Under the pieces are notes generated by a model. That model was not told the DNA's origin. It saw nothing but the letters and a program-made list of their open reading frames with translations, and searched no databases. Source: Gammaproteobacteria bacterium (lineage in GTDB: Bacteria; Pseudomonadota; Gammaproteobacteria; Burkholderiales; Thiobacillaceae). Taken from it: a stretch of 64,000 nucleotides of DNA. Position numbers and translations under genes: made by a program. Location of the stretch: positions 310,001 to 374,000 of the forward strand of contig JAHJNN010000008.1 in NCBI GenBank assembly GCA_018820765.1, given 5' to 3'. This document shows, one piece after another, positions 1 through 64,000 of this stretch. Position 1 is the first letter of the stretch; the number at the start of each line of letters is the position of its first letter.

Positions 1-40
1 GTGCGTTGCTTTGGATGGAAGGCGACCAAGCGAGGCCACC

Positions 41-496
41 ATGATTTTTTCCCGCACCAGCCAATACGCCATCCAGGCGCTGATCTACCTGGCGACCCAG
101 CCGGACGGGGAGCTGGTGCTCAGCCGCGATATCGCGCAGCGACTGGGGGTGCCGTCGCCCTACCTCGCCAAGATCCTCAAGGATTTGTCCCGCGCACAGC
201 TGCTGCATTCGTTCCGCGGCCGCAACGGCGGCTTCAGCCTGCGCAGCGGCGCCGGGAAAAGCAATCTGCTCGACATCCTCCTGCTGATGGATGGCCCCCG
301 CGTGGATCGCGAGTGCCTGCTCGGGCTCAAGGCCTGCCAGGACGAAACCGCCTGCCCGCTGCATCGCAAGTGGAAACCCGTCAAGAAAGACATCCTTGCC
401 TGCCTCGGCAACATCACCCTGATCAATCTGGCGATGGCGGTGCAAAGCGGCCAATACCGATTGTGCGATCTGCCGCAGGCCCTGGCGCAGCCCTGA
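41..496 (+). CDS. Rrf2-family transcriptional regulator
   Basis: A 151-residue winged-helix regulator of the Rrf2 family (IscR, NsrR, RsrR relatives). The start at MIFSRTSQYA matches the usual Rrf2 beginning; an in-frame upstream start at position 11 would only add residues unlike the family. The N-terminal 80 residues form the DNA-binding domain (SPYLAKILKDL recognition region). Three cysteines at residues 92, 99 and 105 lie where Rrf2 proteins bind an Fe-S cluster, so the protein probably senses iron-sulfur status, oxygen or nitric oxide. It lies upstream of nifH in the same direction, with 474 bases of repeats and promoter between, so it is probably a separate unit. Its targets cannot be read from the window. 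Family call is firm; the sensed signal is inferred. Confidence 0.88.
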   Translation: MIFSRTSQYAIQALIYLATQPDGELVLSRDIAQRLGVPSPYLAKILKDLSRAQLLHSFRGRNGGFSLRSGAGKSNLLDILLLMDGPRVDRECLLGLKACQDETACPLHRKWKPVKKDILACLGNITLINLAMAVQSGQYRLCDLPQALAQP

Positions 497-502
497 ATTC
501 CC

Positions 503-662
503 GTAGGAGCGGCGCCCTCGCCGCGATTTTCGTGCCGTCGCGATCTCCACACCATCGGCCCGGGGGCGGGCCTCCTACGCACATTCTGTGGGAGCGGCGC
601 CCTCGCCGCGATTTCGCTCCGTCGCGATCTCCACACCATCGGCCCGAGGGCGAGCCTCCTAC
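503..662. repeat. Two tandem REP-like palindromes
   Basis: Two near-identical copies (503-578 and 588-662) of the commonest repeat of this window. Each opens with GTAGGAGCGGCGCCCTCGCC or a close variant and closes with CCTCCTAC, with an inner CATCGGCCC block. They fill the gap between the Rrf2 gene and the nifH regulatory region. Related copies occur at 6629, 35076, 36788, 41337, 42602, 47752 and 49623. They probably form hairpins in RNA and behave like REP or other miniature palindromic elements. Confidence 0.85.
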
Positions 663-726
663 GCACACCCCTCGCCGCGATTCTTGCCTCCCAGCTTGTC
701 CCCTTTATGACAGTGGTTTTTGCGTT

Positions 727-742
727 TGTCGCGTTTGCAACA
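727..742 (+). promoter_or_regulatory. NifA upstream activator site for nifH
   Basis: A perfect TGT-N10-ACA motif, the NifA enhancer consensus, 69 bases before the sigma-54 promoter at 812. Three other sigma-54 promoters in this window have the same motif at a similar distance, which makes chance unlikely. Confidence 0.85.
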
Positions 743-811
743 CGTCGCCATGATCGGTTTTTTTCACGAAAAATCACGAATAAACAATCGCTTATCCGTT
801 TTATTCATGGG

Positions 812-827
812 TGGCACGGTCGTTGCT
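812..827 (+). promoter_or_regulatory. Sigma-54 promoter of the nifHDK operon
   Basis: TGGCACG-GTCG-TTGCT is an exact match to the -24/-12 consensus TGGCACG-N4-TTGCW. Transcription should start near 839, giving a nifH leader of about 130 bases. Together with the NifA site at 727 it predicts NifA-dependent, nitrogen-limited expression. Confidence 0.93.
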
Positions 828-955
828 GAATACCAGGCGTGCAGTAAATGTTTTGCCGGCTCCGTATCCAATAAGAAGAAGAAAAAACGTTACGCAGCAG
901 ATTTTGAGTCGGCCGAGTACGTGCTGCCAGGGCGGTCGATTTTTAGATTTTTTAA

Positions 956-1873
<918 letters not shown>

Positions 1874-1936
1874 TTAGAGCCCCGTCGCCCAAGCGCCCCA
1901 GAAGCTTTGGAGCACAAGGGTGGCGGACTCGACAGA

Positions 1937-1998
1937 GGGAAACCTCTGCCAATGGCATCACCGGTTTCATGGAACGGTGCCATTCGCAGAGTTTTCCC
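1937..1998 (+). promoter_or_regulatory. Long stem-loop between nifH and nifD
   Basis: Arms 1937-1959 and 1976-1998 pair over 23 positions with two mismatches (1943/1992 and 1950/1985) and one G-U pair. There is no T-run, so it does not look like an intrinsic terminator. A hairpin after nifH is known in several diazotrophs to stabilise the nifH message or reduce read-through, matching the higher need for NifH. That role is inferred here. Confidence 0.75.
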
Positions 1999-2048
1999 GG
2001 GGAACCGGGATGCCGGTGTCTAGTGTTCACATCAAACAGGAGGGCGAA

Positions 2049-3500
2049 ATGAGCCTCACAGTCGAGCAAGTCAAAGCGAGAAACCAGGACCTCATCAAGG
2101 AGGTGCTGGAAGTCTATCCGGACAAAACCGCCAAGCGGCGCGCCAAGCACCTGGGTACCTTCGAGGAAGGCAAGTCCGATTGCGGCGTGAAGTCCAACAT
2201 CAAGTCCATCCCGGGCGTGATGACCATCCGCGGTTGCGCCTACGCCGGTTCCAAGGGCGTGGTGTGGGGCCCGATCAAGGACATGATCCACATCAGCCAC
2301 GGCCCGGTCGGCTGCGGCCAGTACTCGTGGGCTGCGCGCCGCAACTACTACATCGGCACCACCGGCGTCGACACCTTCGTCACCATGCAGTTCACCTCCG
2401 ACTTCCAGGAGAAGGACATCGTCTTCGGCGGCGACAAGAAGCTGGAGAAGATCATGGACGAGATCCAGGATCTGTTCCCGCTCAACAAGGGCATCACCGT
2501 GCAGTCCGAGTGCCCGATCGGCCTGATCGGCGACGACATCGAGGCGGTGTCGAAGAAGAAGTCCAAGGAATACGACGGCAAGACCATCGTGCCGGTGCGC
2601 TGCGAAGGCTTCCGCGGCGTGTCGCAGTCGCTCGGCCACCACATCGCCAACGACACCATCCGCGACTGGGTGTTCGACAAGATGGACGGCAAGCCCGCCG
2701 CCTTCGAAGCCACACCCTACGACGTGGCCATCATCGGCGACTACAACATCGGCGGCGACGCCTGGGCTTCGCGCATCCTGCTGGAAGAGATGGGCCTGCG
2801 CGTGATCGCCCAGTGGTCCGGCGACGGCTCCATCGCCGAGCTGGAAAACACCCCCAAGGCCAAGCTCAACGTGCTGCACTGCTATCGCTCGATGAACTAC
2901 ATCAGCCGCCACATGGAAGAGAAGTACGGCATTCCCTGGGTCGAGTACAACTTCTTCGGCCCGTCCAAGATCGAAGCGTCCCTGCGCGAAATCGCCAGCC
3001 ACTTCGACGACAAGATCAAGGAAGGCGCCGAGCGCGTGATCGCCAAGTACAAGCCGATGATGCAGGCCGTCATCGACAAGTACAAGCCGCGCCTGGAAGG
3101 TAAGACCGTGATGCTGTTCGTCGGCGGCCTGCGTCCGCGCCACGTCATCGGCGCCTACGAGGACCTGGGCATGGAAGTGGTCGGCACCGGCTACGAATTC
3201 GGCCACAACGACGACTACCAGCGCACCACCCACTACGTGAAGGACGGCACGCTGATCTACGACGACGTGACCGGCTACGAATTCGAGAAATTCGTCGAGA
3301 AGGTCCAGCCCGACCTGGTCGGCTCCGGCATCAAGGAAAAGTACGTGTTCCAGAAAATGGGCGTGCCCTTCCGCCAGATGCACTCCTGGGACTACTCGGG
3401 TCCGTACCACGGCTACGACGGCTTCGCCATCTTCGCCCGCGACATGGACATGGCGATCAACAACCCGGTGTGGGGCCTGACCAAGGCGCCCTGGAAGTAA
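2049..3500 (+). CDS. nifD: Nitrogenase molybdenum-iron protein alpha chain
   Basis: NifD, 483 residues, holds the FeMo cofactor and half of the P-cluster of dinitrogenase. The start after AGGAGGGCGAA ([10 protein letters not shown]) gives normal family length; the frame is open upstream but that stretch is the hairpin region. P-cluster ligands Cys63, Cys89 and Cys155 are present, as are FeMo-cofactor ligands Cys278 (LHCYRS) and His445 (MHSWDYS), and the substrate-site pair Gln193/His197 (VSQSLGHH). All key residues of a functional molybdenum enzyme are retained. It is co-transcribed with nifH and nifK. Confidence 0.99.
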
Positions 3501-3510
3501 TCGGAACCAT

Positions 3511-3581
3511 GTAGGTTGGGCTGCAAAGCCCAACGCCCGGAAGCGTCTGATGTTGGGCTTCCTTACGTCAGCCCAACCTAC
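3511..3581. repeat. Palindromic repeat in the nifD-nifK spacer
   Basis: A 71-base element opening with GTAGGTTGGGCTG and closing with its complement CAGCCCAACCTAC. A second copy with the same ends and a different centre lies at 34121-34210. It occupies most of the nifD-nifK spacer and should fold in the transcript. Confidence 0.88.
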
Positions 3582-3604
3582 AAGTGAATTTAAGGAGTAA
3601 TGAC

Positions 3605-5143
3605 ATGACCCAGAACGTAGAGAACGTAATCGACCATTTCAACCTGTTCCGCGGCCCGGAATACATCGAGATGTTCGAGAACAAGCGCAAGAATTTCGAG
3701 AACCCGCACCCCGATGACAAGATCGAGGAAGTGCGCGAGTGGACCAAGAGCTGGGAGTACCGCGAGAAGAACTTCGCCCGCGAAGCGCTGACCGTCAACC
3801 CGGCCAAGGCCTGCCAGCCGCTGGGCGCGGTGTTCGCCGCCGTCGGCTTCGAGAGCACCATGCCCTTCGTGCACGGCTCGCAGGGCTGCGTCGCCTACTA
3901 CCGCAGCCACTTCAGCCGCCACTTCAAGGAGCCGAGCTCCTGCGTGTCCTCATCCATGACTGAAGACGCGGCGGTGTTCGGCGGCCTCAACAACATGATC
4001 GACGGCCTGGCCAACACCTACAACATGTACAAGCCGAAGATGATCGTGGTGTCCACCACCTGCATGGCGGAAGTGATCGGCGACGACCTCAACGGCTTCA
4101 TCCAGCAAGCCAGAAGCAAGGGCAGCGTGCCGGAAGACTTCGACGTGCCCTACGCGCACACCCCAGCCTTCGTCGGCAGCCACATCACCGGCTACGACAA
4201 CGCGCTGCGCGGCATCGTCAGCCACTTCTGGGAAGGCAAGGAACGCACGCCCAACGAGAAGATCAACTTCATCGGCGGCTTCGACGGCTACACCGTCGGC
4301 AACCTGCGCGAAGTGAAGCGCCTGTTCGACCTGATGGGCGTCGAGCACACCATCCTCGCCGACAACAGCGAAGTGTGGGACACCCCGGCCGACGGCGAAT
4401 TCCGCATGTACGACGGCGGCACCAAGCTGGACGACGCCAAGGCCGCGATCAACGCCAAGGCCACCATCTCGATGCAGGAATACTGCACCGAGAAGACCCT
4501 GGATTACATCGCCAAGACCGGTCAGGAAACCGTGGCTTTGAATCATCCGGTGGGCGTGGCCGGAACCGACAAGTTCCTGATGGAAGTCGCCCGCATCACC
4601 GGCAAGCCGATCCCCGCCGAGCTGACCAAGGAGCGCGGCCGCCTGGTCGACGCCATCGCCGACTCCAGCGCCCACATCCACGGCAAGAAGTTCGCCATCT
4701 ACGGCGACCCCGACCTGTGCTACGGCCTCGCCAGCTTCCTGATGGAGCTGGGCGCCGAGCCGGTGCACGTGCTGTCCACCAACGGCAGCAAGGACTGGGA
4801 AGCCAAGATGCAGGCGCTGTTCGACAGCTCGCCCTTCGGCAAAGGCTGCAAGGCCTACCCGGGACGCGATCTGTGGCACATGCGTTCGCTGCTCAACACC
4901 GAGCCGGTGGACTTCCTGATCGGCAACACCTACGGCAAGTACCTGGAGCGCGATACCGGCACCCCGCTGATCCGCATCGGCTTCCCGGTGTTCGACCGCC
5001 ACCATCACCACCGCTATCCGGTGTGGGGCTACCAGGGCGCGATGAACGTGCTGGTGTGGATGCTGGACAAGATCTTCGACGAGATGGACAAGAACACCAT
5101 CATCCCGGCGAAGACCGACTACAGCTTCGACATTATTCGGTAA
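3605..5143 (+). CDS. nifK: Nitrogenase molybdenum-iron protein beta chain
   Basis: NifK, 512 residues from the ATG after TTAAGGAGTAATGAC, is the partner of NifD in the alpha2-beta2 MoFe protein and contributes the other P-cluster ligands. Cys70 (KACQPLG), Cys95 (GSQGCVAY) and Cys153 ([12 protein letters not shown]) sit at the same numbers as in well-studied NifK proteins. An in-frame ATG 21 bases upstream exists but has no ribosome site. The spacer from nifD contains a palindromic repeat; nifE follows after about 100 bases of GC-rich sequence. No anomaly seen. Confidence 0.99.
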
Positions 5144-5245
5144 GTCGAGAGCGGCGAGCCGAGAGCGGAGAGTAGAGAGCGGTGGCGGTCGGCCCGGTGG
5201 GCCGGCCGCTCACCGGGTGCGACAGGGCCAAGGCCGGGAGCGACC

Positions 5246-6709
5246 ATGAGTACATTGAGCAGCAAGGTCCAGGAAGTCTTCGACGAGCCCGCCTGCGGCA
5301 AGAACCAGGCGAAGGGCGAGAAGGAGCGCAAGAAGGGCTGCACCAAGCAGCTGCAGCCCGGCGCTGCGGCCGGCGGCTGCGCCTTTGACGGCGCCAAGAT
5401 CGCCTTGCAGCCCATTACCGACGTCGCCCACCTGGTGCACGGCCCCATCGCCTGCGAAGGCAATTCGTGGGACAACCGCGGCGCCAAGTCTTCCGGCTCG
5501 CGGCTCTACCGCACCGGTTTCACCACCGACATCAACGAACTCGACGTCGTCTACGGCGGCGAGAAGCGGCTGTTCAGATCGGTGAAGGAAATCGTCGACA
5601 AGTACGATCCGCCCGCCATATTCGTTTACCAGACCTGCGTCACCGCCCTGATCGGCGACGACATCGAGGCGGTGTGCAAAGCCGCCACCCAGAAATTCGG
5701 CAAACCGGTGATCCCGGTCAACGCCCCCGGTTTCGTGGGCAACAAGAACCTCGGCAACAAGCTCGCCGGCGAAGCGCTGCTCGATTACGTGATCGGCACC
5801 GCAGAGCCCGAGACCACGACGCCCTACGACATCAACATCATCGGCGAGTACAACCTCGCCGGCGAACTATGGCAGGTGAAGCCGCTGCTCGACGAGATGG
5901 GCGTGCGCATCCTGTCCTGCATTTCCGGCGACGCCAAATACCAGGAAGTCGCCTATAGCCATCGCGCCAAGGCGGCGATGATGGTGTGTTCCAAGGCGAT
6001 GATCAACATCGCCCGCAAGATGGACGAGCGCTACCAGATTCCCTTCTTCGAGGGCTCGTTCTACGGCATTTCCGACATGAGCGACAGCCTGCGCAACATC
6101 GCCAAACTGCTGGTGGAGAAGGGCGCGCCGGCCGACCTGCTGTCGCGCACCGAGGCCATCATCCGGCGCGAGGAAACGGCCTTCTGGCAGGCCATGGAAC
6201 CCTACCGTGATCGCCTCAAGGGCGTGAAGGTGCTGCTCATCACCGGCGGCGTGAAGTCCTGGTCGGTGGTCTCCGCGCTGCAGGAAGTCGGCATGGAGAT
6301 CGTCGGCACCAGCGTGAAGAAATCCACGCTGGAAGACAAGCAGAAGATCAAGGAACTGATGGGCGAGGACGCCCACATGATCGACGACATGACCCCGCGC
6401 GAGATGTACAAGATGCTGAAGGACGCGCAGGCCGAGATCATGCTCTCCGGCGGCCGTTCCCAGTTCATCGCGCTCAAGGCCAAGATGCCCTGGCTCGACA
6501 TCAACCAGGAACGCCACCACGCCTATGCCGGCTACAGCGGCATGGTGACGCTGGTGCAGGAGATCGACAAGGCGCTGCACAACCCGATGTGGGAGCAGGT
6601 GCGGAAGCCGGCGCCGTGGGATAAGCCTGTAGGAGCGGCGCCCTCGCCGCGATTGGCGGCTCATCGCGCCTTGGAAGGCGCTCCTACGGTCTGTCCGCTA
6701 GCGGCTTAG
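5246..6709 (+). CDS. nifE: FeMo-cofactor scaffold protein NifE, extended by a repeat
   Basis: NifE pairs with NifN to form the scaffold on which the NifB product matures into FeMo cofactor. It is a NifD paralogue; Cys45, Cys70 and Cys131 correspond to the cluster-binding cysteines. The normal protein ends near KPAPWDKP (about residue 461). The remaining 26 residues up to residue 487 are encoded by a REP-like palindrome (6629-6687) and the bases after it, so the repeat has replaced the original stop and lengthened the protein in frame. The extra tail carries no recognisable domain. It ends 8 bases before nifN. Confidence 0.97.
   Translation: MSTLSSKVQEVFDEPACGKNQAKGEKERKKGCTKQLQPGAAAGGCAFDGAKIALQPITDVAHLVHGPIACEGNSWDNRGAKSSGSRLYRTGFTTDINELDVVYGGEKRLFRSVKEIVDKYDPPAIFVYQTCVTALIGDDIEAVCKAATQKFGKPVIPVNAPGFVGNKNLGNKLAGEALLDYVIGTAEPETTTPYDINIIGEYNLAGELWQVKPLLDEMGVRILSCISGDAKYQEVAYSHRAKAAMMVCSKAMINIARKMDERYQIPFFEGSFYGISDMSDSLRNIAKLLVEKGAPADLLSRTEAIIRREETAFWQAMEPYRDRLKGVKVLLITGGVKSWSVVSALQEVGMEIVGTSVKKSTLEDKQKIKELMGEDAHMIDDMTPREMYKMLKDAQAEIMLSGGRSQFIALKAKMPWLDINQERHHAYAGYSGMVTLVQEIDKALHNPMWEQVRKPAPWDKPVGAAPSPRLAAHRALEGAPTVCPLAA
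6629..6687. repeat. REP-like palindrome inside the nifE 3' end
   Basis: A copy of the GTAGGAGCGGCG...CTCCTAC family. It lies wholly inside the open reading frame of nifE and encodes its last residues. Its right half resembles the GCGCCTTGGAAGGCGCTCC form also seen near 35076 and 41337. Confidence 0.88.
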
Positions 6710-6717
6710 GAAAAATC

Positions 6718-8085
6718 ATGGCTACCGTCACCCACGTCAAGAAATCCTGCGCGGTCAATCCGCTCAAGATGAGCGCGCCGATCGGCGCGGCGCTGGCCTT
6801 CATGGGGCTGAACAACTGCATGCCGACGCTGCACGGCTCGCAGGGCTGCACCGCCTTCGGCCTGGTGCTGTTCGTGCGCCACTTCAAAGAAGCGGTGCCG
6901 ATGCAGACCACGGCGATGAACGAGGCCACCACCATCATGGGCGGCATGGACAACGTCGAGCAGGCCATCCTCAACATCCACAAGCGCGCCCAGCCGGCGA
7001 TCATCGGCATCGCATCGACGGGTTTGACCGAAACCAAGGGCGACGACGTCGACGGCTATATCGACCTGATCCGCAAGCGGCATCCTGAACTGGAAGAGCT
7101 GGCGCTGGTGTACGTGTCCACGCCGGACTACGTCGGCGCCTTCCAGGACGGCTGGGCCAAGGCGGTGGCCAAGATCGTGAAGGAACTGGCCGAGCCCGGC
7201 CCGAAAATCGCCGGCCAGGTCAACGTGCTCGCCGGCAGCCATCTCACGCCGGGCGACATCGAGGAGATCCGCGAGATCGTCGAGGCTTTTGGCTTGAAGC
7301 CGATCATCCTGCCCGACCTCTCCGGTTCCATGGATGGCCATGTGCCGGACAACTTCAGCCCCACCACCCTGGGCGGCACCACGCTGACCGAACTGCGTAT
7401 CACCGGCGCGTCCGAATTCACGCTCGCCATCGGCGAGCACATGCGCGACGCGGCGCAGGTGCTGCAGGACAAGTGCGGCGTGCCGTTCGAGGTGCTGGAA
7501 ACGCTGACCGGGCTCGACGGCTGCGACCGCCTGATGAGCCTGCTGGCCGAGAAGTCCGGCCGCCCGGCACCCAACAAATACCGCCGCCAGCGCAGCCAGC
7601 TGGTCGACGCCATGCTGGATGCGCACTTCTATATCGGCGGCAAAAAAATCGCCATCGGCGCCGAACCTGACCTGCTGTGGGGCATCGGCAACCTGTTCGC
7701 CGGCATGGGCGCGGAACTCGCCGCCGTGGTCACCACCACGCAATCGCCGCTGCTGGAAAAGCTGCCGGCGCAGGAGGTGCTGATCGGCGACCTGGAAGAC
7801 CTGGAAGACCGCTCGCAAGGCTGCGACCTGTTGATTACGCACTCGCACGGCCGGCAGATGGCGGAGCGCCTCGACCTGCCTTTCCTGCGCATGGGCATTC
7901 CCATGTTCGACCGCCTGGGGGCAGCGCACCAGGTGACGCTGGGCTATCGCGGCACGCGCGATCTTATTTTTGAAGTGGCCAACATGTTCATGGCCGAGGC
8001 CCACGAGCCCGGGCCGGACGATTGGCGGCAACCTGCATCAGAGGGAGCGGCATGTGGAAGTTGCGAGTCGGTTGCGGCTCATTGA
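6718..8085 (+). CDS. nifN: FeMo-cofactor scaffold protein NifN
   Basis: NifN, 455 residues, is the NifK-like half of the NifEN cofactor scaffold. The N-terminus shows the usual features (Cys11, Cys34, and Cys44 in HGSQGCTAF). It starts 8 bases after nifE, so the two are translationally close, as expected for subunits of one complex. The C-terminus is hydrophilic and ends with a cysteine-containing tail (GAACGSCESV). Length and motifs match the family; no frameshift is seen. Confidence 0.97.
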   Translation: MATVTHVKKSCAVNPLKMSAPIGAALAFMGLNNCMPTLHGSQGCTAFGLVLFVRHFKEAVPMQTTAMNEATTIMGGMDNVEQAILNIHKRAQPAIIGIASTGLTETKGDDVDGYIDLIRKRHPELEELALVYVSTPDYVGAFQDGWAKAVAKIVKELAEPGPKIAGQVNVLAGSHLTPGDIEEIREIVEAFGLKPIILPDLSGSMDGHVPDNFSPTTLGGTTLTELRITGASEFTLAIGEHMRDAAQVLQDKCGVPFEVLETLTGLDGCDRLMSLLAEKSGRPAPNKYRRQRSQLVDAMLDAHFYIGGKKIAIGAEPDLLWGIGNLFAGMGAELAAVVTTTQSPLLEKLPAQEVLIGDLEDLEDRSQGCDLLITHSHGRQMAERLDLPFLRMGIPMFDRLGAAHQVTLGYRGTRDLIFEVANMFMAEAHEPGPDDWRQPASEGAACGSCESVAAH

Positions 8086-8122
8086 CAGCAGCTCGGGTGA
8101 AAGTTTTACCAATGGAGGTTAT

Positions 8123-8533
8123 ATGAAAGTCGCATTTTGCACACAGGACATGAAGCGGGTCGACGCCCACTTCGGCTGGGCGAAGAACATCGCCATCTAC
8201 GACGTGTCGTCCGACGACTCGCGTTTCGTGGAGGCCATCCAGTTCGACGGCGACCTCCAGGAGGACGGCAACGAGGACAAGCTCGCGCCCAAGCTGGACG
8301 CGATCAAGGACTGCGCGATTCTCTACGTGGCGGCGATCGGCGGTTCCGGCGCGGCGCGCGTGGTGGCCAGCAACATCCACCCGATCAAGGTGCAGGAACC
8401 GGAAGTCATCGACGAGATTCTGGTCAAGCTGCAAGGGGTGCTGAAGGGCACGCCGCCGCCATGGTTGCGCAAGGCGGTCCTGAAGGGCCAGGAAAAAACG
8501 TTCGATTTTGACGAAGAGGTGAATGATGCTTGA
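8123..8533 (+). CDS. nifX: NifX, FeMo-cofactor precursor carrier
   Basis: A 136-residue protein of the NifX/NifB C-terminal (dinitrogenase iron-molybdenum cofactor) family that binds and shuttles NifB-co or the VK precursor to and from NifEN. The chosen start [10 protein letters not shown] follows a good ribosome site (TGGAGG); the frame continues upstream but overlaps nifN. The N-terminal MKVAF strand and the histidine at residue 16 (DAHFGW) are typical. Its stop overlaps the start of the next gene, implying coupled translation. Confidence 0.95.
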
Positions 8534-8999
8534 TGCCGAAACCCCGGTCGCTGCAGCCGACCCGATGCAGTCTGTGTTCGTGAAGGAACTGATCAAGCAG
8601 TGGCGCGCGCAGGACGCGCACGGTGCCTGGGAAGGCAAGAGCGACGCGATGCTGCTCGAGCCCTACATCGTCACCAAGGAGCAGCGCCGGCAAATGCCGA
8701 TCATCGACGACCCCGATCCGGAAACCCTGTGGCGGGTGGAGCTGTACTACAACGCCATCGGCCTCGCCATCGAGCGCCAGACCGGCGTCATGGTGACGCC
8801 CATGATGAAGATGTCCCACGAGGGCTTCGGCCGCATGGTGCTGCTGGCCGGGCGTCTGGTGGCGGTCAACAAGCAGTTGCGGGACGTGCACCGCTTCGGA
8901 TTCGAAAGCATGGAGAAACTCGCCGAGGAAGGCGATAAGCAGGTGGCAGCGGGGGTCGGGATGGTGGAACAATTCCCCGGTGCCGCCAAATATGGTTGA
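8523..8999 (+). CDS. NifX-associated nitrogen fixation protein (DUF269)
   Basis: A 158-residue protein of the DUF269 family, found almost only beside nifX in diazotrophs. Recognisable parts are [20 protein letters not shown] and the C-terminal [11 protein letters not shown] region. Two adjacent ATG codons (8523 and 8526) could start it; either overlaps the end of nifX. No catalytic motif is visible. Biochemical role is not established; its strict linkage to nifX and fdxB suggests a helper role in cofactor assembly or metal handling. Confidence 0.93.
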
Positions 9000-9076
9000 G
9001 CCGCGCGCGAGTGCGGCAGTGTGGCGTACGTGACCTGCATCCGGGTTCAAGACGCCTGTTGAAAAAGGAGCCCATC

Positions 9077-9388
9077 ATGGCCTTGGTACTTGAACGCGGA
9101 ATGGACGTCGACGTCCCCCATTGGATCGACATGATCGAAAACGAGGAATTCGAGCGCTACCTCGAGCAAACGGTAAAAGGGAAGGCAGACGTGGAAGACA
9201 AGGAAACGCTGAAAGCGGAAGTGAAGAAACTCAACGCACGCGCCATGGAAGCGCGCATGGCCCTGCACGACCTGTCGGAGGAATTGCCGGCCGGTCTGGA
9301 GAAGGTCATCGACGTGGCGCAGGCGACGGTTGCCGCCTTCGAGTCGCTGGACGCGGCTCGCAAGAAGCTGGCAGCCGCCGGCAGCTAG
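9077..9388 (+). CDS. CCE_0567-family (DUF683) nif-associated protein
   Basis: A 103-residue, largely helical protein of the DUF683 family (named after the cyanobacterial CCE_0567), which sits between the DUF269 gene and fdxB in many nif clusters. The start follows AAAAAGGAG. The N-terminal 30 residues (MALVLERGMDVDVPHWIDMI) are an extension before the conserved coiled-coil part (KAEVKKLNARAMEARMALHD). A metal-binding role has been proposed for the family; nothing in the sequence proves it. Confidence 0.88.
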   Translation: MALVLERGMDVDVPHWIDMIENEEFERYLEQTVKGKADVEDKETLKAEVKKLNARAMEARMALHDLSEELPAGLEKVIDVAQATVAAFESLDAARKKLAAAGS

Positions 9389-9398
9389 GGAGACGGTC

Positions 9399-9713
9399 AT
9401 GGCCTTCGTCACGGTCACCATGCCCGATGGGCGCAGCTGGACGCCGAAATTCGTCGGCGAGATCAATCAGCAGAAGTGCATCGGCTGCGGCCGCTGTTTC
9501 CGGGTATGCGGGCGCGACGTGCTGCAGTTGGTGGGCGTCACCGAGGACGGCGAGTTCATCCCCGTGGTGCTCGGCAGCGACGATGACGACGACGAGGAAT
9601 ACGAGCGCAAGGTCATGACCATCTCCAACCAGATGAACTGCGTCGGCTGCGAGGCCTGCTCCAAGATCTGTCCGAAGGATTGCTACACGCATGCCGAGAT
9701 GACTGCGGAATAA
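9399..9713 (+). CDS. fdxB: Nif-specific ferredoxin III, 2[4Fe-4S]
   Basis: A 104-residue bacterial-type ferredoxin with two cluster motifs, CIGCGRCFRVC near residue 27 and CVGCEACSKICPKDC near residue 82. Between them lies an acidic run of aspartates and glutamates (DDDDDEEYE). FdxB-type ferredoxins serve as electron donors to nitrogenase or in cofactor assembly. The gene follows the DUF683 gene by 10 bases with a GGGAGA ribosome site. The position between nifX-associated genes and nifQ is standard. Confidence 0.95.
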   Translation: MAFVTVTMPDGRSWTPKFVGEINQQKCIGCGRCFRVCGRDVLQLVGVTEDGEFIPVVLGSDDDDDEEYERKVMTISNQMNCVGCEACSKICPKDCYTHAEMTAE

Positions 9714-9733
9714 ACCAACGGGGGGATGCCGCG

Positions 9734-10375
9734 ATGCAGGTCCAGAACACGATGAGCCACGAGCAGTTGATGGCCTATGCCAGCGACCCCGGCAACGCGC
9801 TGACCCAGGCCTTCGCCGGCGCGGTGTGCACCGCCTTTGCCAGCGGCACCTTCCCGGCGCTGCTGTTCGGTCTGAGCGAACAGCAGTTCCGCTGCCTGCT
9901 CGACCGCTACTTCCCCGGGGCATGGGTGGAGCTGTTCGCGATGGCGGTCCTGTCCGACGCCGACGCGCCGTGCCCCGCCTTCCACCAGGAAGAGATGCAG
10001 GACCTGATCGGCCTGTTTCTGGAACACCGCAGCAGCGAACGCGAGGAAACGACTTGGCTGGCCTACGTCATCGCCGCCGGCTGCATGGGGGGCAACCACC
10101 TGTGGCAGGATCTGGGGTTGAGCGGCCGCGAGGCGCTGTCCGATCTGCTGCGGCAGAATTTCACCGCGCTGCACGACAGGAACAGCGGCAACATGAAGTG
10201 GAAGAAATTCTTCTACAAGCAGCTGTGCGATCGCGCCGAGGTGAACCTGTGCAAGGCGCCGAGCTGCCAGGTGTGCAACGACTACCGAAGCTGTTTCGGA
10301 CCGGAGGACGCGAGCGGGCTGGGCAGCTTGTCGGCGGCCGGTGGGAGAGCAGCGGGCGAAGCGCAGCCTGCGTGA
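9734..10375 (+). CDS. nifQ: NifQ, molybdenum donor for FeMo-cofactor
   Basis: NifQ supplies molybdenum, as a Mo-Fe-S cluster, to NifEN/NifH. The C-terminal signature Cys-X4-Cys-X2-Cys-X5-Cys is present as CKAPSCQVCNDYRSC. The start at MQVQNTMSHEQ gives 213 residues; MSHEQ seven codons later is an alternative. The last 25 residues after the cysteine motif are low-complexity (Ala/Gly). The next genes, modABC, import molybdate, so molybdenum uptake and use are placed together. Confidence 0.95.
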   Translation: MQVQNTMSHEQLMAYASDPGNALTQAFAGAVCTAFASGTFPALLFGLSEQQFRCLLDRYFPGAWVELFAMAVLSDADAPCPAFHQEEMQDLIGLFLEHRSSEREETTWLAYVIAAGCMGGNHLWQDLGLSGREALSDLLRQNFTALHDRNSGNMKWKKFFYKQLCDRAEVNLCKAPSCQVCNDYRSCFGPEDASGLGSLSAAGGRAAGEAQPA

Positions 10376-10533
10376 AGGGGGCTCGAGGGCGGGCCTCCAT
10401 CCCGTCGGGCGTCCTTGCCCTTGTAGGAGCACCCGCAAGGGGTAGGCCGTGGTTGTAAGCCGATCGATCGGCACACCCACGCACCGGCGCCCTCGACGCG
10501 ACAGCCACGGATCACCGCAGGTGATTCATTTAA

Positions 10534-11328
<795 letters not shown>

Positions 11329-11332
11329 GCTT

Positions 11333-11477
11333 GTCATTGCGAGGAGCGCAGCGACGCGGCATACGACTCCACACGTGCCTTGGCACGTAGTGGATCGGAG
11401 TCCTTTAGGGCAATCCAGGATGCCGGCGGAATCAATGTACTCTGGATCGCCACGGCCCTGCGGGCCTCGCGATGACG
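11333..11477. repeat. Dispersed repeat with a second palindrome nested in it
   Basis: An outer repeat with 12-base inverted ends (GTCATTGCGAGG and CCTCGCGATGAC, one mismatch) fills the modA-modB gap. Inside it, 11361-11410 is a 50-base palindromic element that interrupts the outer repeat between GCGACGCGG and CAATCCAGG. The same 50-base element, 46 of 50 bases identical, is inside the erpA coding region at 45631-45680. Confidence 0.85.
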
Positions 11478-11490
11478 GAATAAAGTGCCC

Positions 11491-12165
11491 ATGCTGACCG
11501 ACACCGCGCTCTCCGCCATCTGGCTGACCCTGCGCCTCGCCACCGTCACCACGCTGCTGCTGTTCCTCATCGGCACCCCCATCGCCTGGTGGCTGGCGCG
11601 CACGCGCTGCTGGCTGAAGGCGCCGGTCGGCGCCATGGTGGCCTTGCCGCTGGTGCTGCCGCCGACGGTGATCGGCTTCTATCTGCTGGTGGTCATGGGG
11701 CCGCAGGGGTCCATCGGCCAGCTCACCCAGGCGCTCGGCCTGGGCGTGCTGCCGTTCACCTTCTGGGGGCTGGTCGTCGGCTCGGTGCTGTATTCCATGC
11801 CCTTCGTGGTGCAGCCGCTGCAGAACGCCTTCGATGCCATCGGCGAGCGGCCGCTGGAAGTGGCGGCCACGCTGCGCGCCGGGCCCCTGGATACCTTCTT
11901 CACGGTGGTGCTGCCGCTGGCGCGGCCCGGCTTCATCACCGCCGGCATCCTCGGCTTCGCCCACACCGTGGGCGAATTCGGCGTGGTGCTGATGATCGGC
12001 GGCAACATTCCGGACAAGACGCGCGTCGTCTCGGTGCAGATCTACGACCACGTGGAAGCGTTGGAATACGCCCAGGCCCACTGGCTTTCCGCCGGCATGC
12101 TGGCGTTCTCCTTCGTGGTGCTGCTGCTCCTGTACGTGTTCAACCCGAATGGGCGGCAGCGATGA
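11491..12165 (+). CDS. modB: Molybdate ABC transporter permease
   Basis: ModB, 224 residues, is the inner-membrane channel of the molybdate importer. About five hydrophobic segments are visible, with the ABC-coupling loop [18 protein letters not shown] near residues 115-135 (EAA motif). The ATG at 11491 is preferred over the GTG two codons earlier. The stop overlaps the modC start by four bases (ATGA), so translation is coupled. Confidence 0.96.
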
Positions 12166-13244
12166 GCGGCAGCATCCACGCGCGCTTCCGCGTCGTCCAC
12201 GACGGCTTCCAACTCGACGTCGACCTGCAGCTGCCGGGGCGTGGCGTCAGCGCCCTGTTCGGCGCATCGGGCTCGGGCAAGACCACCTGCCTGCGCGCCA
12301 TCGCCGGGCTGGAGCACGCGCCGGGCGGCCACCTCAGCGTGAACGGCGAGGTGTGGCAGGACGACAGCCGCGGCCTGTTCGTGCCCGTGCATCAGCGGCC
12401 GTTGGGCTACGTGTTCCAGGAAGCCAGCCTGTTTCCGCATCTCTCCATCCGCCGCAATCTGGAATACGGCATGCGGCGGGTGCCGGCGGACGAACGTAGG
12501 GTGTCGCTGCAGCACGCGGTAGATCTGCTGGGCATCGCGCCGCTGCTCGATCGCATGCCGGACAAACTCTCCGGCGGCGAAAAGCAGCGCGTCGCCATCG
12601 CACGCGCGCTCGCCACCAGCCCACGCATCCTGCTGATGGACGAACCGCTGGCTGCCCTGGACCTCAAGCGCAAGCAGGAAATCCTGCCCTACCTGGAGCG
12701 CCTGCACGACGAACTGGAAATCCCGCTGATCTATGTCAGCCACGCCCCCGACGAAGTCGCGCGCCTGGCCGATCATCTGGTCGTGCTGGAGCAGGGGCGG
12801 ACCATCGCCAGCGGCCCCTTAAGCGAAACCCTGGCGCGGCTCGACCTGCCGATCCGGCTGGGCGAGGACGCCGGTGTCGTGCTGGAAGGGGAGATTGCCG
12901 AACTCGATGCCGACTGGCACCTCGCGCGCGTCGCCTTCGCCGGCGGCAGCCTGTGGGTGCGCGACAGCGGATTGCCCGTGGGCCGGCACGTGCGCGTGCG
13001 CATCCTCGCGCGCGACATCAGCATCGCTCTCGAGCCCCACGCCGACAGCAGCATCCTCAACGTCCTGCCCGCCACCGTCGAGGAAATGGCCGACGACACC
13101 CACCCCGCGCTGGCGCTGGTGAAATTGAACGCCGACGGCGCCCGGCTGGTCGCGCGCATCACGCGGCGCTCGGCGGCCAGGCTGGGATTGCGCCCGGGTC
13201 GGGCCGTGTGGGCGCAGATCAAGGCGGTGGCGCTGGTGGGGTGA
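12162..13244 (+). CDS. modC: Molybdate ABC transporter ATP-binding protein
   Basis: ModC, 360 residues, powers molybdate import. Walker A is GASGSGKTT (about residue 30), the signature is [15 protein letters not shown] and Walker B is [13 protein letters not shown]. The last 120 residues form a TOBE/Mop domain (two repeats) that binds oxyanion and can regulate transport. A degenerate, shortened copy of this C-terminal segment lies at about 14696-14812, beyond the next gene. Confidence 0.96.
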
Positions 13245-13331
13245 GGCACTCGCTCCTCATCGGCTCATGCCAAGCTTCATGCAAACAAAACCCGATCGCC
13301 ATCCGGACTAAACTTTCATAGCGCAGAGTCA

Positions 13332-13354
13332 GGTTGGGCACCGCTGCCCCAACC
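13332..13354 (+). other. Leader hairpin before the phosphodiesterase gene
   Basis: GGTTGGG at 13332-13338 pairs with CCCAACC at 13348-13354, about 25 bases before the start codon and ahead of the ribosome site ACAGGAG. It resembles the core of the GTAGGTTGGGC repeat family. Function unknown. Confidence 0.4.
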
Positions 13355-13377
13355 CTCAACCTGACAGGAGCAATCCG

Positions 13378-14634
13378 ATGCGTAAAATCGTAACCCTCGC
13401 CATGGTGCTTGCCATGGCCGCCACGGCAGGAGTCGTACCCTTGGCCCAGGCAGATCGCGACCACGGTCACGACAAGCCCGATTCAGTGCAACTCGGCCCG
13501 CGCCCGTTCTACCTGGTGCAGGGCATGGACGAAGGCAAGCTCAAGGATCGCCTGATGCAATGCGAGAACGGTCCCTTCTACCGCACCGATTTCTCCATCG
13601 GCCATCGCGGCGCCGCCCTGCAGTTCCCGGAACATTCCGATGCCTCCTATCGTGCGGCCGCGCGCATGGGCGCCGGCATCGTCGAGTGCGACGTCACCTT
13701 CACCAAGGACGGCGAGCTGGTCTGCCGCCACAGCGAGTGCGATCTGCAGACCACCACCAACATCGTCGCCACCGATCTGAACAGCAAGTGCACCGTGCCC
13801 TGGACCGGTCCCGGCCAGAACCCGCGCCCCCAATGCTGCACCAGCGACCTGACCCTGGATGAATTCAAGTCGCTGAAGCCCAAGATGGACGCCAGCAACC
13901 CCAACGCCCCCACGGCTGAAGGCTACCTGGGCGGAACCGCCAGCTGGCGCACCGACCTGTACACCGGCCAGGCCAAAGTGCTGACCTTCAAGGAAAGCAT
14001 CGCGCTCAACCAGGAACTCGGCGTGAAGCACACGCCCGAACTCAAGGGCGCCGACCATCAGGACCGCGTCGATGCCACCTTCGGCAGCCAGGCCGCTTAC
14101 GCCCAGAAGTTCATCGACGAGCTCAGGAATGCCGGCGTATCGCCCAAGGATGCCTGGGTCCAGTCCTTCAACAAGGACGACATCCTCTACTGGATCAAGA
14201 ACGAGCCGCGCTTCGGCAAGCAGGCCGTCTATCTGGACAGCATCGACCCGACCGCCACCCCCGCCATTCCGCGTCAGACCCTGGATGAACTGAAGCAGTT
14301 GAAGCAGAACGGCGTGCGCATCATCGCCCCGCCGATGTGGGCGCTGCTGTCGGTGAACGATGCCGGCGAAGTCGTTCCTTCCGAATATGCGAACGACATC
14401 AGGAAGGCGGGACTCGACATCATCACCTGGACCTTCGAACGCGCCGACCTGCGCAAGGGCGCCTCCAAGGCCGGCTGGTATTACCTGTTCGATCCCCAGG
14501 GCAAGGCGATCAAGAAGGACAGCGACATGTACAAAGCCCTGGACGTGCTGGCCCGCAAGGTCGGCATCCTCGGCATCTTCTCCGACTGGCCCGCCACGGT
14601 GACCTATTACGCTAACTGCATAGACCTGAAGTAA
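13378..14634 (+). CDS. Exported glycerophosphodiester phosphodiesterase
   Basis: A 418-residue GDPD-family enzyme that hydrolyses glycerophosphodiesters to glycerol-3-phosphate and an alcohol, or a related phosphodiester. A signal peptide covers the first 25 residues (cleavage after AQA), so it acts outside the cytoplasm. Catalytic and metal residues are visible: His76 in GHRGAA, Glu86, Glu103 and Asp105 (VECDV) and His118 in CRHSECD. It has its own ribosome site (GACAGGAGC) and a strong terminator right after, so it is monocistronic. It sits between modC and a modC remnant, suggesting it was inserted here with duplication of the neighbour. Confidence 0.93.
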   Translation: MRKIVTLAMVLAMAATAGVVPLAQADRDHGHDKPDSVQLGPRPFYLVQGMDEGKLKDRLMQCENGPFYRTDFSIGHRGAALQFPEHSDASYRAAARMGAGIVECDVTFTKDGELVCRHSECDLQTTTNIVATDLNSKCTVPWTGPGQNPRPQCCTSDLTLDEFKSLKPKMDASNPNAPTAEGYLGGTASWRTDLYTGQAKVLTFKESIALNQELGVKHTPELKGADHQDRVDATFGSQAAYAQKFIDELRNAGVSPKDAWVQSFNKDDILYWIKNEPRFGKQAVYLDSIDPTATPAIPRQTLDELKQLKQNGVRIIAPPMWALLSVNDAGEVVPSEYANDIRKAGLDIITWTFERADLRKGASKAGWYYLFDPQGKAIKKDSDMYKALDVLARKVGILGIFSDWPATVTYYANCIDLK

Positions 14635-14648
14635 GTCAGGGTCATTCC

Positions 14649-14692
14649 AAAAGAAAGGGCGGCCTCCGTTTGGGGGCTGCCCTTTTTCTTTT
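14649..14692 (+). terminator. Intrinsic terminator after the phosphodiesterase gene
   Basis: AAAAGAAAGGGC pairs with GCCCTTTTTCTTTT across a GC-rich inner stem and small loop. The A-rich and T-rich flanks make it usable from both sides. Confidence 0.9.
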
Positions 14693-14695
14693 GGG

Positions 14696-14812
14696 CAGCA
14701 CGTGCGCGTGCGCATCCTGGGCCCACGCCGACAGCAGCATCCTCAACGTCCTGCCTGCCACAGTCGAGGAAAATGGCAGACGACACGATCAAGGCGGTGG
14801 CGCTGGTGGGGG
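14696..14812 (+). pseudogene. Remnant of the modC 3' end
   Basis: The stretch matches two blocks of the modC TOBE-domain coding region in order: CACGTGCGCGTGCGCATCCT (modC near 12987), the bases encoding [15 protein letters not shown] (near 13045), and AAGGCGGTGGCGCTGGTGGG (near 13221). Short and long deletions and a frameshift separate the blocks, and there is no start codon. It is a decayed partial duplicate on the far side of the phosphodiesterase gene. Confidence 0.85.
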
Positions 14813-14854
14813 TAGGTAATCGAGCAGCCCCACGGTTGCGCTGTATGGCATATA

Positions 14855-14880
14855 ACCGTCACTATTGCAGTAGTGACGGT
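14855..14880. promoter_or_regulatory. HipB operator 1
   Basis: A perfect inverted repeat, ACCGTCACTA-N6-TAGTGACGGT, just upstream of the -35 element of the hipBA promoter. The size and symmetry suit a dimeric helix-turn-helix repressor such as HipB. Confidence 0.75.
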
Positions 14881-14895
14881 ATTGAGCCATGTTTC

Positions 14896-14924
14896 TTGAC
14901 TGCGCTTGTTTCCTGATCTAGCAT
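14896..14924 (+). promoter_or_regulatory. Putative sigma-70 promoter of hipBA
   Basis: TTGACT (14896-14901), a 17-base spacer and TAGCAT (14919-14924). It lies between the two candidate operators, the arrangement expected for autoregulation. Confidence 0.6.
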
Positions 14925-14933
14925 GGCTTAACT

Positions 14934-14957
14934 CCGTCATTATCTAGATAGTGCAGG
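14934..14957. promoter_or_regulatory. HipB operator 2 (imperfect)
   Basis: CCGTCATTA-N6-TAGTGCAGG has the same half-site and spacing as operator 1 with some mismatches, and overlaps the start of the hipB leader. Confidence 0.6.
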
Positions 14958-14968
14958 AAATAAGCCTT

Positions 14969-15310
14969 ATGAAAAAAGCACAAAACCCATCCATGTCTCC
15001 GCCTCTTGCCGAGGCGCTCAAGGACATGGGCGAACACATCGCGCGCATGCGCAAGGCCCGCCATGTGCTGCAGGCGGAAGCCGCGCTGCGCGCCAACATC
15101 AGCCGCGAAACGGCCTCGCGCATCGAAAACGGCGACGCGGCCGTCGCCATCGGCCAGGTCGTGCGCTATCTCGACGTCATCGCGCCCGGCGCGACCCTGG
15201 GCCGCTTGTACGAGACGCAGGATGCCGCGCTGGCCATGCTCGAAAAGTCGGAGAAGCGGCAGCGTGCCCGCACGCTCTCCCCGCAGGCGCTGAAACGCTA
15301 TGAGTTCTAG
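14969..15310 (+). CDS. hipB: HipB-like antitoxin, XRE family
   Basis: A 113-residue helix-turn-helix protein that would neutralise HipA and repress the operon. The ATG at 14969 follows AGGAAAT; an in-frame GTG at 14951 lies inside operator 2 and is less likely. The central region (LRANISRETASRIENGD, about residues 44-60) is the HTH. The gene overlaps hipA by 11 bases, as is usual for the pair. The two inverted repeats upstream are its probable binding sites. Confidence 0.88.
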   Translation: MKKAQNPSMSPPLAEALKDMGEHIARMRKARHVLQAEAALRANISRETASRIENGDAAVAIGQVVRYLDVIAPGATLGRLYETQDAALAMLEKSEKRQRARTLSPQALKRYEF

Positions 15311-16595
15311 CGAACTGGCCGTTTTCGCCTACCTGCCCGGCGAGGCCGCGGCGGTGCCGGCCGGCCTGCTCACCCTGGAAGAAGAGGGGGCGGTGCCGCA
15401 GGGTGCGGATTTCGTTTACGGCCTGCGCTATCTCGATCGCCCCGACGCCATCGAGATCGATCCCGTCAGCCTCAGCCTGCACGACCGCGAGGCGGCGCGC
15501 GGCGTCAGGCTCCATCCCGTGGCGGGGCTTGCCCTGTTCGGCGCCATCCGCGACGCGGCGCCCGACGCCTGGGGCCGGCGCGTCATCGAAGCGCGGCGCA
15601 AGGTGCCGCTCAACAGCCTGCCGGAATCGGAGTACCTGCTGGCGGCCGGCTCCAACCGCGTCGGGGCGCTGGACGTGCGCGCCGGCCTCGATGCGGGCGA
15701 GACCGCGGGCGAACTCGGCGATGTCCGCAAACTCGACTACTTTCTCGAAGCCGTCCATCGCATCGAGGAAGGCCTGCCGGTTCCCGCACGGCTCGAAGCC
15801 TTCTTCGATGCGGGCAGCGCGCTGGGCGGCGCGCGTCCCAAGGCAACAGTGGCGGATGCGGACGGCAAGCTGTGGCTCGCAAAATTTCCGTCGCGCGGGG
15901 ACGGCTACGACGTCCCCGTCGTGGAAGCGGCCACCTTGAAGCTCGCCAACGCAGCCGGCCTCACCGTTCCGCGAATCGAAATGGTCGATGTCGGCGAGGG
16001 CCGGCACGTCATGCTGATCGAACGCTTCGACCGCGCGGGCGTCGTCGGCGCATTGAGCCGGCGGCACTTCATCAGCGCGCTCACCCTCGTCGGCTGCCCG
16101 GAACAGGATTCGCCGAACAGGAACTATGCCGACATCGCCGATGCCCTGCGCAAATTCGGCGCGGCCCGGCGCCTTGCGGCGGACCTGGAAGAACTGTTCG
16201 CCCGCATGGTATTCAACATCCTGGTAAGCAACGACGACGACCACCTGCGCAACCATGGGCTGCTGTGGGAACCCGACGCGCGGGCCTGGACGCTCAGCCC
16301 CCTGTACGACGTGGTGCCACGGCCCACGCAGGCTAAGGAGCGCTTCCTGCATCTGGGCATCGGCCCCCAGGGGCGCCTGGCCACCCTGAGCAACGCCATG
16401 GGCTGGGCCGCCCGCTTCGGGCTGACCCACGACAAGGCGCGGGCGACCATAGACAGGGTGTGGCGCGTCGTGCGCGAGTGGAAAAACCGCTTCGAGGAAT
16501 ACGGCGTTCCCGCCGCCCAGATCGACAAGGTGGGCAGCGCGTTCAGGCATGCGCGGGAGATCGGCGGCCCGGGGTCTGGGACGTATTCCGCTTGA
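15300..16595 (+). CDS. hipA: HipA-like serine/threonine kinase toxin
   Basis: A 431-residue HipA-family protein kinase. In characterised members HipA phosphorylates glutamyl-tRNA synthetase and drives growth arrest and persistence. The N-terminal domain (residues 1-100) is followed by the kinase core: KATVADADGKLWLAKFP region near residue 180, the catalytic SNDDDHLRNHG near residue 310 and the metal-binding LSPLYDVVP near residue 335. All look intact, so it is probably functional and dependent on HipB. The target is not known. Confidence 0.92.
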   Translation: MSSSELAVFAYLPGEAAAVPAGLLTLEEEGAVPQGADFVYGLRYLDRPDAIEIDPVSLSLHDREAARGVRLHPVAGLALFGAIRDAAPDAWGRRVIEARRKVPLNSLPESEYLLAAGSNRVGALDVRAGLDAGETAGELGDVRKLDYFLEAVHRIEEGLPVPARLEAFFDAGSALGGARPKATVADADGKLWLAKFPSRGDGYDVPVVEAATLKLANAAGLTVPRIEMVDVGEGRHVMLIERFDRAGVVGALSRRHFISALTLVGCPEQDSPNRNYADIADALRKFGAARRLAADLEELFARMVFNILVSNDDDHLRNHGLLWEPDARAWTLSPLYDVVPRPTQAKERFLHLGIGPQGRLATLSNAMGWAARFGLTHDKARATIDRVWRVVREWKNRFEEYGVPAAQIDKVGSAFRHAREIGGPGSGTYSA

Positions 16596-16642
16596 TCCCC
16601 GGCGGGGTTCGTTGATCGCGGGACTGGTGGGGTGAGGGGGCG

Positions 16643-16764
16643 TGCGCTCAGCACGTCAGCGAGCGTTTCCGGCGAAAGCGTCGTGGCTTGGGCAAATCCG
16701 CCGATGAACCGAACGGCACTACAGCCACCTGTTGCGTTCGCAATAACTCGCGGAGCGTCTGGGC
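16643..16764 (-). pseudogene. Remnant of a HugZ-like gene
   Basis: Read leftward, this stretch contains an N-terminal piece (QTLRELLRTQQVA) and a C-terminal piece (FIGGFAQATTLSPETL) of the protein encoded intact at 26583-27059, joined with roughly 270 bases of the middle missing and in different frames. DNA identity over the matching parts is clearly high by eye. It is a decayed duplicate and cannot encode a working protein. Confidence 0.82.
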
Positions 16765-16989
16765 GTGGCGCCCAAAGCCTTTCAGACAGCACGTGATCGA
16801 TCGGTGCGACCTCGTCCGCACCATTTCTGCGCTGCTCGGCGGCACCCCCTTCGGCTGACCATCTAACAAACAACCGCGAAACCCTTGGTTGGGCATCGGT
16901 GCATGTTCTTATTTTTCGCTGTGAATTCATTTGTAATCACCAACCGTCATTGCAGCTTACAAATGGACGACATTGTCCTTGGTGCAGGC

Positions 16990-17006
16990 TGCAATAGCGT
17001 GGTGCA
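16990..17006 (+). promoter_or_regulatory. Candidate NtrC-binding site
   Basis: TGCAATA-GCG-TGGTGCA fits the 17-base NtrC pattern TGCACCA-N3-TGGTGCA with one perfect half and five of seven matches in the other. A further TGGTGCA half-site begins at 16980. It lies about 85 bases before the sigma-54 promoter at 17091, a normal enhancer distance. Confidence 0.55.
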
Positions 17007-17090
17007 CGTCCAAGGAGACTTTTCGGGTAATGACGGCACACATAAATATATTTTTTATATAAAACAATTGGTTGAATCTTTTGTGCTGTC

Positions 17091-17106
17091 TGGCACAAGG
17101 CTTGCT
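17091..17106 (+). promoter_or_regulatory. Sigma-54 promoter of the peptide-transporter operon
   Basis: TGGCACA-AGGC-TTGCT matches the -24/-12 consensus and lies 52 bases before the start codon of the binding-protein gene. It predicts nitrogen-controlled expression of the whole 17-25 kb operon. Confidence 0.88.
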
Positions 17107-17158
17107 CTAAGTTCTCCGGCGCTGTTGATCAAACCGTATCAATTGTTAGGAGAAAAAA

Positions 17159-18799
17159 ATGTCTGAACAGTCTCACAAGGACAAACTGGCCGATGTCTTG
17201 GCTGCCGGTATTAACCGTCGCAGTTTCATGAAACTGATGGGAAGCGGAGCCGGATTGGCGGCAGGCAGCGCCATCATGGGCGGCTCGCTGGTGCAAAGCG
17301 CCATGGCGGCAGCACCCAAGCGGGGCGGCACCATCAAGCTGGCCTGGATCGATGCGGTCGATACCCTGGACCCACACTTCACCGCCTCGCTGGGCTCGGT
17401 GAAGATCATCAACAACGTCTTCAATGGTCTGCTCAAGGTGGCATACGACGGCCAGAAGGTGTCATTCGTGCCCGATCTGGCCGAGACCTGGGAGATGCCG
17501 GACGACAAGACCCATGTATTCAAGCTGCGCAAGGGCGTGAAATTCCACAACGGCGATCCCTGCGACGCCACCGCGGTGAAATGGAGTCTGGAGCGCGTCA
17601 AGGATCCCGCGGTCGGTTCGCCCCACGCATGGAAGTTCGAAACGCTGGCCGGCATCGACATCGTCGACGAGTCCACCATTCGCATGCGCTTTTCCAAGCC
17701 CTACGCCTTTCTGCCGGTGGCGCTCACCGGTAGCACCGGCCGTGCCGGCACCATCGTCAGCAAGCGTGCCGTCGAGCAGCACGGCAAGGCCTTCGGCCGC
17801 AATCCCGTGGGCACCGGCCCGTTCAAGTTCGCCGGCTGGCGCGAGAATGAATCGATCACCCTTGAGCGCAACCCCGATTACTTCGAGCCGGGCCTGCCCT
17901 ATCTGGACGGCGTGCAGATCCTCCTGATCAAGGAACCGACCGCCGCGGTGGCGGCCATGATGTCGGGGCAGGTCGACGGCATGAGCCTGTCGCCCTTCCA
18001 GTTCATTCCGCAACTCAAGGCGAACAAGAACCTGAAGGTCTATGGCGAGGTCGAGGGCAACTACAGCTTCGTCGGCATGAACAATCGCCGCGCGCCTTTC
18101 GACGATCCGATGATGCGCAAGGCCGTGGCCGCTGCGATCGACCGCAACGTCATCGTCAAGCAGGGCTATTTCGACGAGGCCATTCCCGCCTACAGCTGCA
18201 TCTCGCCGCCGATGACCGGTTTCTATGACAAGAACATCGGAAAGAGCGGGCGCGGTCAGCGCTTCGACCTGAAGAAGGCGATGGAATACCGCAAGCAGTC
18301 CAAATACCAGGGCGAGGTCAACCCCGTCTATATCGTGGCCCAGGGCTTCACCGGATCGGGCGGCAGCGGCACGCGCAACTCGCAGCTCATCCTGCCGATG
18401 CTGGAAAAGATCGGCATCAAGCCGAAGATCGAACTGCTCGATCGCGCCGTGTGGACCAAGCGGCGCAACGGCGGCGACTTCGATATGTACGACGAGGCCT
18501 GGATCGCCGACCTCGATCCCGACGAAACCATCTACCCGGAATGGCATAGCGGCAAGCCCTGGAACTTCGTCGGCTACAGCAACAAGGAGTTCGACAAGCT
18601 GCTCTCCGAGGCGCAGGACACGCTCAACCAGGCGACGCGCAAAAAGCTCTACGACCGCGCCGAGGATCTGCTCATGGCCGACGCCCCGCTCGCGGTGCTC
18701 GCCCACATGAAGGTGTTCAAGATCCTCAACAAGCGGGTGCAGGGCTTCCAGTACATTCCGGTCGACCTGTTGAACCTGCATTCCGTCTGGCTGGCCTGA
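17159..18799 (+). CDS. ABC transporter substrate-binding protein, peptide/nickel family, Tat-exported
   Basis: A 546-residue family 5 extracellular solute-binding protein (DppA/OppA/GsiB class). The N-terminus has a twin-arginine motif (NRRSFMKLM, residues 19-27) and a hydrophobic region ending at AMAAA near residue 50, so export is probably by the Tat system, which is less usual for this family. The mature part has the family signature (FVPDLAETWEMPDDKTHVFKL region). The ligand could be a dipeptide, gamma-glutamyl compound or another amide; the downstream amidohydrolase gene favours a nitrogen source that is hydrolysed after uptake. It is the first gene of a sigma-54-dependent operon. Confidence 0.9.
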   Translation: MSEQSHKDKLADVLAAGINRRSFMKLMGSGAGLAAGSAIMGGSLVQSAMAAAPKRGGTIKLAWIDAVDTLDPHFTASLGSVKIINNVFNGLLKVAYDGQKVSFVPDLAETWEMPDDKTHVFKLRKGVKFHNGDPCDATAVKWSLERVKDPAVGSPHAWKFETLAGIDIVDESTIRMRFSKPYAFLPVALTGSTGRAGTIVSKRAVEQHGKAFGRNPVGTGPFKFAGWRENESITLERNPDYFEPGLPYLDGVQILLIKEPTAAVAAMMSGQVDGMSLSPFQFIPQLKANKNLKVYGEVEGNYSFVGMNNRRAPFDDPMMRKAVAAAIDRNVIVKQGYFDEAIPAYSCISPPMTGFYDKNIGKSGRGQRFDLKKAMEYRKQSKYQGEVNPVYIVAQGFTGSGGSGTRNSQLILPMLEKIGIKPKIELLDRAVWTKRRNGGDFDMYDEAWIADLDPDETIYPEWHSGKPWNFVGYSNKEFDKLLSEAQDTLNQATRKKLYDRAEDLLMADAPLAVLAHMKVFKILNKRVQGFQYIPVDLLNLHSVWLA

Positions 18800-19746
18800 T
18801 GTTCCAGGCTGCATCTGCCAAACTGGCGCAGACCCTGCTGGTGCTGCTGATCGTCTCGGCAGCCAGCTTCGCTTTCCTGAAGCTGGCGCCGGGCGACCCG
18901 GTCGGCATCATGCTGGGTTCGGATTATTCGAAGACGTCCTACGACCAGCTGACCCATGAGCTCGGCCTCGACCGGCCCGTCGTGCAGCAGTACGGGAACT
19001 GGCTGGCCGATTTCGTCCGCGGCGACTGGGGCACCTCCTACATCACCAACCAGGACATCTTCGAACTGGCGGTGATGCAGGCGCTGCCGGTGACCCTGAC
19101 GCTGGCCGCGCTGTCGCTGCTGATCGCGCTGGTGATCGGCATTCCCACCGGGGTGATGGCCGCGCTCTACCGCAACAGCTGGGCGGATGTGCTGGCGACC
19201 ACGCTGGCCATCGGCGGCAACGCCTTTCCCAGTTTCTATCTGGGCATCCTGCTGATCTGGCTGTTCGGCGTCGATCTGGGCTGGTTCCCCGTGCTGGGTT
19301 TTGTCGCGCCCTGGGAAGACTTCTGGCTGGGGATGTGGCACCTGGTCCTGCCGGCCGTCACGCTGGGCGCCTGGTACGTCGGGCTGATCGCGCGCATCAC
19401 GCGCTCCAGCCTGCTGGAAGTGCTGGGGCAGCCGTACATCCTGGCCGCCAGGGCGCGCGGCGAACCGGGCTGGCGCGTGGTGTGGGTGCACGGCATGCGC
19501 AACGTGCTGATGCCGCTGGTCACCGTCATCGGCCTGCAGCTCGGCGGCATGCTGCGCGGCGCGGTCATGACCGAGGTGGTGTTCGCCTTGCCCGGCCTCG
19601 GGATGATGGTCACCACCGCGGTGCTCAACCGCGAATACATCGTGGTGCAGGCCGGCATCATGCTCACCGGTTTGCTGTTCGTGGCGGTCAATCTTGCCGT
19701 CGACCAGACCTACCAGTTCCTCGACCCCCGCCTTCGGAGACGCTGA
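18799..19746 (+). CDS. ABC transporter permease (DppB type)
   Basis: A 315-residue inner-membrane permease of the binding-protein-dependent family, with six predicted membrane segments and the EAA coupling loop (AARARGEPGWRVVWVHGMRN, about residues 215-235). Its ATG overlaps the stop of the binding-protein gene by one base. It pairs with the next permease in the importer. The substrate is that of the operon and is not defined by this protein. Confidence 0.92.
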   Translation: MFQAASAKLAQTLLVLLIVSAASFAFLKLAPGDPVGIMLGSDYSKTSYDQLTHELGLDRPVVQQYGNWLADFVRGDWGTSYITNQDIFELAVMQALPVTLTLAALSLLIALVIGIPTGVMAALYRNSWADVLATTLAIGGNAFPSFYLGILLIWLFGVDLGWFPVLGFVAPWEDFWLGMWHLVLPAVTLGAWYVGLIARITRSSLLEVLGQPYILAARARGEPGWRVVWVHGMRNVLMPLVTVIGLQLGGMLRGAVMTEVVFALPGLGMMVTTAVLNREYIVVQAGIMLTGLLFVAVNLAVDQTYQFLDPRLRRR

Positions 19747-19747
19747 C

Positions 19748-20629
19748 ATGAGTGACGCGCTCAATATCACCGCCACCCCTGACTCGCAATGGAAGCGGCG
19801 CTTTCTGCAGCCGCTGCTGCGGCAGCGCAGTGCCGTCGCCGGCCTTGCGATCATTGTCATCTATGTCGTTGCGGCCGTGTTCGCCCCCTGGCTGGCCACG
19901 CATGATCCGACCGCCCAGGACCTGATGGCCTCGCTGCAAGGGCCGAGTGCCGCGCATTGGCTGGGCACGGATTCCTATGGCCAGGACCTCTATTCGCGGC
20001 TGCTCTACGGCGCGCAGCTGGCGCTCATCATCGGCTTCGCCTCGGTCGCCCTCGGCCTGGTCGTTGGCGTGGCCATCGGCCTCGCGGCCGGACTGATGGG
20101 CGGACGCACCGAGTGGGTGCTGATGCGCATCGTCGACGGCCTGCTCGCCTTTCCGGAACTGATCCTGGCGATGGCCTTCATGGCGGTGCTCGGACTCGGC
20201 ACCGAAAACCTCGTCTATGCGCTGGCGCTGTCCTTCGTCGGCCCCTTCGCGCGCATGACCCGCGGCGATGTGCTGCAGGTGAAGAACCAGCCCTACATCG
20301 AAGCCGCCCGGTTGATGGGGGTGCCGACTGCGGCCATCATCTGGCGCCACGTTCTGCCCAATGTGGTGTCGCCCATCCTGGTCCAGGCCGGGATGCGGGT
20401 CAGCATCGCCATCCTGCTGGAATCGGGGCTGTCCTTCCTCGGCATCGGCGTGGTGCCGCCGACCCCGGACTGGGGCCTGATGATCGCCGAGGGCCGTGCC
20501 TTCATCACCATGGCGCCGTGGATCTCAGGGGTGCCGGGCGTGGCCCTGGCGATCCTGCTGGTGGCCCTGAATCTGCTCGGCGATGGCCTGCGCGATGCCT
20601 TCGACCCCACTACACAAAAGGACGCCTAG
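19748..20629 (+). CDS. ABC transporter permease (DppC type)
   Basis: A 293-residue second permease of the importer, starting at MSDALNITATP just after the first permease gene. The N-terminal OppC-like segment (LRQRSAVAGLAIIVIYVVAA) precedes the main membrane domain; the EAA loop is AARLMGVPTAAIIWRHVLPN. The next gene begins directly at its stop codon. Confidence 0.92.
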   Translation: MSDALNITATPDSQWKRRFLQPLLRQRSAVAGLAIIVIYVVAAVFAPWLATHDPTAQDLMASLQGPSAAHWLGTDSYGQDLYSRLLYGAQLALIIGFASVALGLVVGVAIGLAAGLMGGRTEWVLMRIVDGLLAFPELILAMAFMAVLGLGTENLVYALALSFVGPFARMTRGDVLQVKNQPYIEAARLMGVPTAAIIWRHVLPNVVSPILVQAGMRVSIAILLESGLSFLGIGVVPPTPDWGLMIAEGRAFITMAPWISGVPGVALAILLVALNLLGDGLRDAFDPTTQKDA

Positions 20630-21622
20630 ATGGACTGCGCTGTCGCTTTGACTACCCAGGCTGCCAACATGCCAGTCAGTGAAGAACCCCTGCTCGACGT
20701 GCGCGATTTCAGCCTGCGGCGCGGCCAGGCCGTCGTGCTGGATGGCGTCAGCCTGGCGCTGCAGCCCGGCGAGACCCTGGGTCTGATCGGCGAATCGGGG
20801 GCTGGAAAATCCACCCTCGCACTTGCTCTGATCGGCCTGCTGCGTGCGCCCGAGGTGCAGCTGGAGGGCAGCCTGCGCTTCCGCGGAACCGAACTCACAC
20901 GATTGAAGGAAGCGGACTATCGCCGCCTGCGCGGCAACAAGATCGGCCTGATCTTCCAGGACGCGACTGCGGCGCTCAATCCCTGTTTCACGGTGGGCCA
21001 ACAGATCGCCGAACCGCTCAAACGGCATCTGGGATTGTCGAAATGGGATCGCCGGGAACGGGCCGCCGAGTTGATGCACAGCGTCGGCATTCCCGAACCG
21101 CGCCTGCGGCTCGACGCCTATCCGCACGAACTGTCCGGAGGCATGCAGCAACGCGTCATGATCGCCATCGCGCTCGCCTGCAACCCCGAACTGCTGCTCG
21201 CCGACGAGCCCACCAGCGCGCTCGACGTCACCATCCAGGCGCAGATCATGGAGCTCATCCTGGACCGCGTCCGGGAATTGAATTCCAGCGCGATCTTCGT
21301 GCTCCACGATCTCGCCCTGGGCGCCCAGGTCTGCGATCGCATCGCGGTCATGTACGCCGGACAGATCGTCGAGGAAGGGCCCAGCGAGCGCGTACTCGCC
21401 GCGCCGCTGCATCCCTATACGCGCGGTCTCAAGTCGTGCGTCGTCGAACTGGGGTCGCGCACGCTCGTGCCCATCCCGGGCCAGGTTCCGCCCCTCGACG
21501 CCATGCCCGCCGGCTGCCGCTTTGCCCCGCGCTGCCCCAAGGCGAAAGCGATCTGCGGCGAGCAGCGCCCGCGGGCCGAAATACGCGACGGCCGTCAGGT
21601 CGCCTGCTGGTTCATCGATTAG
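20630..21622 (+). CDS. ABC transporter ATP-binding protein (DppD type)
   Basis: A 330-residue ATPase with Walker A GESGAGKST, signature LSGGMQQRVMIAIAL and Walker B LLLADEPTSALD, plus the C-terminal oligopeptide-transporter extension (CRFAPRCPKAKAIC), whose cysteines bind an Fe-S cluster in some DppD proteins. The start at 20630 abuts the permease stop; an internal ATG at 20669 is also possible and would fit the family N-terminus. Confidence 0.92.
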   Translation: MDCAVALTTQAANMPVSEEPLLDVRDFSLRRGQAVVLDGVSLALQPGETLGLIGESGAGKSTLALALIGLLRAPEVQLEGSLRFRGTELTRLKEADYRRLRGNKIGLIFQDATAALNPCFTVGQQIAEPLKRHLGLSKWDRRERAAELMHSVGIPEPRLRLDAYPHELSGGMQQRVMIAIALACNPELLLADEPTSALDVTIQAQIMELILDRVRELNSSAIFVLHDLALGAQVCDRIAVMYAGQIVEEGPSERVLAAPLHPYTRGLKSCVVELGSRTLVPIPGQVPPLDAMPAGCRFAPRCPKAKAICGEQRPRAEIRDGRQVACWFID

Positions 21623-21630
21623 GTAAGCTC

Positions 21631-22605
21631 ATGCAAGAACCCATTTTTTCCCTGCTCGATGTCGAACGGACCTACGAACTGCGCAGGCCAGGCTGGCTGA
21701 ATCGCGCACCGCGGCAGCTCAAGGCGCTCGACGGCGTGCGCCTCGATCTGCAGCGGGGCGACACGCTCGCCCTGGTGGGCGAAAGCGGCTCCGGCAAGTC
21801 GACCCTCATCCGTCTCATGCTCGGCCTCGAACCGGCCAGCGATGGCCGCGTGTTGTACGGCCAGCGCGACCTCGCCCAGCTCGACGCTGAAGAAAAGAAA
21901 CGCTTTGCGCGCGAGGTGGCGTTCATCTACCAGAATGCCCGCGGATCGATGAACCCGCGCATGCGCATCGCGGACATCCTGGCCGAACCGATCCGCCTGC
22001 ACCGGCTGTGCGCGGAAAGCGCCATCGCCGAGCGCCTCGCGGCGCTGCTGGATCGCGTCGGGCTGCCCGCCGGCCTGCTGCAGCGCTTTCCCAGCGAGCT
22101 GTCCGGCGGGCAGATCCGCCGCGTCGCCATCGCCCGCGCGCTCGCCGCCGAACCCCAGGTCATCATGGCCGACGAGTCGGTGGCCGGACTCGATGTCTCG
22201 GTCCAGGCCCAGGTGCTCAACCTGCTGCGCGACCTCTGCCGCGAATCCGGCATCACGCTCGTGTTCATCACGCACGACCTCGGCGTGGCGAGCTACCTGT
22301 GCGAAAAAATCGCGGTGCTCTATCTGGGACGCATCGTCGAGCAGGGTCCGACCGACGCCATCCTCAACACCCCGCGCCATCCCTACACGCGTGCGCTGCT
22401 GCAGGCTTTCCCCCGCTTCGACATGCCGCTCAAGGCCTCGTTGAGCGGCGAGATCCCGAGTCCGGTCGATCTGCCCAAAGGCTGCCGCTTCGCCGGACGC
22501 TGTCCCGAGGCGCAGGCCGCCTGCCGCGAATCCGATCCGGCCCTGACCGCGTTCGATGCCGAGAGGCAGGTGGCCTGCCTGTTTCCGGTCGCAGGCGCAC
22601 AATGA
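21631..22605 (+). CDS. ABC transporter ATP-binding protein (DppF type)
   Basis: A 324-residue ATPase, partner of the preceding one. Walker A is GESGSGKST, the signature is [15 protein letters not shown] and Walker B is VIMADESVAGLD. Asp-Glu-Ser replaces the usual Asp-Glu-Pro after Walker B, a substitution seen elsewhere in this subfamily. The C-terminal cysteine motif CRFAGRCPEAQAAC is present. The stop overlaps the next start (ATGA). Confidence 0.92.
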   Translation: MQEPIFSLLDVERTYELRRPGWLNRAPRQLKALDGVRLDLQRGDTLALVGESGSGKSTLIRLMLGLEPASDGRVLYGQRDLAQLDAEEKKRFAREVAFIYQNARGSMNPRMRIADILAEPIRLHRLCAESAIAERLAALLDRVGLPAGLLQRFPSELSGGQIRRVAIARALAAEPQVIMADESVAGLDVSVQAQVLNLLRDLCRESGITLVFITHDLGVASYLCEKIAVLYLGRIVEQGPTDAILNTPRHPYTRALLQAFPRFDMPLKASLSGEIPSPVDLPKGCRFAGRCPEAQAACRESDPALTAFDAERQVACLFPVAGAQ

Positions 22606-24200
22606 GCCGCTACGCCCAGTCCTCGCGTGGCGTGGTGACCTCGCCGCATTTTCTTGCCACCGCCGCCGGCCAGGCGGTCCTCGCTGCCGGAGGCAACGCC
22701 ATCGAAGCGGCGCTCGCCGTCGGCAGCACCCTCAGCGTGGTCTACCCGCACATGAACAGCCTGGGCGGCGACGGCTTCTGGCTGCTGTGCGACAAGTCGG
22801 GAACGCTGACCGGCCTCGACGGTGCCGGCCCCGCCGGCCAGGCCTACACGCCTGATTTCTACGCCGGACAAGGCCTGAACGCGATTCCCGCCCGCGGCCC
22901 GCATGCGGCCAATACGGTGGCCGGCCTGGTGTCGGTATGGGGCGCCGCGCATGCCTTCAGCCGCACCCACTGGGGCGGCCGCCTGTCCTGGCAGGACGTG
23001 TTCGAAGCCGCCCATGGCCACGCCGAAGACGGCTTCGCGTGCAGCGCCAGCCAGGGTGACTTCCTGACGCAAAAATGGGCGGAACTCGGCGGCTTCCAGA
23101 CCCTGACCGGCATCTATGCGCCCGATGGCCGGCCGACGCCGGCCGGCGCCGTCTTCCGGCAGCCGCAGTTGGCCGAATCGTTGCGCCTGCTGCAAAGGGA
23201 CGGCGCGGACGGCTTCTATCGCGGCGAGCTCGGACGCCGGGTCGCACAGGGCCTGGCCGATGCCGGCAGCCTGCTGTCCGCCGAAGACCTGGCGGCGTTC
23301 AACTGCCGCAAGGTGGATCCCATCAGCGTGCGCTACCGCAACGGGCTGGCCGTCAACATGCCGCCCCCCACCCAGGGACTGGCCTCGCTGCTCATCCTGG
23401 GCCAGCTCGACCATTTCTATCTGGCCCGCCACTCGCACCTTTCCGCCGATTACGTGCATCTCGTGGTCGAAGCGACCAAGCAGGCTTTTCGCTTGCGCGA
23501 CCGCCATGTGGCCGATCCGGATCACGTCGTCGCCCCGGTCGCCGAACTGCTCTCGCCCGCCGCGACCGCCGAGCTGGCCGACGCCATCGACGTGACCCGC
23601 GCAGCGCCCTGGGGCAGGGGCGTGGGTCCGGCGGATACGGTCTGGTTCGGAGTGGTGGACGCAAGAGGCCGCGCCGTCAGCGCCATCCAGAGCATTTATC
23701 ACGAATACGGCAGCGGCGTGGTGGCGGGGGAAACCGGCATCATCTGGCAGAACCGCGGCGCGTCCTTCTCGCTCGATCCGCGGCACGTCAATGTGCTGAA
23801 GCCGGGCAAGCGCCCCTTCCACACCCTCAACCCGGCCATGTATCTGGAGAACGGCCGCCCGCGGCTGGTCTACGGCACCATGGGCGGCGACGGCCAGCCG
23901 CAGACCCAGGCGGCGGTCGCCACGCGTGCGCTGGACTACCGCCTGCCCCTGACCGACGTGCTGGACAGCCCGCGCTGGCTGCTCGGCCGCACCTGGGGGC
24001 AGAGTTCCGACACGCTGAAACTCGAAGGCCGCTTCGCGCCCGAGGTGTTCGACGAGCTCGCGAAACGCGGACACGCGGTGGAGCGGGTGGAAGACTACGC
24101 GCAGATGATGGGGCACGCGGGCGTCATCCGCGTGCTGGACGATGGCAGCTGCGAGGCGGCTTCCGATCCGCGCAGCGACGGGGCCGCCGCCGGCGCCTGA
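22602..24200 (+). CDS. Gamma-glutamyltransferase-family amidohydrolase
   Basis: A 532-residue Ntn-hydrolase of the gamma-glutamyltransferase family, which self-cleaves before a catalytic threonine. The likely nucleophile is the Thr in ADTVWFGVVD (about residue 345), aligning with the TTHxSVxD motif of GGT; the change to TVWF resembles oxamate amidohydrolase HpxW-type members, so hydrolysis of oxamate or another small amide is as likely as of glutathione. No signal peptide is visible, so it acts in the cytoplasm on imported substrate. It is translationally coupled to the transporter genes. Family is firm, substrate uncertain. Confidence 0.85.
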   Translation: MSRYAQSSRGVVTSPHFLATAAGQAVLAAGGNAIEAALAVGSTLSVVYPHMNSLGGDGFWLLCDKSGTLTGLDGAGPAGQAYTPDFYAGQGLNAIPARGPHAANTVAGLVSVWGAAHAFSRTHWGGRLSWQDVFEAAHGHAEDGFACSASQGDFLTQKWAELGGFQTLTGIYAPDGRPTPAGAVFRQPQLAESLRLLQRDGADGFYRGELGRRVAQGLADAGSLLSAEDLAAFNCRKVDPISVRYRNGLAVNMPPPTQGLASLLILGQLDHFYLARHSHLSADYVHLVVEATKQAFRLRDRHVADPDHVVAPVAELLSPAATAELADAIDVTRAAPWGRGVGPADTVWFGVVDARGRAVSAIQSIYHEYGSGVVAGETGIIWQNRGASFSLDPRHVNVLKPGKRPFHTLNPAMYLENGRPRLVYGTMGGDGQPQTQAAVATRALDYRLPLTDVLDSPRWLLGRTWGQSSDTLKLEGRFAPEVFDELAKRGHAVERVEDYAQMMGHAGVIRVLDDGSCEAASDPRSDGAAAGA

Positions 24201-24251
24201 TCAACATTCAACAACACGCAGGGCCGCCGACGGCCGCATGAGGGAATTCAA

Positions 24252-25049
24252 TTGCTGGAAATCGCATCTTTTCTAACCCTGGGTCTGGCTGCCGGGCTGC
24301 TTGCCGGCATGCTCGGAATCGGTGGCGGCGTCGTGATCGTGCCGGCCCTGATCTGGATTTTTCAGCTCCACGGACTGCCGCGGGAAATCATCCCGCACCT
24401 CGCCATCGGCACCTCGCTGGCCGCCATCGTGTTCACCTCGATGTCGGCCATCCGGGCGCAGCAGAAACGCCGCGCCATCGATTGGCCGGTGGTGCGACTG
24501 CTTGCCCCCGCCACGCTGCTGGGCGGTTTTGCCAGCGGTTATCTGGCGGGCTTCATTCCGGCGGCCATGCTGAAGGGCTTCTTCGCTGCATTTCTGCTCT
24601 TCGTCGGTACCCAGTTCGTGCTGGACTGGAAACCCGCGGCACACTGGCGTCTGCCGGGGCGGGGCGGCTTGTGGGGCGTCGGTCTCGGCATCGGTTCGCT
24701 GTCGGCGCTGCTCGGCATCGGCGGCGGCAACATCACCGTGCCGTTTCTGCATGCCTGCAACCTCGACCTCAAGCGCGCCATCGCCATCTCCACCGCGCTG
24801 GGCTTGCCGATCGCGCTGTTTGGCGCGGCAGGCTTCGTGCTGTCCGGATGGGGACACGCCCTGTTGCCGCCCGCAACCGTGGGCTACGTGTCGCTACCTG
24901 CGCTGGCGGCGATCGCCGGCGCCGCCATGCTGACGGCGCCCTTCGGCGTGCGCCTGGCGCACGACTTGCCGGTCAAACGGCTCAAGCGGATTTTCGGCGT
25001 GCTGGTGCTGGCGATCTCGCTGCGCATGCTATGGGACGTGCTCGCGTAA
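24252..25049 (+). CDS. TauE/SafE-family membrane permease
   Basis: A 265-residue integral membrane protein with about eight hydrophobic segments and the two repeated glycine-rich signatures of the family (GMLGIGGGVVIVPAL near residue 20 and ALLGIGGGNITVPF near residue 155). Family members export or take up organosulfonates and related anions. It starts with TTG after AGGGAATTCAA; no ATG fits. It follows the amidohydrolase by 51 bases and probably belongs to the same operon, perhaps exporting a product. Confidence 0.88.
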   Translation: MLEIASFLTLGLAAGLLAGMLGIGGGVVIVPALIWIFQLHGLPREIIPHLAIGTSLAAIVFTSMSAIRAQQKRRAIDWPVVRLLAPATLLGGFASGYLAGFIPAAMLKGFFAAFLLFVGTQFVLDWKPAAHWRLPGRGGLWGVGLGIGSLSALLGIGGGNITVPFLHACNLDLKRAIAISTALGLPIALFGAAGFVLSGWGHALLPPATVGYVSLPALAAIAGAAMLTAPFGVRLAHDLPVKRLKRIFGVLVLAISLRMLWDVLA

Positions 25050-25070
25050 GCGGATGAACAAGGAGGGTAC

Positions 25071-25517
25071 ATGAACGACCTGGATCAGAAAATCCTCGCC
25101 ATGCTGGTTGACGACGGACGCATGAGCTTTGCCGACATCGCCCGCGAACTGGGCATTTCCCGGGTTCATGCCCGGGACCGGGTGCAGCGGCTGATCGAGG
25201 AAGGTGTCATTGAAAAATTCACCGTCATCGTCAATCCGGAGAAGGTCGGCACCACCGTTTCGGCCTTCTTCGACGTCGAGGTCGACCCCCAGGGGATCGA
25301 GATGGTCGCCGAAGAACTGGCCCGGCAACCCGAGGTCAGGAGCCTCTACATCATGAGCGACATGACCAGCCTGCATATTCACACGCTGACCGCGGACAAC
25401 ACGGCGCTCGAGGATTTCGTCCGCCGCAACCTGTTTTCACGCCGTCATGTCGTCAAGGTCAACTGCAAGATGCTGCTGACCCGGGTAAAAAACCGGCGTG
25501 GCGGTTCGCGTATCTAA
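25071..25517 (+). CDS. Lrp/AsnC-family transcriptional regulator
   Basis: A 148-residue regulator with an N-terminal HTH (MSFADIARELGISRVHARDR, residues 16-35) and a C-terminal RAM/effector-binding ferredoxin-like fold. Such proteins sense amino acids or related metabolites. A strong ribosome site (AAGGAGGG) lies 21 bases after the permease gene, so it closes the nitrogen-compound operon and may feed back on it. Confidence 0.9.
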   Translation: MNDLDQKILAMLVDDGRMSFADIARELGISRVHARDRVQRLIEEGVIEKFTVIVNPEKVGTTVSAFFDVEVDPQGIEMVAEELARQPEVRSLYIMSDMTSLHIHTLTADNTALEDFVRRNLFSRRHVVKVNCKMLLTRVKNRRGGSRI

Positions 25518-25707
25518 AGCAGGTTGGCTCGCCAGGAAACGACCCCCACGCCTGACAGGCCGGTTTGGCTCGGAAACGGTCTCCTGCCCGAGACGACGGA
25601 CATCACCTGGAACACATTCTGCTTGATCCCCAAGGCGGCGCATCAAACGTAGGGTTTGCTACACACCCTGCGCGCGCATCCATCCAAAAGCCAGGGGGCG
25701 GCAAATC

Positions 25708-26109
25708 ATGAACGCTGAAATCATCAAGGCAAATCCCCACTATCAGCGGATCGGCGGGGCGGACGCCGTGCGCGGCTTGGTCGACCGCTTCTACGACCTG
25801 ATGGACGCCGATCCGGACTACTACGGCATCCGCAAACTGCATCCGCCGGACCTGGGCGAATCCCGCAACAAGCTCTTCTGGTTTCTGAGCGAGTGGACCG
25901 GCGGCCCGGCCCTGTTCGCCGAGCACGTCGGCCAGCCCTTCCTGCGCCGCCGCCACGCGCCCTTTGCCATCGGCGTCAGCGAGCGCGATCAATGGATGGG
26001 CTGCATGGTGCGCGCCATGCAGGAGGCCGGTCTGGCGGCAGACCTGCGCACGGAACTGGAGCAGGCCCTGTTCAAGACCGCAGACTTCATGCGCAACCAG
26101 CCCGAATAG
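25708..26109 (+). CDS. Group II truncated hemoglobin
   Basis: A 133-residue globin of the truncated group II (trHbO) type. Proximal His83 (RRRHAPFAIG), the conserved Trp96 (QWMGCM, G8 position) and Tyr in the B helix region (FYDLMD) are present. Such proteins bind oxygen and nitric oxide and are often found near nif genes, where oxygen or NO removal would protect nitrogenase. A weak sigma-54-like sequence lies upstream but was not accepted. It probably shares a transcript with the next gene. Confidence 0.9.
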   Translation: MNAEIIKANPHYQRIGGADAVRGLVDRFYDLMDADPDYYGIRKLHPPDLGESRNKLFWFLSEWTGGPALFAEHVGQPFLRRRHAPFAIGVSERDQWMGCMVRAMQEAGLAADLRTELEQALFKTADFMRNQPE

Positions 26110-26172
26110 CCCACGAGGCGCCAGCGATCCCGCACCGTCTTCCCATCCACGCCTTCAAACAGGACAGCTGAC

Positions 26173-26565
26173 ATGAATGAACTCTTTGCAATCTGCCGCA
26201 CCAACGAGATCGACGAAGACCGGCCGAGCGGATTCTGGCTCGCCGTGCGCAGCGAAACCGGCGAAGCCAAGCCCTGGCCCATCGTCATCGGGCGCAAGGG
26301 AAACCGTTTCTTCGGATACGAAAACGCCTGTCCCCACACCGGCAGCCGGCTGGATACGGAGCCCGGGCGTTTCCTCGATGACGATGGCAACTTCCTCACC
26401 TGCGGCACCCATCGCGCGCAGTTCGACCTGGATACCGGAAACTGTTTCATCGGGCCGTGCAGGGGACAGCAGCTCACCCCCATCAATCTGGTGATCGACG
26501 ACGGCGATGTCTGCGTCACCGGCGTGGAGCTGGCCGAAGAAGACGGCCTGGATCGCGGCGACTGA
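26173..26565 (+). CDS. Rieske [2Fe-2S] protein
   Basis: A 130-residue soluble Rieske protein. Ligands are Cys53/His55 (ACPHTGS) and Cys77/His80 (TCGTHRAQFD). There is no membrane anchor or oxygenase domain, so it is probably a small electron carrier. It follows the truncated hemoglobin by 63 bases, in the same direction; an electron-donor role to the globin is possible but inferred. A different Rieske protein is encoded at 33740. Confidence 0.88.
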   Translation: MNELFAICRTNEIDEDRPSGFWLAVRSETGEAKPWPIVIGRKGNRFFGYENACPHTGSRLDTEPGRFLDDDGNFLTCGTHRAQFDLDTGNCFIGPCRGQQLTPINLVIDDGDVCVTGVELAEEDGLDRGD

Positions 26566-26582
26566 GCCGCTGGCCGCGCGCC

Positions 26583-27059
26583 TTAGCCGGCGCTCAACAC
26601 TTCAACGAGCGTTTCCGGCAAAAGCGTCGTGGCCTGGGCAAACCCGCCGACGAAGCGGATCGAGTCCGGCCAAATCGCGAACAGCGAGAAGTCGGCAAAG
26701 CTGAACAAGTCCGCGCTCTGGGGAAACCGGGCCAGATAGGCGGCCTTCGCCTCGGCATGGCCTTCGGTTCCATTGGCGTATTGCACAGCCCGGCCCTGTA
26801 CCGTGATCCGGGCCAATCCCTGGACAGGCACGTCGGGCGCCGGCGGCGCAACGACCAGCAGGCTCACCTGTGGGCTCGACAGCATGTCCTTGGTATGCGC
26901 CGCGAGCTGGCTGACATGGATGACGAAACCCGAGCCGCCGGGAAGCAGGGCGAAGGGCACCATGGACACGTACGGCTGGCCCTGGTGTAGCGTTCCAAGG
27001 GCGGCCACTTGTTGGGTTTGCAGCAGCTCGTGGAGTGTCTGGGCGAAGGCAGGATTCAT
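26583..27059 (-). CDS. HugZ/pyridoxamine oxidase-like protein
   Basis: A 158-residue protein of the split-barrel flavin/heme-binding family (HugZ, pyridoxamine 5'-phosphate oxidase-like). The N-terminal helix ETLHELLQTQQ-like region, the core strand ALGTLHQGQPYVSMVPFAL and the C-terminal FVGGFAQATTL are typical. Members bind heme or FMN and some degrade heme. The gene is convergent with the Rieske gene. A damaged partial copy lies at 16643. Confidence 0.85.
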   Translation of the reverse strand: MNPAFAQTLHELLQTQQVAALGTLHQGQPYVSMVPFALLPGGSGFVIHVSQLAAHTKDMLSSPQVSLLVVAPPAPDVPVQGLARITVQGRAVQYANGTEGHAEAKAAYLARFPQSADLFSFADFSLFAIWPDSIRFVGGFAQATTLLPETLVEVLSAG

Positions 27060-27109
27060 CTGTGGGGCGTAGGGTTCATCGGCGCTCAGTTTGCTGCGTA
27101 GGTCCGGTT

Positions 27110-27143
27110 GTCTGCTGTTAACAGACCTTCAATGTTAAAGGTC
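27110..27143. other. Overlapping hairpins downstream of the RelA-like gene
   Basis: GTCTG...CAGAC (27110-27126) around the palindrome CTGTTAACAG, overlapping GACCTT...AAGGTC (27124-27143). It lies beyond the end of the leftward cassette genes and may stop transcription. It is not a clear attC. Confidence 0.45.
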
Positions 27144-27185
27144 GGCATCAACGCCTAGTACGAGCAACTGTTTTCAGAGCGCCAC

Positions 27186-28235
27186 TCAACGATTTACCCC
27201 CTTGGTAGCGCTCTTCGGTTTTGCCAGTTTCTCGCATCCGGCTTCGAGCAAGCGGATGAAATCCCGAGCATCAGAAAAGTAGTTTCGGAATGCGAGGCGG
27301 ACCTCATCGCTTGTATCCGCCCGGACCAGAACGATATCTCGATCAGGCAATTCGCGCTCAAGCTCAAATAAGGCGCGAAGAGCATCTGGCGCGTCACGGA
27401 ACGTGCGGACTTCAAGATCGCCAGTACTTCCAAAGATCAAGATCGCGTTGCGTTTGGCAGAAACGGCTCTATTTGCGGCGTTCAAACCACGAAGCGTTTT
27501 GAGTAGGCCCAACTCATTGTCAAGGGCTAGGAACTGCGCAACCAGGTCTCGATCCTGAATGTCAGGTATGGGCCCTGTCATTCCTTCATGCGCTCTCGCG
27601 AGGATTTCGCTTGCAAGTGCCATAGCATGCTCATATCGCTTATCACCCTTTTGGAACTTAGGCTGACTTTCCGTGATAAAGCCGATGACTTCGACGGCGG
27701 TGGCCCATGCATGCTGGACCAAGGTGCGGTATTGAATTTCGACGTATAGCCCCGCAAGCTTCTTCCCTACCTCGGAGTTGACGTCATATTCGTATACATC
27801 GTGAATGCCTCGATAGCCCGTATCTTTGGGCTGCTTGATGTAATCGTACTTGTCCAGGTCGTTTCTGCGCTTATGCTTGAAGTGAGCACGGAGAAACTCA
27901 GCGCGGAACGAGTTGAGTTCCTTTGCATTCTTGAAGATCAGGCGGCAACCTGCGACGTCATCCATCCGAGCAAGCTGCATCCCCGGCAATCGGAGCAGCT
28001 TGTCGAAGATTGTGCGCTTTCGCTTATGACGTTGAGCAACCGTGATATTCGTGTCGCGCGTGCGGTTGCGGAGAATAGCTTGAAAGGTATTAAGTACCCC
28101 ACGATGCGCTGCGCGCCATTCATCAACAACGTGTAAGTCGTCCGACGATGCGTTTCCGTTTCGAATATTATCCCCAGCCCGATTCACGCGGGACTTAGAG
28201 CCGCCTGGAAATGTTGGTGCAGAAGACTGGGCCAT
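27186..28235 (-). CDS. RelA/SpoT-domain nucleotide synthetase, stand-alone
   Basis: A 349-residue protein with a (p)ppGpp synthetase-type domain in the first 200 residues and no HD hydrolase domain. Substrate-site motifs look intact: basic RHKRKRTIFDKL, MDDVAGCRLIF, the G-loop YIKQPKDTGYRGIH and VEIQYRTLVQHAWA. The C-terminal 130 residues are not a known TGS/ACT module. Proteins of this shape include alarmone synthetases and toxic synthetases acting in phage defence, but the product cannot be predicted. Base composition is lower in GC than the neighbours, and attC-like sites separate it from the genes upstream, suggesting a mobile gene cassette. Confidence 0.85.
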   Translation of the reverse strand: MAQSSAPTFPGGSKSRVNRAGDNIRNGNASSDDLHVVDEWRAAHRGVLNTFQAILRNRTRDTNITVAQRHKRKRTIFDKLLRLPGMQLARMDDVAGCRLIFKNAKELNSFRAEFLRAHFKHKRRNDLDKYDYIKQPKDTGYRGIHDVYEYDVNSEVGKKLAGLYVEIQYRTLVQHAWATAVEVIGFITESQPKFQKGDKRYEHAMALASEILARAHEGMTGPIPDIQDRDLVAQFLALDNELGLLKTLRGLNAANRAVSAKRNAILIFGSTGDLEVRTFRDAPDALRALFELERELPDRDIVLVRADTSDEVRLAFRNYFSDARDFIRLLEAGCEKLAKPKSATKGVNR

Positions 28236-28251
28236 GGTTGGTATCTATGAG

Positions 28252-28321
28252 GCCGAACGTTCAAGGTCAGGCGCGCGGCGCAGCTTTATCGCGCAGCGTC
28301 CCCTTCACCGCAGGGTTAGGC
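28252..28321 (-). other. attC-like recombination site 1
   Basis: Read leftward, the site opens with GCCTAAC and closes with GTTCGGC, with imperfectly paired inner boxes (TGAAGG and CCTTGA) and a GC-rich hairpin between, which is the architecture of an integron attC. The stop codon of the upstream gene (TAA at 28316-28318) lies inside the opening box, as is common in cassettes. Confidence 0.75.
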
Positions 28322-28828
28322 CCCGCCTTCGCTAGCCAGCGGCTTGAGTATGTCGGTAGCTTCGTCTTCAAACTGCACCTCATTAATTGATTCGTGCATG
28401 AAATTCTGAATAAGTGGGATGTCTTGCAGGCGGTAGTCTGTGCGCGCGAACAACATGTCGTAATTTGAGATGCAGCGATCAATGAGCTCTCGCGCCTCGA
28501 ACTTGGGATTCATGAGAACGATGTGATCCTTCGTGCCGGCATGCTTCGAGTGGTTGTAGGCTCGATTCAATAGGTCACCAATGTTCTTCTCGGTGGTCAT
28601 TCCTGGCTTCCCAGCTACCTGCTGGTGGAGCCCATTTGCAATCTTGGTTATGGCCCCACGCATTTGTGACCATGAAGGTTCCATCTTGTGCTTGAGTACA
28701 TAGCCTGCGAGTAATTGTTCGGAGGCTCCGGCCAAGACAATTGCGCTGTGATAGCGATTTGCGAAGTACGCCTTGAGCGCGTCTTCAAGTTGTTCAACGG
28801 CCATATCTAGTTTCTGGACTTCTTGCAT
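28316..28828 (-). CDS. HEPN-like protein in a gene cassette
   Basis: A 170-residue, mostly helical protein I do not recognise by name. Residues 20-45 (YFANRYHSAIVLAGASEQL) resemble the first helices of HEPN proteins, and Arg89-X6-His96 (RAYNHSKH) fits the R-X4-6-H motif of HEPN ribonucleases. Many such proteins are toxins or defence effectors. It ends within an attC-like site and begins after another, so it forms one cassette. No partner antitoxin is evident. HEPN assignment is tentative. Confidence 0.65.
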   Translation of the reverse strand: MQEVQKLDMAVEQLEDALKAYFANRYHSAIVLAGASEQLLAGYVLKHKMEPSWSQMRGAITKIANGLHQQVAGKPGMTTEKNIGDLLNRAYNHSKHAGTKDHIVLMNPKFEARELIDRCISNYDMLFARTDYRLQDIPLIQNFMHESINEVQFEDEATDILKPLASEGGA

Positions 28829-28856
28829 AGGAGGTGCTCGGTCGGAAACCTGCGAG

Positions 28857-28918
28857 GCCTAACAGTTATTCAAGAGACCCATGGGCCCGGACATTTAATA
28901 TAAAGATTCCGGTTGAGC
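28857..28918 (-). other. attC-like recombination site 2
   Basis: Bounded by GCCTAAC (28857-28863) and GTTGAGC (28912-28918), 62 bases, with a TTCAAG inner box and the palindromic core CCCATGGGCC. It follows the stop of the leftward membrane-protein gene by about 35 bases. Its core recurs at 29508. Confidence 0.6.
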
Positions 28919-28952
28919 GCCGGGCTGGACGGCAACTTTGACGTGGCTCTTC

Positions 28953-29468
28953 TCACGAGAACAAGACTGTGAGTAGTTCAACGAAGAGTATCAGCGGAAC
29001 AGCGAACAAGGCAGCGACAACGAAGACCACGACACCGATCACTTCGAACCAACTGGGCCAGCCGGAAATCTTGAGAACGTCTGCTCGAACAGAATCGATC
29101 AGGGTTCCAAGTTGAGTCTCCGCTTTGCTAGGTGCGACGTTCGGATCGTTTTCGAGCATATGTACTGTCGCAGTAAAGTCATTGACTCTCCTTGAAAGAG
29201 CAGCGCGTCTGAATTGTGCGGCTAGGACAGCGATCAAAAAGAGAAAGAGTGACAGACACAGGAGCGAAACAATGATTGCGAAAGCAAAGGATAGTGAATG
29301 TTCGCCTTGGAGTTGACGGTATCCAGCAAGAGCCGTGATGCTAGCGATTACAAGGGTAGTAAACCATCGTACGTTTTCGGCAATCTCAGCTAGATTATGC
29401 GAAGCCGTTGAATGAAGATCATCGCTGGATTCGAGGAAATACTCTTTGCGTCCAACGGTCAGAGACAT
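28953..29468 (-). CDS. Predicted membrane protein in a gene cassette
   Basis: A 171-residue protein with three hydrophobic stretches (about residues 35-50, 60-85 and 141-168) and a soluble middle segment of about 55 residues. The start has a good ribosome site (AAAGGAGA). I do not recognise the family; short membrane proteins of this layout are common in defence and toxin cassettes as effectors. It is flanked by attC-like sequences on both sides and has lower GC than the core genes. Confidence 0.65.
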   Translation of the reverse strand: MSLTVGRKEYFLESSDDLHSTASHNLAEIAENVRWFTTLVIASITALAGYRQLQGEHSLSFAFAIIVSLLCLSLFLFLIAVLAAQFRRAALSRRVNDFTATVHMLENDPNVAPSKAETQLGTLIDSVRADVLKISGWPSWFEVIGVVVFVVAALFAVPLILFVELLTVLFS

Positions 29469-29507
29469 ATGGCCTCTCCTTTCGATTCGGGGGTAGATGC
29501 GTCCAAC

Positions 29508-29591
29508 AGCAATTCAAACGTCCCATGGGCCCAGACATTTATGACGACGAATATCTTGGAATAATTTTTTATCTTATTTTTTCATGTTCGG
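29508..29591 (-). other. attC-like sequence 3 (degenerate)
   Basis: GTCCAAC at about 29507 and GTTCGGT near 29585 bound a stretch whose first half (CAATTCAAAC, CCCATGGGCCCAGACATTTA) matches attC-like site 2. It may be the site of a lost upstream cassette. The right boundary is unsure. Confidence 0.4.
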
Positions 29592-29761
29592 TTCGGTTAT
29601 CACTATGAAAAAGGTGACCGGGGCAGACGAATTATGCTCCCGTTTGGCTCCCTCTCAACTATGACCATGAAACCCGGGATGTAGATTGTTAGAGGTCCGT
29701 TTCCGCTGCGGAACGGAAGTACGGCGAGATGATAGTAAACGGTTGTTTAGAGTCTAAATTG

Positions 29762-29790
29762 ATGAACCGGTTTTGTTATAAGCGGTTCAT
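29762..29790 (-). terminator. Hairpin after the 109-residue gene, end of the nifV operon
   Basis: ATGAACCG (29762-29769) pairs perfectly with CGGTTCAT (29783-29790), three bases beyond the stop codon of the last leftward gene. No T-run follows, so it may act as a processing or weak termination signal. The region 29592-29761 holds no gene I can support. Confidence 0.4.
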
Positions 29791-29793
29791 TCC

Positions 29794-30123
29794 TCAATCT
29801 CTGTGTGCCTTGCCGGCGCGCTCCGTCCACCATTCGGAAATGGTGTCGATCAGCCGGATGGTGCCAGGCAGGCGCGTGTAGGCAGCCTGCTGGAGCGCAT
29901 CTGCGGGTTCGAGGGTACGCCACCAGACGATGAGCTGTTTGATCAGCGCGCGGGCGGGGATGTGCTCGGGGGCGAGACCGGGGAAGCCCTGCAGGCCGAA
30001 GCTCGCTTCGACGTCCTTCAGGCAATCGAAGATGTAATCGCTATCCGGCCCGAAATCGATCGCCCGGTTCGGCGCGCGCCGGACCATGCGCTGTTCGCTG
30101 AGTTCGGGGATGTAGGGCTTCAT
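29794..30123 (-). CDS. Hypothetical protein, last gene of the nifV operon
   Basis: A 109-residue soluble protein, not recognised. It is rich in Trp and Arg in the second half (IVWWRTLEPADALQQ, ISEWWTERAGK) with a helical pattern and no cysteines beyond one. It follows the ankyrin gene by 40 bases in the same direction and is the last member of the putative NifA-controlled operon. No function is proposed. Confidence 0.65.
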   Translation of the reverse strand: MKPYIPELSEQRMVRRAPNRAIDFGPDSDYIFDCLKDVEASFGLQGFPGLAPEHIPARALIKQLIVWWRTLEPADALQQAAYTRLPGTIRLIDTISEWWTERAGKAHRD

Positions 30124-30163
30124 CGCGGCGCGCCCGGCTATCGAAACGGGGCGGGCGCGCCAG

Positions 30164-30637
30164 TCATGCTGCCTTCAGTTGCGTGTGCTCGTCCCGCAGC
30201 ATCTCCAGGCAGGCACGGGTCGCCGCCACGTCCAGGGCGGTGAAGCCGTCGAGGGTTTCCAGCGTGGTGTCGGCGCCGGCATCGAGAAGCAGCCTGACGA
30301 TTTCGGTCTTGCCGGCCGAGGCGGCGTAGATGAGTGCGGTGGCGCCGTTGACGTTCTGGCTGTCGAGCGGCGCGCCGGCCTTGATCAGGGCGTTTACGCA
30401 GGGCGCGCTGTCGGCGTAGCAGGCGAACCACAGCGCGCCGTTGCCGTCGGCGTTCATCTCGCGCGGGTCTGCTCCGCGCGACAGCAGGTCGCCGATGTAG
30501 CCGATGCGGCCCAGGCGGGCGGCGTACATCAGCGGGGTGGTGGCGTTGCTGATGCGACCGTGCAGGGTTTGCTGCAGGGAGTCGGCGGCGGGGAAGCCCT
30601 GGTTTTCGAGCCAGGCTTTGAGTGCGGTGTCATTCAT
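30164..30637 (-). CDS. Ankyrin-repeat protein
   Basis: A 157-residue cytoplasmic protein made mainly of ankyrin repeats (TPLMYAARLGRIGYIGDLLS, then ALWFACYADSAPCVNALIKAGA, then ATALIYAASAGKTEIVRLLL and a fourth). The start MNDTALKAWL leaves about 25 residues before the repeats. Such proteins bind partner proteins. Ankyrin genes are seen near some nif clusters, but the partner is unknown. Confidence 0.85.
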   Translation of the reverse strand: MNDTALKAWLENQGFPAADSLQQTLHGRISNATTPLMYAARLGRIGYIGDLLSRGADPREMNADGNGALWFACYADSAPCVNALIKAGAPLDSQNVNGATALIYAASAGKTEIVRLLLDAGADTTLETLDGFTALDVAATRACLEMLRDEHTQLKAA

Positions 30638-30678
30638 CGTATTGCCTCTGTCGTTCAACCAATGCGGAAGCTTCGCTG

Positions 30679-31032
30679 CTAACCGAACAGACCTTCGCGC
30701 AGGAAGGCCTTGTACTGTTTCATCACCGGCTTGGGGATCGCCGCTTCGGCGTGCACGCGCAGGGGGTGGATGGCATCCAACGTCTGGGTGCCCGGTTCCT
30801 GGCGCGCGGCACGGATGGCGGCGTGCACGGCGCTGTCGAACAGGGGCGAGGCAAGGTGGCGGACGGCGTCGTAGACAGCCATTACCGCCAGCTTTTCGCC
30901 GGGCAGCATCTTGCATTTGTTGTCGAGGATCTTGAGTACGACCGCGGTGGTGCAGTCGATTTGTTCGGGAGTGAAGGCTGCCTGGATGGCCCAGTGTGCG
31001 GCGGGGTGGAGGGTGATGGCTGCGGTGGTCAT
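30679..31032 (-). CDS. Hypothetical protein in the nifV operon
   Basis: A 117-residue protein, not recognised. It is predicted to be helical and soluble, with a cysteine pair in DCTTAVVLKILDNKCKMLPG and a basic C-terminus (KPVMKQYKAFLREGLFG). It lies 6 bases after the CCA/HD-like gene, so the two are probably co-translated. No motif supports a function. Confidence 0.7.
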   Translation of the reverse strand: MTTAAITLHPAAHWAIQAAFTPEQIDCTTAVVLKILDNKCKMLPGEKLAVMAVYDAVRHLASPLFDSAVHAAIRAARQEPGTQTLDAIHPLRVHAEAAIPKPVMKQYKAFLREGLFG

Positions 31033-31038
31033 GACTGC

Positions 31039-31905
31039 TTAAGCCCGCGAATCAGACCAGCGCTCGGAGCGGAACGCGGCGGCGATGGCGGCGGCGCGGG
31101 CTTCCTGCAGGGCGTCGGCGCTACGCGCGGCGGCATCGATGCCGGCGCAGGCCGCTAGCGCGATGTCCAGCAAGGCAGCCTTGGGATAGTCGCGTGCCGA
31201 GCGCCCCTGATAGGCGCGGTAGTCGCACGCGCACAGCGTCATCAGCTGCGCGTAGCGTTGCGGCCGATCGAAGGCGCCGAGCCGGTCCAGCATCGCCGCC
31301 ACCGGGCCGGCGCGTATTTCCGACACGCGGTGGACCCGCTCGCATTCGGCCAGTGCCAGCAGCGCCAGCTCGCGGCACTCCGCCGGCACGCCAAAGCGTT
31401 CGCACATCGCCGCGATGCGCGGCTGGCCGCGCTCGACGTGGCGATAGTGCACCGGCAGATGCTCGGGCGGGGAGTCCGATTTGCCGACGTTCATCACCAG
31501 CGCGGCGAAGCGCACCGGCAGCGGCGCGTCGCAACGGGCTGCCTCATCGAGCACGCGCAGCAGATGCAGGCCGATGTCGACCTGCGGCGGATCGTCGGCG
31601 ATTTGCGGCACGCCGAACACGCCCGCCACCTCGGGCAGCACCTCCGCCAGCGCGCCGCAGGCATACAGGGCGCGCAACATGTTCGAGGGTGCCGGACCCA
31701 TCAGGCCGCGCGCCAGTTCCGGCCAGACTTCCGCAGGCGTCAGGCCGGCCAGCGCGCCGGTTTCCACTTGCTCGAACATGAGATCCAGCGTCTCGTCATC
31801 CGGCGCCCAATCCGGGCTGGCGGACAGCGCCGCCAGGCGCAGGATGCCGAGCGCGGGATGGGTCTGCGTCAGGGTTTCGGGACGCGGCGTGGGTTCGGCG
31901 TTCAT
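31039..31905 (-). CDS. HD-region protein related to the CCA-adding enzyme C-terminus
   Basis: A 288-residue protein resembling the C-terminal half of bacterial tRNA nucleotidyltransferase (MLRALYACGALAEVLPEV, then PVRFAALVMNVGKSDSPP and LPVHYRHVERG). The nucleotidyltransferase head domain is absent. In the Cca relatives the HD phosphohydrolase motif reads HDLGK; here it is MNVGK, so both metal ligands are replaced and hydrolase activity is unlikely. A tRNA- or nucleotide-binding role is possible. Its place in a NifA-controlled operon is unexplained. Confidence 0.78.
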   Translation of the reverse strand: MNAEPTPRPETLTQTHPALGILRLAALSASPDWAPDDETLDLMFEQVETGALAGLTPAEVWPELARGLMGPAPSNMLRALYACGALAEVLPEVAGVFGVPQIADDPPQVDIGLHLLRVLDEAARCDAPLPVRFAALVMNVGKSDSPPEHLPVHYRHVERGQPRIAAMCERFGVPAECRELALLALAECERVHRVSEIRAGPVAAMLDRLGAFDRPQRYAQLMTLCACDYRAYQGRSARDYPKAALLDIALAACAGIDAAARSADALQEARAAAIAAAFRSERWSDSRA

Positions 31906-31923
31906 CGTGAAATTCTTGCGCCG

Positions 31924-32157
31924 TCAAAAGCCATCGCTCTTGCTGCCCCAAGGGTGGGAGCCGGCAACCACGGCGGCCTTGATCCCAGCCTTTTCGACAT
32001 CGGCCAGGGTTTTGTACAGGGTGCCTTCGTGCGCCAGGATGCTGCCTTTCATGACTGCCACATAGCGCGCGGGGGCATCGACTTCGCAGGTATAGCCGCC
32101 GCCCGGGTCGTCGACGCTGCGCAAGTTGCCATCCCAATCCATGAAAAATCCACTCAT
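31924..32157 (-). CDS. Small hypothetical protein coupled to the flavoenzyme
   Basis: A 77-residue soluble protein, not recognised. It overlaps the end of the flavin oxidoreductase gene by four bases, so translation is coupled. The sequence has an aromatic, glycine-rich start (MSGFFMDWDGNLRSVDDPGG) and ends GSHPWGSKSDGF. It could be an accessory subunit or peptide substrate of the flavoenzyme, which is speculation. Confidence 0.68.
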   Translation of the reverse strand: MSGFFMDWDGNLRSVDDPGGGYTCEVDAPARYVAVMKGSILAHEGTLYKTLADVEKAGIKAAVVAGSHPWGSKSDGF

Positions 32158-33743
32158 GCCAAATCCTCCTGAAATTGCGCCTGGCCCTTGCCCAGCAGCA
32201 CGCCGTTCGCGTTGATCGCAAATTCGCGCCAGGCGGCGGCGAGATCGCGGGCGATGGTGTCGACGTAGTCCCGGCTCGGGTCGTGTTCACCGGGGAAATT
32301 CGAGATCGCGCAAGAACCGCGGTTGAACTGCACGACTTCTTCCAGCAGCGCGTTGTTGAAGCCGTTGAAAGCCGCCAGCACGTCAGGCGTGAGATCGGAG
32401 CGGCCGCGCTGCATGCCGGCGGCATCGAAGGGGAGGGCGCCGAGCCGATCCAGGGCTTCGCTGTACACCTGCTCCACGGTGTCGAGCAGGGCGCGCTGGG
32501 TCAGTTGTTCCTTGGCCTGGGCGGCGAGGTAGCGCTGCAGGTGTTGTCGATAACGCTCGATGGCCAGCGGCCGCAACGCCGCCACCTGGTCGCCGAATTG
32601 GGCCAGGCAGGCGGCGTTGCCGCTGGCCGGCCGCGCCGCGTCGTGCGCATCCGGAGTCAGCGCGCGTTGAATGCGCGCCGCCGCTTCCAGCGCGCCTTCC
32701 ATGTAGCCGCCGCCATAGCCCGCGCTCTCCGAGCCGCCCAGGAAAAGCTTGTCGCTCCAAAGCGGGCGCCGCAGGTGCGGGTGGCCGTATTCGGGGTGGC
32801 CGTCGAGGGGCGTCAGATCGAGCGTGCTGCAGGTGTAGGGTTCGGCCGCCCAATCCTGCACGTGCTGCTCGCCATGTTCGGCTTCGCTGCCGAACACCTG
32901 CACCAACTGGCTCGAGATGAGCATGGGCATCGCAACCGGATGGATCGATGCGCGAAACTGCGGCGGCAGGGCGAAGAAGCCGCCCAGTGCCGCATGGCGC
33001 CCATCGGCATCGCAGGCATCGAAAATTTCGCCCAGCACGACCTGCTCATGGCTGACAAAGGCATTGCCCGAGGCGCCGGCCGCGCGCCAGAAGGGCGTGT
33101 CGTAGGCGACCACGGCCTTGGCCTGATCCGCCATCCAGGTCGGGGTGGCGCGCATGGCCTCGCGCATCGTCTCATTGAGGGCCGGTTCGAAGCGCACCCG
33201 CTGTTCCAGCACGCGCGGCGGAATCGCCAGCACCGCCTGGCGCGCGCGCACGATCGCCGTCACCTCGCCGGAACGGAACAGCAGTTCGACATGCTCGCCC
33301 TTGTCGCGCACCGCCACCAGCTCCTGCTCCAGGTGGATCGCGGCGGGCGGCAAGCCGCCGGCCAACGCGCCCACCAGGGCCGCCATGCCGCCTTCCAGGC
33401 GCCGGGCGCCGCCGTGCAGGTCGGCCATCTGGAGGGCGTCGGGCTTCTTGTCGTGGTCGGTGAGGCGCAGCACGGTGCCGTCGTCGTGCTGCGGAAAACT
33501 CTGCAAGCCGAGATCGGCCGCCAGCCGGGTGATGCGCGGCTGGGTGTCGGGCCAGAACCAGGTCGGCCCGAGGTCGAGCGCCATGCCGGCGGTCTTGCTC
33601 GGCACCGACAGGATGCGCCCGCCCAGGCGGCCACGCGCCTCGTAGAGGGCAAACGCGCGTCCCTGCGCATGCAGGCTCCTGGCCAGCGCCAGGCCGCACA
33701 GGCCGCCGCCGACGATCACCGTATCCAGCATGGTCTCGCTCAT
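32154..33743 (-). CDS. Flavin amine oxidase-like FAD oxidoreductase
   Basis: A 529-residue FAD enzyme of the monoamine oxidase/phytoene desaturase superfamily. The dinucleotide fold is VIVGGGLCGLALARSL (residues 8-23) followed by the GRLGGRI motif. The FAD C-terminal motif is LFLGGSESAGYGGGYMEGAL (about residue 395), and about 130 further residues with no recognised domain follow. It overlaps the Rieske ferredoxin gene by four bases (ATGA), which suggests the Rieske protein is its redox partner. Substrate unknown. Confidence 0.82.
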   Translation of the reverse strand: MSETMLDTVIVGGGLCGLALARSLHAQGRAFALYEARGRLGGRILSVPSKTAGMALDLGPTWFWPDTQPRITRLAADLGLQSFPQHDDGTVLRLTDHDKKPDALQMADLHGGARRLEGGMAALVGALAGGLPPAAIHLEQELVAVRDKGEHVELLFRSGEVTAIVRARQAVLAIPPRVLEQRVRFEPALNETMREAMRATPTWMADQAKAVVAYDTPFWRAAGASGNAFVSHEQVVLGEIFDACDADGRHAALGGFFALPPQFRASIHPVAMPMLISSQLVQVFGSEAEHGEQHVQDWAAEPYTCSTLDLTPLDGHPEYGHPHLRRPLWSDKLFLGGSESAGYGGGYMEGALEAAARIQRALTPDAHDAARPASGNAACLAQFGDQVAALRPLAIERYRQHLQRYLAAQAKEQLTQRALLDTVEQVYSEALDRLGALPFDAAGMQRGRSDLTPDVLAAFNGFNNALLEEVVQFNRGSCAISNFPGEHDPSRDYVDTIARDLAAAWREFAINANGVLLGKGQAQFQEDLA

Positions 33744-34078
33744 GTTTGTTCCGACTCCTGTGTCGAGTGCACTGACAGATCGACCTGAACCATCCCATCC
33801 TCGAAGCGCAGGGGATATTCCTTCAGCGTCCAGCCGGTGGGCTGCAGACATTTACCGCTGTGCCCGTCGAACACCCAGCCGTGGGCAATGCAGTAGAGGA
33901 TCCGGCCGTTGAAGTCGCCGCGCGCCAGCGACACCTTTTCATGGGGGCAGGCCGCGTCGTAGGCCCTGGGCTGCCCGCCATCCGGCCACAGGATGATGAT
34001 TTCCTTGCCGTCCACCATGCAGGGAAGCAGTTCCCCTTCGTACAGCAGGCTTTGCTTGCATACATTGGCATACGCCAT
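33740..34078 (-). CDS. Rieske ferredoxin, partner of the flavoenzyme
   Basis: A 112-residue Rieske-type [2Fe-2S] ferredoxin like those of ring-hydroxylating systems. Ligands are Cys44/His46 (ACPHEKV) and Cys63/His66 (YCIAHGWVFD). The ATG at 34078 is preferred to the GTG two codons upstream. It is translationally coupled to the downstream flavin oxidoreductase. Under nitrogen-fixing conditions it could carry electrons to or from that enzyme. Confidence 0.87.
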   Translation of the reverse strand: MAYANVCKQSLLYEGELLPCMVDGKEIIILWPDGGQPRAYDAACPHEKVSLARGDFNGRILYCIAHGWVFDGHSGKCLQPTGWTLKEYPLRFEDGMVQVDLSVHSTQESEQT

Positions 34079-34120
34079 ACCCACCCCATTCCTTTTTAAT
34101 CCCGCGGCAAGTCGAAACCC

Positions 34121-34210
34121 GTAGGTTGGGCTGCCAAGCCCAACGTTTCCCTTCGTGCGCCAGGCAAGGCCGTCATCGTGTTGGGCTTCATTTCATTCAG
34201 CCCAACCTAC
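34121..34210. repeat. Palindromic repeat, second GTAGGTTGGGC copy
   Basis: Same ends as the 3511-3581 element (GTAGGTTGGGCTG...CAGCCCAACCTAC), 90 bases. Its right end supplies the stop codon (TAG) of the leftward gene that ends at 34207, so the repeat defines that protein's C-terminus. Confidence 0.85.
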
Positions 34211-34689
34211 GCGGGCTGGTGCGCCGCCAGATCCCGGATCACCGACGCGCCCACCGTGTCGAGCGGGTCCAGCTCCTGCAGCTTGGCGAGCAGGGCATGG
34301 CTTTCCGCCGGGCGGCCCAGCCGCAGGCGCATGAAGGCGAGCGCCTTCAGCGTGAACAGGTAGAAGTGCTGGGGGGCGTCGACGCGCCGCCAGTCGGCCG
34401 AGTTTGAATCGAGCCGGGTCCAGTCCGGGCTGAAGCCGCCTTGCTTCGCCGCGGCGTCGAGGGCGAGCAGGGCGACCTCTTCCGCTTCGTTCAGCATGCG
34501 CTTGTAGAAGTAGAACTTGTACAGCGAGAAATAGCTGCCCAGGCATTCGGGGTCGGCCTTGAGCGCCGTCCAGATCAGGAACTCGGCGCTCTCGGTGTCG
34601 GCGTAGCAGGCTGCCGCGCGGCGTAGGGTTTCCTCGATGATCGGCGGCGTGGCGAAGCCGGTGGCCAGGCTGAAGGCGTCGGCAGCCAA
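34207..34689 (-). CDS. TPR-like helical protein, nif-associated
   Basis: A 160-residue all-helical protein with tetratricopeptide-like periodicity (LIWTALKADPECLGSYFSLYKFYFYK region and ALKALAFMRLRLGRPAESHALL). Similar small proteins occur beside the fix/ferredoxin genes of betaproteobacterial nif clusters. It lies 4 bases after the [2Fe-2S] ferredoxin gene. It probably acts by binding other proteins. Its stop codon comes from a palindromic repeat. Confidence 0.75.
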   Translation of the reverse strand: MAADAFSLATGFATPPIIEETLRRAAACYADTESAEFLIWTALKADPECLGSYFSLYKFYFYKRMLNEAEEVALLALDAAAKQGGFSPDWTRLDSNSADWRRVDAPQHFYLFTLKALAFMRLRLGRPAESHALLAKLQELDPLDTVGASVIRDLAAHQPA

Positions 34690-34693
34690 GTAC

Positions 34694-35017
34694 TCAACCC
34701 CAAATCTCGGGTGGCAGCATCAGGCGCTCGACCGGCTTGTCGCCGAGCAGATGCTCGTCGACGATGGCCGCGACGTCTTCCTTGGCGACCTTGCCGTACA
34801 TGATACCCTCCGGATAGACCAGCACGTGCGGGCCGTTGCAGGGGCCGAGGCAGCCGGTGTTGGACAGCGCGAAGCGGCCGTTGAGGTTTTTCTGCTGGAA
34901 GTTGTAGGCGAACTCGTCCCAGATTTCGGCGGTGCCGCTTTGCATGCAGGAGCCGCGCGGGTGGCCGGGGCCGCGATTCTGGACGCAGACGAAGACGTGT
35001 TTTTCTGGTTTTGGCAT
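34694..35017 (-). CDS. [2Fe-2S] ferredoxin, thioredoxin-like type
   Basis: A 107-residue thioredoxin-fold [2Fe-2S] ferredoxin of the kind found in diazotrophs (Clostridium/Azotobacter FeSI-like). Ligand cysteines are Cys11, Cys24, Cys56 and Cys60 (GCLGPC). These proteins may donate electrons to nitrogenase or protect it in complexes under oxygen stress. It follows fixX with a repeat between them. Confidence 0.88.
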   Translation of the reverse strand: MPKPEKHVFVCVQNRGPGHPRGSCMQSGTAEIWDEFAYNFQQKNLNGRFALSNTGCLGPCNGPHVLVYPEGIMYGKVAKEDVAAIVDEHLLGDKPVERLMLPPEIWG

Positions 35018-35075
35018 GAATGAAAGTCCTCAATAAAAAGCGGTTAACAGGAGCACGGGGGACGGTTCGCTCCAC

Positions 35076-35136
35076 GTGGGAGCGCCTTCCAAGGCGCGAT
35101 TGTTCAGGCTTATCGCGGCCTGGAGGCCGCTCCTAC
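35076..35136. repeat. REP-like palindrome downstream of fixX
   Basis: GTGGGAGCGCCTTCC...GGCCGCTCCTAC, a variant of the main repeat family, inside the 150-base gap between the fixX and ferredoxin genes. Confidence 0.8.
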
Positions 35137-35167
35137 GGGCGATGCGTTGTGGGTCAAATGCGGTTCC

Positions 35168-35461
35168 TCAACCGAACTTGAACAGAATCCCGTAGCCGCC
35201 GCGCGGATATTCCCAATCCACGTTGCGATAGGTGGTGCAGATGATGCGGCAGGTGCCGCACTCCAGGCAGCCGTCGGTGATCAGCACCACCTGGCCGTTG
35301 CCTTCCGCGGTGTAGCAGCCCGCCGGGCAGCAGATGGTGCATTCCTGGGTCTTGCACTCCGACTGGCAGGTGGCCGGGTTCTTGATGTTGATATGCGGCC
35401 GGCCGGAATCGACCCGGTAGCGGTTCTGGAACAGCTTCTCTTCTACTTTTACGGGAATCAT
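35168..35461 (-). CDS. fixX: FixX ferredoxin-like protein
   Basis: FixX, 97 residues, is the ferredoxin-like subunit of the FixABCX complex, which bifurcates electrons from NADH to quinone and to a low-potential carrier for nitrogenase. The [4Fe-4S] ligands CLECGTCRIIC (Cys65, 68, 71, 75) are present, with further cysteines near residues 32-49. Its start overlaps the fixC stop by four bases. Confidence 0.96.
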   Translation of the reverse strand: MIPVKVEEKLFQNRYRVDSGRPHINIKNPATCQSECKTQECTICCPAGCYTAEGNGQVVLITDGCLECGTCRIICTTYRNVDWEYPRGGYGILFKFG

Positions 35462-36756
35462 TCGAATGCCCTCCACATCTTGAACGCGTCGCCCATCAGT
35501 CCGAACAGGGAGCGGCGCTGCTTGAAACTCTTGCGGATTTCGCGCTCCTTGGTTTTCTTGTCGACGCCGTCGACGGTGAGCATGGTGTGGGCGGCGCGGT
35601 TGACCAGCTCGGGATAGGTGGTGAAGAACTGGTTGTTCTTGTGGAAGATCTCCGGCATGTTCTTGTACTTCTTCAGGTCCTTCATGACGAAGCTGTCTTC
35701 CAGCCGCCCCTGGTAGAGCGCGAGGTTGCGGGCGCTCATGGGCAGTTTCTTTTCCTTCAGATCGATGATCGTCTCGGCGGCGTAGCGGCCGGTGGTCATG
35801 GCCAGGTTGGAGCCTTCGCGGTGCACCGCGTTGACGAACATGCCGGAGTCGCCGACGATCATCCAGCCGTCGCCGTAGAGCTTGGGCATGGCCTTGTAGC
35901 CGCCTTCCGGGATCAGGTGCGCGGTGTATTCCTTCATCTCGCCGCCTTCGATCAGCGGCTTGATCGCGGGATGCGCCTTCATCTGCTCCAGCAGCAGGTA
36001 GGGGGTGATCTTCTGCTGCTTGAAGTCGGACAGCATGCAGCCCACGCCGATGGTGAGCGAATCCTTGTTGGTGTAGAGGAAGCCGGTGCCCATCATGCCC
36101 TGGGTGATCTTGCCCGCCATCTCGATCACCACGCCTTCGCCCTCGGCGATGTTGAAACGGCTCTGGATGGTCTCTTCCGGCATGAAGTGGATTTCCTTCA
36201 CCGCCAGCGCCACGTCCTTGGGTTCGAGCTCGGCGTGGAAGCCGGCCTTCTTCGCCAGCAGCGAGTTCACGCCGTCGGCGAGGATCACCACGTCGGCGTA
36301 GACCGAGCCGCCCTCGCGGTCGGTCTGCACGCCGATCACGCGCTGGCCGTCCATGATCAGGTTGGTGACGGTGGTCTCGCACACCAGCAGGGCGCCGGCG
36401 TCCTGCACCCGTTTCGAGAACCACTTGTCGAACTGGGCGCGCACGATGGTGTAGCGGTTGTACGGCTCCTTGTTGAATTCGGCGGAGCGGTAGGTGGAGC
36501 CGACGTAGGATTCGTCGTCCAGCACCCACATCTGCTGCTCGATGACGTGGCGCTCCAGCGGCGCGTCATCGCGGAAATCGGGGATGATTTCCTCGAGCGC
36601 CTTCGAATACAGGATCGCACCCTGCACGTTTTTCGAGCCGGGATATTCGCCGCGCTCGATCTGCAGCACTTTCAGTCCGGCCTTGGCCAGGGTGTAGGCG
36701 GCGGCATTGCCCGAGGGCCCGGCGCCGACCACGATTGCATCAAATTTTTCATCCAT
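35458..36756 (-). CDS. fixC: FixC flavoprotein (ETF-quinone oxidoreductase-like)
   Basis: FixC, 432 residues, is the FAD-containing quinone-reducing subunit of FixABCX. The N-terminal nucleotide fold is AIVVGAGPSGNAAAYTL, and the protein keeps the length and pattern of ETF-QO homologues. The start after CCAGGAGAAGAAAC is preferred to upstream in-frame starts inside the repeat. A perfect 57-base palindrome separates it from fixB. Confidence 0.96.
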   Translation of the reverse strand: MDEKFDAIVVGAGPSGNAAAYTLAKAGLKVLQIERGEYPGSKNVQGAILYSKALEEIIPDFRDDAPLERHVIEQQMWVLDDESYVGSTYRSAEFNKEPYNRYTIVRAQFDKWFSKRVQDAGALLVCETTVTNLIMDGQRVIGVQTDREGGSVYADVVILADGVNSLLAKKAGFHAELEPKDVALAVKEIHFMPEETIQSRFNIAEGEGVVIEMAGKITQGMMGTGFLYTNKDSLTIGVGCMLSDFKQQKITPYLLLEQMKAHPAIKPLIEGGEMKEYTAHLIPEGGYKAMPKLYGDGWMIVGDSGMFVNAVHREGSNLAMTTGRYAAETIIDLKEKKLPMSARNLALYQGRLEDSFVMKDLKKYKNMPEIFHKNNQFFTTYPELVNRAAHTMLTVDGVDKKTKEREIRKSFKQRRSLFGLMGDAFKMWRAFE

Positions 36757-36787
36757 GTTTCTTCTCCTGGTACTGCAAACGCTTCCT

Positions 36788-36844
36788 GTAGGAGCGGCGT
36801 CCACGCCGCGATAGGCGCTATCGCGGCGTGGACGCCGCTCCTAC
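36788..36844. repeat. Perfect palindrome between fixB and fixC
   Basis: Two 26-base arms, GTAGGAGCGGCGTCCACGCC and onward, around a 5-base centre (GGCGC), with no mismatch. A member of the main repeat family. In RNA it would form a very stable hairpin in the middle of the fixABCX transcript. Confidence 0.92.
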
Positions 36845-36849
36845 GTGTT

Positions 36850-37941
36850 TCATACCGCCACCTTCGCCGTCGCCAGCTGCTGCCTGAATGCCTCGGTCAA
36901 CGCCGGCAGGATCTGCATCGCGTTGCCGACGATGCCGTAGGTGGCGAAGTCGAAGATCGGCGCGTTGGGGTCGCTGTTGATGGCGATGATCACGTCCGAG
37001 CCTTCCATGCCGACGCGGTGCTGGATCGCGCCGGAGATGCCGGCGGCGATGTAGAGCTTGGGGCGCACGGTCTTGCCGGACTGGCCGACCTGGCGTTCGA
37101 GGTCGACCCAGCCCGCCTGCACCACCGGGCGCGTGGCGCCGACTTCGGCGCCGAGCACCTTGGCGAGGTCCCAGATGAGCTGGAAATTTTCCGGCCGTTT
37201 CATGCCGCGCCCGCCGGACACGATGATGTCGGCAAAGGGCAGCTGCGGTTTGCCCGCGAGGTTGTCCGGAATGTATTCGAGCACCTTGGTGACGATGTCG
37301 GTCTCGATCATCCCCAACGGATGTTCGGTAATCGTGCCGGTGCGGGTGTCGTCCTTCTTCGGCATGCTCATCACGCGCGGCCGCACCGTCGCCATCTGCG
37401 GCCGGTAGTTGAGGGTGACGATGGTGCACAGGAGGCTGCCGCCGAAGGTGGGACGTGTCGCCGCCAGGCTGCGGTTCTCCATGTCGATGTTGAGCTCGGT
37501 GCAGTCGGCGGTCAGGCCGGTCTGCAGCGTGGTCGCGACGCTGCCGGCGAGGTCGCGGCCCAGCGTGGTGGCGCCCAGCAGCAGGATTTCCGGCTCATAG
37601 GCGTTGACCAGGTCGGTCAACCCTTTGGTGAAGGGCTGGTTGCGATAGTCGGAGAGCAGCGGGTCTTCCATCAGGTAGCAGAGGTCGGCGCCGTAGTGGA
37701 AGGCCTCCTGGCAGAAGCGCCGGGTCTGGATGCCGGGCGCCCCCATCACCACGCCGGCCAGCGGCACGCCGAGCTTGTCGGCGAGCTTGCGGCCTTCGCC
37801 CATCAGCTCCCAGGACACCGGGTGGACGGCGCCGCGCTCGTGCTCGACGAACACCCACACCCCTTTGTAACTTTCCAGGCGCGGGTCCAGCTCGAATTTG
37901 CGCCGTCCGGCGGGTTTCTTTTGTTCGGTTGTTTCGCTCAT
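36850..37941 (-). CDS. fixB: FixB, electron-transfer flavoprotein alpha-like subunit
   Basis: FixB, 363 residues, forms with FixA the flavin core of the bifurcating complex. The C-terminal FAD domain is clear ([14 protein letters not shown] and [16 protein letters not shown], then [20 protein letters not shown]). The N-terminus has a short charged extension ([18 protein letters not shown]) before the nucleotide-binding domain. It follows fixA by 26 bases. Confidence 0.97.
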
Positions 37942-37967
37942 GACTCGGTCCTTAAAGGTATTGCGTG

Positions 37968-38813
37968 CTAGGCGCTGGCCTTGCCGATTTCTTCCGCCAG
38001 GTTCGGGTGTTTGGTGAACATCTTTGCCAGCAGGGTGACGGCGAGGTCCTTCGGCTCCCGGCTTTCGCAGTCGATGATCTCGGCGCGCACCAACTTCGGC
38101 TGCGGCGCGAACACCTTGCTGACGATGGTGGGCGAGCCCTTGAGGCCGATCTTCGTCACGTCCTCGATGCCGGCGGCGTCCTTGTCCCACTGCTTCAACG
38201 GGTAGCGCGCGGCGCGGAACATGTTGGACATGGTGGCGAAGCGCATCTCGTTGGTGCCTTCGAGCATGGTGATCAGGCAGGGCAGCTGGGTCTTCAGCAC
38301 CTGCACGCCGCCTTCGGCGCGGCGGTGCAGGGTGATTTCGCGCTTGTCGAGGTCGAGCTCGACGATCTTCGAGACGTAGGTCAGCAGCTGCAGGTCCATG
38401 CGCTTGGCGATGCCGGGGCCGACCTGGGCGGTGTCGCCGTCGATGGTCTGCTTGCCGGCGAAGACGATGTCCACCGGCATGTCTTCCTGGATTTTCTTGA
38501 TGGCGGAGGCCAGCGCGAAACTGGTGGCCAGGGTGTCGGAGCCGGCAAAGGCGCGGTCGGTCACCAGGATGGCGTCGTCGGCGCCGAAGGAAATGGCCTT
38601 GCGCAGCGCGGCTTCCGCCTGCGGCGGGCCCATGCACAGCACGGTGACGCGGGCGCCGTATTCGTCCTTCAGGCGCAGCGCTTCTTCCAGCGAGAACAGG
38701 TCGTAGGGATTGACGATGGCCGGCACGCCCTGGCGCATGATGGTGTTGGTGACCGGGTGCACGCGAATTTGCGCGCTGTCCGGAACCTGCTTGATGCAAA
38801 CGACGATATGCAT
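37968..38813 (-). CDS. fixA: FixA, electron-transfer flavoprotein beta-like subunit
   Basis: FixA, 281 residues, is the ETF-beta-like subunit of FixABCX, which contacts NADH-derived electrons. Typical elements are [13 protein letters not shown] at the start, [16 protein letters not shown] and the [15 protein letters not shown] adenine-binding loop. It follows nifW by 13 bases. Confidence 0.97.
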
Positions 38814-38826
38814 GATGGTCTTCTCC

Positions 38827-39159
38827 TTAGCCGTGGGACGGCAGCGCCGTGCGCAGGCTGTCGAGCGAGACGTGCTGCTTGCCGTCGGTGTCCTGGAATA
38901 CCTTGAACACCTTTTCCTGCGCCGGGGTGGACTTCACGAAGTCGCTGTAGGCCTTGGCCAGCAGTTCCTTGCACACGCCATGCAGGGTGTTGTCGTCCAT
39001 CGACTCGGTGCCCGGCGTCGCCCGCAGGTACTGGTTGAAGCGCTTCAGGATGTGCAGCCGGTTCACGTTGACGACGGACTGTTCGTAGGACACCTGGAAA
39101 TAATCCAGGAACTCTTCGGCCGCCGAGAAGCGGGTCATTTGCTTGAGTAGATCGCTCAT
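38827..39159 (-). CDS. nifW: NifW, nitrogenase stabilising protein
   Basis: NifW, 110 residues, protects or assists maturation of the MoFe protein, especially under oxygen. Length and the pattern [28 protein letters not shown] match the family. It lies between cysE and fixA in the same operon. Confidence 0.95.
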
Positions 39160-39185
39160 GGTTTATTTCCGATGCTCATTTGACT

Positions 39186-39980
39186 TCAGTGGGTGGTCCG
39201 CTTCAGGTTCACGGCGACGTGAGCCGGATCGCAGGTTTCGGTGCAGGTGACGCAGTCGTTCGTCGCCGGGAGCACTTGCGCCTCGGCGGACACGCCCAGG
39301 TGCTTCTCCAGATAGGCGATGCGGTCGAGCAGGCAGGAAATCGCCTTGCCCACCGGGTCGGGCATCAGGTGGTGGTCGAGGTCGATGCCCTGTTGCGTAA
39401 TGCGGCGCTGGCTCTCCGGCAGCACCACGCGGCCGGGGATGCCGACCACCGTCATGCTGTCCGGCACGTCCTGGATCACCACCGAATTGGCGCCGACGCG
39501 CGCGCCGCGGCCGACCGTGATGGGGCCGAGTATCTTGGCGCCGGCGCCCACCACCACGCCGTCGCACAGGGTGGGGTGGCGCTTGCCGGGATTCCAGGAG
39601 ACGCCGCCCAGGGTGACGCCGTGATAGAGCGTGACGTCGTCGCCGACCTCGGCGGTCTCGCCGATGACGACGCCGCAGCCGTGGTCGATGAAGAAGCGGC
39701 GGCCGATGGTGGCGCCCGGATGGATGTCGATCTGGGTGAACATGCGAGCGAAGAAGCTCGTGAAGCGCGCCGCATAGCGCCAGCCGCGGCCCCACAGGGC
39801 GTGGCTGATGCGGTGCCAGAGCAGGGCGTGGATGCCGGGATAGGTGGTAACGACTTCCCAGGTGGTGCGCGCGGCCGGGTCGCGCTGGAACACGCAGGCC
39901 ACGTCTTCGCGCAGCAGCGCGATGAAGCTGGGGGCCGGTTCCGGAGCGGCGAGGAGTTTGCGGTCGATCATCACGGTCAT
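39186..39980 (-). CDS. cysE: Serine O-acetyltransferase (nif-linked CysE/NifP)
   Basis: A 264-residue serine acetyltransferase making O-acetylserine for cysteine synthesis, needed at higher rate for Fe-S clusters during nitrogen fixation (called NifP in Azotobacter). The left-handed beta-helix hexapeptide repeats are clear ([30 protein letters not shown]). The C-terminal extension has a cysteine cluster ([14 protein letters not shown]) of unknown use. It follows nifV by 16 bases. Confidence 0.93.
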
Positions 39981-39996
39981 GGTGGATCCCTCCCTG

Positions 39997-41139
39997 TCAG
40001 GACTGCGCAGTCGCGCGCGGCATGGCTTCCAGATAGAAGCGTTCGAGGTCGGCCGAATCCGGCGTCCGCTTGGTGGCGACGGCGTGCTGGCGGATGCGCG
40101 CGAGCATCGCCTTGGCCTCGAACTCGGTGAGCACGATGCCGATGCCGGCGTAGGCCTGCATCACCGCATGCGAGCCCGAGTGCTTGCCGAGCACCAGCGT
40201 GTGGGTGCGGCCGACGTCCTCGGGGTTCACGCCCTGGTAGTTGAGCGGGTTCTTGATCAGGCCGTCCACGTGGATGCCGGATTCGTGGCTGAACACGGCA
40301 TCGCCGACGATGCTCTTGTTCGCCGGAACCGGGCGGCCCGATGCGATCGCCACCAGGCGCGAGATTTCCGGGAAGTGGCGGCTGTCGATACCGGTCTCGA
40401 CGTGGTAGAGGTGATGCATCGCGGTGACCGACTCTTCCAGCGCCGCGTTGCCGGCGCGTTCGCCCAGCCCGTTCACGGTCGTGTTGATGTGGGTGGCGCC
40501 GGCCAGCACCGCAGCCAGCGTGTTCGCCGTGGCCAGTCCGAGATCGTTGTGCGCGTGCATTTCCAGTTCGAGATCGGTCGCTTCGCGCAGCTGGTTGATG
40601 CGTTTGAAGGTGGTGAAGGGATCGAGCAGGCCGAGCGTGTCGGCAAACCGAAAACGCCGCGCGCCGGCGCGCTCGGCCGTTTCGACCACACGCAGCAGGA
40701 AGTCGATGTCGGCGCGCGAGGCATCCTCGCCGCCGACGCAGACGTCCATGCCCAGATCCAGTCCGAGGCCGACGTAGCGGCTGATGCTGTCCAGCACCCA
40801 GTCGCGGTCGCGTCCCAGCTTGTGGCGGATCTGGATGTCGGAAACCGGGATGGACAGATTCACGATGTGCACGCCGCAGCTAGCGGCGGCAGTGAGGTCG
40901 GGTTCGCACATGCGCCCCCACACCATCAACTGCGAAGGCAGTCCCAGGGTGGCGATGGCGAGAATGCTCTCGCGCTCTTCCGCCCCCATGACCGGGATGC
41001 CGATTTCCATTTCCGGCACGCCGGCGGCGGCCAGGGCGCGCGCGATGGCGATGCGTTCTTCGGCGGTGAAGGCCACCCCGGCGGTCTGCTCGCCGTCGCG
41101 CAGGGTCGTGTCGTTTACGACTACAGAAGAGTTCGCCAT
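39997..41139 (-). CDS. nifV: Homocitrate synthase
   Basis: NifV, 380 residues, condenses acetyl-CoA and 2-oxoglutarate into homocitrate, the organic part of FeMo cofactor. The start motif [15 protein letters not shown], the metal-binding HAHNDLG and [10 protein letters not shown] identify the family. The start chosen ([13 protein letters not shown]) avoids an N-terminal extension from an upstream ATG near the promoter. It is the first gene of the leftward operon. Confidence 0.96.
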
Positions 41140-41176
41140 GTTTGCTCCGAAGATGATTCGCTTACATCTAGCAATC

Positions 41177-41192
41177 AGCAAGGGGCATGCCA
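41177..41192 (-). promoter_or_regulatory. Sigma-54 promoter of the nifV operon
   Basis: On the minus strand TGGCATG-CCCC-TTGCT, 38 bases before the nifV start. One base off the strict consensus. Drives nifV through possibly the gene at 29794. Confidence 0.9.
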
Positions 41193-41275
41193 ACGAAAAT
41201 TGTTGCGTCCAATCAGCGTGTTACGGGTTCAGGCGGATAGGGGGCGCGCAGGCGGAACCGACATTTGTCGGGGAT

Positions 41276-41291
41276 TGTAGGGATTGCGACA
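41276..41291 (-). promoter_or_regulatory. NifA upstream activator site for nifV
   Basis: TGT-N10-ACA with the inner bases AGGGATTGCG, 84 bases upstream of the nifV promoter. The motif is read here on the plus strand; its outer bases are symmetric. Confidence 0.8.
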
Positions 41292-41336
41292 GGGGAGAGG
41301 GAGGCAAAAAGCCCCGGCGCATGCCTAACCGGTTTT

Positions 41337-41436
41337 GTAGGAGCGGCGTCCACGCCGCGATCGCCGCCGGGGCTCAATCGCGCCTTGGAAGGCGCTCCCA
41401 CAAACGGCGTCCACGCCGCGATTTTGGTTCTCCTAC
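41337..41436. repeat. REP-like palindrome and partial copy
   Basis: GTAGGAGCGGCGTCC...GGCGCTCCCAC (41337-41401) followed by a partial copy ending CTCCTACC. It lies between the end of ald and the nifV control region. Confidence 0.8.
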
Positions 41437-41443
41437 CTCCGGC

Positions 41444-42556
41444 TCACGCAGCCAGCGCCGTCTGCAACGGCTCCACCGCATAACCCAGATCCGCGGCAAC
41501 AGCCGGATGCATGACCTGGCCGCGCAACACGTTGAGACCATCCCGCAGGCCAGGATTGTCCTGCAGCGCCCGCGCCCAGCCCTTGTCGGCGAGTTCCAGC
41601 GCGAGCGGCAGCGTGGCCTGCGTCAGCGCCAGGGTGGCGGTGCGTGCAGCCGCACCCGGCATGTTGGTGACGCAGTAATGCACCACGCCGTGCTCGACAT
41701 AGGTGGGGGCTGAGTGGGTGGTGGGGCGGGAGGTCTCGGCACAGCCGCCCTGGTCGATGGCGATGTCCACCAGGGCCGAGCCCGGTTTCATCGTCTTCAC
41801 CATGGTCTGGGTCAGCAGCTGGGGCGCGCGCTTGCCCGGGACGAGCACGGCGCCGATGACCAGATCGGCCTCGCGCACGAGTTCGGCAATGGCAGCGGGC
41901 TCGGAAAACCGAGTTTTCACGCGCATGCCGAAGACGTCGTCGAGGTGGCGCAGGCGTGCCAGGTCGACGTCGAGCACGGTGACCTCGGCGCCAAGACCGA
42001 GCGCCATTTTCGCCGCGTTGAGTCCGGCGGCGCCCCCGCCGAGGATGAGCACCTTGCCCGGCGCCACGCCGGGTACGCCGCCGAGCAGCACGCCGCTGCC
42101 GCCGTTGGCGATCTGCAAGGCCGTCGCGCCGGCCTGCACCGCCAGGCGGCCGGCCACTTCCGACATGGGGACCAGGAGCGGCAGCCTGCCCTGGGCATCG
42201 GTGACGGTTTCGTAGGCGATGCCGACGACCTTGCGCTCCAGCAGGCCGCGCGTCAGTTCCGGCTCGGGCGCGAGATGCAGGTAGCAGAACAGCAACTGGC
42301 CTTCGCGCAGCAGCGCCACTTCCTCGGGCTGCGGTTCCTTGACCTTGACGACCATGTCGCAGCCGTAGACTTGGTTGCGGCCCGTAATCATTGCGCCGGC
42401 CGCTTCGTACAAGGCATCGCCGAAACCGATGCGTGCGCCGGCCAAGGTTTCCACCAGCACCTGATGGCCCCGTGTGACCAGCGCGCTCACCCCGGCGGGC
42501 GTCACGCCGACGCGGTATTCATGGTCCTTGATCTCCTTCGGAATCCCGATGCGCAT
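41444..42556 (-). CDS. ald: Alanine dehydrogenase
   Basis: A 370-residue NAD-dependent alanine dehydrogenase that interconverts pyruvate plus ammonia and L-alanine. Start MRIGIPKEIKDHEYRVGVTP and the nucleotide fold VLILGGGAAGLNAAKMAL are standard. It follows fdx in the same direction with repeats in between, so it may be the last gene of the nifS-isc operon; in that setting it could assimilate newly fixed ammonia or use alanine as carbon and nitrogen source. Confidence 0.95.
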   Translation of the reverse strand: MRIGIPKEIKDHEYRVGVTPAGVSALVTRGHQVLVETLAGARIGFGDALYEAAGAMITGRNQVYGCDMVVKVKEPQPEEVALLREGQLLFCYLHLAPEPELTRGLLERKVVGIAYETVTDAQGRLPLLVPMSEVAGRLAVQAGATALQIANGGSGVLLGGVPGVAPGKVLILGGGAAGLNAAKMALGLGAEVTVLDVDLARLRHLDDVFGMRVKTRFSEPAAIAELVREADLVIGAVLVPGKRAPQLLTQTMVKTMKPGSALVDIAIDQGGCAETSRPTTHSAPTYVEHGVVHYCVTNMPGAAARTATLALTQATLPLALELADKGWARALQDNPGLRDGLNVLRGQVMHPAVAADLGYAVEPLQTALAA

Positions 42557-42601
42557 GATGTGCTCCTGGCTGAAATGCGATTTACCGCTGAAGCACGGAG
42601 A

Positions 42602-42735
42602 AGGGCGAACATCATCGGCCCGAGGGGGCCTCCACCTCGCCGCGATTTTCGTGCCGTCGCGATCACTCGCAATCGGCCCGGGGGCGGGCCTCCTACAACC
42701 CCACCTGTAGGAGCGGCGCCCTCGCCGCGATTTTC
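42602..42735. repeat. REP-like repeats between fdx and ald
   Basis: Parts of two copies of the main repeat family, including CGGCCCGGGGGCGGGCCTCC and GTAGGAGCGGCGCCCTCGCC, fill the gap. Confidence 0.82.
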
Positions 42736-42739
42736 GTAC

Positions 42740-43078
42740 TCAATGCCCTTCCTTGACCATGTTGATCGAGTAGCGGGGGATCTCGATCACCAGGTCGACG
42801 CCGTCGACGATGGCCTGGCAGGCGAGGCGCGATTGCGGTTCCAGCCCCCAGGCCTTGTCGAGCAGGTCGTCTTCCGTCTCGGTGCTGGGGTTCAGTGAGG
42901 CGAAGCCCTCGCGCACGATGACGTGGCAGGTGGTGCAGGCACAGGACTGTTCGCAGGCATGGTCGAGTTCGATGCCTGCGGCGAGCAGGCTGTCGCAGAG
43001 AGTGGCGCCGGTTTCGGCATCCAGCGCGGCACCGTCCGGGCACAGGTGCTCATGCGGCAATACGATGAGTTGCGGCAT
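42740..43078 (-). CDS. fdx: ISC-type [2Fe-2S] ferredoxin
   Basis: A 112-residue adrenodoxin-type ferredoxin used in Fe-S cluster assembly. Ligands Cys42, Cys48, Cys51 (CEQSCACTTC) and Cys87 (RLACQAI) are present. It lies 4 bases after hscA, the standard isc order. Here it is under the nif-type promoter, so it probably serves nitrogenase cluster assembly. Confidence 0.93.
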   Translation of the reverse strand: MPQLIVLPHEHLCPDGAALDAETGATLCDSLLAAGIELDHACEQSCACTTCHVIVREGFASLNPSTETEDDLLDKAWGLEPQSRLACQAIVDGVDLVIEIPRYSINMVKEGH

Positions 43079-43082
43079 GGGC

Positions 43083-44951
43083 CTAGGCCTCGAGCGCTTC
43101 CAGCCGCCGGCCGGCCAAGGCGCGCTGGATGCTTGCATCCATGCGGCGGGCGGCGAACTGGGCGGTGGCGCGGTTGAGCGAGTCGGCCGCGCGCTTGATG
43201 GCAACGTGGTCCAGACCGTCCAGCATGACGCGCAGCGTCTCCATGGCGCGGTCGATGGTGACGCGCTCGGTGTCGGACAGGAGTTGCCAGCCGTCCAGGT
43301 CCAGCGCCGCCTGCGTGGCCTCAAGCAGGCGCAGCCCGTCCACCCGCTGCTCGCGCAGGTTGCGCGCGGCCATGTCGTGGTGGGCATGGGTGAAGGAATC
43401 CTGCAGCATGCGCGCGATTTCGTCGTCGCCCAGGCCGTAGGAAGGCTTGACCTCGATGGTGGCCTGCACGCCGCTGGTCTGCTCATGGGCGGACACCGAC
43501 AAAAGGCCGTCGGCATCGACCTGGAAGGTGACGCGGATGCGCGCGGCGCCCGCCACCATGGGCGGAATGCCGCGCAGTTCGAAGCGGGCCAGCGAACGGC
43601 AGTCGCCGGTCAGTTCGCGTTCGCCTTGCAGCACATGGATGCTCATGGCGGTCTGGCCGTCCTTGAAGGTGGTGAAGTCCTGGGCGCGCGTAACCGGCAA
43701 GGTGGCGTTGCGCGGGATGACTTTTTCCACCAGCCCGCCCATGGTTTCGAGGCCGAGCGACAGCGGAATCACGTCCAGCAGCAGCCAGTCGTCGCTTCTG
43801 TGGTTGCCCGCCAGCATGTTGGCCTGCATGGCGGCGCCGAGCGCCACGACCTGGTCGGGGTCGAGGTTGGTGAGCGGTTCGCGCTGGAAGAATTTCGCCA
43901 CTGCGCTGCGCACGTGGCGCATGCGGGTGGAACCGCCGACCAGCACCACGCCGTCGATGTCGTCCACGCCGAGGCCGGCGTCGCGCAGCGCCTTGCGGGT
44001 CGGCCCCAGGGTTTTCGTGATGAGGTCGGCGGTGAGCATGAAGAAGGTTTCGGCGCTCAGCACCCGATCGACCGCCGTGCCGGAGGAGAGGGTGGCCGTG
44101 ATGCGCGTCTCGTCCTTTTCGGTGAGGGCTTCCTTGGCTTTGCGCGCCAGGCTCAGCAGCAGCCGTGCGTCGCCGGCGGAGAGGTCGGCGATGCCGCTCT
44201 GCTCGACGATCCAGCGATAGATGCGCTCGTCGAAATCGTCGCCGCCGAGTTTGGAATCGCCGTTGGTGGCGACCACTTCGAAGATGCCCTGGCTGAGGCG
44301 CAGGATGGAAATATCGAAGGTGCCGCCGCCCAGATCGAAAATGCAGAACGTGCCTTGCGAGGCATTGTCGAGGCCGTACGCGATCGCCGCCGCGGTCGGC
44401 TCGTTCAAGAGCCGCAGCACGTTGATGCCGGCCAGCCGCGCGGCGTCCTTGGTGGCCTGGCGCTGGGCATCGTCGAAGTAGGCCGGCACGGTGATGACCG
44501 CGCCGGTGAGCTCGCCGCCGAGGGCCGCTTCGGCGCGGCCGCGCAGGGTCTTGAGGATGTCCGCCGAGACTTCCACCGGGCTTTTCACGCCGGCGCGCGT
44601 TTCCAGGCGAAGCATGCCGGGGGCGTCGACGAAGCGGTAGGGCGTCGCCGCCGCATCCTGCACGTCCTTGAGGCCGCGCCCCATGAAGCGTTTGACCGAG
44701 ACGATGGTGTTGTGCGGGTCGTCGCTCTGGCGCAACTGTGCCTCCAGGCCGACTTGCGGACTGCCGTCCTGCATGTAGCGCACCACCGAGGGCAGCAGGG
44801 CGCGCCCGCTTTCATCCTCCAGCACGGCCGCCGAACCGCTGCGCACGGTGGCGACCAGGGAGTTGGTGGTGCCCAGATCGATGCCGATGGCCAGCCGGTG
44901 CTGGTGGGGATCCGCACATAAACCGGGTTCTGCAATCTGGAGGAGGGCCAT
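43083..44951 (-). CDS. hscA: HscA, Hsp70-type chaperone for Fe-S transfer
   Basis: HscA, 622 residues, is the specialised Hsp70 that acts on IscU through its LPPVK motif. The ATPase domain ([26 protein letters not shown]) and the substrate-binding domain are complete. The usual J-protein partner gene hscB is missing between iscA and hscA; HscB would have to come from elsewhere in the genome. The gene follows iscA by 11 bases. Confidence 0.95.
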
Positions 44952-44962
44952 GATGATCTCGC

Positions 44963-45286
44963 TTATACGTTGAAGCTTTCGCCGCAGCCGCAGGTGTTCT
45001 TCACGTTGGGGTTGTTGAACTTGAAGCCTTCGTTGAGGCCTTCGCGCACGAAATCGAGTTCGGTGCCGTCGAGGAAAGTCAGGCTCTTGGGATCGATCAG
45101 CACCGTGACGCCGCAGGATTCGAAGGACAGATCGTCGGGCAGGGTTTCATCCACGAACTCGAGCGTGTAGGCCATGCCGGAGCAGCCGCTGGTGCGCACG
45201 CCCAGGCGCAGGCCGATGCCCTTGCCGCGCTGGGCAAGAAATTTCTGGATCCGGTCGGCGGCGCTTGCTGACAGCGTAATAGCCAT
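44963..45286 (-). CDS. iscA: IscA, A-type Fe-S carrier
   Basis: IscA, 107 residues, carries Fe-S clusters or iron to targets. The three conserved cysteines are Cys35 (RTSGCSG), Cys99 and Cys101 (TCGCGES). Length matches the family exactly. A second A-type carrier gene lies directly upstream, so the operon encodes two. Confidence 0.95.
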
Positions 45287-45297
45287 GCCCGCGCTCC

Positions 45298-45693
45298 TTA
45301 TACGGAAAACGAACTGCCGCAGCCGCAGGTGGACGCGGCATTCGGGTTGTTGATCACGAAGCGCGCGCCGTCGAGGCTTTCCTGGTAATCGATCTCGGCG
45401 CCCATCAGATACTGGAAGCTCATCGGGTCGATCAGCAGCACCACGCCGCATTTCTCCACCACGGTGTCGTCTTCGCCGCTGTTCTCGTCGAACGTGAAGC
45501 CGTACTGAAAGCCGGAACAACCGCCGCCGGAAACGGAGACGCGCAGCTTGAGCGCGGCATTGCCTTCGTCCTCGATCAGTTCCTTGACCTTGATCGCGGC
45601 GGCGTCGGTGAACACGACCGGGCTGAGAGCATACGACTCCACAGGTGCTTCAGCACGTAGTGGATCGGAGTCCTTTAGGGTTTGCGTTTCCAT
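45298..45693 (-). CDS. erpA: ErpA-type Fe-S carrier with repeat-encoded N-terminal insert
   Basis: A 131-residue A-type carrier closest to ErpA ([20 protein letters not shown] and the C-terminal [11 protein letters not shown]). The start codon has a clear ribosome site (AGGAGAT). Between METQT and [12 protein letters not shown] there are 17 residues ([16 protein letters not shown] region) encoded by the 50-base palindromic element also found nested in a repeat at 11361. The core fold is untouched, so the protein is probably functional with a longer N-terminus. Confidence 0.92.
45631..45680. repeat. 50-base palindromic element inside erpA
   Basis: Shares 46 of 50 bases with 11361-11410. Both copies start ATACGACTCC and end GGAGTCCTTTAGGG. 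With one duplicated base the insertion would be 51 bases, keeping the reading frame. Confidence 0.85.
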
Positions 45694-45719
45694 GTGTCTA
45701 TCTCCTGTGAGGGTGGCGC

Positions 45720-46142
45720 TTAGGCAGCAGTCGGATCGCAGGAGGCATAGCCCTCCGTGGCGACTTCGTGTTTGTTGCGATAGTCCAGAACCGCGGCCTT
45801 GATGGCGTCCTCGGCCAGGATCGAGCAGTGGATCTTGACCGGCGGCAGCGCCAGTTCTTCGGCGATTTCGGTGTTCTTGATCGCCAGCGCCTGGTCCAGG
45901 GTCTTGCCCTTGACCCATTCGGTCACCAGCGAGGACGACGCGATGGCGGAGCCGCAGCCATAGGTCTTGAAGCGCGCTTCCTCGATCACGCCGTCGTCGT
46001 TCACCTTGATCTGCAGCTTCATTACGTCGCCGCAGGCCGGCGCGCCGACCATGCCGGTGCCGACCGAAGCGTCGTCCGTGGTGAAGCCGCCGACGTTGCG
46101 GGGATTCTCGTAGTGGTCCAGTACCTTGTCGCTGTATGACAT
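45720..46142 (-). CDS. iscU: IscU-type Fe-S scaffold
   Basis: IscU, 140 residues, is the scaffold on which the cysteine desulfurase builds [2Fe-2S] and [4Fe-4S] clusters. Cys37, Asp39, Cys63 and Cys106 are present, and the HscA-recognition motif LPPVK is at residues 99-103. It takes the place of nifU in this cluster: no NifU-type protein with extra domains is seen. About 10 residues at the C-terminus exceed the usual IscU length. Confidence 0.95.
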
Positions 46143-46169
46143 TTAGTGCTCCTTATCAGTCGCTTGTTA

Positions 46170-46288
46170 GGGGTCAGGATTCAGGGATCAGGATTCAGGG
46201 AGGGTGCGCTTCGCGCCTTGTAAATTAGCGCGGCCTTTGGCCGCACACCCCCTGGCCCCTGGCCCCTGAATCCTGAATCCTGGCCCCT
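46170..46288. repeat. Inverted GGATTCAGG/CCTGAATCC repeat between nifS and iscU
   Basis: Direct copies of TCAGGATTCAGGG on the left and of CCCCTGAATCC on the right can pair over about 30 bases around a GC-rich middle. It occupies the 151-base gap between the two genes and may alter the ratio of desulfurase to scaffold. Confidence 0.75.
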
Positions 46289-46293
46289 AAAAA

Positions 46294-47505
46294 TCAATGT
46301 GCCGCCCACTGCACCGAATTCAGATCGATGCCGGCGCAGTGCATGTCCCACAGCGGCGACAGTTCGCGCAGCTTGCTCACGTGCTTGTGGATCAGCTGCA
46401 CCGCGTAGTCGATTTCCTCCTCGGTGGTGAAGCGGCCGATGGAGAAGCGGATCGAGCTGTGCGCCAGTTCGTCGTTGCGGCCCAGCGCCTTCAGCACGTA
46501 GGACGGCTCCAGGCTGGCCGAGGTGCAGGCCGAGCCGCTGGATACCGCGAGGTCCTTGATCGCCATCATCAGCGATTCGCCCTCGACGAAATTGAAGCTG
46601 GCGTTGAGGTTGTGCGGCACGCGCCGCTGCATGTCGCCGTTGAGGTGCACTTCGTCCAGCGTGCTGATGCCGGCCCACAGCCTGTCGCGGAGCATGCGGA
46701 TGCGTTCGTTCTCGGTGGCCATTTCCTCGGCCGCGATGCGGAACGCCGCGCCCATGCCGACAATCTGGTGCGTGGCCAGCGTGCCGGAGCGCATGCCGCG
46801 CTCGTGGCCGCCGCCGTGCATCTGCGCCTCGATGCGGATGCGCGGCTTGCGTTGCACGTACAGGGCGCCGATGCCTTTCGGGCCGTAGGTCTTGTGGGCG
46901 GAGAAGGACATCAGGTCGACCTTGAGCCGGGAGAGATCGATAGGCGCCTTGCCGGTGGACTGCGCGGCATCGACATGGAACAGCACGCCCCTGGCACGGC
47001 AGAGTTCGCCTATGGTGTCGATGTCCTGGATCACGCCGATTTCATTGTTCACGTGCATGACCGAGGCGAGAATCGTGTCGGGCCGGATGGCGGCCGTGAA
47101 TTTGTCCAGGTCGAGCAGGCCGTTCGGCTCGGGATCGAGGTAGGTGACTTCGAATCCCTGGCGCTCCAGTTCGCGCATCGGATCGAGCACCGCCTTGTGC
47201 TCGGTGCGCACGGTGATCAGGTGCTTGCCCTTGCTCTTGTAGAACTGCGCCGCGCCCTTGATGGCGAGGTTGTCCGACTCGGTCGCGCCCGAGGTCCAGA
47301 CGATTTCCCTGGGATCGCAGTTGACCAGCCCCGCGACTTCCTCGCGCGCCTGCTCCACCGCCTTCTCCGCGTCCCAGCCGAAGGCGTGCGAGCGCGACGC
47401 CGGGTTGCCGAATTTTTCCGTCAGATAGGGAATCATCCGCTCTGCCACGCGGGGGTCGACCGGCGTCGTTGCGGAGTAGTCGAGATAAATGGGCAGCTTG
47501 GGCAT
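46294..47505 (-). CDS. nifS: Cysteine desulfurase (IscS/NifS)
   Basis: A 403-residue PLP enzyme that releases sulfur from cysteine for Fe-S clusters. The PLP lysine is Lys205 (SAHKTYG) and the persulfide cysteine is Cys327 ([10 protein letters not shown]). Length and sequence are of the IscS type, but the gene has a NifA/sigma-54 promoter, so its job is probably nitrogenase maturation; a separate housekeeping isc operon may exist elsewhere. The start at [15 protein letters not shown] is chosen over a long upstream extension that crosses the promoter. Confidence 0.95.
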
Positions 47506-47572
47506 GAACGTCTCGCTCTGTTGGCTTGCGTTAAGCGGTGGGTGTGACGCACCGCGGCTACGCTTCCTGTTA

Positions 47573-47588
47573 AGCAACTCATGTGCCA
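47573..47588 (-). promoter_or_regulatory. Sigma-54 promoter of the nifS-isc operon
   Basis: On the minus strand TGGCACA-TGAG-TTGCT, 68 bases before the nifS start. A near-perfect -24/-12 element. Confidence 0.9.
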
Positions 47589-47666
47589 TGCGGACAGAAG
47601 GATGCCAAGTCACTGAAAAAACACGGAAAAATCCATGCAAACAGGAGTGGGCGCGTGTGTGGGGTT

Positions 47667-47682
47667 TGTAAGTTTTGCGACA
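47667..47682 (-). promoter_or_regulatory. NifA upstream activator site for nifS
   Basis: TGT-N10-ACA (inner AAGTTTTGCG), 79 bases upstream of the nifS promoter. The TTGCG next to ACA is shared with the nifV site. Confidence 0.82.
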
Positions 47683-47751
47683 AATGAGCTTCTGCGAGTG
47701 CCCGTTGCGAGCCGTCTTCCGCGGCGCAATCAACCCTACCGACTGCCCCCT

Positions 47752-47826
47752 GTGGGAGCGGCGCCCTCGCCGCGATGCCGTGGTTGTTGCGACGTACGAA
47801 AATCGCGGCGAGGGCGCCGCTCCTAC
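47752..47826. repeat. REP-like palindrome between divergent nif promoters
   Basis: GTGGGAGCGGCGCCCTCGCC...GGCGCCGCTCCTAC, lying between the NifA site of nifS and that of the rightward operon. It may act as a spacer or insulator, which is inference. Confidence 0.85.
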
Positions 47827-47840
47827 ACCCCCACCGCGCC

Positions 47841-47856
47841 TGTAGCATTCACGACA
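47841..47856 (+). promoter_or_regulatory. NifA upstream activator site for the 48-kb operon
   Basis: TGT-N10-ACA (inner AGCATTCACG), 67 bases before the sigma-54 promoter at 47924, nearly the same spacing as in front of nifH. Confidence 0.8.
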
Positions 47857-47923
47857 CGACTGTTAGGCACAGGGGAAACAACAAACCACTTCCACATCAT
47901 GGACTTAGGCTGATCGATGCGGC

Positions 47924-47939
47924 TGGCATCGCTCTTGCA
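47924..47939 (+). promoter_or_regulatory. Sigma-54 promoter of the 48-kb operon
   Basis: TGGCATC-GCTC-TTGCA, 49 bases before the start codon at 47989. Matches TGGCAYN-N4-TTGCW. Confidence 0.87.
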
Positions 47940-47988
47940 ACGGCAGGCTTGATCGACTTTTTCTTTCAACCCTTGCAAAGAGCACACC

Positions 47989-48579
47989 ATGACCACGCTA
48001 GACCAGACCGCCTTCAAACAACTCGATGCCGAAAAACGCCTGCAGAATCCGGTGTTCAAGGCCGCCACCGGCACGGCCGGGCGCTTCGGGTTCCGCGGCG
48101 AAATCGCCATCAAGTTCGCGCAGCAGTTGGCCGACGAGGCGCGCCCGCCGGAGATCACCGCCGACCAAGTGATCGCCGTGGCGCACGAAGGCAGCCCCGG
48201 GCTCGACTTCATGGCGGCCTACCTGCTGTCCTTCGAATACCTGAAGCCGCTGGCCGATGCGATCGGCCCGGCCCTGAAGCCGGACGGCAAATATTTCCTC
48301 TACTGCAACAACATCGACCTCAGCAAGCGCTATCAGGTCCCTTACAACGGCACGACCTTCTACGTGCTGCCCATCGACGAAGCCACGGTTTACAACGAGT
48401 TGCTGGAACTGCTGTACCTGGAGCGGGGCGATCTCAAGAAACTGGATACCGCCGGCAAGGTGGACAAGGTGGCGGACACCGCGCTGAAGTTTTCCGATGC
48501 CTTTCCCAGCATGAGCTACGAGGAAGGGTTGAGCGTCATGGGACCGGTGCGCGACCCCGGCGAGAACCGCCCGGTGTAA
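47989..48579 (+). CDS. Hypothetical protein, first gene of a NifA-controlled operon
   Basis: A 196-residue soluble protein I do not recognise. It has no signal peptide or membrane segment. Repeated features are charged helices in the first 80 residues and an aromatic stretch (GKYFLYCNNIDLSKRYQVPY). One cysteine only. The promoter upstream makes it a likely nif-regulated gene; the two following genes are close and probably co-transcribed. Function unknown. Confidence 0.75.
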   Translation: MTTLDQTAFKQLDAEKRLQNPVFKAATGTAGRFGFRGEIAIKFAQQLADEARPPEITADQVIAVAHEGSPGLDFMAAYLLSFEYLKPLADAIGPALKPDGKYFLYCNNIDLSKRYQVPYNGTTFYVLPIDEATVYNELLELLYLERGDLKKLDTAGKVDKVADTALKFSDAFPSMSYEEGLSVMGPVRDPGENRPV

Positions 48580-48620
48580 GCAAGACGGCAAATTTCATTT
48601 TTCACAAGGGAGTCGGGCGC

Positions 48621-48929
48621 ATGGCAGATCTGATCAAGACCACCGCGGACGGGCGCAAGCTGGAAGTCATCGGCAGCGCACTCTATCTGGATGGCGTGAA
48701 GGAAGCGGACGATATCGATCCGGTCATCTACCACCCCAACCGGGAAGCCATACTCAAGACGGCACCTGACGCCACCCACATGGCAGGGCGGGTTGCCCTG
48801 AATTGGGAGCAGGCGCTGGCCGCGAACGCCGCGCTCAAAGCGGCGCGAGACGTGTTCGAGTCCAGCCCGCAGGGACTGGCCGAGCGCATGCGCCGTGCGC
48901 AGAACAAGGCCATGACGGCGCGCGATTGA
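48621..48929 (+). CDS. Hypothetical protein in the 48-kb nif operon
   Basis: A 102-residue protein, not recognised. The N-terminal half looks like a small beta domain (LIKTTADGRKLEVIGSALYL) and the C-terminal half is helical (ALAANAALKAARDVFESSPQ). The ATG at 48621 is preceded by CAAGGGAG. The stop overlaps the next start by one base, so the two are translated together. Confidence 0.72.
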   Translation: MADLIKTTADGRKLEVIGSALYLDGVKEADDIDPVIYHPNREAILKTAPDATHMAGRVALNWEQALAANAALKAARDVFESSPQGLAERMRRAQNKAMTARD

Positions 48930-49405
48930 TGATCTACGTCGTCGAATTCCCGCATCAGGGACGGCCGCATGCCTGGTTCGCCTTCAACCGCGACGACTTC
49001 GTGCGCAAGGTGCATGCCGTCCGCGCGCGCGAAGGCTGGGTCATCCATGAAGCCCTGAGCGTGCGCGAACGTGTGGCCGCTTGCGGCACGGATACACCGG
49101 ATGCGGCGCGGACGCAGGCCGACCTGCTCGAACTGGCGCGCGTCCATGGCTGGGACGCACTTCTGTACCGGGCCGACCCTGTGCTGGGCCAGGGCGTATT
49201 GCATGCCGAGCCGGTGGACGCGTTCGATGCCTGCGTCGCCGCGCTGGCGCACGATCTCAAGACCTGCCGCGTGCACCTCACCGACGATCAGGCGATCGCG
49301 GCCCTGCAGCGCGACCCGCTGTACGACCCGGACGAGGGGTTCTACGCGCACATGGCGCTGCGCCAGCAACTGATCGCGATGGATGCGATGGAAGAGGATA
49401 TTTAG
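48929..49405 (+). CDS. Hypothetical protein, last gene of the 48-kb nif operon
   Basis: A 158-residue soluble protein, not recognised, coupled to the preceding gene through TGATG. It starts MIYVVEFPHQGRPHAWFAFN and is rich in charged helices, with two cysteines (AACGTD, DACVAALAHDLKTCRV contains the others). No catalytic motif is evident. A palindromic repeat element begins at its stop codon. Confidence 0.72.
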   Translation: MIYVVEFPHQGRPHAWFAFNRDDFVRKVHAVRAREGWVIHEALSVRERVAACGTDTPDAARTQADLLELARVHGWDALLYRADPVLGQGVLHAEPVDAFDACVAALAHDLKTCRVHLTDDQAIAALQRDPLYDPDEGFYAHMALRQQLIAMDAMEEDI

Positions 49406-49574
49406 GAAACTTCTGAACAAGTCGTCACCCCGGTGGTGCGCGGTTGTTACAGCTTTAGCTGTTTTACAACCGCGGCCTGCCCCTTGCGGGTGAAAACCGG
49501 GGTCCAGATGTTTTGTTTAACTGGATTCCGGCTTTCGCCGGAATGACAAACGTGGACTTGTTCAGGGCTTCCCT
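49404..49574. repeat. Inverted-end repeat element (long form)
   Basis: Outer ends AGGAAACTTCTGAACAAGTC and GACTTGTTCAGGGCTTCCCT are inverted repeats of each other with a few mismatches. Inside are a GGTTGTTAC...GTTTTACAACC hairpin and the GGATTCCGGC...GCCGGAATGAC motif. A short form with the same ends is at 50891-50955. No coding capacity, so it resembles a miniature mobile element. Confidence 0.75.
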
Positions 49575-49622
49575 AGCGGGTCTCCTGCAATCGGTCGCGG
49601 GCGCACCATTACGGCCGAATCC

Positions 49623-49697
49623 GTAGGAGCGGCGCCCCCGCCGCGATGGCTTGCACCGTACAGACGCCCGCAATCGGCCCGAGGGCGGGCCTCCTAC
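49623..49697. repeat. REP-like palindrome
   Basis: GTAGGAGCGGCGCCCCCGCC...GGGCGGGCCTCCTAC, main repeat family. Together with the element at 49404 and a partial CATTCCGG...CCGGAATGAC repeat near 49735-49790, it accounts for most of the 49406-49817 gap; no gene is seen there. Confidence 0.85.
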
Positions 49698-49817
49698 ATC
49701 CCGGCCGCGAGGCTTCCCCAGATTCGGGGGTCATCATTCCGGACGGGTGTGGGCCCTTCGCCGGAATGACAAATGTGGATTTGTTCTCGCGTACCACGGA
49801 TGAAAGATGGAAAAAGT

Positions 49818-50570
49818 ATGACCCGGAACACTGAAGAAGACGGTGCGTTGGCGTTCTTCAAGGCCCAGCACCTGGCGTTCGCCGAGACCCTGGCGCAGTG
49901 GCGCGGTGACGGCGACATGGTGCCCGCACTGATGTCGCAGGCCTACAGCAGTTTCGAGGGCAACGTGGCCGTGCAGGCGGAGGGCCAGCCCGCCATCGCA
50001 TGCCACAAGGGATGCGCGACGTGTTGCACGATACGGGTGATCGCGACGGCGCCGGAAGCGCTGATGCTGGCGCGCTACGTTCGCGCGGCGGATGCCGCCT
50101 TGAAACAGGCCGGCATCGATCTGCGGCAACGGATTGCCGAGGCGGACAGCGCGACCCGCGGCCGCGACGAACGGCAGCGGGTCGCGCTGCGCCGCCGCTG
50201 CCCTTTCATCGCCAAGGGGGTCTGCGTCATTTACCCGGCGCGGCCGCTTGCCTGCCGGGGGCACGCCTCCTACGACAAGCGCGCCTGCGCGGACGCCGCC
50301 GCCGGCCGTCTCGACGGCATCCCGCTTTCCATGCCTCACATGATGGTGCGCAGCCTGGTACAGAACGCCATGCAATCCGCCCTGCGCGATGCCGGCTATG
50401 TCTGGGCTGCCTATGAGCTCACCCACGCCCTCTCCATCGCCCTGGCCGACGAAGGCAGCGAGCCGGCATGGCTGTCCGGCGCCGATGTCTTCGCCCCCGC
50501 ACGGGTGACGGACATCAGCCTGGACGAGATGGCGAATACCTTCGACCGTATCCACGCCGGCGCGGGATAA
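49818..50570 (+). CDS. YkgJ-family cysteine-cluster protein
   Basis: A 250-residue protein with a zinc- or iron-binding cysteine cluster of the YkgJ/UPF0153 type: CHKGCATCC near residue 56, CPFIAKGVC near residue 129 and RPLACRGHAS near residue 144. The start at MTRNTEEDG is the best supported, although an earlier ATG (49803) is open. The biochemical role of the family is not settled. It stands alone between repeats. Confidence 0.85.
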   Translation: MTRNTEEDGALAFFKAQHLAFAETLAQWRGDGDMVPALMSQAYSSFEGNVAVQAEGQPAIACHKGCATCCTIRVIATAPEALMLARYVRAADAALKQAGIDLRQRIAEADSATRGRDERQRVALRRRCPFIAKGVCVIYPARPLACRGHASYDKRACADAAAGRLDGIPLSMPHMMVRSLVQNAMQSALRDAGYVWAAYELTHALSIALADEGSEPAWLSGADVFAPARVTDISLDEMANTFDRIHAGAG

Positions 50571-50890
50571 GCGGCGCGAATCCTCCCGGCGCATGGAACG
50601 AATTCGCGTCGTTCTGTCGCGTCGATCACCTGTACTGCGACTCGGATCAATTCCAGGCTTTCGGCTGCTGCTGACTTTTTGAGCGGGCCTCGAATGACGG
50701 GAGCCCGCGCAAAGCAGGCGACCCCCCCATTCGCGATGCTCGCACATGGTGCAGGCAGTCAAAGAATGGTGCATGGCTACCGGCCGCGTGGCGACGTTGT
50801 TTTTGATAAACCGATCAAAAACAAGGGTCTCGTTGATTTCCGGCAAGCTGGAACATGACTTGCATGACACGATAGGCCGATCAAACCCTA

Positions 50891-50955
50891 AGGAAGCCCT
50901 GAACAAGTCTGGACACCGGCTTGCGCCGGTGTGACGACTTGTTCAGGACTTCCCT
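50891..50955. repeat. Inverted-end repeat element (short form)
   Basis: Ends AGGAAGCCCTGAACAAGTC and GACTTGTTCAGGACTTCCCT flank an inner hairpin (CACCGGC...GCCGGTG). It shares its ends with the element at 49404 and lies just before the hybrid kinase gene. The rest of the 50571-50986 gap shows no gene. Confidence 0.8.
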
Positions 50956-50986
50956 AACGTCCGTCCGCTATCGGATGGGCGAACAA

Positions 50987-53900
50987 ATGAGCAATCGACG
51001 GATGGAGCAGACTGTCAGGGACGATCCACCCAAGGCGCGCCAGCGTGTGGTCAAGGTTCGCCGCGACTACAACACCTGGGTCGCCAACGAGACCCTGGAA
51101 GACTATGCGCTGCGCTTCACGCCGCGCAGCTATCGCAAATGGAGCGAGTCGCGGGTGGCCAACACCGCCTTCGGCGCGGCGGCCTTCCTGGTGCTGGAAG
51201 CGGTGGGCGCGACGCTGCTGGTCAATTACGGTTTTCTCAACGCTGCGCTGGCCATCCTCGCCACCGGCCTGATCATTTTCATGATGGGCCTGCCGGTGAG
51301 CATCTACGCCGCCCGTTATGGGCTGGATATGGATCTGCTGACGCGGGGCGCGGGCTTCGGCTATCTCGGCTCCACCCTCACTTCGCTGATCTACGCGTCC
51401 TTCACTTTCATTTTCTTTGCGCTGGAAGCGGCCATCATGGCCTATGCCCTGGAGCTGGCGTTCGGCATTCCGCCGGCGTGGGGCTATCTGATCTGTGCGC
51501 TGGTGGTCATCCCCCTCGTCACCCACGGCGTCACCGTCATCAGCAGGCTGCAGACGATCACCCAGCCCATCTGGCTGGTCATGCTGGTGCTGCCGTACGC
51601 TTTTCTGCTGACCAAGGAGCCGGGCGCGTTCGCCGGCATCGTCGGCTATGCGGGCAACGGCACCGCCGGCTTCGACATCCACCTGTTCGGCGCCGCCATG
51701 GCGGTGGGGCTGGCGCTGATCACCCAGATGGGCGAGCAGGTGGACTACCTGCGATTCATGCCGGAACACAATCGCGCCAATCATCGCCGCTGGTGGGCCA
51801 GCGTGCTGGTGGGCGGGCCGGGGTGGGTGGTGCCGGGCGTGGTCAAGATGCTGGGGGGCGCCCTGCTGGCCTGGCTCGCCGTCAGCCATCTGGTGCCGAT
51901 GGAGCGCGCCGTCGACCCGAACCAGATGTATCTCATCGCCTACAGCTACGTGTTTCCCGATTACGGCTGGGCGGTCGCGGCCACGGTCCTGTTCGTGGTG
52001 ATTTCCCAACTCAAGATCAACGTCACCAACGCCTACGCCGGCTCGCTGGCCTGGTCCAATTTTTTCGCCCGCCTCACCCACAGCCATCCGGGGCGGGTGG
52101 TGTGGGTGGTGTTCAACACCCTGATCGCGCTGATGCTGATGGAGATGGATGTGTTCCAGGCCCTGGGCCGGGTGCTGGGGTTGTATTCCAACGTGGCGGT
52201 GGCGTGGATGATGGTGGTGGTGGCGGACCTGGTAATCAATAAGCCGCTGGGCCTGTCTCCCCCCGGCATCGAATTCCGCCGCGCCTATCTGTACGACATC
52301 AACCCGGTGGGGGTGGGCGCCATGGGTATCGCTTCGGGGCTGTCGGTCGCCGCCTACGTTGGCCTGTTCGGCGACGCGGTGCAGCCCTTCGCCATCTTCA
52401 TCGCGTTGGGCGCGGCGCTGGTCTGCTCGCCGCTGATCGCCTGGCTCACCGGCGGGCGCTATTACATTGCGCGCCCGGCCGAACCGGTGCCCGCGGCCGC
52501 GGCGGGGTCCACCCACAGCTGCTGCATCTGCGGCAAGGCCTACGAAGGGGAGGACATGGCCCGCTGCCCGGCCTATCAGGATCACATCTGCTCGCTCTGC
52601 TGCTCCCTGGACGCGCGCTGCCATGATTTGTGCAAGCCCCAGGCTCGCCTGGGCGAGCAATGGGCCGCCTTGCTGGAACGCTGCCTGCCCGCCCGGGCGC
52701 GGCCTTATCTGGATGCGGGGCTGGGCCATTACCTGCTGCTGATGGCGGGCGTGGTGCCGTTCCTGATCTTGCTGGTGGGCCTGCTCTACTACCAGGAGGT
52801 GCTGGCCCTGAACGACGCGGCGACCGCGCTGCTGCCCGCCCTGCAGCAGTCTTACCAGCGTGCGTTTGCCGCGCTGCTGCTGGTGTCCGGCGTCGTTGCC
52901 TGGTGGCTGGTACTGACCCACAAGAGCCGGCAGGTGGCGCAGGAGGAGTCCAATCGCCAGACGCAACTGCTGATGCAGGAAATCGATTCCCACCGCCGCA
53001 CCGACGAGCTGCTGCAGCATGCCAAGCAGGTGGCGGAACAGGCCAATCAGGCCAAGAGCCGCTACATCACCTCGATCAGCCACGAGCTGCGCACGCCGCT
53101 CAACAGCATCCTCGGCTATGCCCAGATTCTGGATCAGGACCAGACGATCCCGCCCAACCGGCGCCAGGCGATCAACGTCATCCGCCGCAGCGGCGACCAC
53201 CTGCTGTCGCTGATCGAAGGCACGCTGGACATCGCCCGCATCGAGAGCGGCAAGCTCACGCTGAACGTGCGCCCGCTGGACTTCGCCGATTTCATCCAGC
53301 AGCTCGTCGGCATGTTCGAGCAGCAGGCGCGGCAGAAGGGGCTCGATTTCCACTATCTGCCGGAAGGGCCGCTGCCCGCCATGGTCCGTGCCGACGAAAA
53401 ACGCCTGCGCCAGATCCTGCTCAACATCCTGGGCAATGCCGTCAAGTTCACCGTCAGCGGCAGCGTGACCCTGCGCTTGCGCCATCAGCGCGAAATGGCT
53501 TTTTTCTCCATCGAGGACACCGGTCCGGGCATCACGCCGGACGAAGTCGGCAACATCTTCGAGCCGTTCTCCCGCGGCAGCGCGGCCCACGTCGGCGCGA
53601 CGGGCGGCACCGGCCTGGGGCTGACCATCGCCCGCATGCTGACCGACCTGATGGGGGGCGAACTGAGCGTGACGGGCAGGCCGGGGGAGGGGAGCCGGTT
53701 CGATGTCCGGCTCTTCCTGCCGCGGCTGCATGCGGAACAGCTCGTGAAGGAGCACCCCCTGGCGCAGCGCATCGGCTACGTGGGCATGCGCCGCCGCATC
53801 CTGGTGGTCGACAACGAAGCCGTGGATCGGGAACTGCTGGTCAATATCCTGACGCCCCTCGGGTTCGAGGTGGCCCAGGTGTCCTCCGGGCAGCAATGCC

Positions 53901-54421
53901 TGGCGGCCATTCCCGGATTTTTGCCCCACGTGATTTTCATGGACCTGGCCATGCCCGGCATGGATGGCTGGGAGACCTTGCGCCGACTCCGCACGGGCGG
54001 GATGACCGATGCCGAGATCGCCATCATTTCGGCCAACGCCTTCGAGAAGGGCGCGGACAACGATGCCGGCATCGCCGGCGAAGACTTCATCACCAAGCCC
54101 TTCCGCGTCGACGAACTGCTGGACTGGCTCGGCAAGCGCCTCAACCTGGAATGGATCCGGGCGGACATCCCGCGCCAGTCCGCCCCGCCGCCCGGCCTCC
54201 CCACCCAGCCCATCGTGCCGCCCGACGCGGAGCGGGTGAGCAAGCTGCGGGAGATGATCGACCTGGGCTACATGCGCGGCATCCTGAAAAAGCTCGACGA
54301 GATCGAGCAGCTGGACCCGGTTCATGCCGAGTTCGTCCAGGTGATGCGGGTGCTGGCCCGGCGATTCCAGTTCGAGGCGATGAAGGAAATCCTGCGAAAG
54401 AGCACCGATGCCGGCCATTGA
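50987..54421 (+). CDS. Transporter-type hybrid sensor histidine kinase (NCS1-like domain, HK, REC)
   Basis: A protein of 1144 residues fusing a membrane transporter to a kinase. Residues about 45-500 form a 12-helix NCS1-type (purine/cytosine/allantoin permease-like) domain. About 508-546 is a cysteine-rich stretch (CCICGK, ARCPAY, CSLCCSLDARCHDLC) that looks like a metal-binding module. Two more membrane helices (about 580-660) lead to HisKA (SHELRTPLNSILGY, His near 700), HATPase (NILGNAVKF, GTGLGLTIARM) and a receiver domain (ILVVDNEAVDRE, phospho-Asp in FMDLAMPGMDGW, KPF). It should sense a nitrogenous solute through the transporter part and pass phosphate to the next gene's product. The start is uncertain; ATG 50975 is also open. 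Confidence 0.9.
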   Translation: MSNRRMEQTVRDDPPKARQRVVKVRRDYNTWVANETLEDYALRFTPRSYRKWSESRVANTAFGAAAFLVLEAVGATLLVNYGFLNAALAILATGLIIFMMGLPVSIYAARYGLDMDLLTRGAGFGYLGSTLTSLIYASFTFIFFALEAAIMAYALELAFGIPPAWGYLICALVVIPLVTHGVTVISRLQTITQPIWLVMLVLPYAFLLTKEPGAFAGIVGYAGNGTAGFDIHLFGAAMAVGLALITQMGEQVDYLRFMPEHNRANHRRWWASVLVGGPGWVVPGVVKMLGGALLAWLAVSHLVPMERAVDPNQMYLIAYSYVFPDYGWAVAATVLFVVISQLKINVTNAYAGSLAWSNFFARLTHSHPGRVVWVVFNTLIALMLMEMDVFQALGRVLGLYSNVAVAWMMVVVADLVINKPLGLSPPGIEFRRAYLYDINPVGVGAMGIASGLSVAAYVGLFGDAVQPFAIFIALGAALVCSPLIAWLTGGRYYIARPAEPVPAAAAGSTHSCCICGKAYEGEDMARCPAYQDHICSLCCSLDARCHDLCKPQARLGEQWAALLERCLPARARPYLDAGLGHYLLLMAGVVPFLILLVGLLYYQEVLALNDAATALLPALQQSYQRAFAALLLVSGVVAWWLVLTHKSRQVAQEESNRQTQLLMQEIDSHRRTDELLQHAKQVAEQANQAKSRYITSISHELRTPLNSILGYAQILDQDQTIPPNRRQAINVIRRSGDHLLSLIEGTLDIARIESGKLTLNVRPLDFADFIQQLVGMFEQQARQKGLDFHYLPEGPLPAMVRADEKRLRQILLNILGNAVKFTVSGSVTLRLRHQREMAFFSIEDTGPGITPDEVGNIFEPFSRGSAAHVGATGGTGLGLTIARMLTDLMGGELSVTGRPGEGSRFDVRLFLPRLHAEQLVKEHPLAQRIGYVGMRRRILVVDNEAVDRELLVNILTPLGFEVAQVSSGQQCLAAIPGFLPHVIFMDLAMPGMDGWETLRRLRTGGMTDAEIAIISANAFEKGADNDAGIAGEDFITKPFRVDELLDWLGKRLNLEWIRADIPRQSAPPPGLPTQPIVPPDAERVSKLREMIDLGYMRGILKKLDEIEQLDPVHAEFVQVMRVLARRFQFEAMKEILRKSTDAGH

Positions 54422-55334
54422 CCGAATGAACGAGGACGTTGTCCTGATCGTGGACGATGTGCCCGAGAACCTGTCCCTGCTCTATGACGCCCTGGACGAA
54501 GCCGGCTATGCGGTGCTGGTCGCCACCAACGGCGAAAGCGCCCTGCAGCGCGCGCGCCAGAGCCTGCCCGACGTCATCCTGCTCGACGCCGTCATGCCTG
54601 GCATGGACGGCTTCGAGGTGGCCCGCCACCTGAAGGCCGACCCGGCCACCGAGCCGATTCCGATCATCTTCATGACCGGGCTGACCGACGCCGAGCACGT
54701 GGTGGCGGCGTTTGCCGCCGGCAGTTCCGACTACGTCACCAAGCCCATCCGCCCCTCCGAAGTGCTGGCGCGCATTGCGGCCCACGTGCAGAGCGCCCGC
54801 CAGACGCAGCAGGCGCGCAGCGTGCTGGACGCGTACGGCCAGGCCTGCGTATCGGTGCGGCCCACCGATGGCGCGCTGCTGTGGCAAACCCCGCTGGCGC
54901 GAAGCCTGCTGCGGAAGTATGGCGGAGAGGATGAACACCGGCTGGCCGCCGGCATACACGCATGGCTGCAAGCCGCGCTCACCAAACCCGCGCCCCCTGC
55001 ACCCCTGGAAATCAGGGGAGACGAAGGCCGGATGGTCTGCGCCCTGCATGGCCGCACCGATGAAGGGGAGTGCCTGCTGGTTCTGCACGAGGAAAGCGAC
55101 GTCGCCATCACGAAAGTCCTGGTGGATTCCTTCAAGCTCACCCTGCGCGAAGCCGAAGTGCTGTACTGGGTAATCCACGGCAAGACCAACCGCGACATCG
55201 GCGACATCCTGGGCATCAGCCACCGCACGATCAACAAGCACATGGACAACCTGTTCGAGAAGCTGGGCGTGGAAACCCGGACTGCGGCAGCAGCGCTGGC
55301 GATGCGGCGCTTGCAGATGCCGGCGCAGGCATAA
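54408..55334 (+). CDS. Response regulator with LuxR-type DNA-binding domain
   Basis: A 308-residue regulator whose N-terminal receiver domain (VLIVDDVPENLSLLYDAL, phospho-Asp in VILLDAVMPGMDGF, Lys in VTKPIRPSE) precedes a middle region of about 100 residues and a C-terminal LuxR HTH (LTLREAEVLYWVIHGKTNRD and SHRTINKHMDNL). The start overlaps the kinase gene by 14 bases; ATG 54426 is the alternative. It is the obvious output partner of the hybrid kinase. Targets unknown. Confidence 0.92.
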   Translation: MPAIDRMNEDVVLIVDDVPENLSLLYDALDEAGYAVLVATNGESALQRARQSLPDVILLDAVMPGMDGFEVARHLKADPATEPIPIIFMTGLTDAEHVVAAFAAGSSDYVTKPIRPSEVLARIAAHVQSARQTQQARSVLDAYGQACVSVRPTDGALLWQTPLARSLLRKYGGEDEHRLAAGIHAWLQAALTKPAPPAPLEIRGDEGRMVCALHGRTDEGECLLVLHEESDVAITKVLVDSFKLTLREAEVLYWVIHGKTNRDIGDILGISHRTINKHMDNLFEKLGVETRTAAAALAMRRLQMPAQA

Positions 55335-55345
55335 GTGAAAAGGCC

Positions 55346-55365
55346 CTGAGCGAGGCTTTGCTCAG
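55346..55365 (+). terminator. Weak hairpin after the response regulator
   Basis: CTGAGC (55346-55351) and GCTCAG (55360-55365) flank an 8-base loop. No T-run follows, so termination here is tentative. It separates convergent genes. Confidence 0.35.
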
Positions 55366-55543
55366 CTAGGGAAAATAGCAGGTCAGTAATTTAGTTGAGC
55401 GGTAGAAACTCAGGCTGAATCCGCAACCCATTCCGGTCATTCAGTCCGGCCGGGGCGTGCGTCCGGTTGTCGGCCGAAGCATCCGTTCAATACGACCAAT
55501 GCTTCTGACAGGGTTGGGCAATTCCAGTCAGTCGAGTTTCCGC

Positions 55544-56407
55544 TCAGAGATAGAGGCGAACAACTGCGGTCAGGTTCTCGCTTCCATGACCTTGCACCAT
55601 GGCCATCTGCATCACTGCGCGGGCAGCATCAGCCATTGGAACCAGCCTTCCATGGGTCGCAGCGGTCGCGTTCACATAGCCAAAACCTTTTTCGACCAGC
55701 TCGACCGGGAACATCGGCGTGAAGTTTCCTGACAGCATCCCGGCTGCAGCATTCTTCATGGCGGGGCTGACAACAGGCGTAGAGCCAATGATTCCAATGG
55801 CGCGCGCCAGATCGAGGTCAGTCGCTTTGAGCATACCGATTACCTCGGCCATCGCTGCCACTTGAATGCCGAGCAGCGCATTGACTGCTAGTTTGATCGC
55901 TGCACCCGATCCATTCAGTCCGGCGTGATGAACTGTCGTCCCCATTGCTTTCAACACTGAGTCAGCGCGCTTCACGACCTCGGCGGAACCACCAACCAGA
56001 AAACTCAATTGCGCCGCTTCAGCTTGCGGCCTTGATCCGACAACAGGCGCATCAAGCAAAGCGTGCCCACGGTGTTGCAGGTCTTTGGCAAGGGATTGAA
56101 CCCAATTAACCGTCAGCGTTGAAGTCTCGATGGCGACTGCGCCCTCCGGCATCCCCCACAGGGCGCCGGTCTCGGGATCGAGCCAAACATGTTTTGATGC
56201 CTCATCGTCTCGCACCATCGAAATCACGTAGTCTGCACGCAACGCCGCCGCGCGAGGGGTAGCGGCAATTCGTGTCTTTTCGTGACCCAAAGCCATGGCT
56301 TTGGATGCGTCACGGTTCCACACCGTCACTTTGTGCCCGGCATTGATCAGGTTCTGGGCCATGCGCGAACCCATCGCGCCCAGGCCGAGAAACGCAATTT
56401 TGCTCAT
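55544..56407 (-). CDS. NAD(P)-binding beta-hydroxyacid dehydrogenase-family protein
   Basis: A 287-residue enzyme of the 3-hydroxyisobutyrate dehydrogenase/6-phosphogluconate dehydrogenase superfamily. The nucleotide motif GLGAMGSRMAQNL is at residues 7-19, the substrate motif is DAPVVGSRPQAE and the catalytic Lys is in GSGAAIKLAVNAL. It lies downstream of azoR and the AhpD-like gene and is probably in their operon under the divergent LysR regulator. Substrate unknown. Confidence 0.9.
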   Translation of the reverse strand: MSKIAFLGLGAMGSRMAQNLINAGHKVTVWNRDASKAMALGHEKTRIAATPRAAALRADYVISMVRDDEASKHVWLDPETGALWGMPEGAVAIETSTLTVNWVQSLAKDLQHRGHALLDAPVVGSRPQAEAAQLSFLVGGSAEVVKRADSVLKAMGTTVHHAGLNGSGAAIKLAVNALLGIQVAAMAEVIGMLKATDLDLARAIGIIGSTPVVSPAMKNAAAGMLSGNFTPMFPVELVEKGFGYVNATAATHGRLVPMADAARAVMQMAMVQGHGSENLTAVVRLYL

Positions 56408-56478
56408 GTGAGACTCCTTCGTGTTGTGTGAACATGGAATCGGCCTTGAATATGCCAAGCCGCCGCAAGCGCATCCGG

Positions 56479-57105
56479 CTACCCCGCATCGAGTGACGAT
56501 CGAACATTTTGCCGGGCCTTCTCCACTTCACAGGCTACGGTAGCCGGATCAGCAGTCGTCGCTTCGACTGGGACGAATGTCACGTCCTGGATTCCAAGGA
56601 ATCCAAGCAGAAATGACAAGTACGGTTTTGCGAAGTCCGCGCCAGCCAAGGGGCCATCATCGCTGTAGCCACCTGCGCCATAGGCGATAACCACGTAGGC
56701 CTGCTTGCCAGGCAGCAGCCCCGTGAAGGAATGGCCGTCGTAGTCAAACGTTCTTCCGATTCGCACCAGTTGGTCAATCCAGGCTTTCAACGCGGACGGG
56801 ATCGAGAAGTTGTACATCGGCGTGGTGATCAAAAGTATGTCGGCACTTTTGGCCTCGGCGATGATCTCGTCAGACGTCAGAGTGACGGCTTTGAGTTCGT
56901 CCGTCATCGCCTCGCCGGGCGTGTAGTAGCCGATGATGGTTTCATTGCGAATGTGCTCAATTTGCTGTTGGGCGAGGTCACGACGAGTGATGTCCGCGCC
57001 TGGGTGCTTGGCAAGCAAGCTTCGTTCGACGACGTCGCCGATGTCTCTCGAAAACGAACCACAGGATCGGCTGCTTGCATCGATGCGCAAGATGGAGGTG
57101 GGCAT
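56479..57105 (-). CDS. FMN-dependent NADH:quinone/azo reductase (AzoR type)
   Basis: A 208-residue flavodoxin-fold reductase of the AzoR family, which reduces quinones and azo compounds by two-electron transfer. Recognised parts are RIDASSRSCGSFSR (phosphate loop), TPMYNFSIPSALKAWIDQ and YGAGGYSDDGP. It is likely a detoxification enzyme co-expressed with the AhpD-like gene. Confidence 0.92.
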   Translation of the reverse strand: MPTSILRIDASSRSCGSFSRDIGDVVERSLLAKHPGADITRRDLAQQQIEHIRNETIIGYYTPGEAMTDELKAVTLTSDEIIAEAKSADILLITTPMYNFSIPSALKAWIDQLVRIGRTFDYDGHSFTGLLPGKQAYVVIAYGAGGYSDDGPLAGADFAKPYLSFLLGFLGIQDVTFVPVEATTADPATVACEVEKARQNVRSSLDAG

Positions 57106-57182
57106 GTGAATATTCCTCTACATAAGTTTTATTGCGTAGCCAGGGTTTTCCCGTCGGCCACGCTGCGGAAATCGCGTGCGAA

Positions 57183-57761
57183 TCAGGCCATCGCTTGACG
57201 CTTGCGGGGGGAGAGCCACCCGAACTTCGGGTCGCTCATGAACGATTCGCTCGGGGTATGCGCGATGTGGTTGACGTAATTGGAGATCGTCTTTGTTGCG
57301 ACGATCAGCACCACCTCAAGTACCTGTGCCTTGGTGAAGCCAGCGTCGATGAATCGCTCAACCACATCGTCGCCAACGAATCCGCGTTCGCGAACGACAG
57401 CCTCAGCGAATTCGCGCAGCGTTTGCAAGCGCGCGTCGGCAATGGGCTTGCCCTCGCGCAATGCCTCGATCGCATCCTCTGGGAGCTTGACCATCCGTGC
57501 GAGGTAGGTGTGACCCGCGGTGCAGTATTCGCATTCGTGGAGGACGTTCACCGCCAGGTAGATGACCTGCTGTTCGGCGGGGCTGAAGCTGGACTGGCTG
57601 ACCAGACCAAAGAGCCGCTGGTAGCCCTCAAGTGTTGGCGCGCTCTCCGCCATGATCGCATGCAGTGTTGGAATGAACCCCCATTCCTTGTTGGAAGCAT
57701 CGAGCAATGCCCGCGAGGCTTCCGGGGCGGTGTGAATCGTGTGCAGGGCAAAATTCGGCAT
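57183..57761 (-). CDS. AhpD-like carboxymuconolactone decarboxylase-family protein
   Basis: A 192-residue helical protein with the peroxidase-type motif ECEYCTAGHTY (Cys-X2-Cys with His) of the AhpD/CMD family. Such proteins reduce alkyl hydroperoxide reductase or act as peroxidases. Its N-terminus (MPNFALHTI) begins close to the divergent LysR gene, with a shared regulatory region. Confidence 0.88.
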   Translation of the reverse strand: MPNFALHTIHTAPEASRALLDASNKEWGFIPTLHAIMAESAPTLEGYQRLFGLVSQSSFSPAEQQVIYLAVNVLHECEYCTAGHTYLARMVKLPEDAIEALREGKPIADARLQTLREFAEAVVRERGFVGDDVVERFIDAGFTKAQVLEVVLIVATKTISNYVNHIAHTPSESFMSDPKFGWLSPRKRQAMA

Positions 57762-57833
57762 GTTGAACGTCCTTTGGTCAATCGCGCAGCCCAACCATTG
57801 GGAGCGGCAAGACTGCATCATATTGATGGACTT

Positions 57834-57885
57834 GATGCGATAAAACGTATTGCATCGCATCATATTCGTGCAGATAATGCACGAA
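57834..57885. promoter_or_regulatory. Two palindromes in the lysR/ahpD-like divergent region
   Basis: GATGCGATA-N5-TATTGCATC (57834-57856, one mismatch) and the perfect TTCGTGCA-N5-TGCACGAA (57865-57885) that reaches the first base of the LysR start codon. Both are plausible LysR or autorepression operators. Confidence 0.65.
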
Positions 57886-58820
57886 TGAATTTGGAATCGC
57901 TCAAGCTGTTTGTTGAGGTCGCGAGGCGTGGCAGCTTTGCGGCAGTGGCCCGTCAGCACGACCTCGATCCGTCTTCGGTATCGCGGCTGGTAGCGGGTCT
58001 CGAAGCCGAGATGGGCGTACGGCTGTTTCAGCGCAGTACCCGGCGAGTCGCGCTCACCGAGGCCGGTGATCTGTTCTTGGCGAAGATCGAGCCACTTGTG
58101 GACGAATTCGACCGGGCTCGCCACGAGGCGCTCAATGCATCAGCGGAGCCGTCTGGGACTTTGCGGCTCACCGCATCGGTCACATTTGGGCACCTGCGCA
58201 TCGTGCCGCTACTGCCGGAGTTCAGACGACGTTATCCAGCAATCAATTTGGACTGCATCTTTACGGATGAGACCCTGGAGTTGGTTGCAAACCGGATTGA
58301 CCTCGCAGTCCGTTTGGCGCCTGCGGTGGAAGGAGATCTGATCGTCACAAAGCTGGTTGACACCCGATACCGTGTTGTGGCGAGCCCTGCTTACCTGACC
58401 GGCTCGCCTGAGCTTAAGAAACCGGCTGATATCGCCCGGCATGCGTGCCTGCTATTTCCGTATCGAGGCTTTCGCTCGGCTTGGTTGTTCAGGGACGAAA
58501 AGGGACGAGTCTCGGAGGTCCCGATTCACGGCGACATAACGCTCTCCAGCGCACAAGCGCTGCGGGACACTGCACAGCTTGGTTTGGGGCCGACGTTACT
58601 TCCCGATTGGCTCGTGGCTGACCCCATAGCGCGGGGCGCCCTTGTCGATGTCTTCCCCGCGCATGAAGTCGCCGCGACGACCTTTGATACCGCCGCCTGG
58701 CTCGTCTACCCTAGCCGGACGTACTTACCTAACAAGGTTCGGGTCATGATCGACTTCATGAAGACAAGCCTGTCTCACGCACCTCTGAGCAGCCAACCCG
58801 GAAGCGCCGCCATTGAGTAA
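57885..58820 (+). CDS. LysR-family transcriptional regulator
   Basis: A 311-residue LysR regulator with an N-terminal winged HTH (LESLKLFVEVARRGSFAAVA, ALTEAGDLFLAKI) and a periplasmic-binding-like effector domain. It is divergent from the AhpD/AzoR/reductase genes, the usual layout for a regulator of that operon; redox-active quinones or azo compounds are likely effectors. It ends next to a transposase remnant. Confidence 0.92.
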   Translation: MNLESLKLFVEVARRGSFAAVARQHDLDPSSVSRLVAGLEAEMGVRLFQRSTRRVALTEAGDLFLAKIEPLVDEFDRARHEALNASAEPSGTLRLTASVTFGHLRIVPLLPEFRRRYPAINLDCIFTDETLELVANRIDLAVRLAPAVEGDLIVTKLVDTRYRVVASPAYLTGSPELKKPADIARHACLLFPYRGFRSAWLFRDEKGRVSEVPIHGDITLSSAQALRDTAQLGLGPTLLPDWLVADPIARGALVDVFPAHEVAATTFDTAAWLVYPSRTYLPNKVRVMIDFMKTSLSHAPLSSQPGSAAIE

Positions 58821-58917
58821 ACTCGACCAACTGGAATTGCCCAACTCTGTCGGGCGGCGCTTGTGCGGTCAGCTTGGCTAAACGACGCAAATTCTGGACG
58901 GCTGCAGCCAGGGTGAA
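58806..58917 (-). pseudogene. Transposase C-terminal remnant
   Basis: Leftward reading gives DEFTLAAAVQNLRRLAKLTA, the typical C-terminal tail of a DDE transposase (IS5 or IS1182-like). No upstream part, start or terminal repeat is present. It marks an old insertion-sequence event between the LysR gene and the two-component genes. Confidence 0.65.
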
Positions 58918-58926
58918 CTCGTCACT

Positions 58927-58995
58927 CGCACAGGGCTTTGGCGGCGACACGGGCCCCTGGCGTGTCGCCGGTATGAAAGTGCTAGTTGCCTCGCT
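58927..58995 (+). pseudogene. Fragment resembling the chlorite dismutase N-terminus
   Basis: Encodes GGDTGPWRVAGMKVLVA, close to GGETGPWRVAEMDVIVG at the start of the Cld-family gene at 62841. It stops matching after about 20 residues. A remnant of a second copy, next to the transposase fragment. Confidence 0.6.
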
Positions 58996-59008
58996 GGGAG
59001 CGAGGGCG

Positions 59009-60460
59009 TCACGTTGTGGCAAGCGGCAGATGAAACGTGAATGCCGCGCCTTGTCCCTGGATGCTTTCCACCAGCATGTCGCTGTCGTGCAAGCGCAATA
59101 TCCGGCGTGCGATCGCCAGACCCAACCCGCCCCAGGGGCGCGTCGGATCGCGACGCGAGGCGAGATAGTCGCGGTCGAACAAACGGGGCAGGGCTTCGGG
59201 GGCGATGCCTTCGCCGGTGTCGGCGACGCGCACACTCACGCGCGAACCGTCGCGTCCGGCCCGGATGTGCACGGAGCCGCCTTGCGGCGTGTGCCGCAAG
59301 GCGTTGTCGAGCAGATTGACCAGCACGCGCTCGATCAGCCCGATGTCGGCGCGCACCTGGCTGGCCTCGGGCAGCACGTCGGCGATCAGGGATACGCCCC
59401 GGTTTTTGGCGATGAGTTCGAATTTCTGCACGACATCCTGGATCAGGTCGAGCAAGGGGAAGGGTTCGACATTCGCCTGCACCTCGTCGCATTCGAGCTT
59501 GGCAAGCTGGAACAGCTCGTCAGACAGGCGGCATAGTTTGCGGCTCTGACGGGCGGCAACGCCGACATAGCGCAGGCGATCCGCTTCCGACAGGCTATCC
59601 AGCTTGCGTTCCAGCAAGTCCAGGTAACCGCGCAGCGAGGTGAGCGGGGTGCGCAGATCGTGCGATACCGCCATTACCATGTCGCGCCGCTGCTTATCCT
59701 TGTTCTGAATGGTGCGGATCTGCTCGCCGATGCGCGTCGCCATGGCGTGGAAGGCCTGGGTGAGGCGGCCAATTTCGTCGCGCGCCGGCGGGGCGGCGGC
59801 TTTCGTGTCGGTGCCCGCCAGCGCGCCGACCTCGGCGGTGAGCGCGCACAGCGGACGGGTCAGGATGAAAAACAGGCCGAATCCGGCCAGCATCGCCAAT
59901 AGCAGGGCGCTGCCGAGCATCCCGCCGAGCGCGGCGAGGCTGTAGCCGCTCGCCAGCTGTTCGGCGAGATTGCGCTGATCCTCGCCAGTCAGCACCACGT
60001 AAACGTAACCGGTGACAGCGCCATTTCGCTTGAGCGGCGCGACCGAAAAAATGCGCGTCGCATCCGCCGATTTGGGATCGTCCGCGCGCAAGGGCAGGCG
60101 CGCGCCGGCGAGAAACGCTCGGATCGGCGCCAGTCCAACGGACCTCCGCACCAGTTTTGCATCGGGCTGGGCGTGTCCGTATATCTGCCCACGCTCGTCC
60201 AGCAGATACGCCTCGACGTTGGGGTTGACGACCATCAGCATCTGGAACAGCGCGTGCATCCCGACGGGATCGGGCGCGCCAGCAGCGTCGGTGAGGGGCA
60301 AATGGTCGCGGATGTACATCGCAACCTTGCTGGAAAGCCGCTGGGTGACTTCCTCGTGATACAGCTCGCCGGCGTGTCGCGTGATGAAATAGAGCGCGCC
60401 GCCGAAAACCAGCAGCAGCAGGGCAAGCGCAAGTGCGAGGCGGCTATGCAGCGTGTTCAT
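59009..60460 (-). CDS. Sensor histidine kinase
   Basis: A 483-residue membrane kinase with a first helix at residues 8-27, a periplasmic sensor of about 150 residues, a second helix near 175-200, a HAMP linker, HisKA (VSHDLRTPLTSLRGY) and HATPase (NLLDNALRH, WGGLGLAIARRI). It is translationally coupled to the response regulator gene upstream (ATGA overlap). The signal is unknown. Confidence 0.93.
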   Translation of the reverse strand: MNTLHSRLALALALLLLVFGGALYFITRHAGELYHEEVTQRLSSKVAMYIRDHLPLTDAAGAPDPVGMHALFQMLMVVNPNVEAYLLDERGQIYGHAQPDAKLVRRSVGLAPIRAFLAGARLPLRADDPKSADATRIFSVAPLKRNGAVTGYVYVVLTGEDQRNLAEQLASGYSLAALGGMLGSALLLAMLAGFGLFFILTRPLCALTAEVGALAGTDTKAAAPPARDEIGRLTQAFHAMATRIGEQIRTIQNKDKQRRDMVMAVSHDLRTPLTSLRGYLDLLERKLDSLSEADRLRYVGVAARQSRKLCRLSDELFQLAKLECDEVQANVEPFPLLDLIQDVVQKFELIAKNRGVSLIADVLPEASQVRADIGLIERVLVNLLDNALRHTPQGGSVHIRAGRDGSRVSVRVADTGEGIAPEALPRLFDRDYLASRRDPTRPWGGLGLAIARRILRLHDSDMLVESIQGQGAAFTFHLPLATT

Positions 60461-61176
60461 GTCGTCTCGCCTCCAACGAATTTATAGCCCACGCCCCACA
60501 CGGTCAGGATGCGGGTCGGTTGTGCGGGATCCGGCTCGATCTTGCAGCGCAGCCGGTTGATGTGGGTGTTCACCGTGTGCTCATAACCTGCGTGGCTGTA
60601 TCCCCACACCTTGGCGAGCAGGTCGATGCGCGAGAAGACCTGCCCCGGATGCTGCGCAAAATACAGCAGCAGATCGAATTCGCGCGCAGTAAGCGCGACG
60701 GGCTTGCCGTCCAGTTGCACTACGCGCGTGACGGGGTCGAGATAGAGGCCGTTTTGCTCGACCGCCCCAGCGGCGCGGCGCGCTTCGCGGCCGAACGCCG
60801 CTTCGCGGCGAAACAGCGCGCGCATTCGCGCCACCAGTTCCAGCGCCGAAAACGGCTTGGAGATGTAATCGTCGGCGCCCAGTTCCAGGCCGAGGATGCG
60901 CTGCGATTCCGCACCGCGCGCAGAAATGATGATGATGGGGATATACGCCGTGTGCCGGCGGGCCTGGCGGCACAGGTCGAGCCCACTTGCTCCGGGCAAC
61001 ATGATGTCGAGCAACAGCATGTCGAAGCCGCCGCGCATCAAACGCTCGCTGGCGATGTCGCCGTCGGCGACATGCTCGACGCGAAAACCTTCGTCGAGCA
61101 GATGGATGGCGAGCATGTCGGCAATGTCGGGATCGTCCTCGACCACCAGAACGCATTTGTTTTCGCAGGTGCTCAT
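60457..61176 (-). CDS. OmpR-family response regulator
   Basis: A 239-residue regulator with a receiver domain (LVVEDDPDIADML, phospho-Asp in LLLDIMLPGASG, Lys in ISKPFSALE) and a C-terminal winged-helix domain (LTAREFDLLLYFAQHPGQVF, VNTHINRLRCKIE). Partner of the downstream kinase. Targets unknown. Confidence 0.94.
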   Translation of the reverse strand: MSTCENKCVLVVEDDPDIADMLAIHLLDEGFRVEHVADGDIASERLMRGGFDMLLLDIMLPGASGLDLCRQARRHTAYIPIIIISARGAESQRILGLELGADDYISKPFSALELVARMRALFRREAAFGREARRAAGAVEQNGLYLDPVTRVVQLDGKPVALTAREFDLLLYFAQHPGQVFSRIDLLAKVWGYSHAGYEHTVNTHINRLRCKIEPDPAQPTRILTVWGVGYKFVGGETT

Positions 61177-61389
61177 GCAGGCAGGCTCCAGGCGATAGAC
61201 ACGGCGTTCGATTATGCGCCCAGCCGGCGCACCGAAAAAATCACATTTATTTGAACATTTGTTTATCGCTGCGCGACCTGCCTGCGGCCTCTGCAGACCA
61301 GTATTCCCCTGCGCAAGACCATGCGTCGCGCGCCGTCCACATTTTTCCAAACCATGGGCAACCCACAGCCCTCACTCAGGAGCTCCAAC

Positions 61390-62520
61390 ATGAACAAAGC
61401 GACCAAGATTTCGCTGTCCTTCGCCTTGGCTAGCGTCATTGGCACGGGCGGCATCGCCAATGCGTCTGACCATGCGCCATCTTCACGACCCGAGGCGGGT
61501 GCGGTCTACACCATGAACAACGCCAGCGAAGGCAATGCCGTGCTGGTTTATCGGCGCGCCCCCAACGGAACCCTATCACCTTCTGCAAGCTACCCAACGG
61601 GTGGATTTGGTACGGGCAGCGGGCTGGGCAACCAGGGAGGCGTGATTTTGAGCGACGACGACCGCTGGCTGTTTGCGGTCAACGCTGGGAGTGATGAGCT
61701 GTCGATGTTTGAAGTCAGAAAGAACGGTCTGAGTCTGGTTCAGACGGTGAAATCAGGCGGGGTTGGTCCAGTCAGCGTGACCAGCAACGATGACTTGGTC
61801 TATGTGCTCAACGCTGGCAGCGACAACATCGCCGGGTTCAGGGTGACACATAAAGGCAAGCTGGAGTCCATCCCCAACTCCTACCGACCACTCAGCGGCT
61901 CGGGCACGGCACCGGCGCAGATTGAGTTCAGTCCCAGCGGGCGCGATCTGGTCATCACCGAAAAGGCCACCAATAAACTGGTGGTCTACGAAGTGGATCG
62001 GGACGGCTTGCCTGAAGACACACCCGAGGTCATCGACTCCGTGGGCCAGACACCTTTTGGCTTCAGCTTTGGCAAACATCGCAACCTGTTCGTCAGCGAG
62101 GCAGCGGGCGGCGCGCCCAATGCCAGCTCCGTGTCGTCCTATCGCCTAACCCGCGACGGCGGTCTCGACCTCGTGGATGGGGCAGCATCCACGGGCCTGA
62201 CTGCCGCTTGCTGGATTGTCGTCACGCCGAACGGACGCCATCTGTACACCACGGTTGCCGGCAGCAGCGCCATCAGCGGCTATAAGATTGCCCGGTCCGG
62301 CGACTTGACCCTGCTCAACCCTGATGGCATCACCGCATCCACAGGACCCGGTAGCGTGCCTATCGATATGGCCATCAGCGACAACGGCCGTTTCCTGTAT
62401 GCGTTGAGTACCAGTAACCAAACGGTCAGCGAGTTTCATATTCAGGCGGATGGCAGCCTGGTCCCCATCGGGACGCTGAACGGGATCCCGGAGGCCGCCA
62501 ACGGCCTGGCAGCCAGGTGA
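61390..62520 (+). CDS. Secreted beta-propeller (lactonase-like) protein
   Basis: A 376-residue exported protein: signal peptide of about 25 residues (cleaved near IANA-SDH), then YVTN/lactonase-type beta-propeller repeats (GAVYTMNNASEGNAVLVYRR, LFAVNAGSDELSMFEVRKNG and later ones). Related cytoplasmic enzymes are 6-phosphogluconolactonases, but the signal peptide argues for an extracytoplasmic binding or hydrolase role. The ATG at 61390 gives the best signal peptide; the ribosome site is CAGGAGC. Confidence 0.85.
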   Translation: MNKATKISLSFALASVIGTGGIANASDHAPSSRPEAGAVYTMNNASEGNAVLVYRRAPNGTLSPSASYPTGGFGTGSGLGNQGGVILSDDDRWLFAVNAGSDELSMFEVRKNGLSLVQTVKSGGVGPVSVTSNDDLVYVLNAGSDNIAGFRVTHKGKLESIPNSYRPLSGSGTAPAQIEFSPSGRDLVITEKATNKLVVYEVDRDGLPEDTPEVIDSVGQTPFGFSFGKHRNLFVSEAAGGAPNASSVSSYRLTRDGGLDLVDGAASTGLTAACWIVVTPNGRHLYTTVAGSSAISGYKIARSGDLTLLNPDGITASTGPGSVPIDMAISDNGRFLYALSTSNQTVSEFHIQADGSLVPIGTLNGIPEAANGLAAR

Positions 62521-62618
62521 GCGCGAAGGAAGACCAGCGCGTTCCGGTTGCGCATCGTCACCCGGCGCGCGCTGCGGATGAAGCGATTTGTAAGCTCAGG
62601 AAGACTGTTCGGTAGAGC

Positions 62619-62644
62619 GTGAACCCGTCTGCGGGCGGGTTCAC
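62619..62644 (+). terminator. Hairpin after the beta-propeller gene
   Basis: GTGAACCCG and CGGGTTCAC form a perfect 9-base stem around an 8-base loop. A second perfect stem, ACTTCCGTT...AACGGAAGT, is at 62693-62721. No T-run follows either. Otherwise the 62521-62840 gap shows no gene. Confidence 0.4.
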
Positions 62645-62840
62645 GTGCGAGGCCGGCCGTTTGGGTGGGACGGTCGCCGCCTATGGTCATGGACTTCCGT
62701 TTTACGACCCATAACGGAAGTACTGGTGGGTAGCGGCAAACGTCTCTTGTTCGGCCGATGACCGGACGGTCGCGGCGACTAACCTATATTAAAAAGGTGC
62801 CTCTCGAAAAACTGTCGGGCCTTCACGGAGGAGGATTGAT

Positions 62841-63407
62841 ATGCCTACGCGATTGTTTTCGTTCATTGGGGGTGAAACGGGCCCGTGGCGTGTCGCTGAA
62901 ATGGACGTGATAGTGGGAGAGCCACTTCGTTCGGCGAGAAGGCTCGAAATTGCTTCTGGCTCAGAGATTCCATCCGATCCACATGCGGCTTGGGTTCTTC
63001 GTGGAATAACAAGCAATGAGAGGTATGTTGTTGACGGCGAGGACAGGAGCCAACTCGTATCCAAGCAGCAAGGTCTCGGGCGACCCGAGGCAACCCGCGC
63101 GGCACTGATCCCCATTCGAAAGGGCGTGGCCTGGTGGTCTCTCACACAAGACGAACGCCAAAGCATTTTTGAAGAGCAGTCCAAGCACGCCAAAATCGGC
63201 CTTCAGTATTTTCCTGAGTTAGCGCGAAGGCTTCATCACTGCCGAGATCTCTCGGAGAGTGAGCCGTTCGATTTCATCACATGGTTTGAGTACCCGCCGG
63301 CTCATGAGGCTGCATTCAACAAGTTGGTTGCCGAGTTGCGTGCGACAGAGGAGTGGAAGTATGTAGAGCGAGAGGTTGACATCCGGCTCGTGCGTGAGCG
63401 GGCCTGA
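62841..63407 (+). CDS. Small chlorite dismutase-family heme protein
   Basis: A 188-residue protein of the short (clade II) chlorite dismutase family. The proximal heme ligand is probably His116 (EEQSKHAKIG) and the distal catalytic arginine Arg129 (ELARRLHH), 13 residues apart as in known short Clds. The segments LRGITSNERYV, GRPEATRAALIPIRK and TEEWKYVEREVDIRLVR are typical. No signal peptide, so it acts in the cytoplasm. With Arg129 present it may convert chlorite to chloride and oxygen, but some relatives have other roles. The ribosome site is GGAGGAGG. Confidence 0.85.
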   Translation: MPTRLFSFIGGETGPWRVAEMDVIVGEPLRSARRLEIASGSEIPSDPHAAWVLRGITSNERYVVDGEDRSQLVSKQQGLGRPEATRAALIPIRKGVAWWSLTQDERQSIFEEQSKHAKIGLQYFPELARRLHHCRDLSESEPFDFITWFEYPPAHEAAFNKLVAELRATEEWKYVEREVDIRLVRERA

Positions 63408-63588
63408 CAGGGGGTGGCGACGGCGGGCAGGCGATCGTCTCAGGGCCTTCGGAGCACCTGTCGTGAGCCTGTCCGGCCTCGTTGCTGTCGCTGCTCCAGC
63501 AATGATCTTGTTATATGCAGGGCGACCTACTACAAAAAGGAGTCGGATCGCATGAATGGTGTCTTTTAATCCTCGGAAGGAGATCGGC

Positions 63589-63933
63589 ATGAAGCGAACA
63601 CATTACCTCGCCAGCCTTGCGCTGGGGCTCGTGCTGGCGATTCCTTCAACGGGTTTTGGACAGGGCACGGTGATGATCACTTCGCCGGCGGACGGCGCCA
63701 CGCTCGACGCGATGGACGATATCAGGTTGGCCTATAAAGTGAATCCCGGGCCGCGCGGGGATCACTCCCATCTCTATATAGACAACAAGGAAGTGGCGAT
63801 ATTGCGTGAACGCAAGGGCAGCTATTTGCTGGAAACCCTGTCATCCGGCAATCGCAGCCTCTGCGTCAAGATTGTGAACAAGGCCCACGTGCCCATCGGT
63901 ATCGGACAGTGTATCCAGGTCACTGTGAAATAA
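63589..63933 (+). CDS. Secreted small protein, unrecognised
   Basis: A 114-residue exported protein with a clear signal peptide (KRTHYLASLALGLVLAIPST, cleavage near GFG-QGT). The mature part of about 90 residues is a beta-rich domain (MITSPADGATLDAMDDIRLA, GDHSHLYIDNKEVA) resembling small extracytoplasmic domains with HxH near an Asp-rich loop. No enzyme motif is seen. The start follows GGAAGGAGAT. The last 67 bases of the window hold nothing I can support. Confidence 0.75.
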   Translation: MKRTHYLASLALGLVLAIPSTGFGQGTVMITSPADGATLDAMDDIRLAYKVNPGPRGDHSHLYIDNKEVAILRERKGSYLLETLSSGNRSLCVKIVNKAHVPIGIGQCIQVTVK

Positions 63934-64000
63934 ACGGTGGGATCGGAAAACCAAACCCATGCCTAGCCCTGGTGGCGCATAACTTCTTCGGCCTGGACGC

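Follow-up and report, generated by a model that had tools for sequence, protein, structure and literature searches.

CapRel-SJ46 (PDB 7ztb, PMC9712102) is a fused toxSAS, encoded on phage SJ46, in which a synthetase, a pseudo-zinc-finger and a C-terminal helix lie in one chain. One-gene defence cassettes are among the antiphage cassettes described for mobile as well as chromosomal integrons (Darracq 2025 and Kieffer 2025, as summarised in the excerpted text of PMC12409362). The layout attI-ORF-delta-attI is known from class 1 and 2 integrons, according to the available portion of PMC12901181. Clusters of attC sites without an integrase are termed CALINs, and the default setting of IntegronFinder 2 requires at least two attC sites (excerpted text of PMC9024848); mobilisation of CALINs in trans is an accepted idea in the available portion of PMC12444791. 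Here we compare these systems with a three-gene array within a 64,000-nucleotide stretch of a Thiobacillaceae genome, referred to as the window.

Three minus-strand ORFs were called at 28953-29468 (first gene, 171 aa), 28316-28828 (second or middle gene, 170 aa) and 27186-28235 (third gene, 349 aa), in agreement with the three leftward genes of the initial annotation. The lower GC content reported there was also confirmed: the 1-kb bins of 27001-30000 have the window minimum (0.51-0.53, versus 0.57-0.70 in the remaining bins). A search of Rfam gave no match in region 26500-30500 up to E 5. We consider that these genes probably form an integron array at an attI platform without an adjacent intI, composed of an orphan membrane-protein gene closed by a delta-attI, a HEPN-like gene with a true attC at its end, and a CapRel-like gene which has lost its attC and whose product would be a fused toxin-antitoxin phage sensor.

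An attC covariance model was used to analyse the recombination sites. Of its 12 training sites, all from outside the window, one came from a Gemmatimonadota bin and the other 11 from the same genus, including that of the window genome's own C17 integron. Across both strands of the 64-kb window, site 1 (28252-28321, minus strand) matched the full length of the model (45.4 bits, E 3.4e-9) and folds as an attC; the only other match up to E 10 was partial (17 bits, at 54155). Site 1 is a true attC. As had been pointed out, the middle gene ends with its TAA stop (28318-28316) inside the R'' box GCCTAAC (28321-28315) of site 1. This box is the exact complement of GTTAGGC (28863-28857), with which the same cassette opens. 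The R' box of site 1, GTTCGGC (28258-28252), opens the next cassette. The proposal of integron cassettes is thus upheld by site 1, although only this one of the three proposed attC-like sites scored as attC. The other two, at 28857-28918 and near 29508, gave no model match up to E 10 and both match the 3' end of an attI leader, and were rejected as attC. For the third cassette, the model returned nothing at 27060-27185 (minus strand), where its attC would be expected, and the expected R'' box GCCGAAC was absent by eye; we take this attC to have been lost and the array end to be eroded.

A model search of the whole genome found at least seven sites at E 0.001 or better, among them one training site. 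This count is a lower bound, since 150 of 5501 first-look candidates were scored. A separate hairpin scan for attC applied a strict filter that misses sites. Further model matches, possibly lone cassettes, lie at G000:C6:301301, C3:85174, C11:51811 and C10:82668.

Judged by sequence similarity, the two remaining sites are derived from attI and not from attC. In blastn comparison with the L083 copy of the leader, 29644-29604 (90% identity) and 29542-29505 (82%) matched in the same order, with a spacing 18 bp shorter, indicating that a diverged full leader (29501-29660, minus strand) precedes the first gene. The attI core ends in GTTGGAC at 29507-29501. The leader also contains a promoter-like sequence, TTGAGA-N16-CATAAT (29658-29631), with 10 of 12 matches. 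Such sites were not in excess in 27000-29800 (4 observed versus 2.2 in shuffles), so only its position in the leader argues for this one. By homology to the leader beside a second integrase type, described below, an attI and a promoter-like site are thus placed ahead of the first gene, as in an integron platform. Behind the gene, 28859-28900 was 95% identical (blastn) to the final 42 bp of the leader, as in a delta-attI; this element (28857-28900, minus strand, core GTTAGGC at 28863-28857) replaces an attC. With a full leader in front and the leader end behind, the first gene has the attI-ORF-delta-attI layout of class 1 and 2 delta-attI-type cassettes. It differs from these, as presented in the available portion of PMC12901181, in that its attI is that of another integrase type, is chromosomal, and retains 42 bp in the delta-attI. 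In front of the delta-attI, GTCCAGC...GCTCAACCGGA was seen by eye and is perhaps the left half of a lost attC.

As the initial annotation had stated, the window holds no integrase: tblastn with the genome's own IntI, the C17 integrase, found nothing at E 1e-3, so the adjacent integrase of an integron platform is absent. The flanks were likewise to be checked for intI, and the sole integrase of the genome above the family cut-off was found elsewhere, at C17:186538-187479 (496 bits). That locus (G000, L010), near a contig end, is a complete small integron consisting of intI, attI region, one cassette with a 156-aa ORF, and attC. Lack of an adjacent intI is a feature in common with CALINs; in contrast to CALINs as defined in the excerpted text of PMC9024848, the window has only one attC, yet keeps an attI with a promoter-like site. 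A strict CALIN was rejected on the count of one attC versus the required two.

The diverged leader, the missing intI, the delta-attI and the loss of the terminal attC would all be expected of a dead remnant, no longer expressed or mobile and of no benefit to its host. We regard this as unlikely, given that the three ORFs are all open, the leader keeps its promoter-like site, and the active-site residues of the third protein are intact. Expression of the array would start from the leader promoter.

The third protein contains a synthetase active site and lacks a hydrolase domain, as originally proposed, and its active-site residues were not lost on alignment but are intact and invariant among its relatives. 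Structural alignments and profile comparison matched it to CapRel over nearly the full length. The regions that follow the synthetase, a pseudo-zinc-finger domain and a C-terminal helix, are included in this near full-length match of fold and profile, with low pLDDT in this part of the model. The same three elements make up the single chain of CapRel-SJ46 (PMC9712102), with which the protein also shares its active-site residues and the position of the hinge motif. It differs in sequence (25-28% identity in structural alignments), in having FXXY instead of YXXY, and in its genomic setting, an integron cassette rather than phage SJ46. At the YXXY position FRNY is aligned; the second Y occurs in 32 of 32 sequences, while the first position is F in 28, Y in 3 and H in 1. 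The protein also matched PDC-S33, a candidate single-gene defence family of PADLOC, at E 1.2e-101 over residues 10-336; no paper naming PDC-S33 was found in a whole-word literature search. The near full-length CapRel match together with PDC-S33 indicates that the synthetase is not of an undescribed kind, contrary to the initial annotation of an undescribed module.

The third gene could also encode a stress enzyme, a small alarmone synthetase whose product is (p)ppGpp or (p)ppApp, and not a tRNA-directed phage sensor. This appears improbable. Matches to small alarmone synthetases ended near residue 219, whereas CapRel alone among the structural matches aligned through residues 11-338 at high Z; the CapRel hinge is present in the C-terminal half; and the genome carries two long RelA/SpoT-type ORFs. 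Faster evolution of the sensing domain was looked for and was not seen.

By analogy with CapRel-SJ46, a fused toxin-antitoxin of this kind would be autoinhibited, the C-terminal pseudo-zinc-finger domain holding the synthetase domain off. Binding of a phage protein to the pseudo-zinc-finger domain would release the enzyme, which would then attach pyrophosphate to the 3' ends of tRNA; translation would cease and the infected cell would yield no phage. The third gene is the one of functional interest among the three independent genes that follow the leader with its promoter-like site and attI (29501-29660).

The genome contigs searched contained 33 relatives of the third protein, of which 30 had enough flank for a test of cassette boundaries. 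In seven (L013, L017, L019, L020, L023, L025 and L027), a GTTRRRY-like box before the gene had its exact complement behind, where mononucleotide shuffling of these flanks predicts 0.17. An eighth, L012, has a model-scored attC directly behind the gene (33.9 bits). The gene therefore recurs as a cassette in Pseudomonadota, Acidobacteriota, Gemmatimonadota, Nitrospirota and Thermodesulfobacteriota; metagenome bins account for six of the eight relatives. Five of 56 genomes in the genus hold a relative; the window copy aside, the one close relative is that of G399 (75%), which has an attI leader immediately before it. Beyond these eight and G399, no cassette boundary was seen. On an Aeromonas plasmid record, the relative is a shortened ORF adjoining annotated tape measure pieces. 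A distant relative in the genus (27%; L067/L130, G391:C285) has an integron-integrase fragment nearby, and stop codons occur in the relatives L036 and L043, which come from Xanthomonas bromi and a betaproteobacterial bin.

The 32-row alignment omits L036 and L043 because of their stop codons and L024 and L037 at contig ends, and adds same-genus L064 and L067. On the tree of these 32 proteins, phylum labels changed seven times, with a minimum of six, so that transfer cannot be read from the tree alone. One starred pair, L017 and L019, joins a Gemmatimonadota bin with a gammaproteobacterial bin, both copies being cassettes. An argument from defence islands was rejected: in a comparison drawn from 17 of the 33 loci, the 107 ORFs no further than 3.5 kb from the RelA/SpoT gene and the 80 lying more than 6 kb away each gave a few PADLOC matches among the first 25 families listed for each set. 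Since near and far ORFs are alike in this, nothing is concluded from the surroundings. For CapRel together with an integron, the literature search returned nothing beyond a Morganella genome survey within the text it covered.

Relatives of the middle protein were distant and few, occurring in eight of the 368 other class genomes and in five plasmid records; none was found in viral contigs. At four of the eight class relatives, the attC model matched at the gene end (L050, 64.2 bits; L047, 33.6 bits; more weakly L051 and L052, both at 22-23 bits with E near 0.02), which makes the middle gene in part a cassette family. The structure predicted from six sequences is all-helical (mean pLDDT 75). 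HEPN entries led the structural matches, with AbiV first, and the best Foldseek E value was 0.22. The HEPN-like fold proposed initially is thus plausible. The middle protein does have the R-X6-H motif that accompanied this proposal, but just two of nine family members do (window and L143), and R-X6-H was rejected as a family motif. By eye, R-X4-H was seen in two more members of the alignment (L046 and L052), giving some R-X4-6-H in four of nine, at two different places; H96 is invariant in all nine. Compared with AbiV, a HEPN RNase (PDB 9bj7), the middle protein shows 11% identity, and R-X6-H is not conserved in its family. The protein is therefore described as HEPN-like, and a canonical RNase role as putative. 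On a Caballeronia plasmid (L142, 3001-3444), a HEPN-like relative lies directly behind an annotated site-specific integrase, and two genes further on is an 'abortive infection family protein'.

The membrane protein of the first gene had no relative in 368 other class genomes and none on plasmids, making it an orphan within the searched sets. In family libraries its match to SLATT was weak (E 0.64). The initial annotation had treated the trio as one module, and the genes are indeed adjacent, on the same strand, and all resemble possible effectors. A three-gene, co-evolved defence module is nevertheless very improbable and was rejected: at E 0.01, no relative of the HEPN-like or membrane protein occurs at any of the 33 RelA/SpoT loci (3-21 kb), nor beside the same-genus copy in G399. 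The recombination sites also separate all three genes, RelA/SpoT and HEPN relatives occur as separate cassettes, and the membrane protein stands without relatives in the sets named above.

The distribution of the leader was examined with a pattern built from the strings preceding the window's two sites and the same string in G399, with up to two mismatches. It occurred 26 times in 16 of 56 genus genomes, the window's two copies included, and the reversed control gave none. Eighteen copies align over at least 130 bp with the L083 leader, and one is 29501-29660 of the window. Only the final 37-56 bp are retained in 28859-28900 and in six further truncated leaders (L078, L081, L084, L086, L093 and L070). 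Beyond class 1 and 2 integrons, delta-attI cassettes may be common.

Six loci carry an integrase of a second type, which scored 389-396 bits and shares about 50% identity with the C17 enzyme. All six have the leader immediately upstream of intI and in divergent orientation, which is the position of attI and the cassette promoter. Coverage of the leader by blastn was at least 98 bp in three of these loci (one cut by a contig end) and the final 44-46 bp in the other three, where alignment shows the remaining leader with an insertion. A further locus, in G409, found through the leader, has a broken second-type integrase at the same place. This is the only one of the 26 leader copies with an integrase within its 1.5-kb flank, some flanks being cut by contig ends (e.g. 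L078, 154 bp). For 19 of the 26, an attC-model match (E 0.01 or better) lies on the same strand up to 1.5 kb behind the leader, L088 and L091 counting through training sites only. Among the 16 leader-bearing genomes, an intact second-type integrase occurs in G389 alone and a broken one in G409, and 11 have an integrase of at least 452 bits, read from scores as the C17 type (two with an internal stop). In the window genome, a solo attI leader (L114; G000:C18:94506-94535 and 95205-95274) has a cassette and attC behind it and a flank without an integrase match.

Neighbourhoods were also compared. The upstream neighbour of the array, a 109-aa ORF (29794-30123), has a relative in six of 55 other genus genomes. 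In G414 this relative is followed 155 bp on by a leader copy (74% over 160 bp) that the pattern had missed, with other ORFs behind the leader and no integrase match. The attC model found no site at this locus up to E 0.1; by eye, GCCTAACTGGGAGTTCAACTCGGACG...GGTTAACCAGGCGTTAGGT resembles a long attC. In G408, leader, attC sites and other cassettes lie further along in this neighbourhood. G393 and G399 have part of the neighbourhood in common with the window and no leader match; G393 has a weak attC match there (18.5 bits). The comparison yielded no clean empty site: G393 and G399 lack the leader, but in G408 PPOX is found on the opposite side of the array.

The same place holding other cargo in G414 and G408 is ground for a tentative reading, in which the genus possibly carries 'solo attI' platforms: attI/promoter leaders of one integrase type, scattered along the chromosome without intI, whose cassettes would still be gained and lost through an integrase encoded elsewhere in the genome. 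The window array would be one of these, now with a CapRel-type phage alarm. Against this, the leaders may be left over from integrases lost independently, draft assemblies may hide neighbours, action of the C17-type enzyme on a second-type attI is a supposition, and the G414 example lacks an attC by the model. Such platforms would be easily overlooked, since IntegronFinder does not detect attI outside class 1, according to the excerpted text of PMC9024848.

A fused toxin-antitoxin would need no partner gene and would thereby suit the one-gene cassette format; the CapRel-type protein travels through several phyla as a self-contained one-gene integron cassette. With attI sites apart from their integrase, several expression platforms in one genome could be served by a single enzyme.
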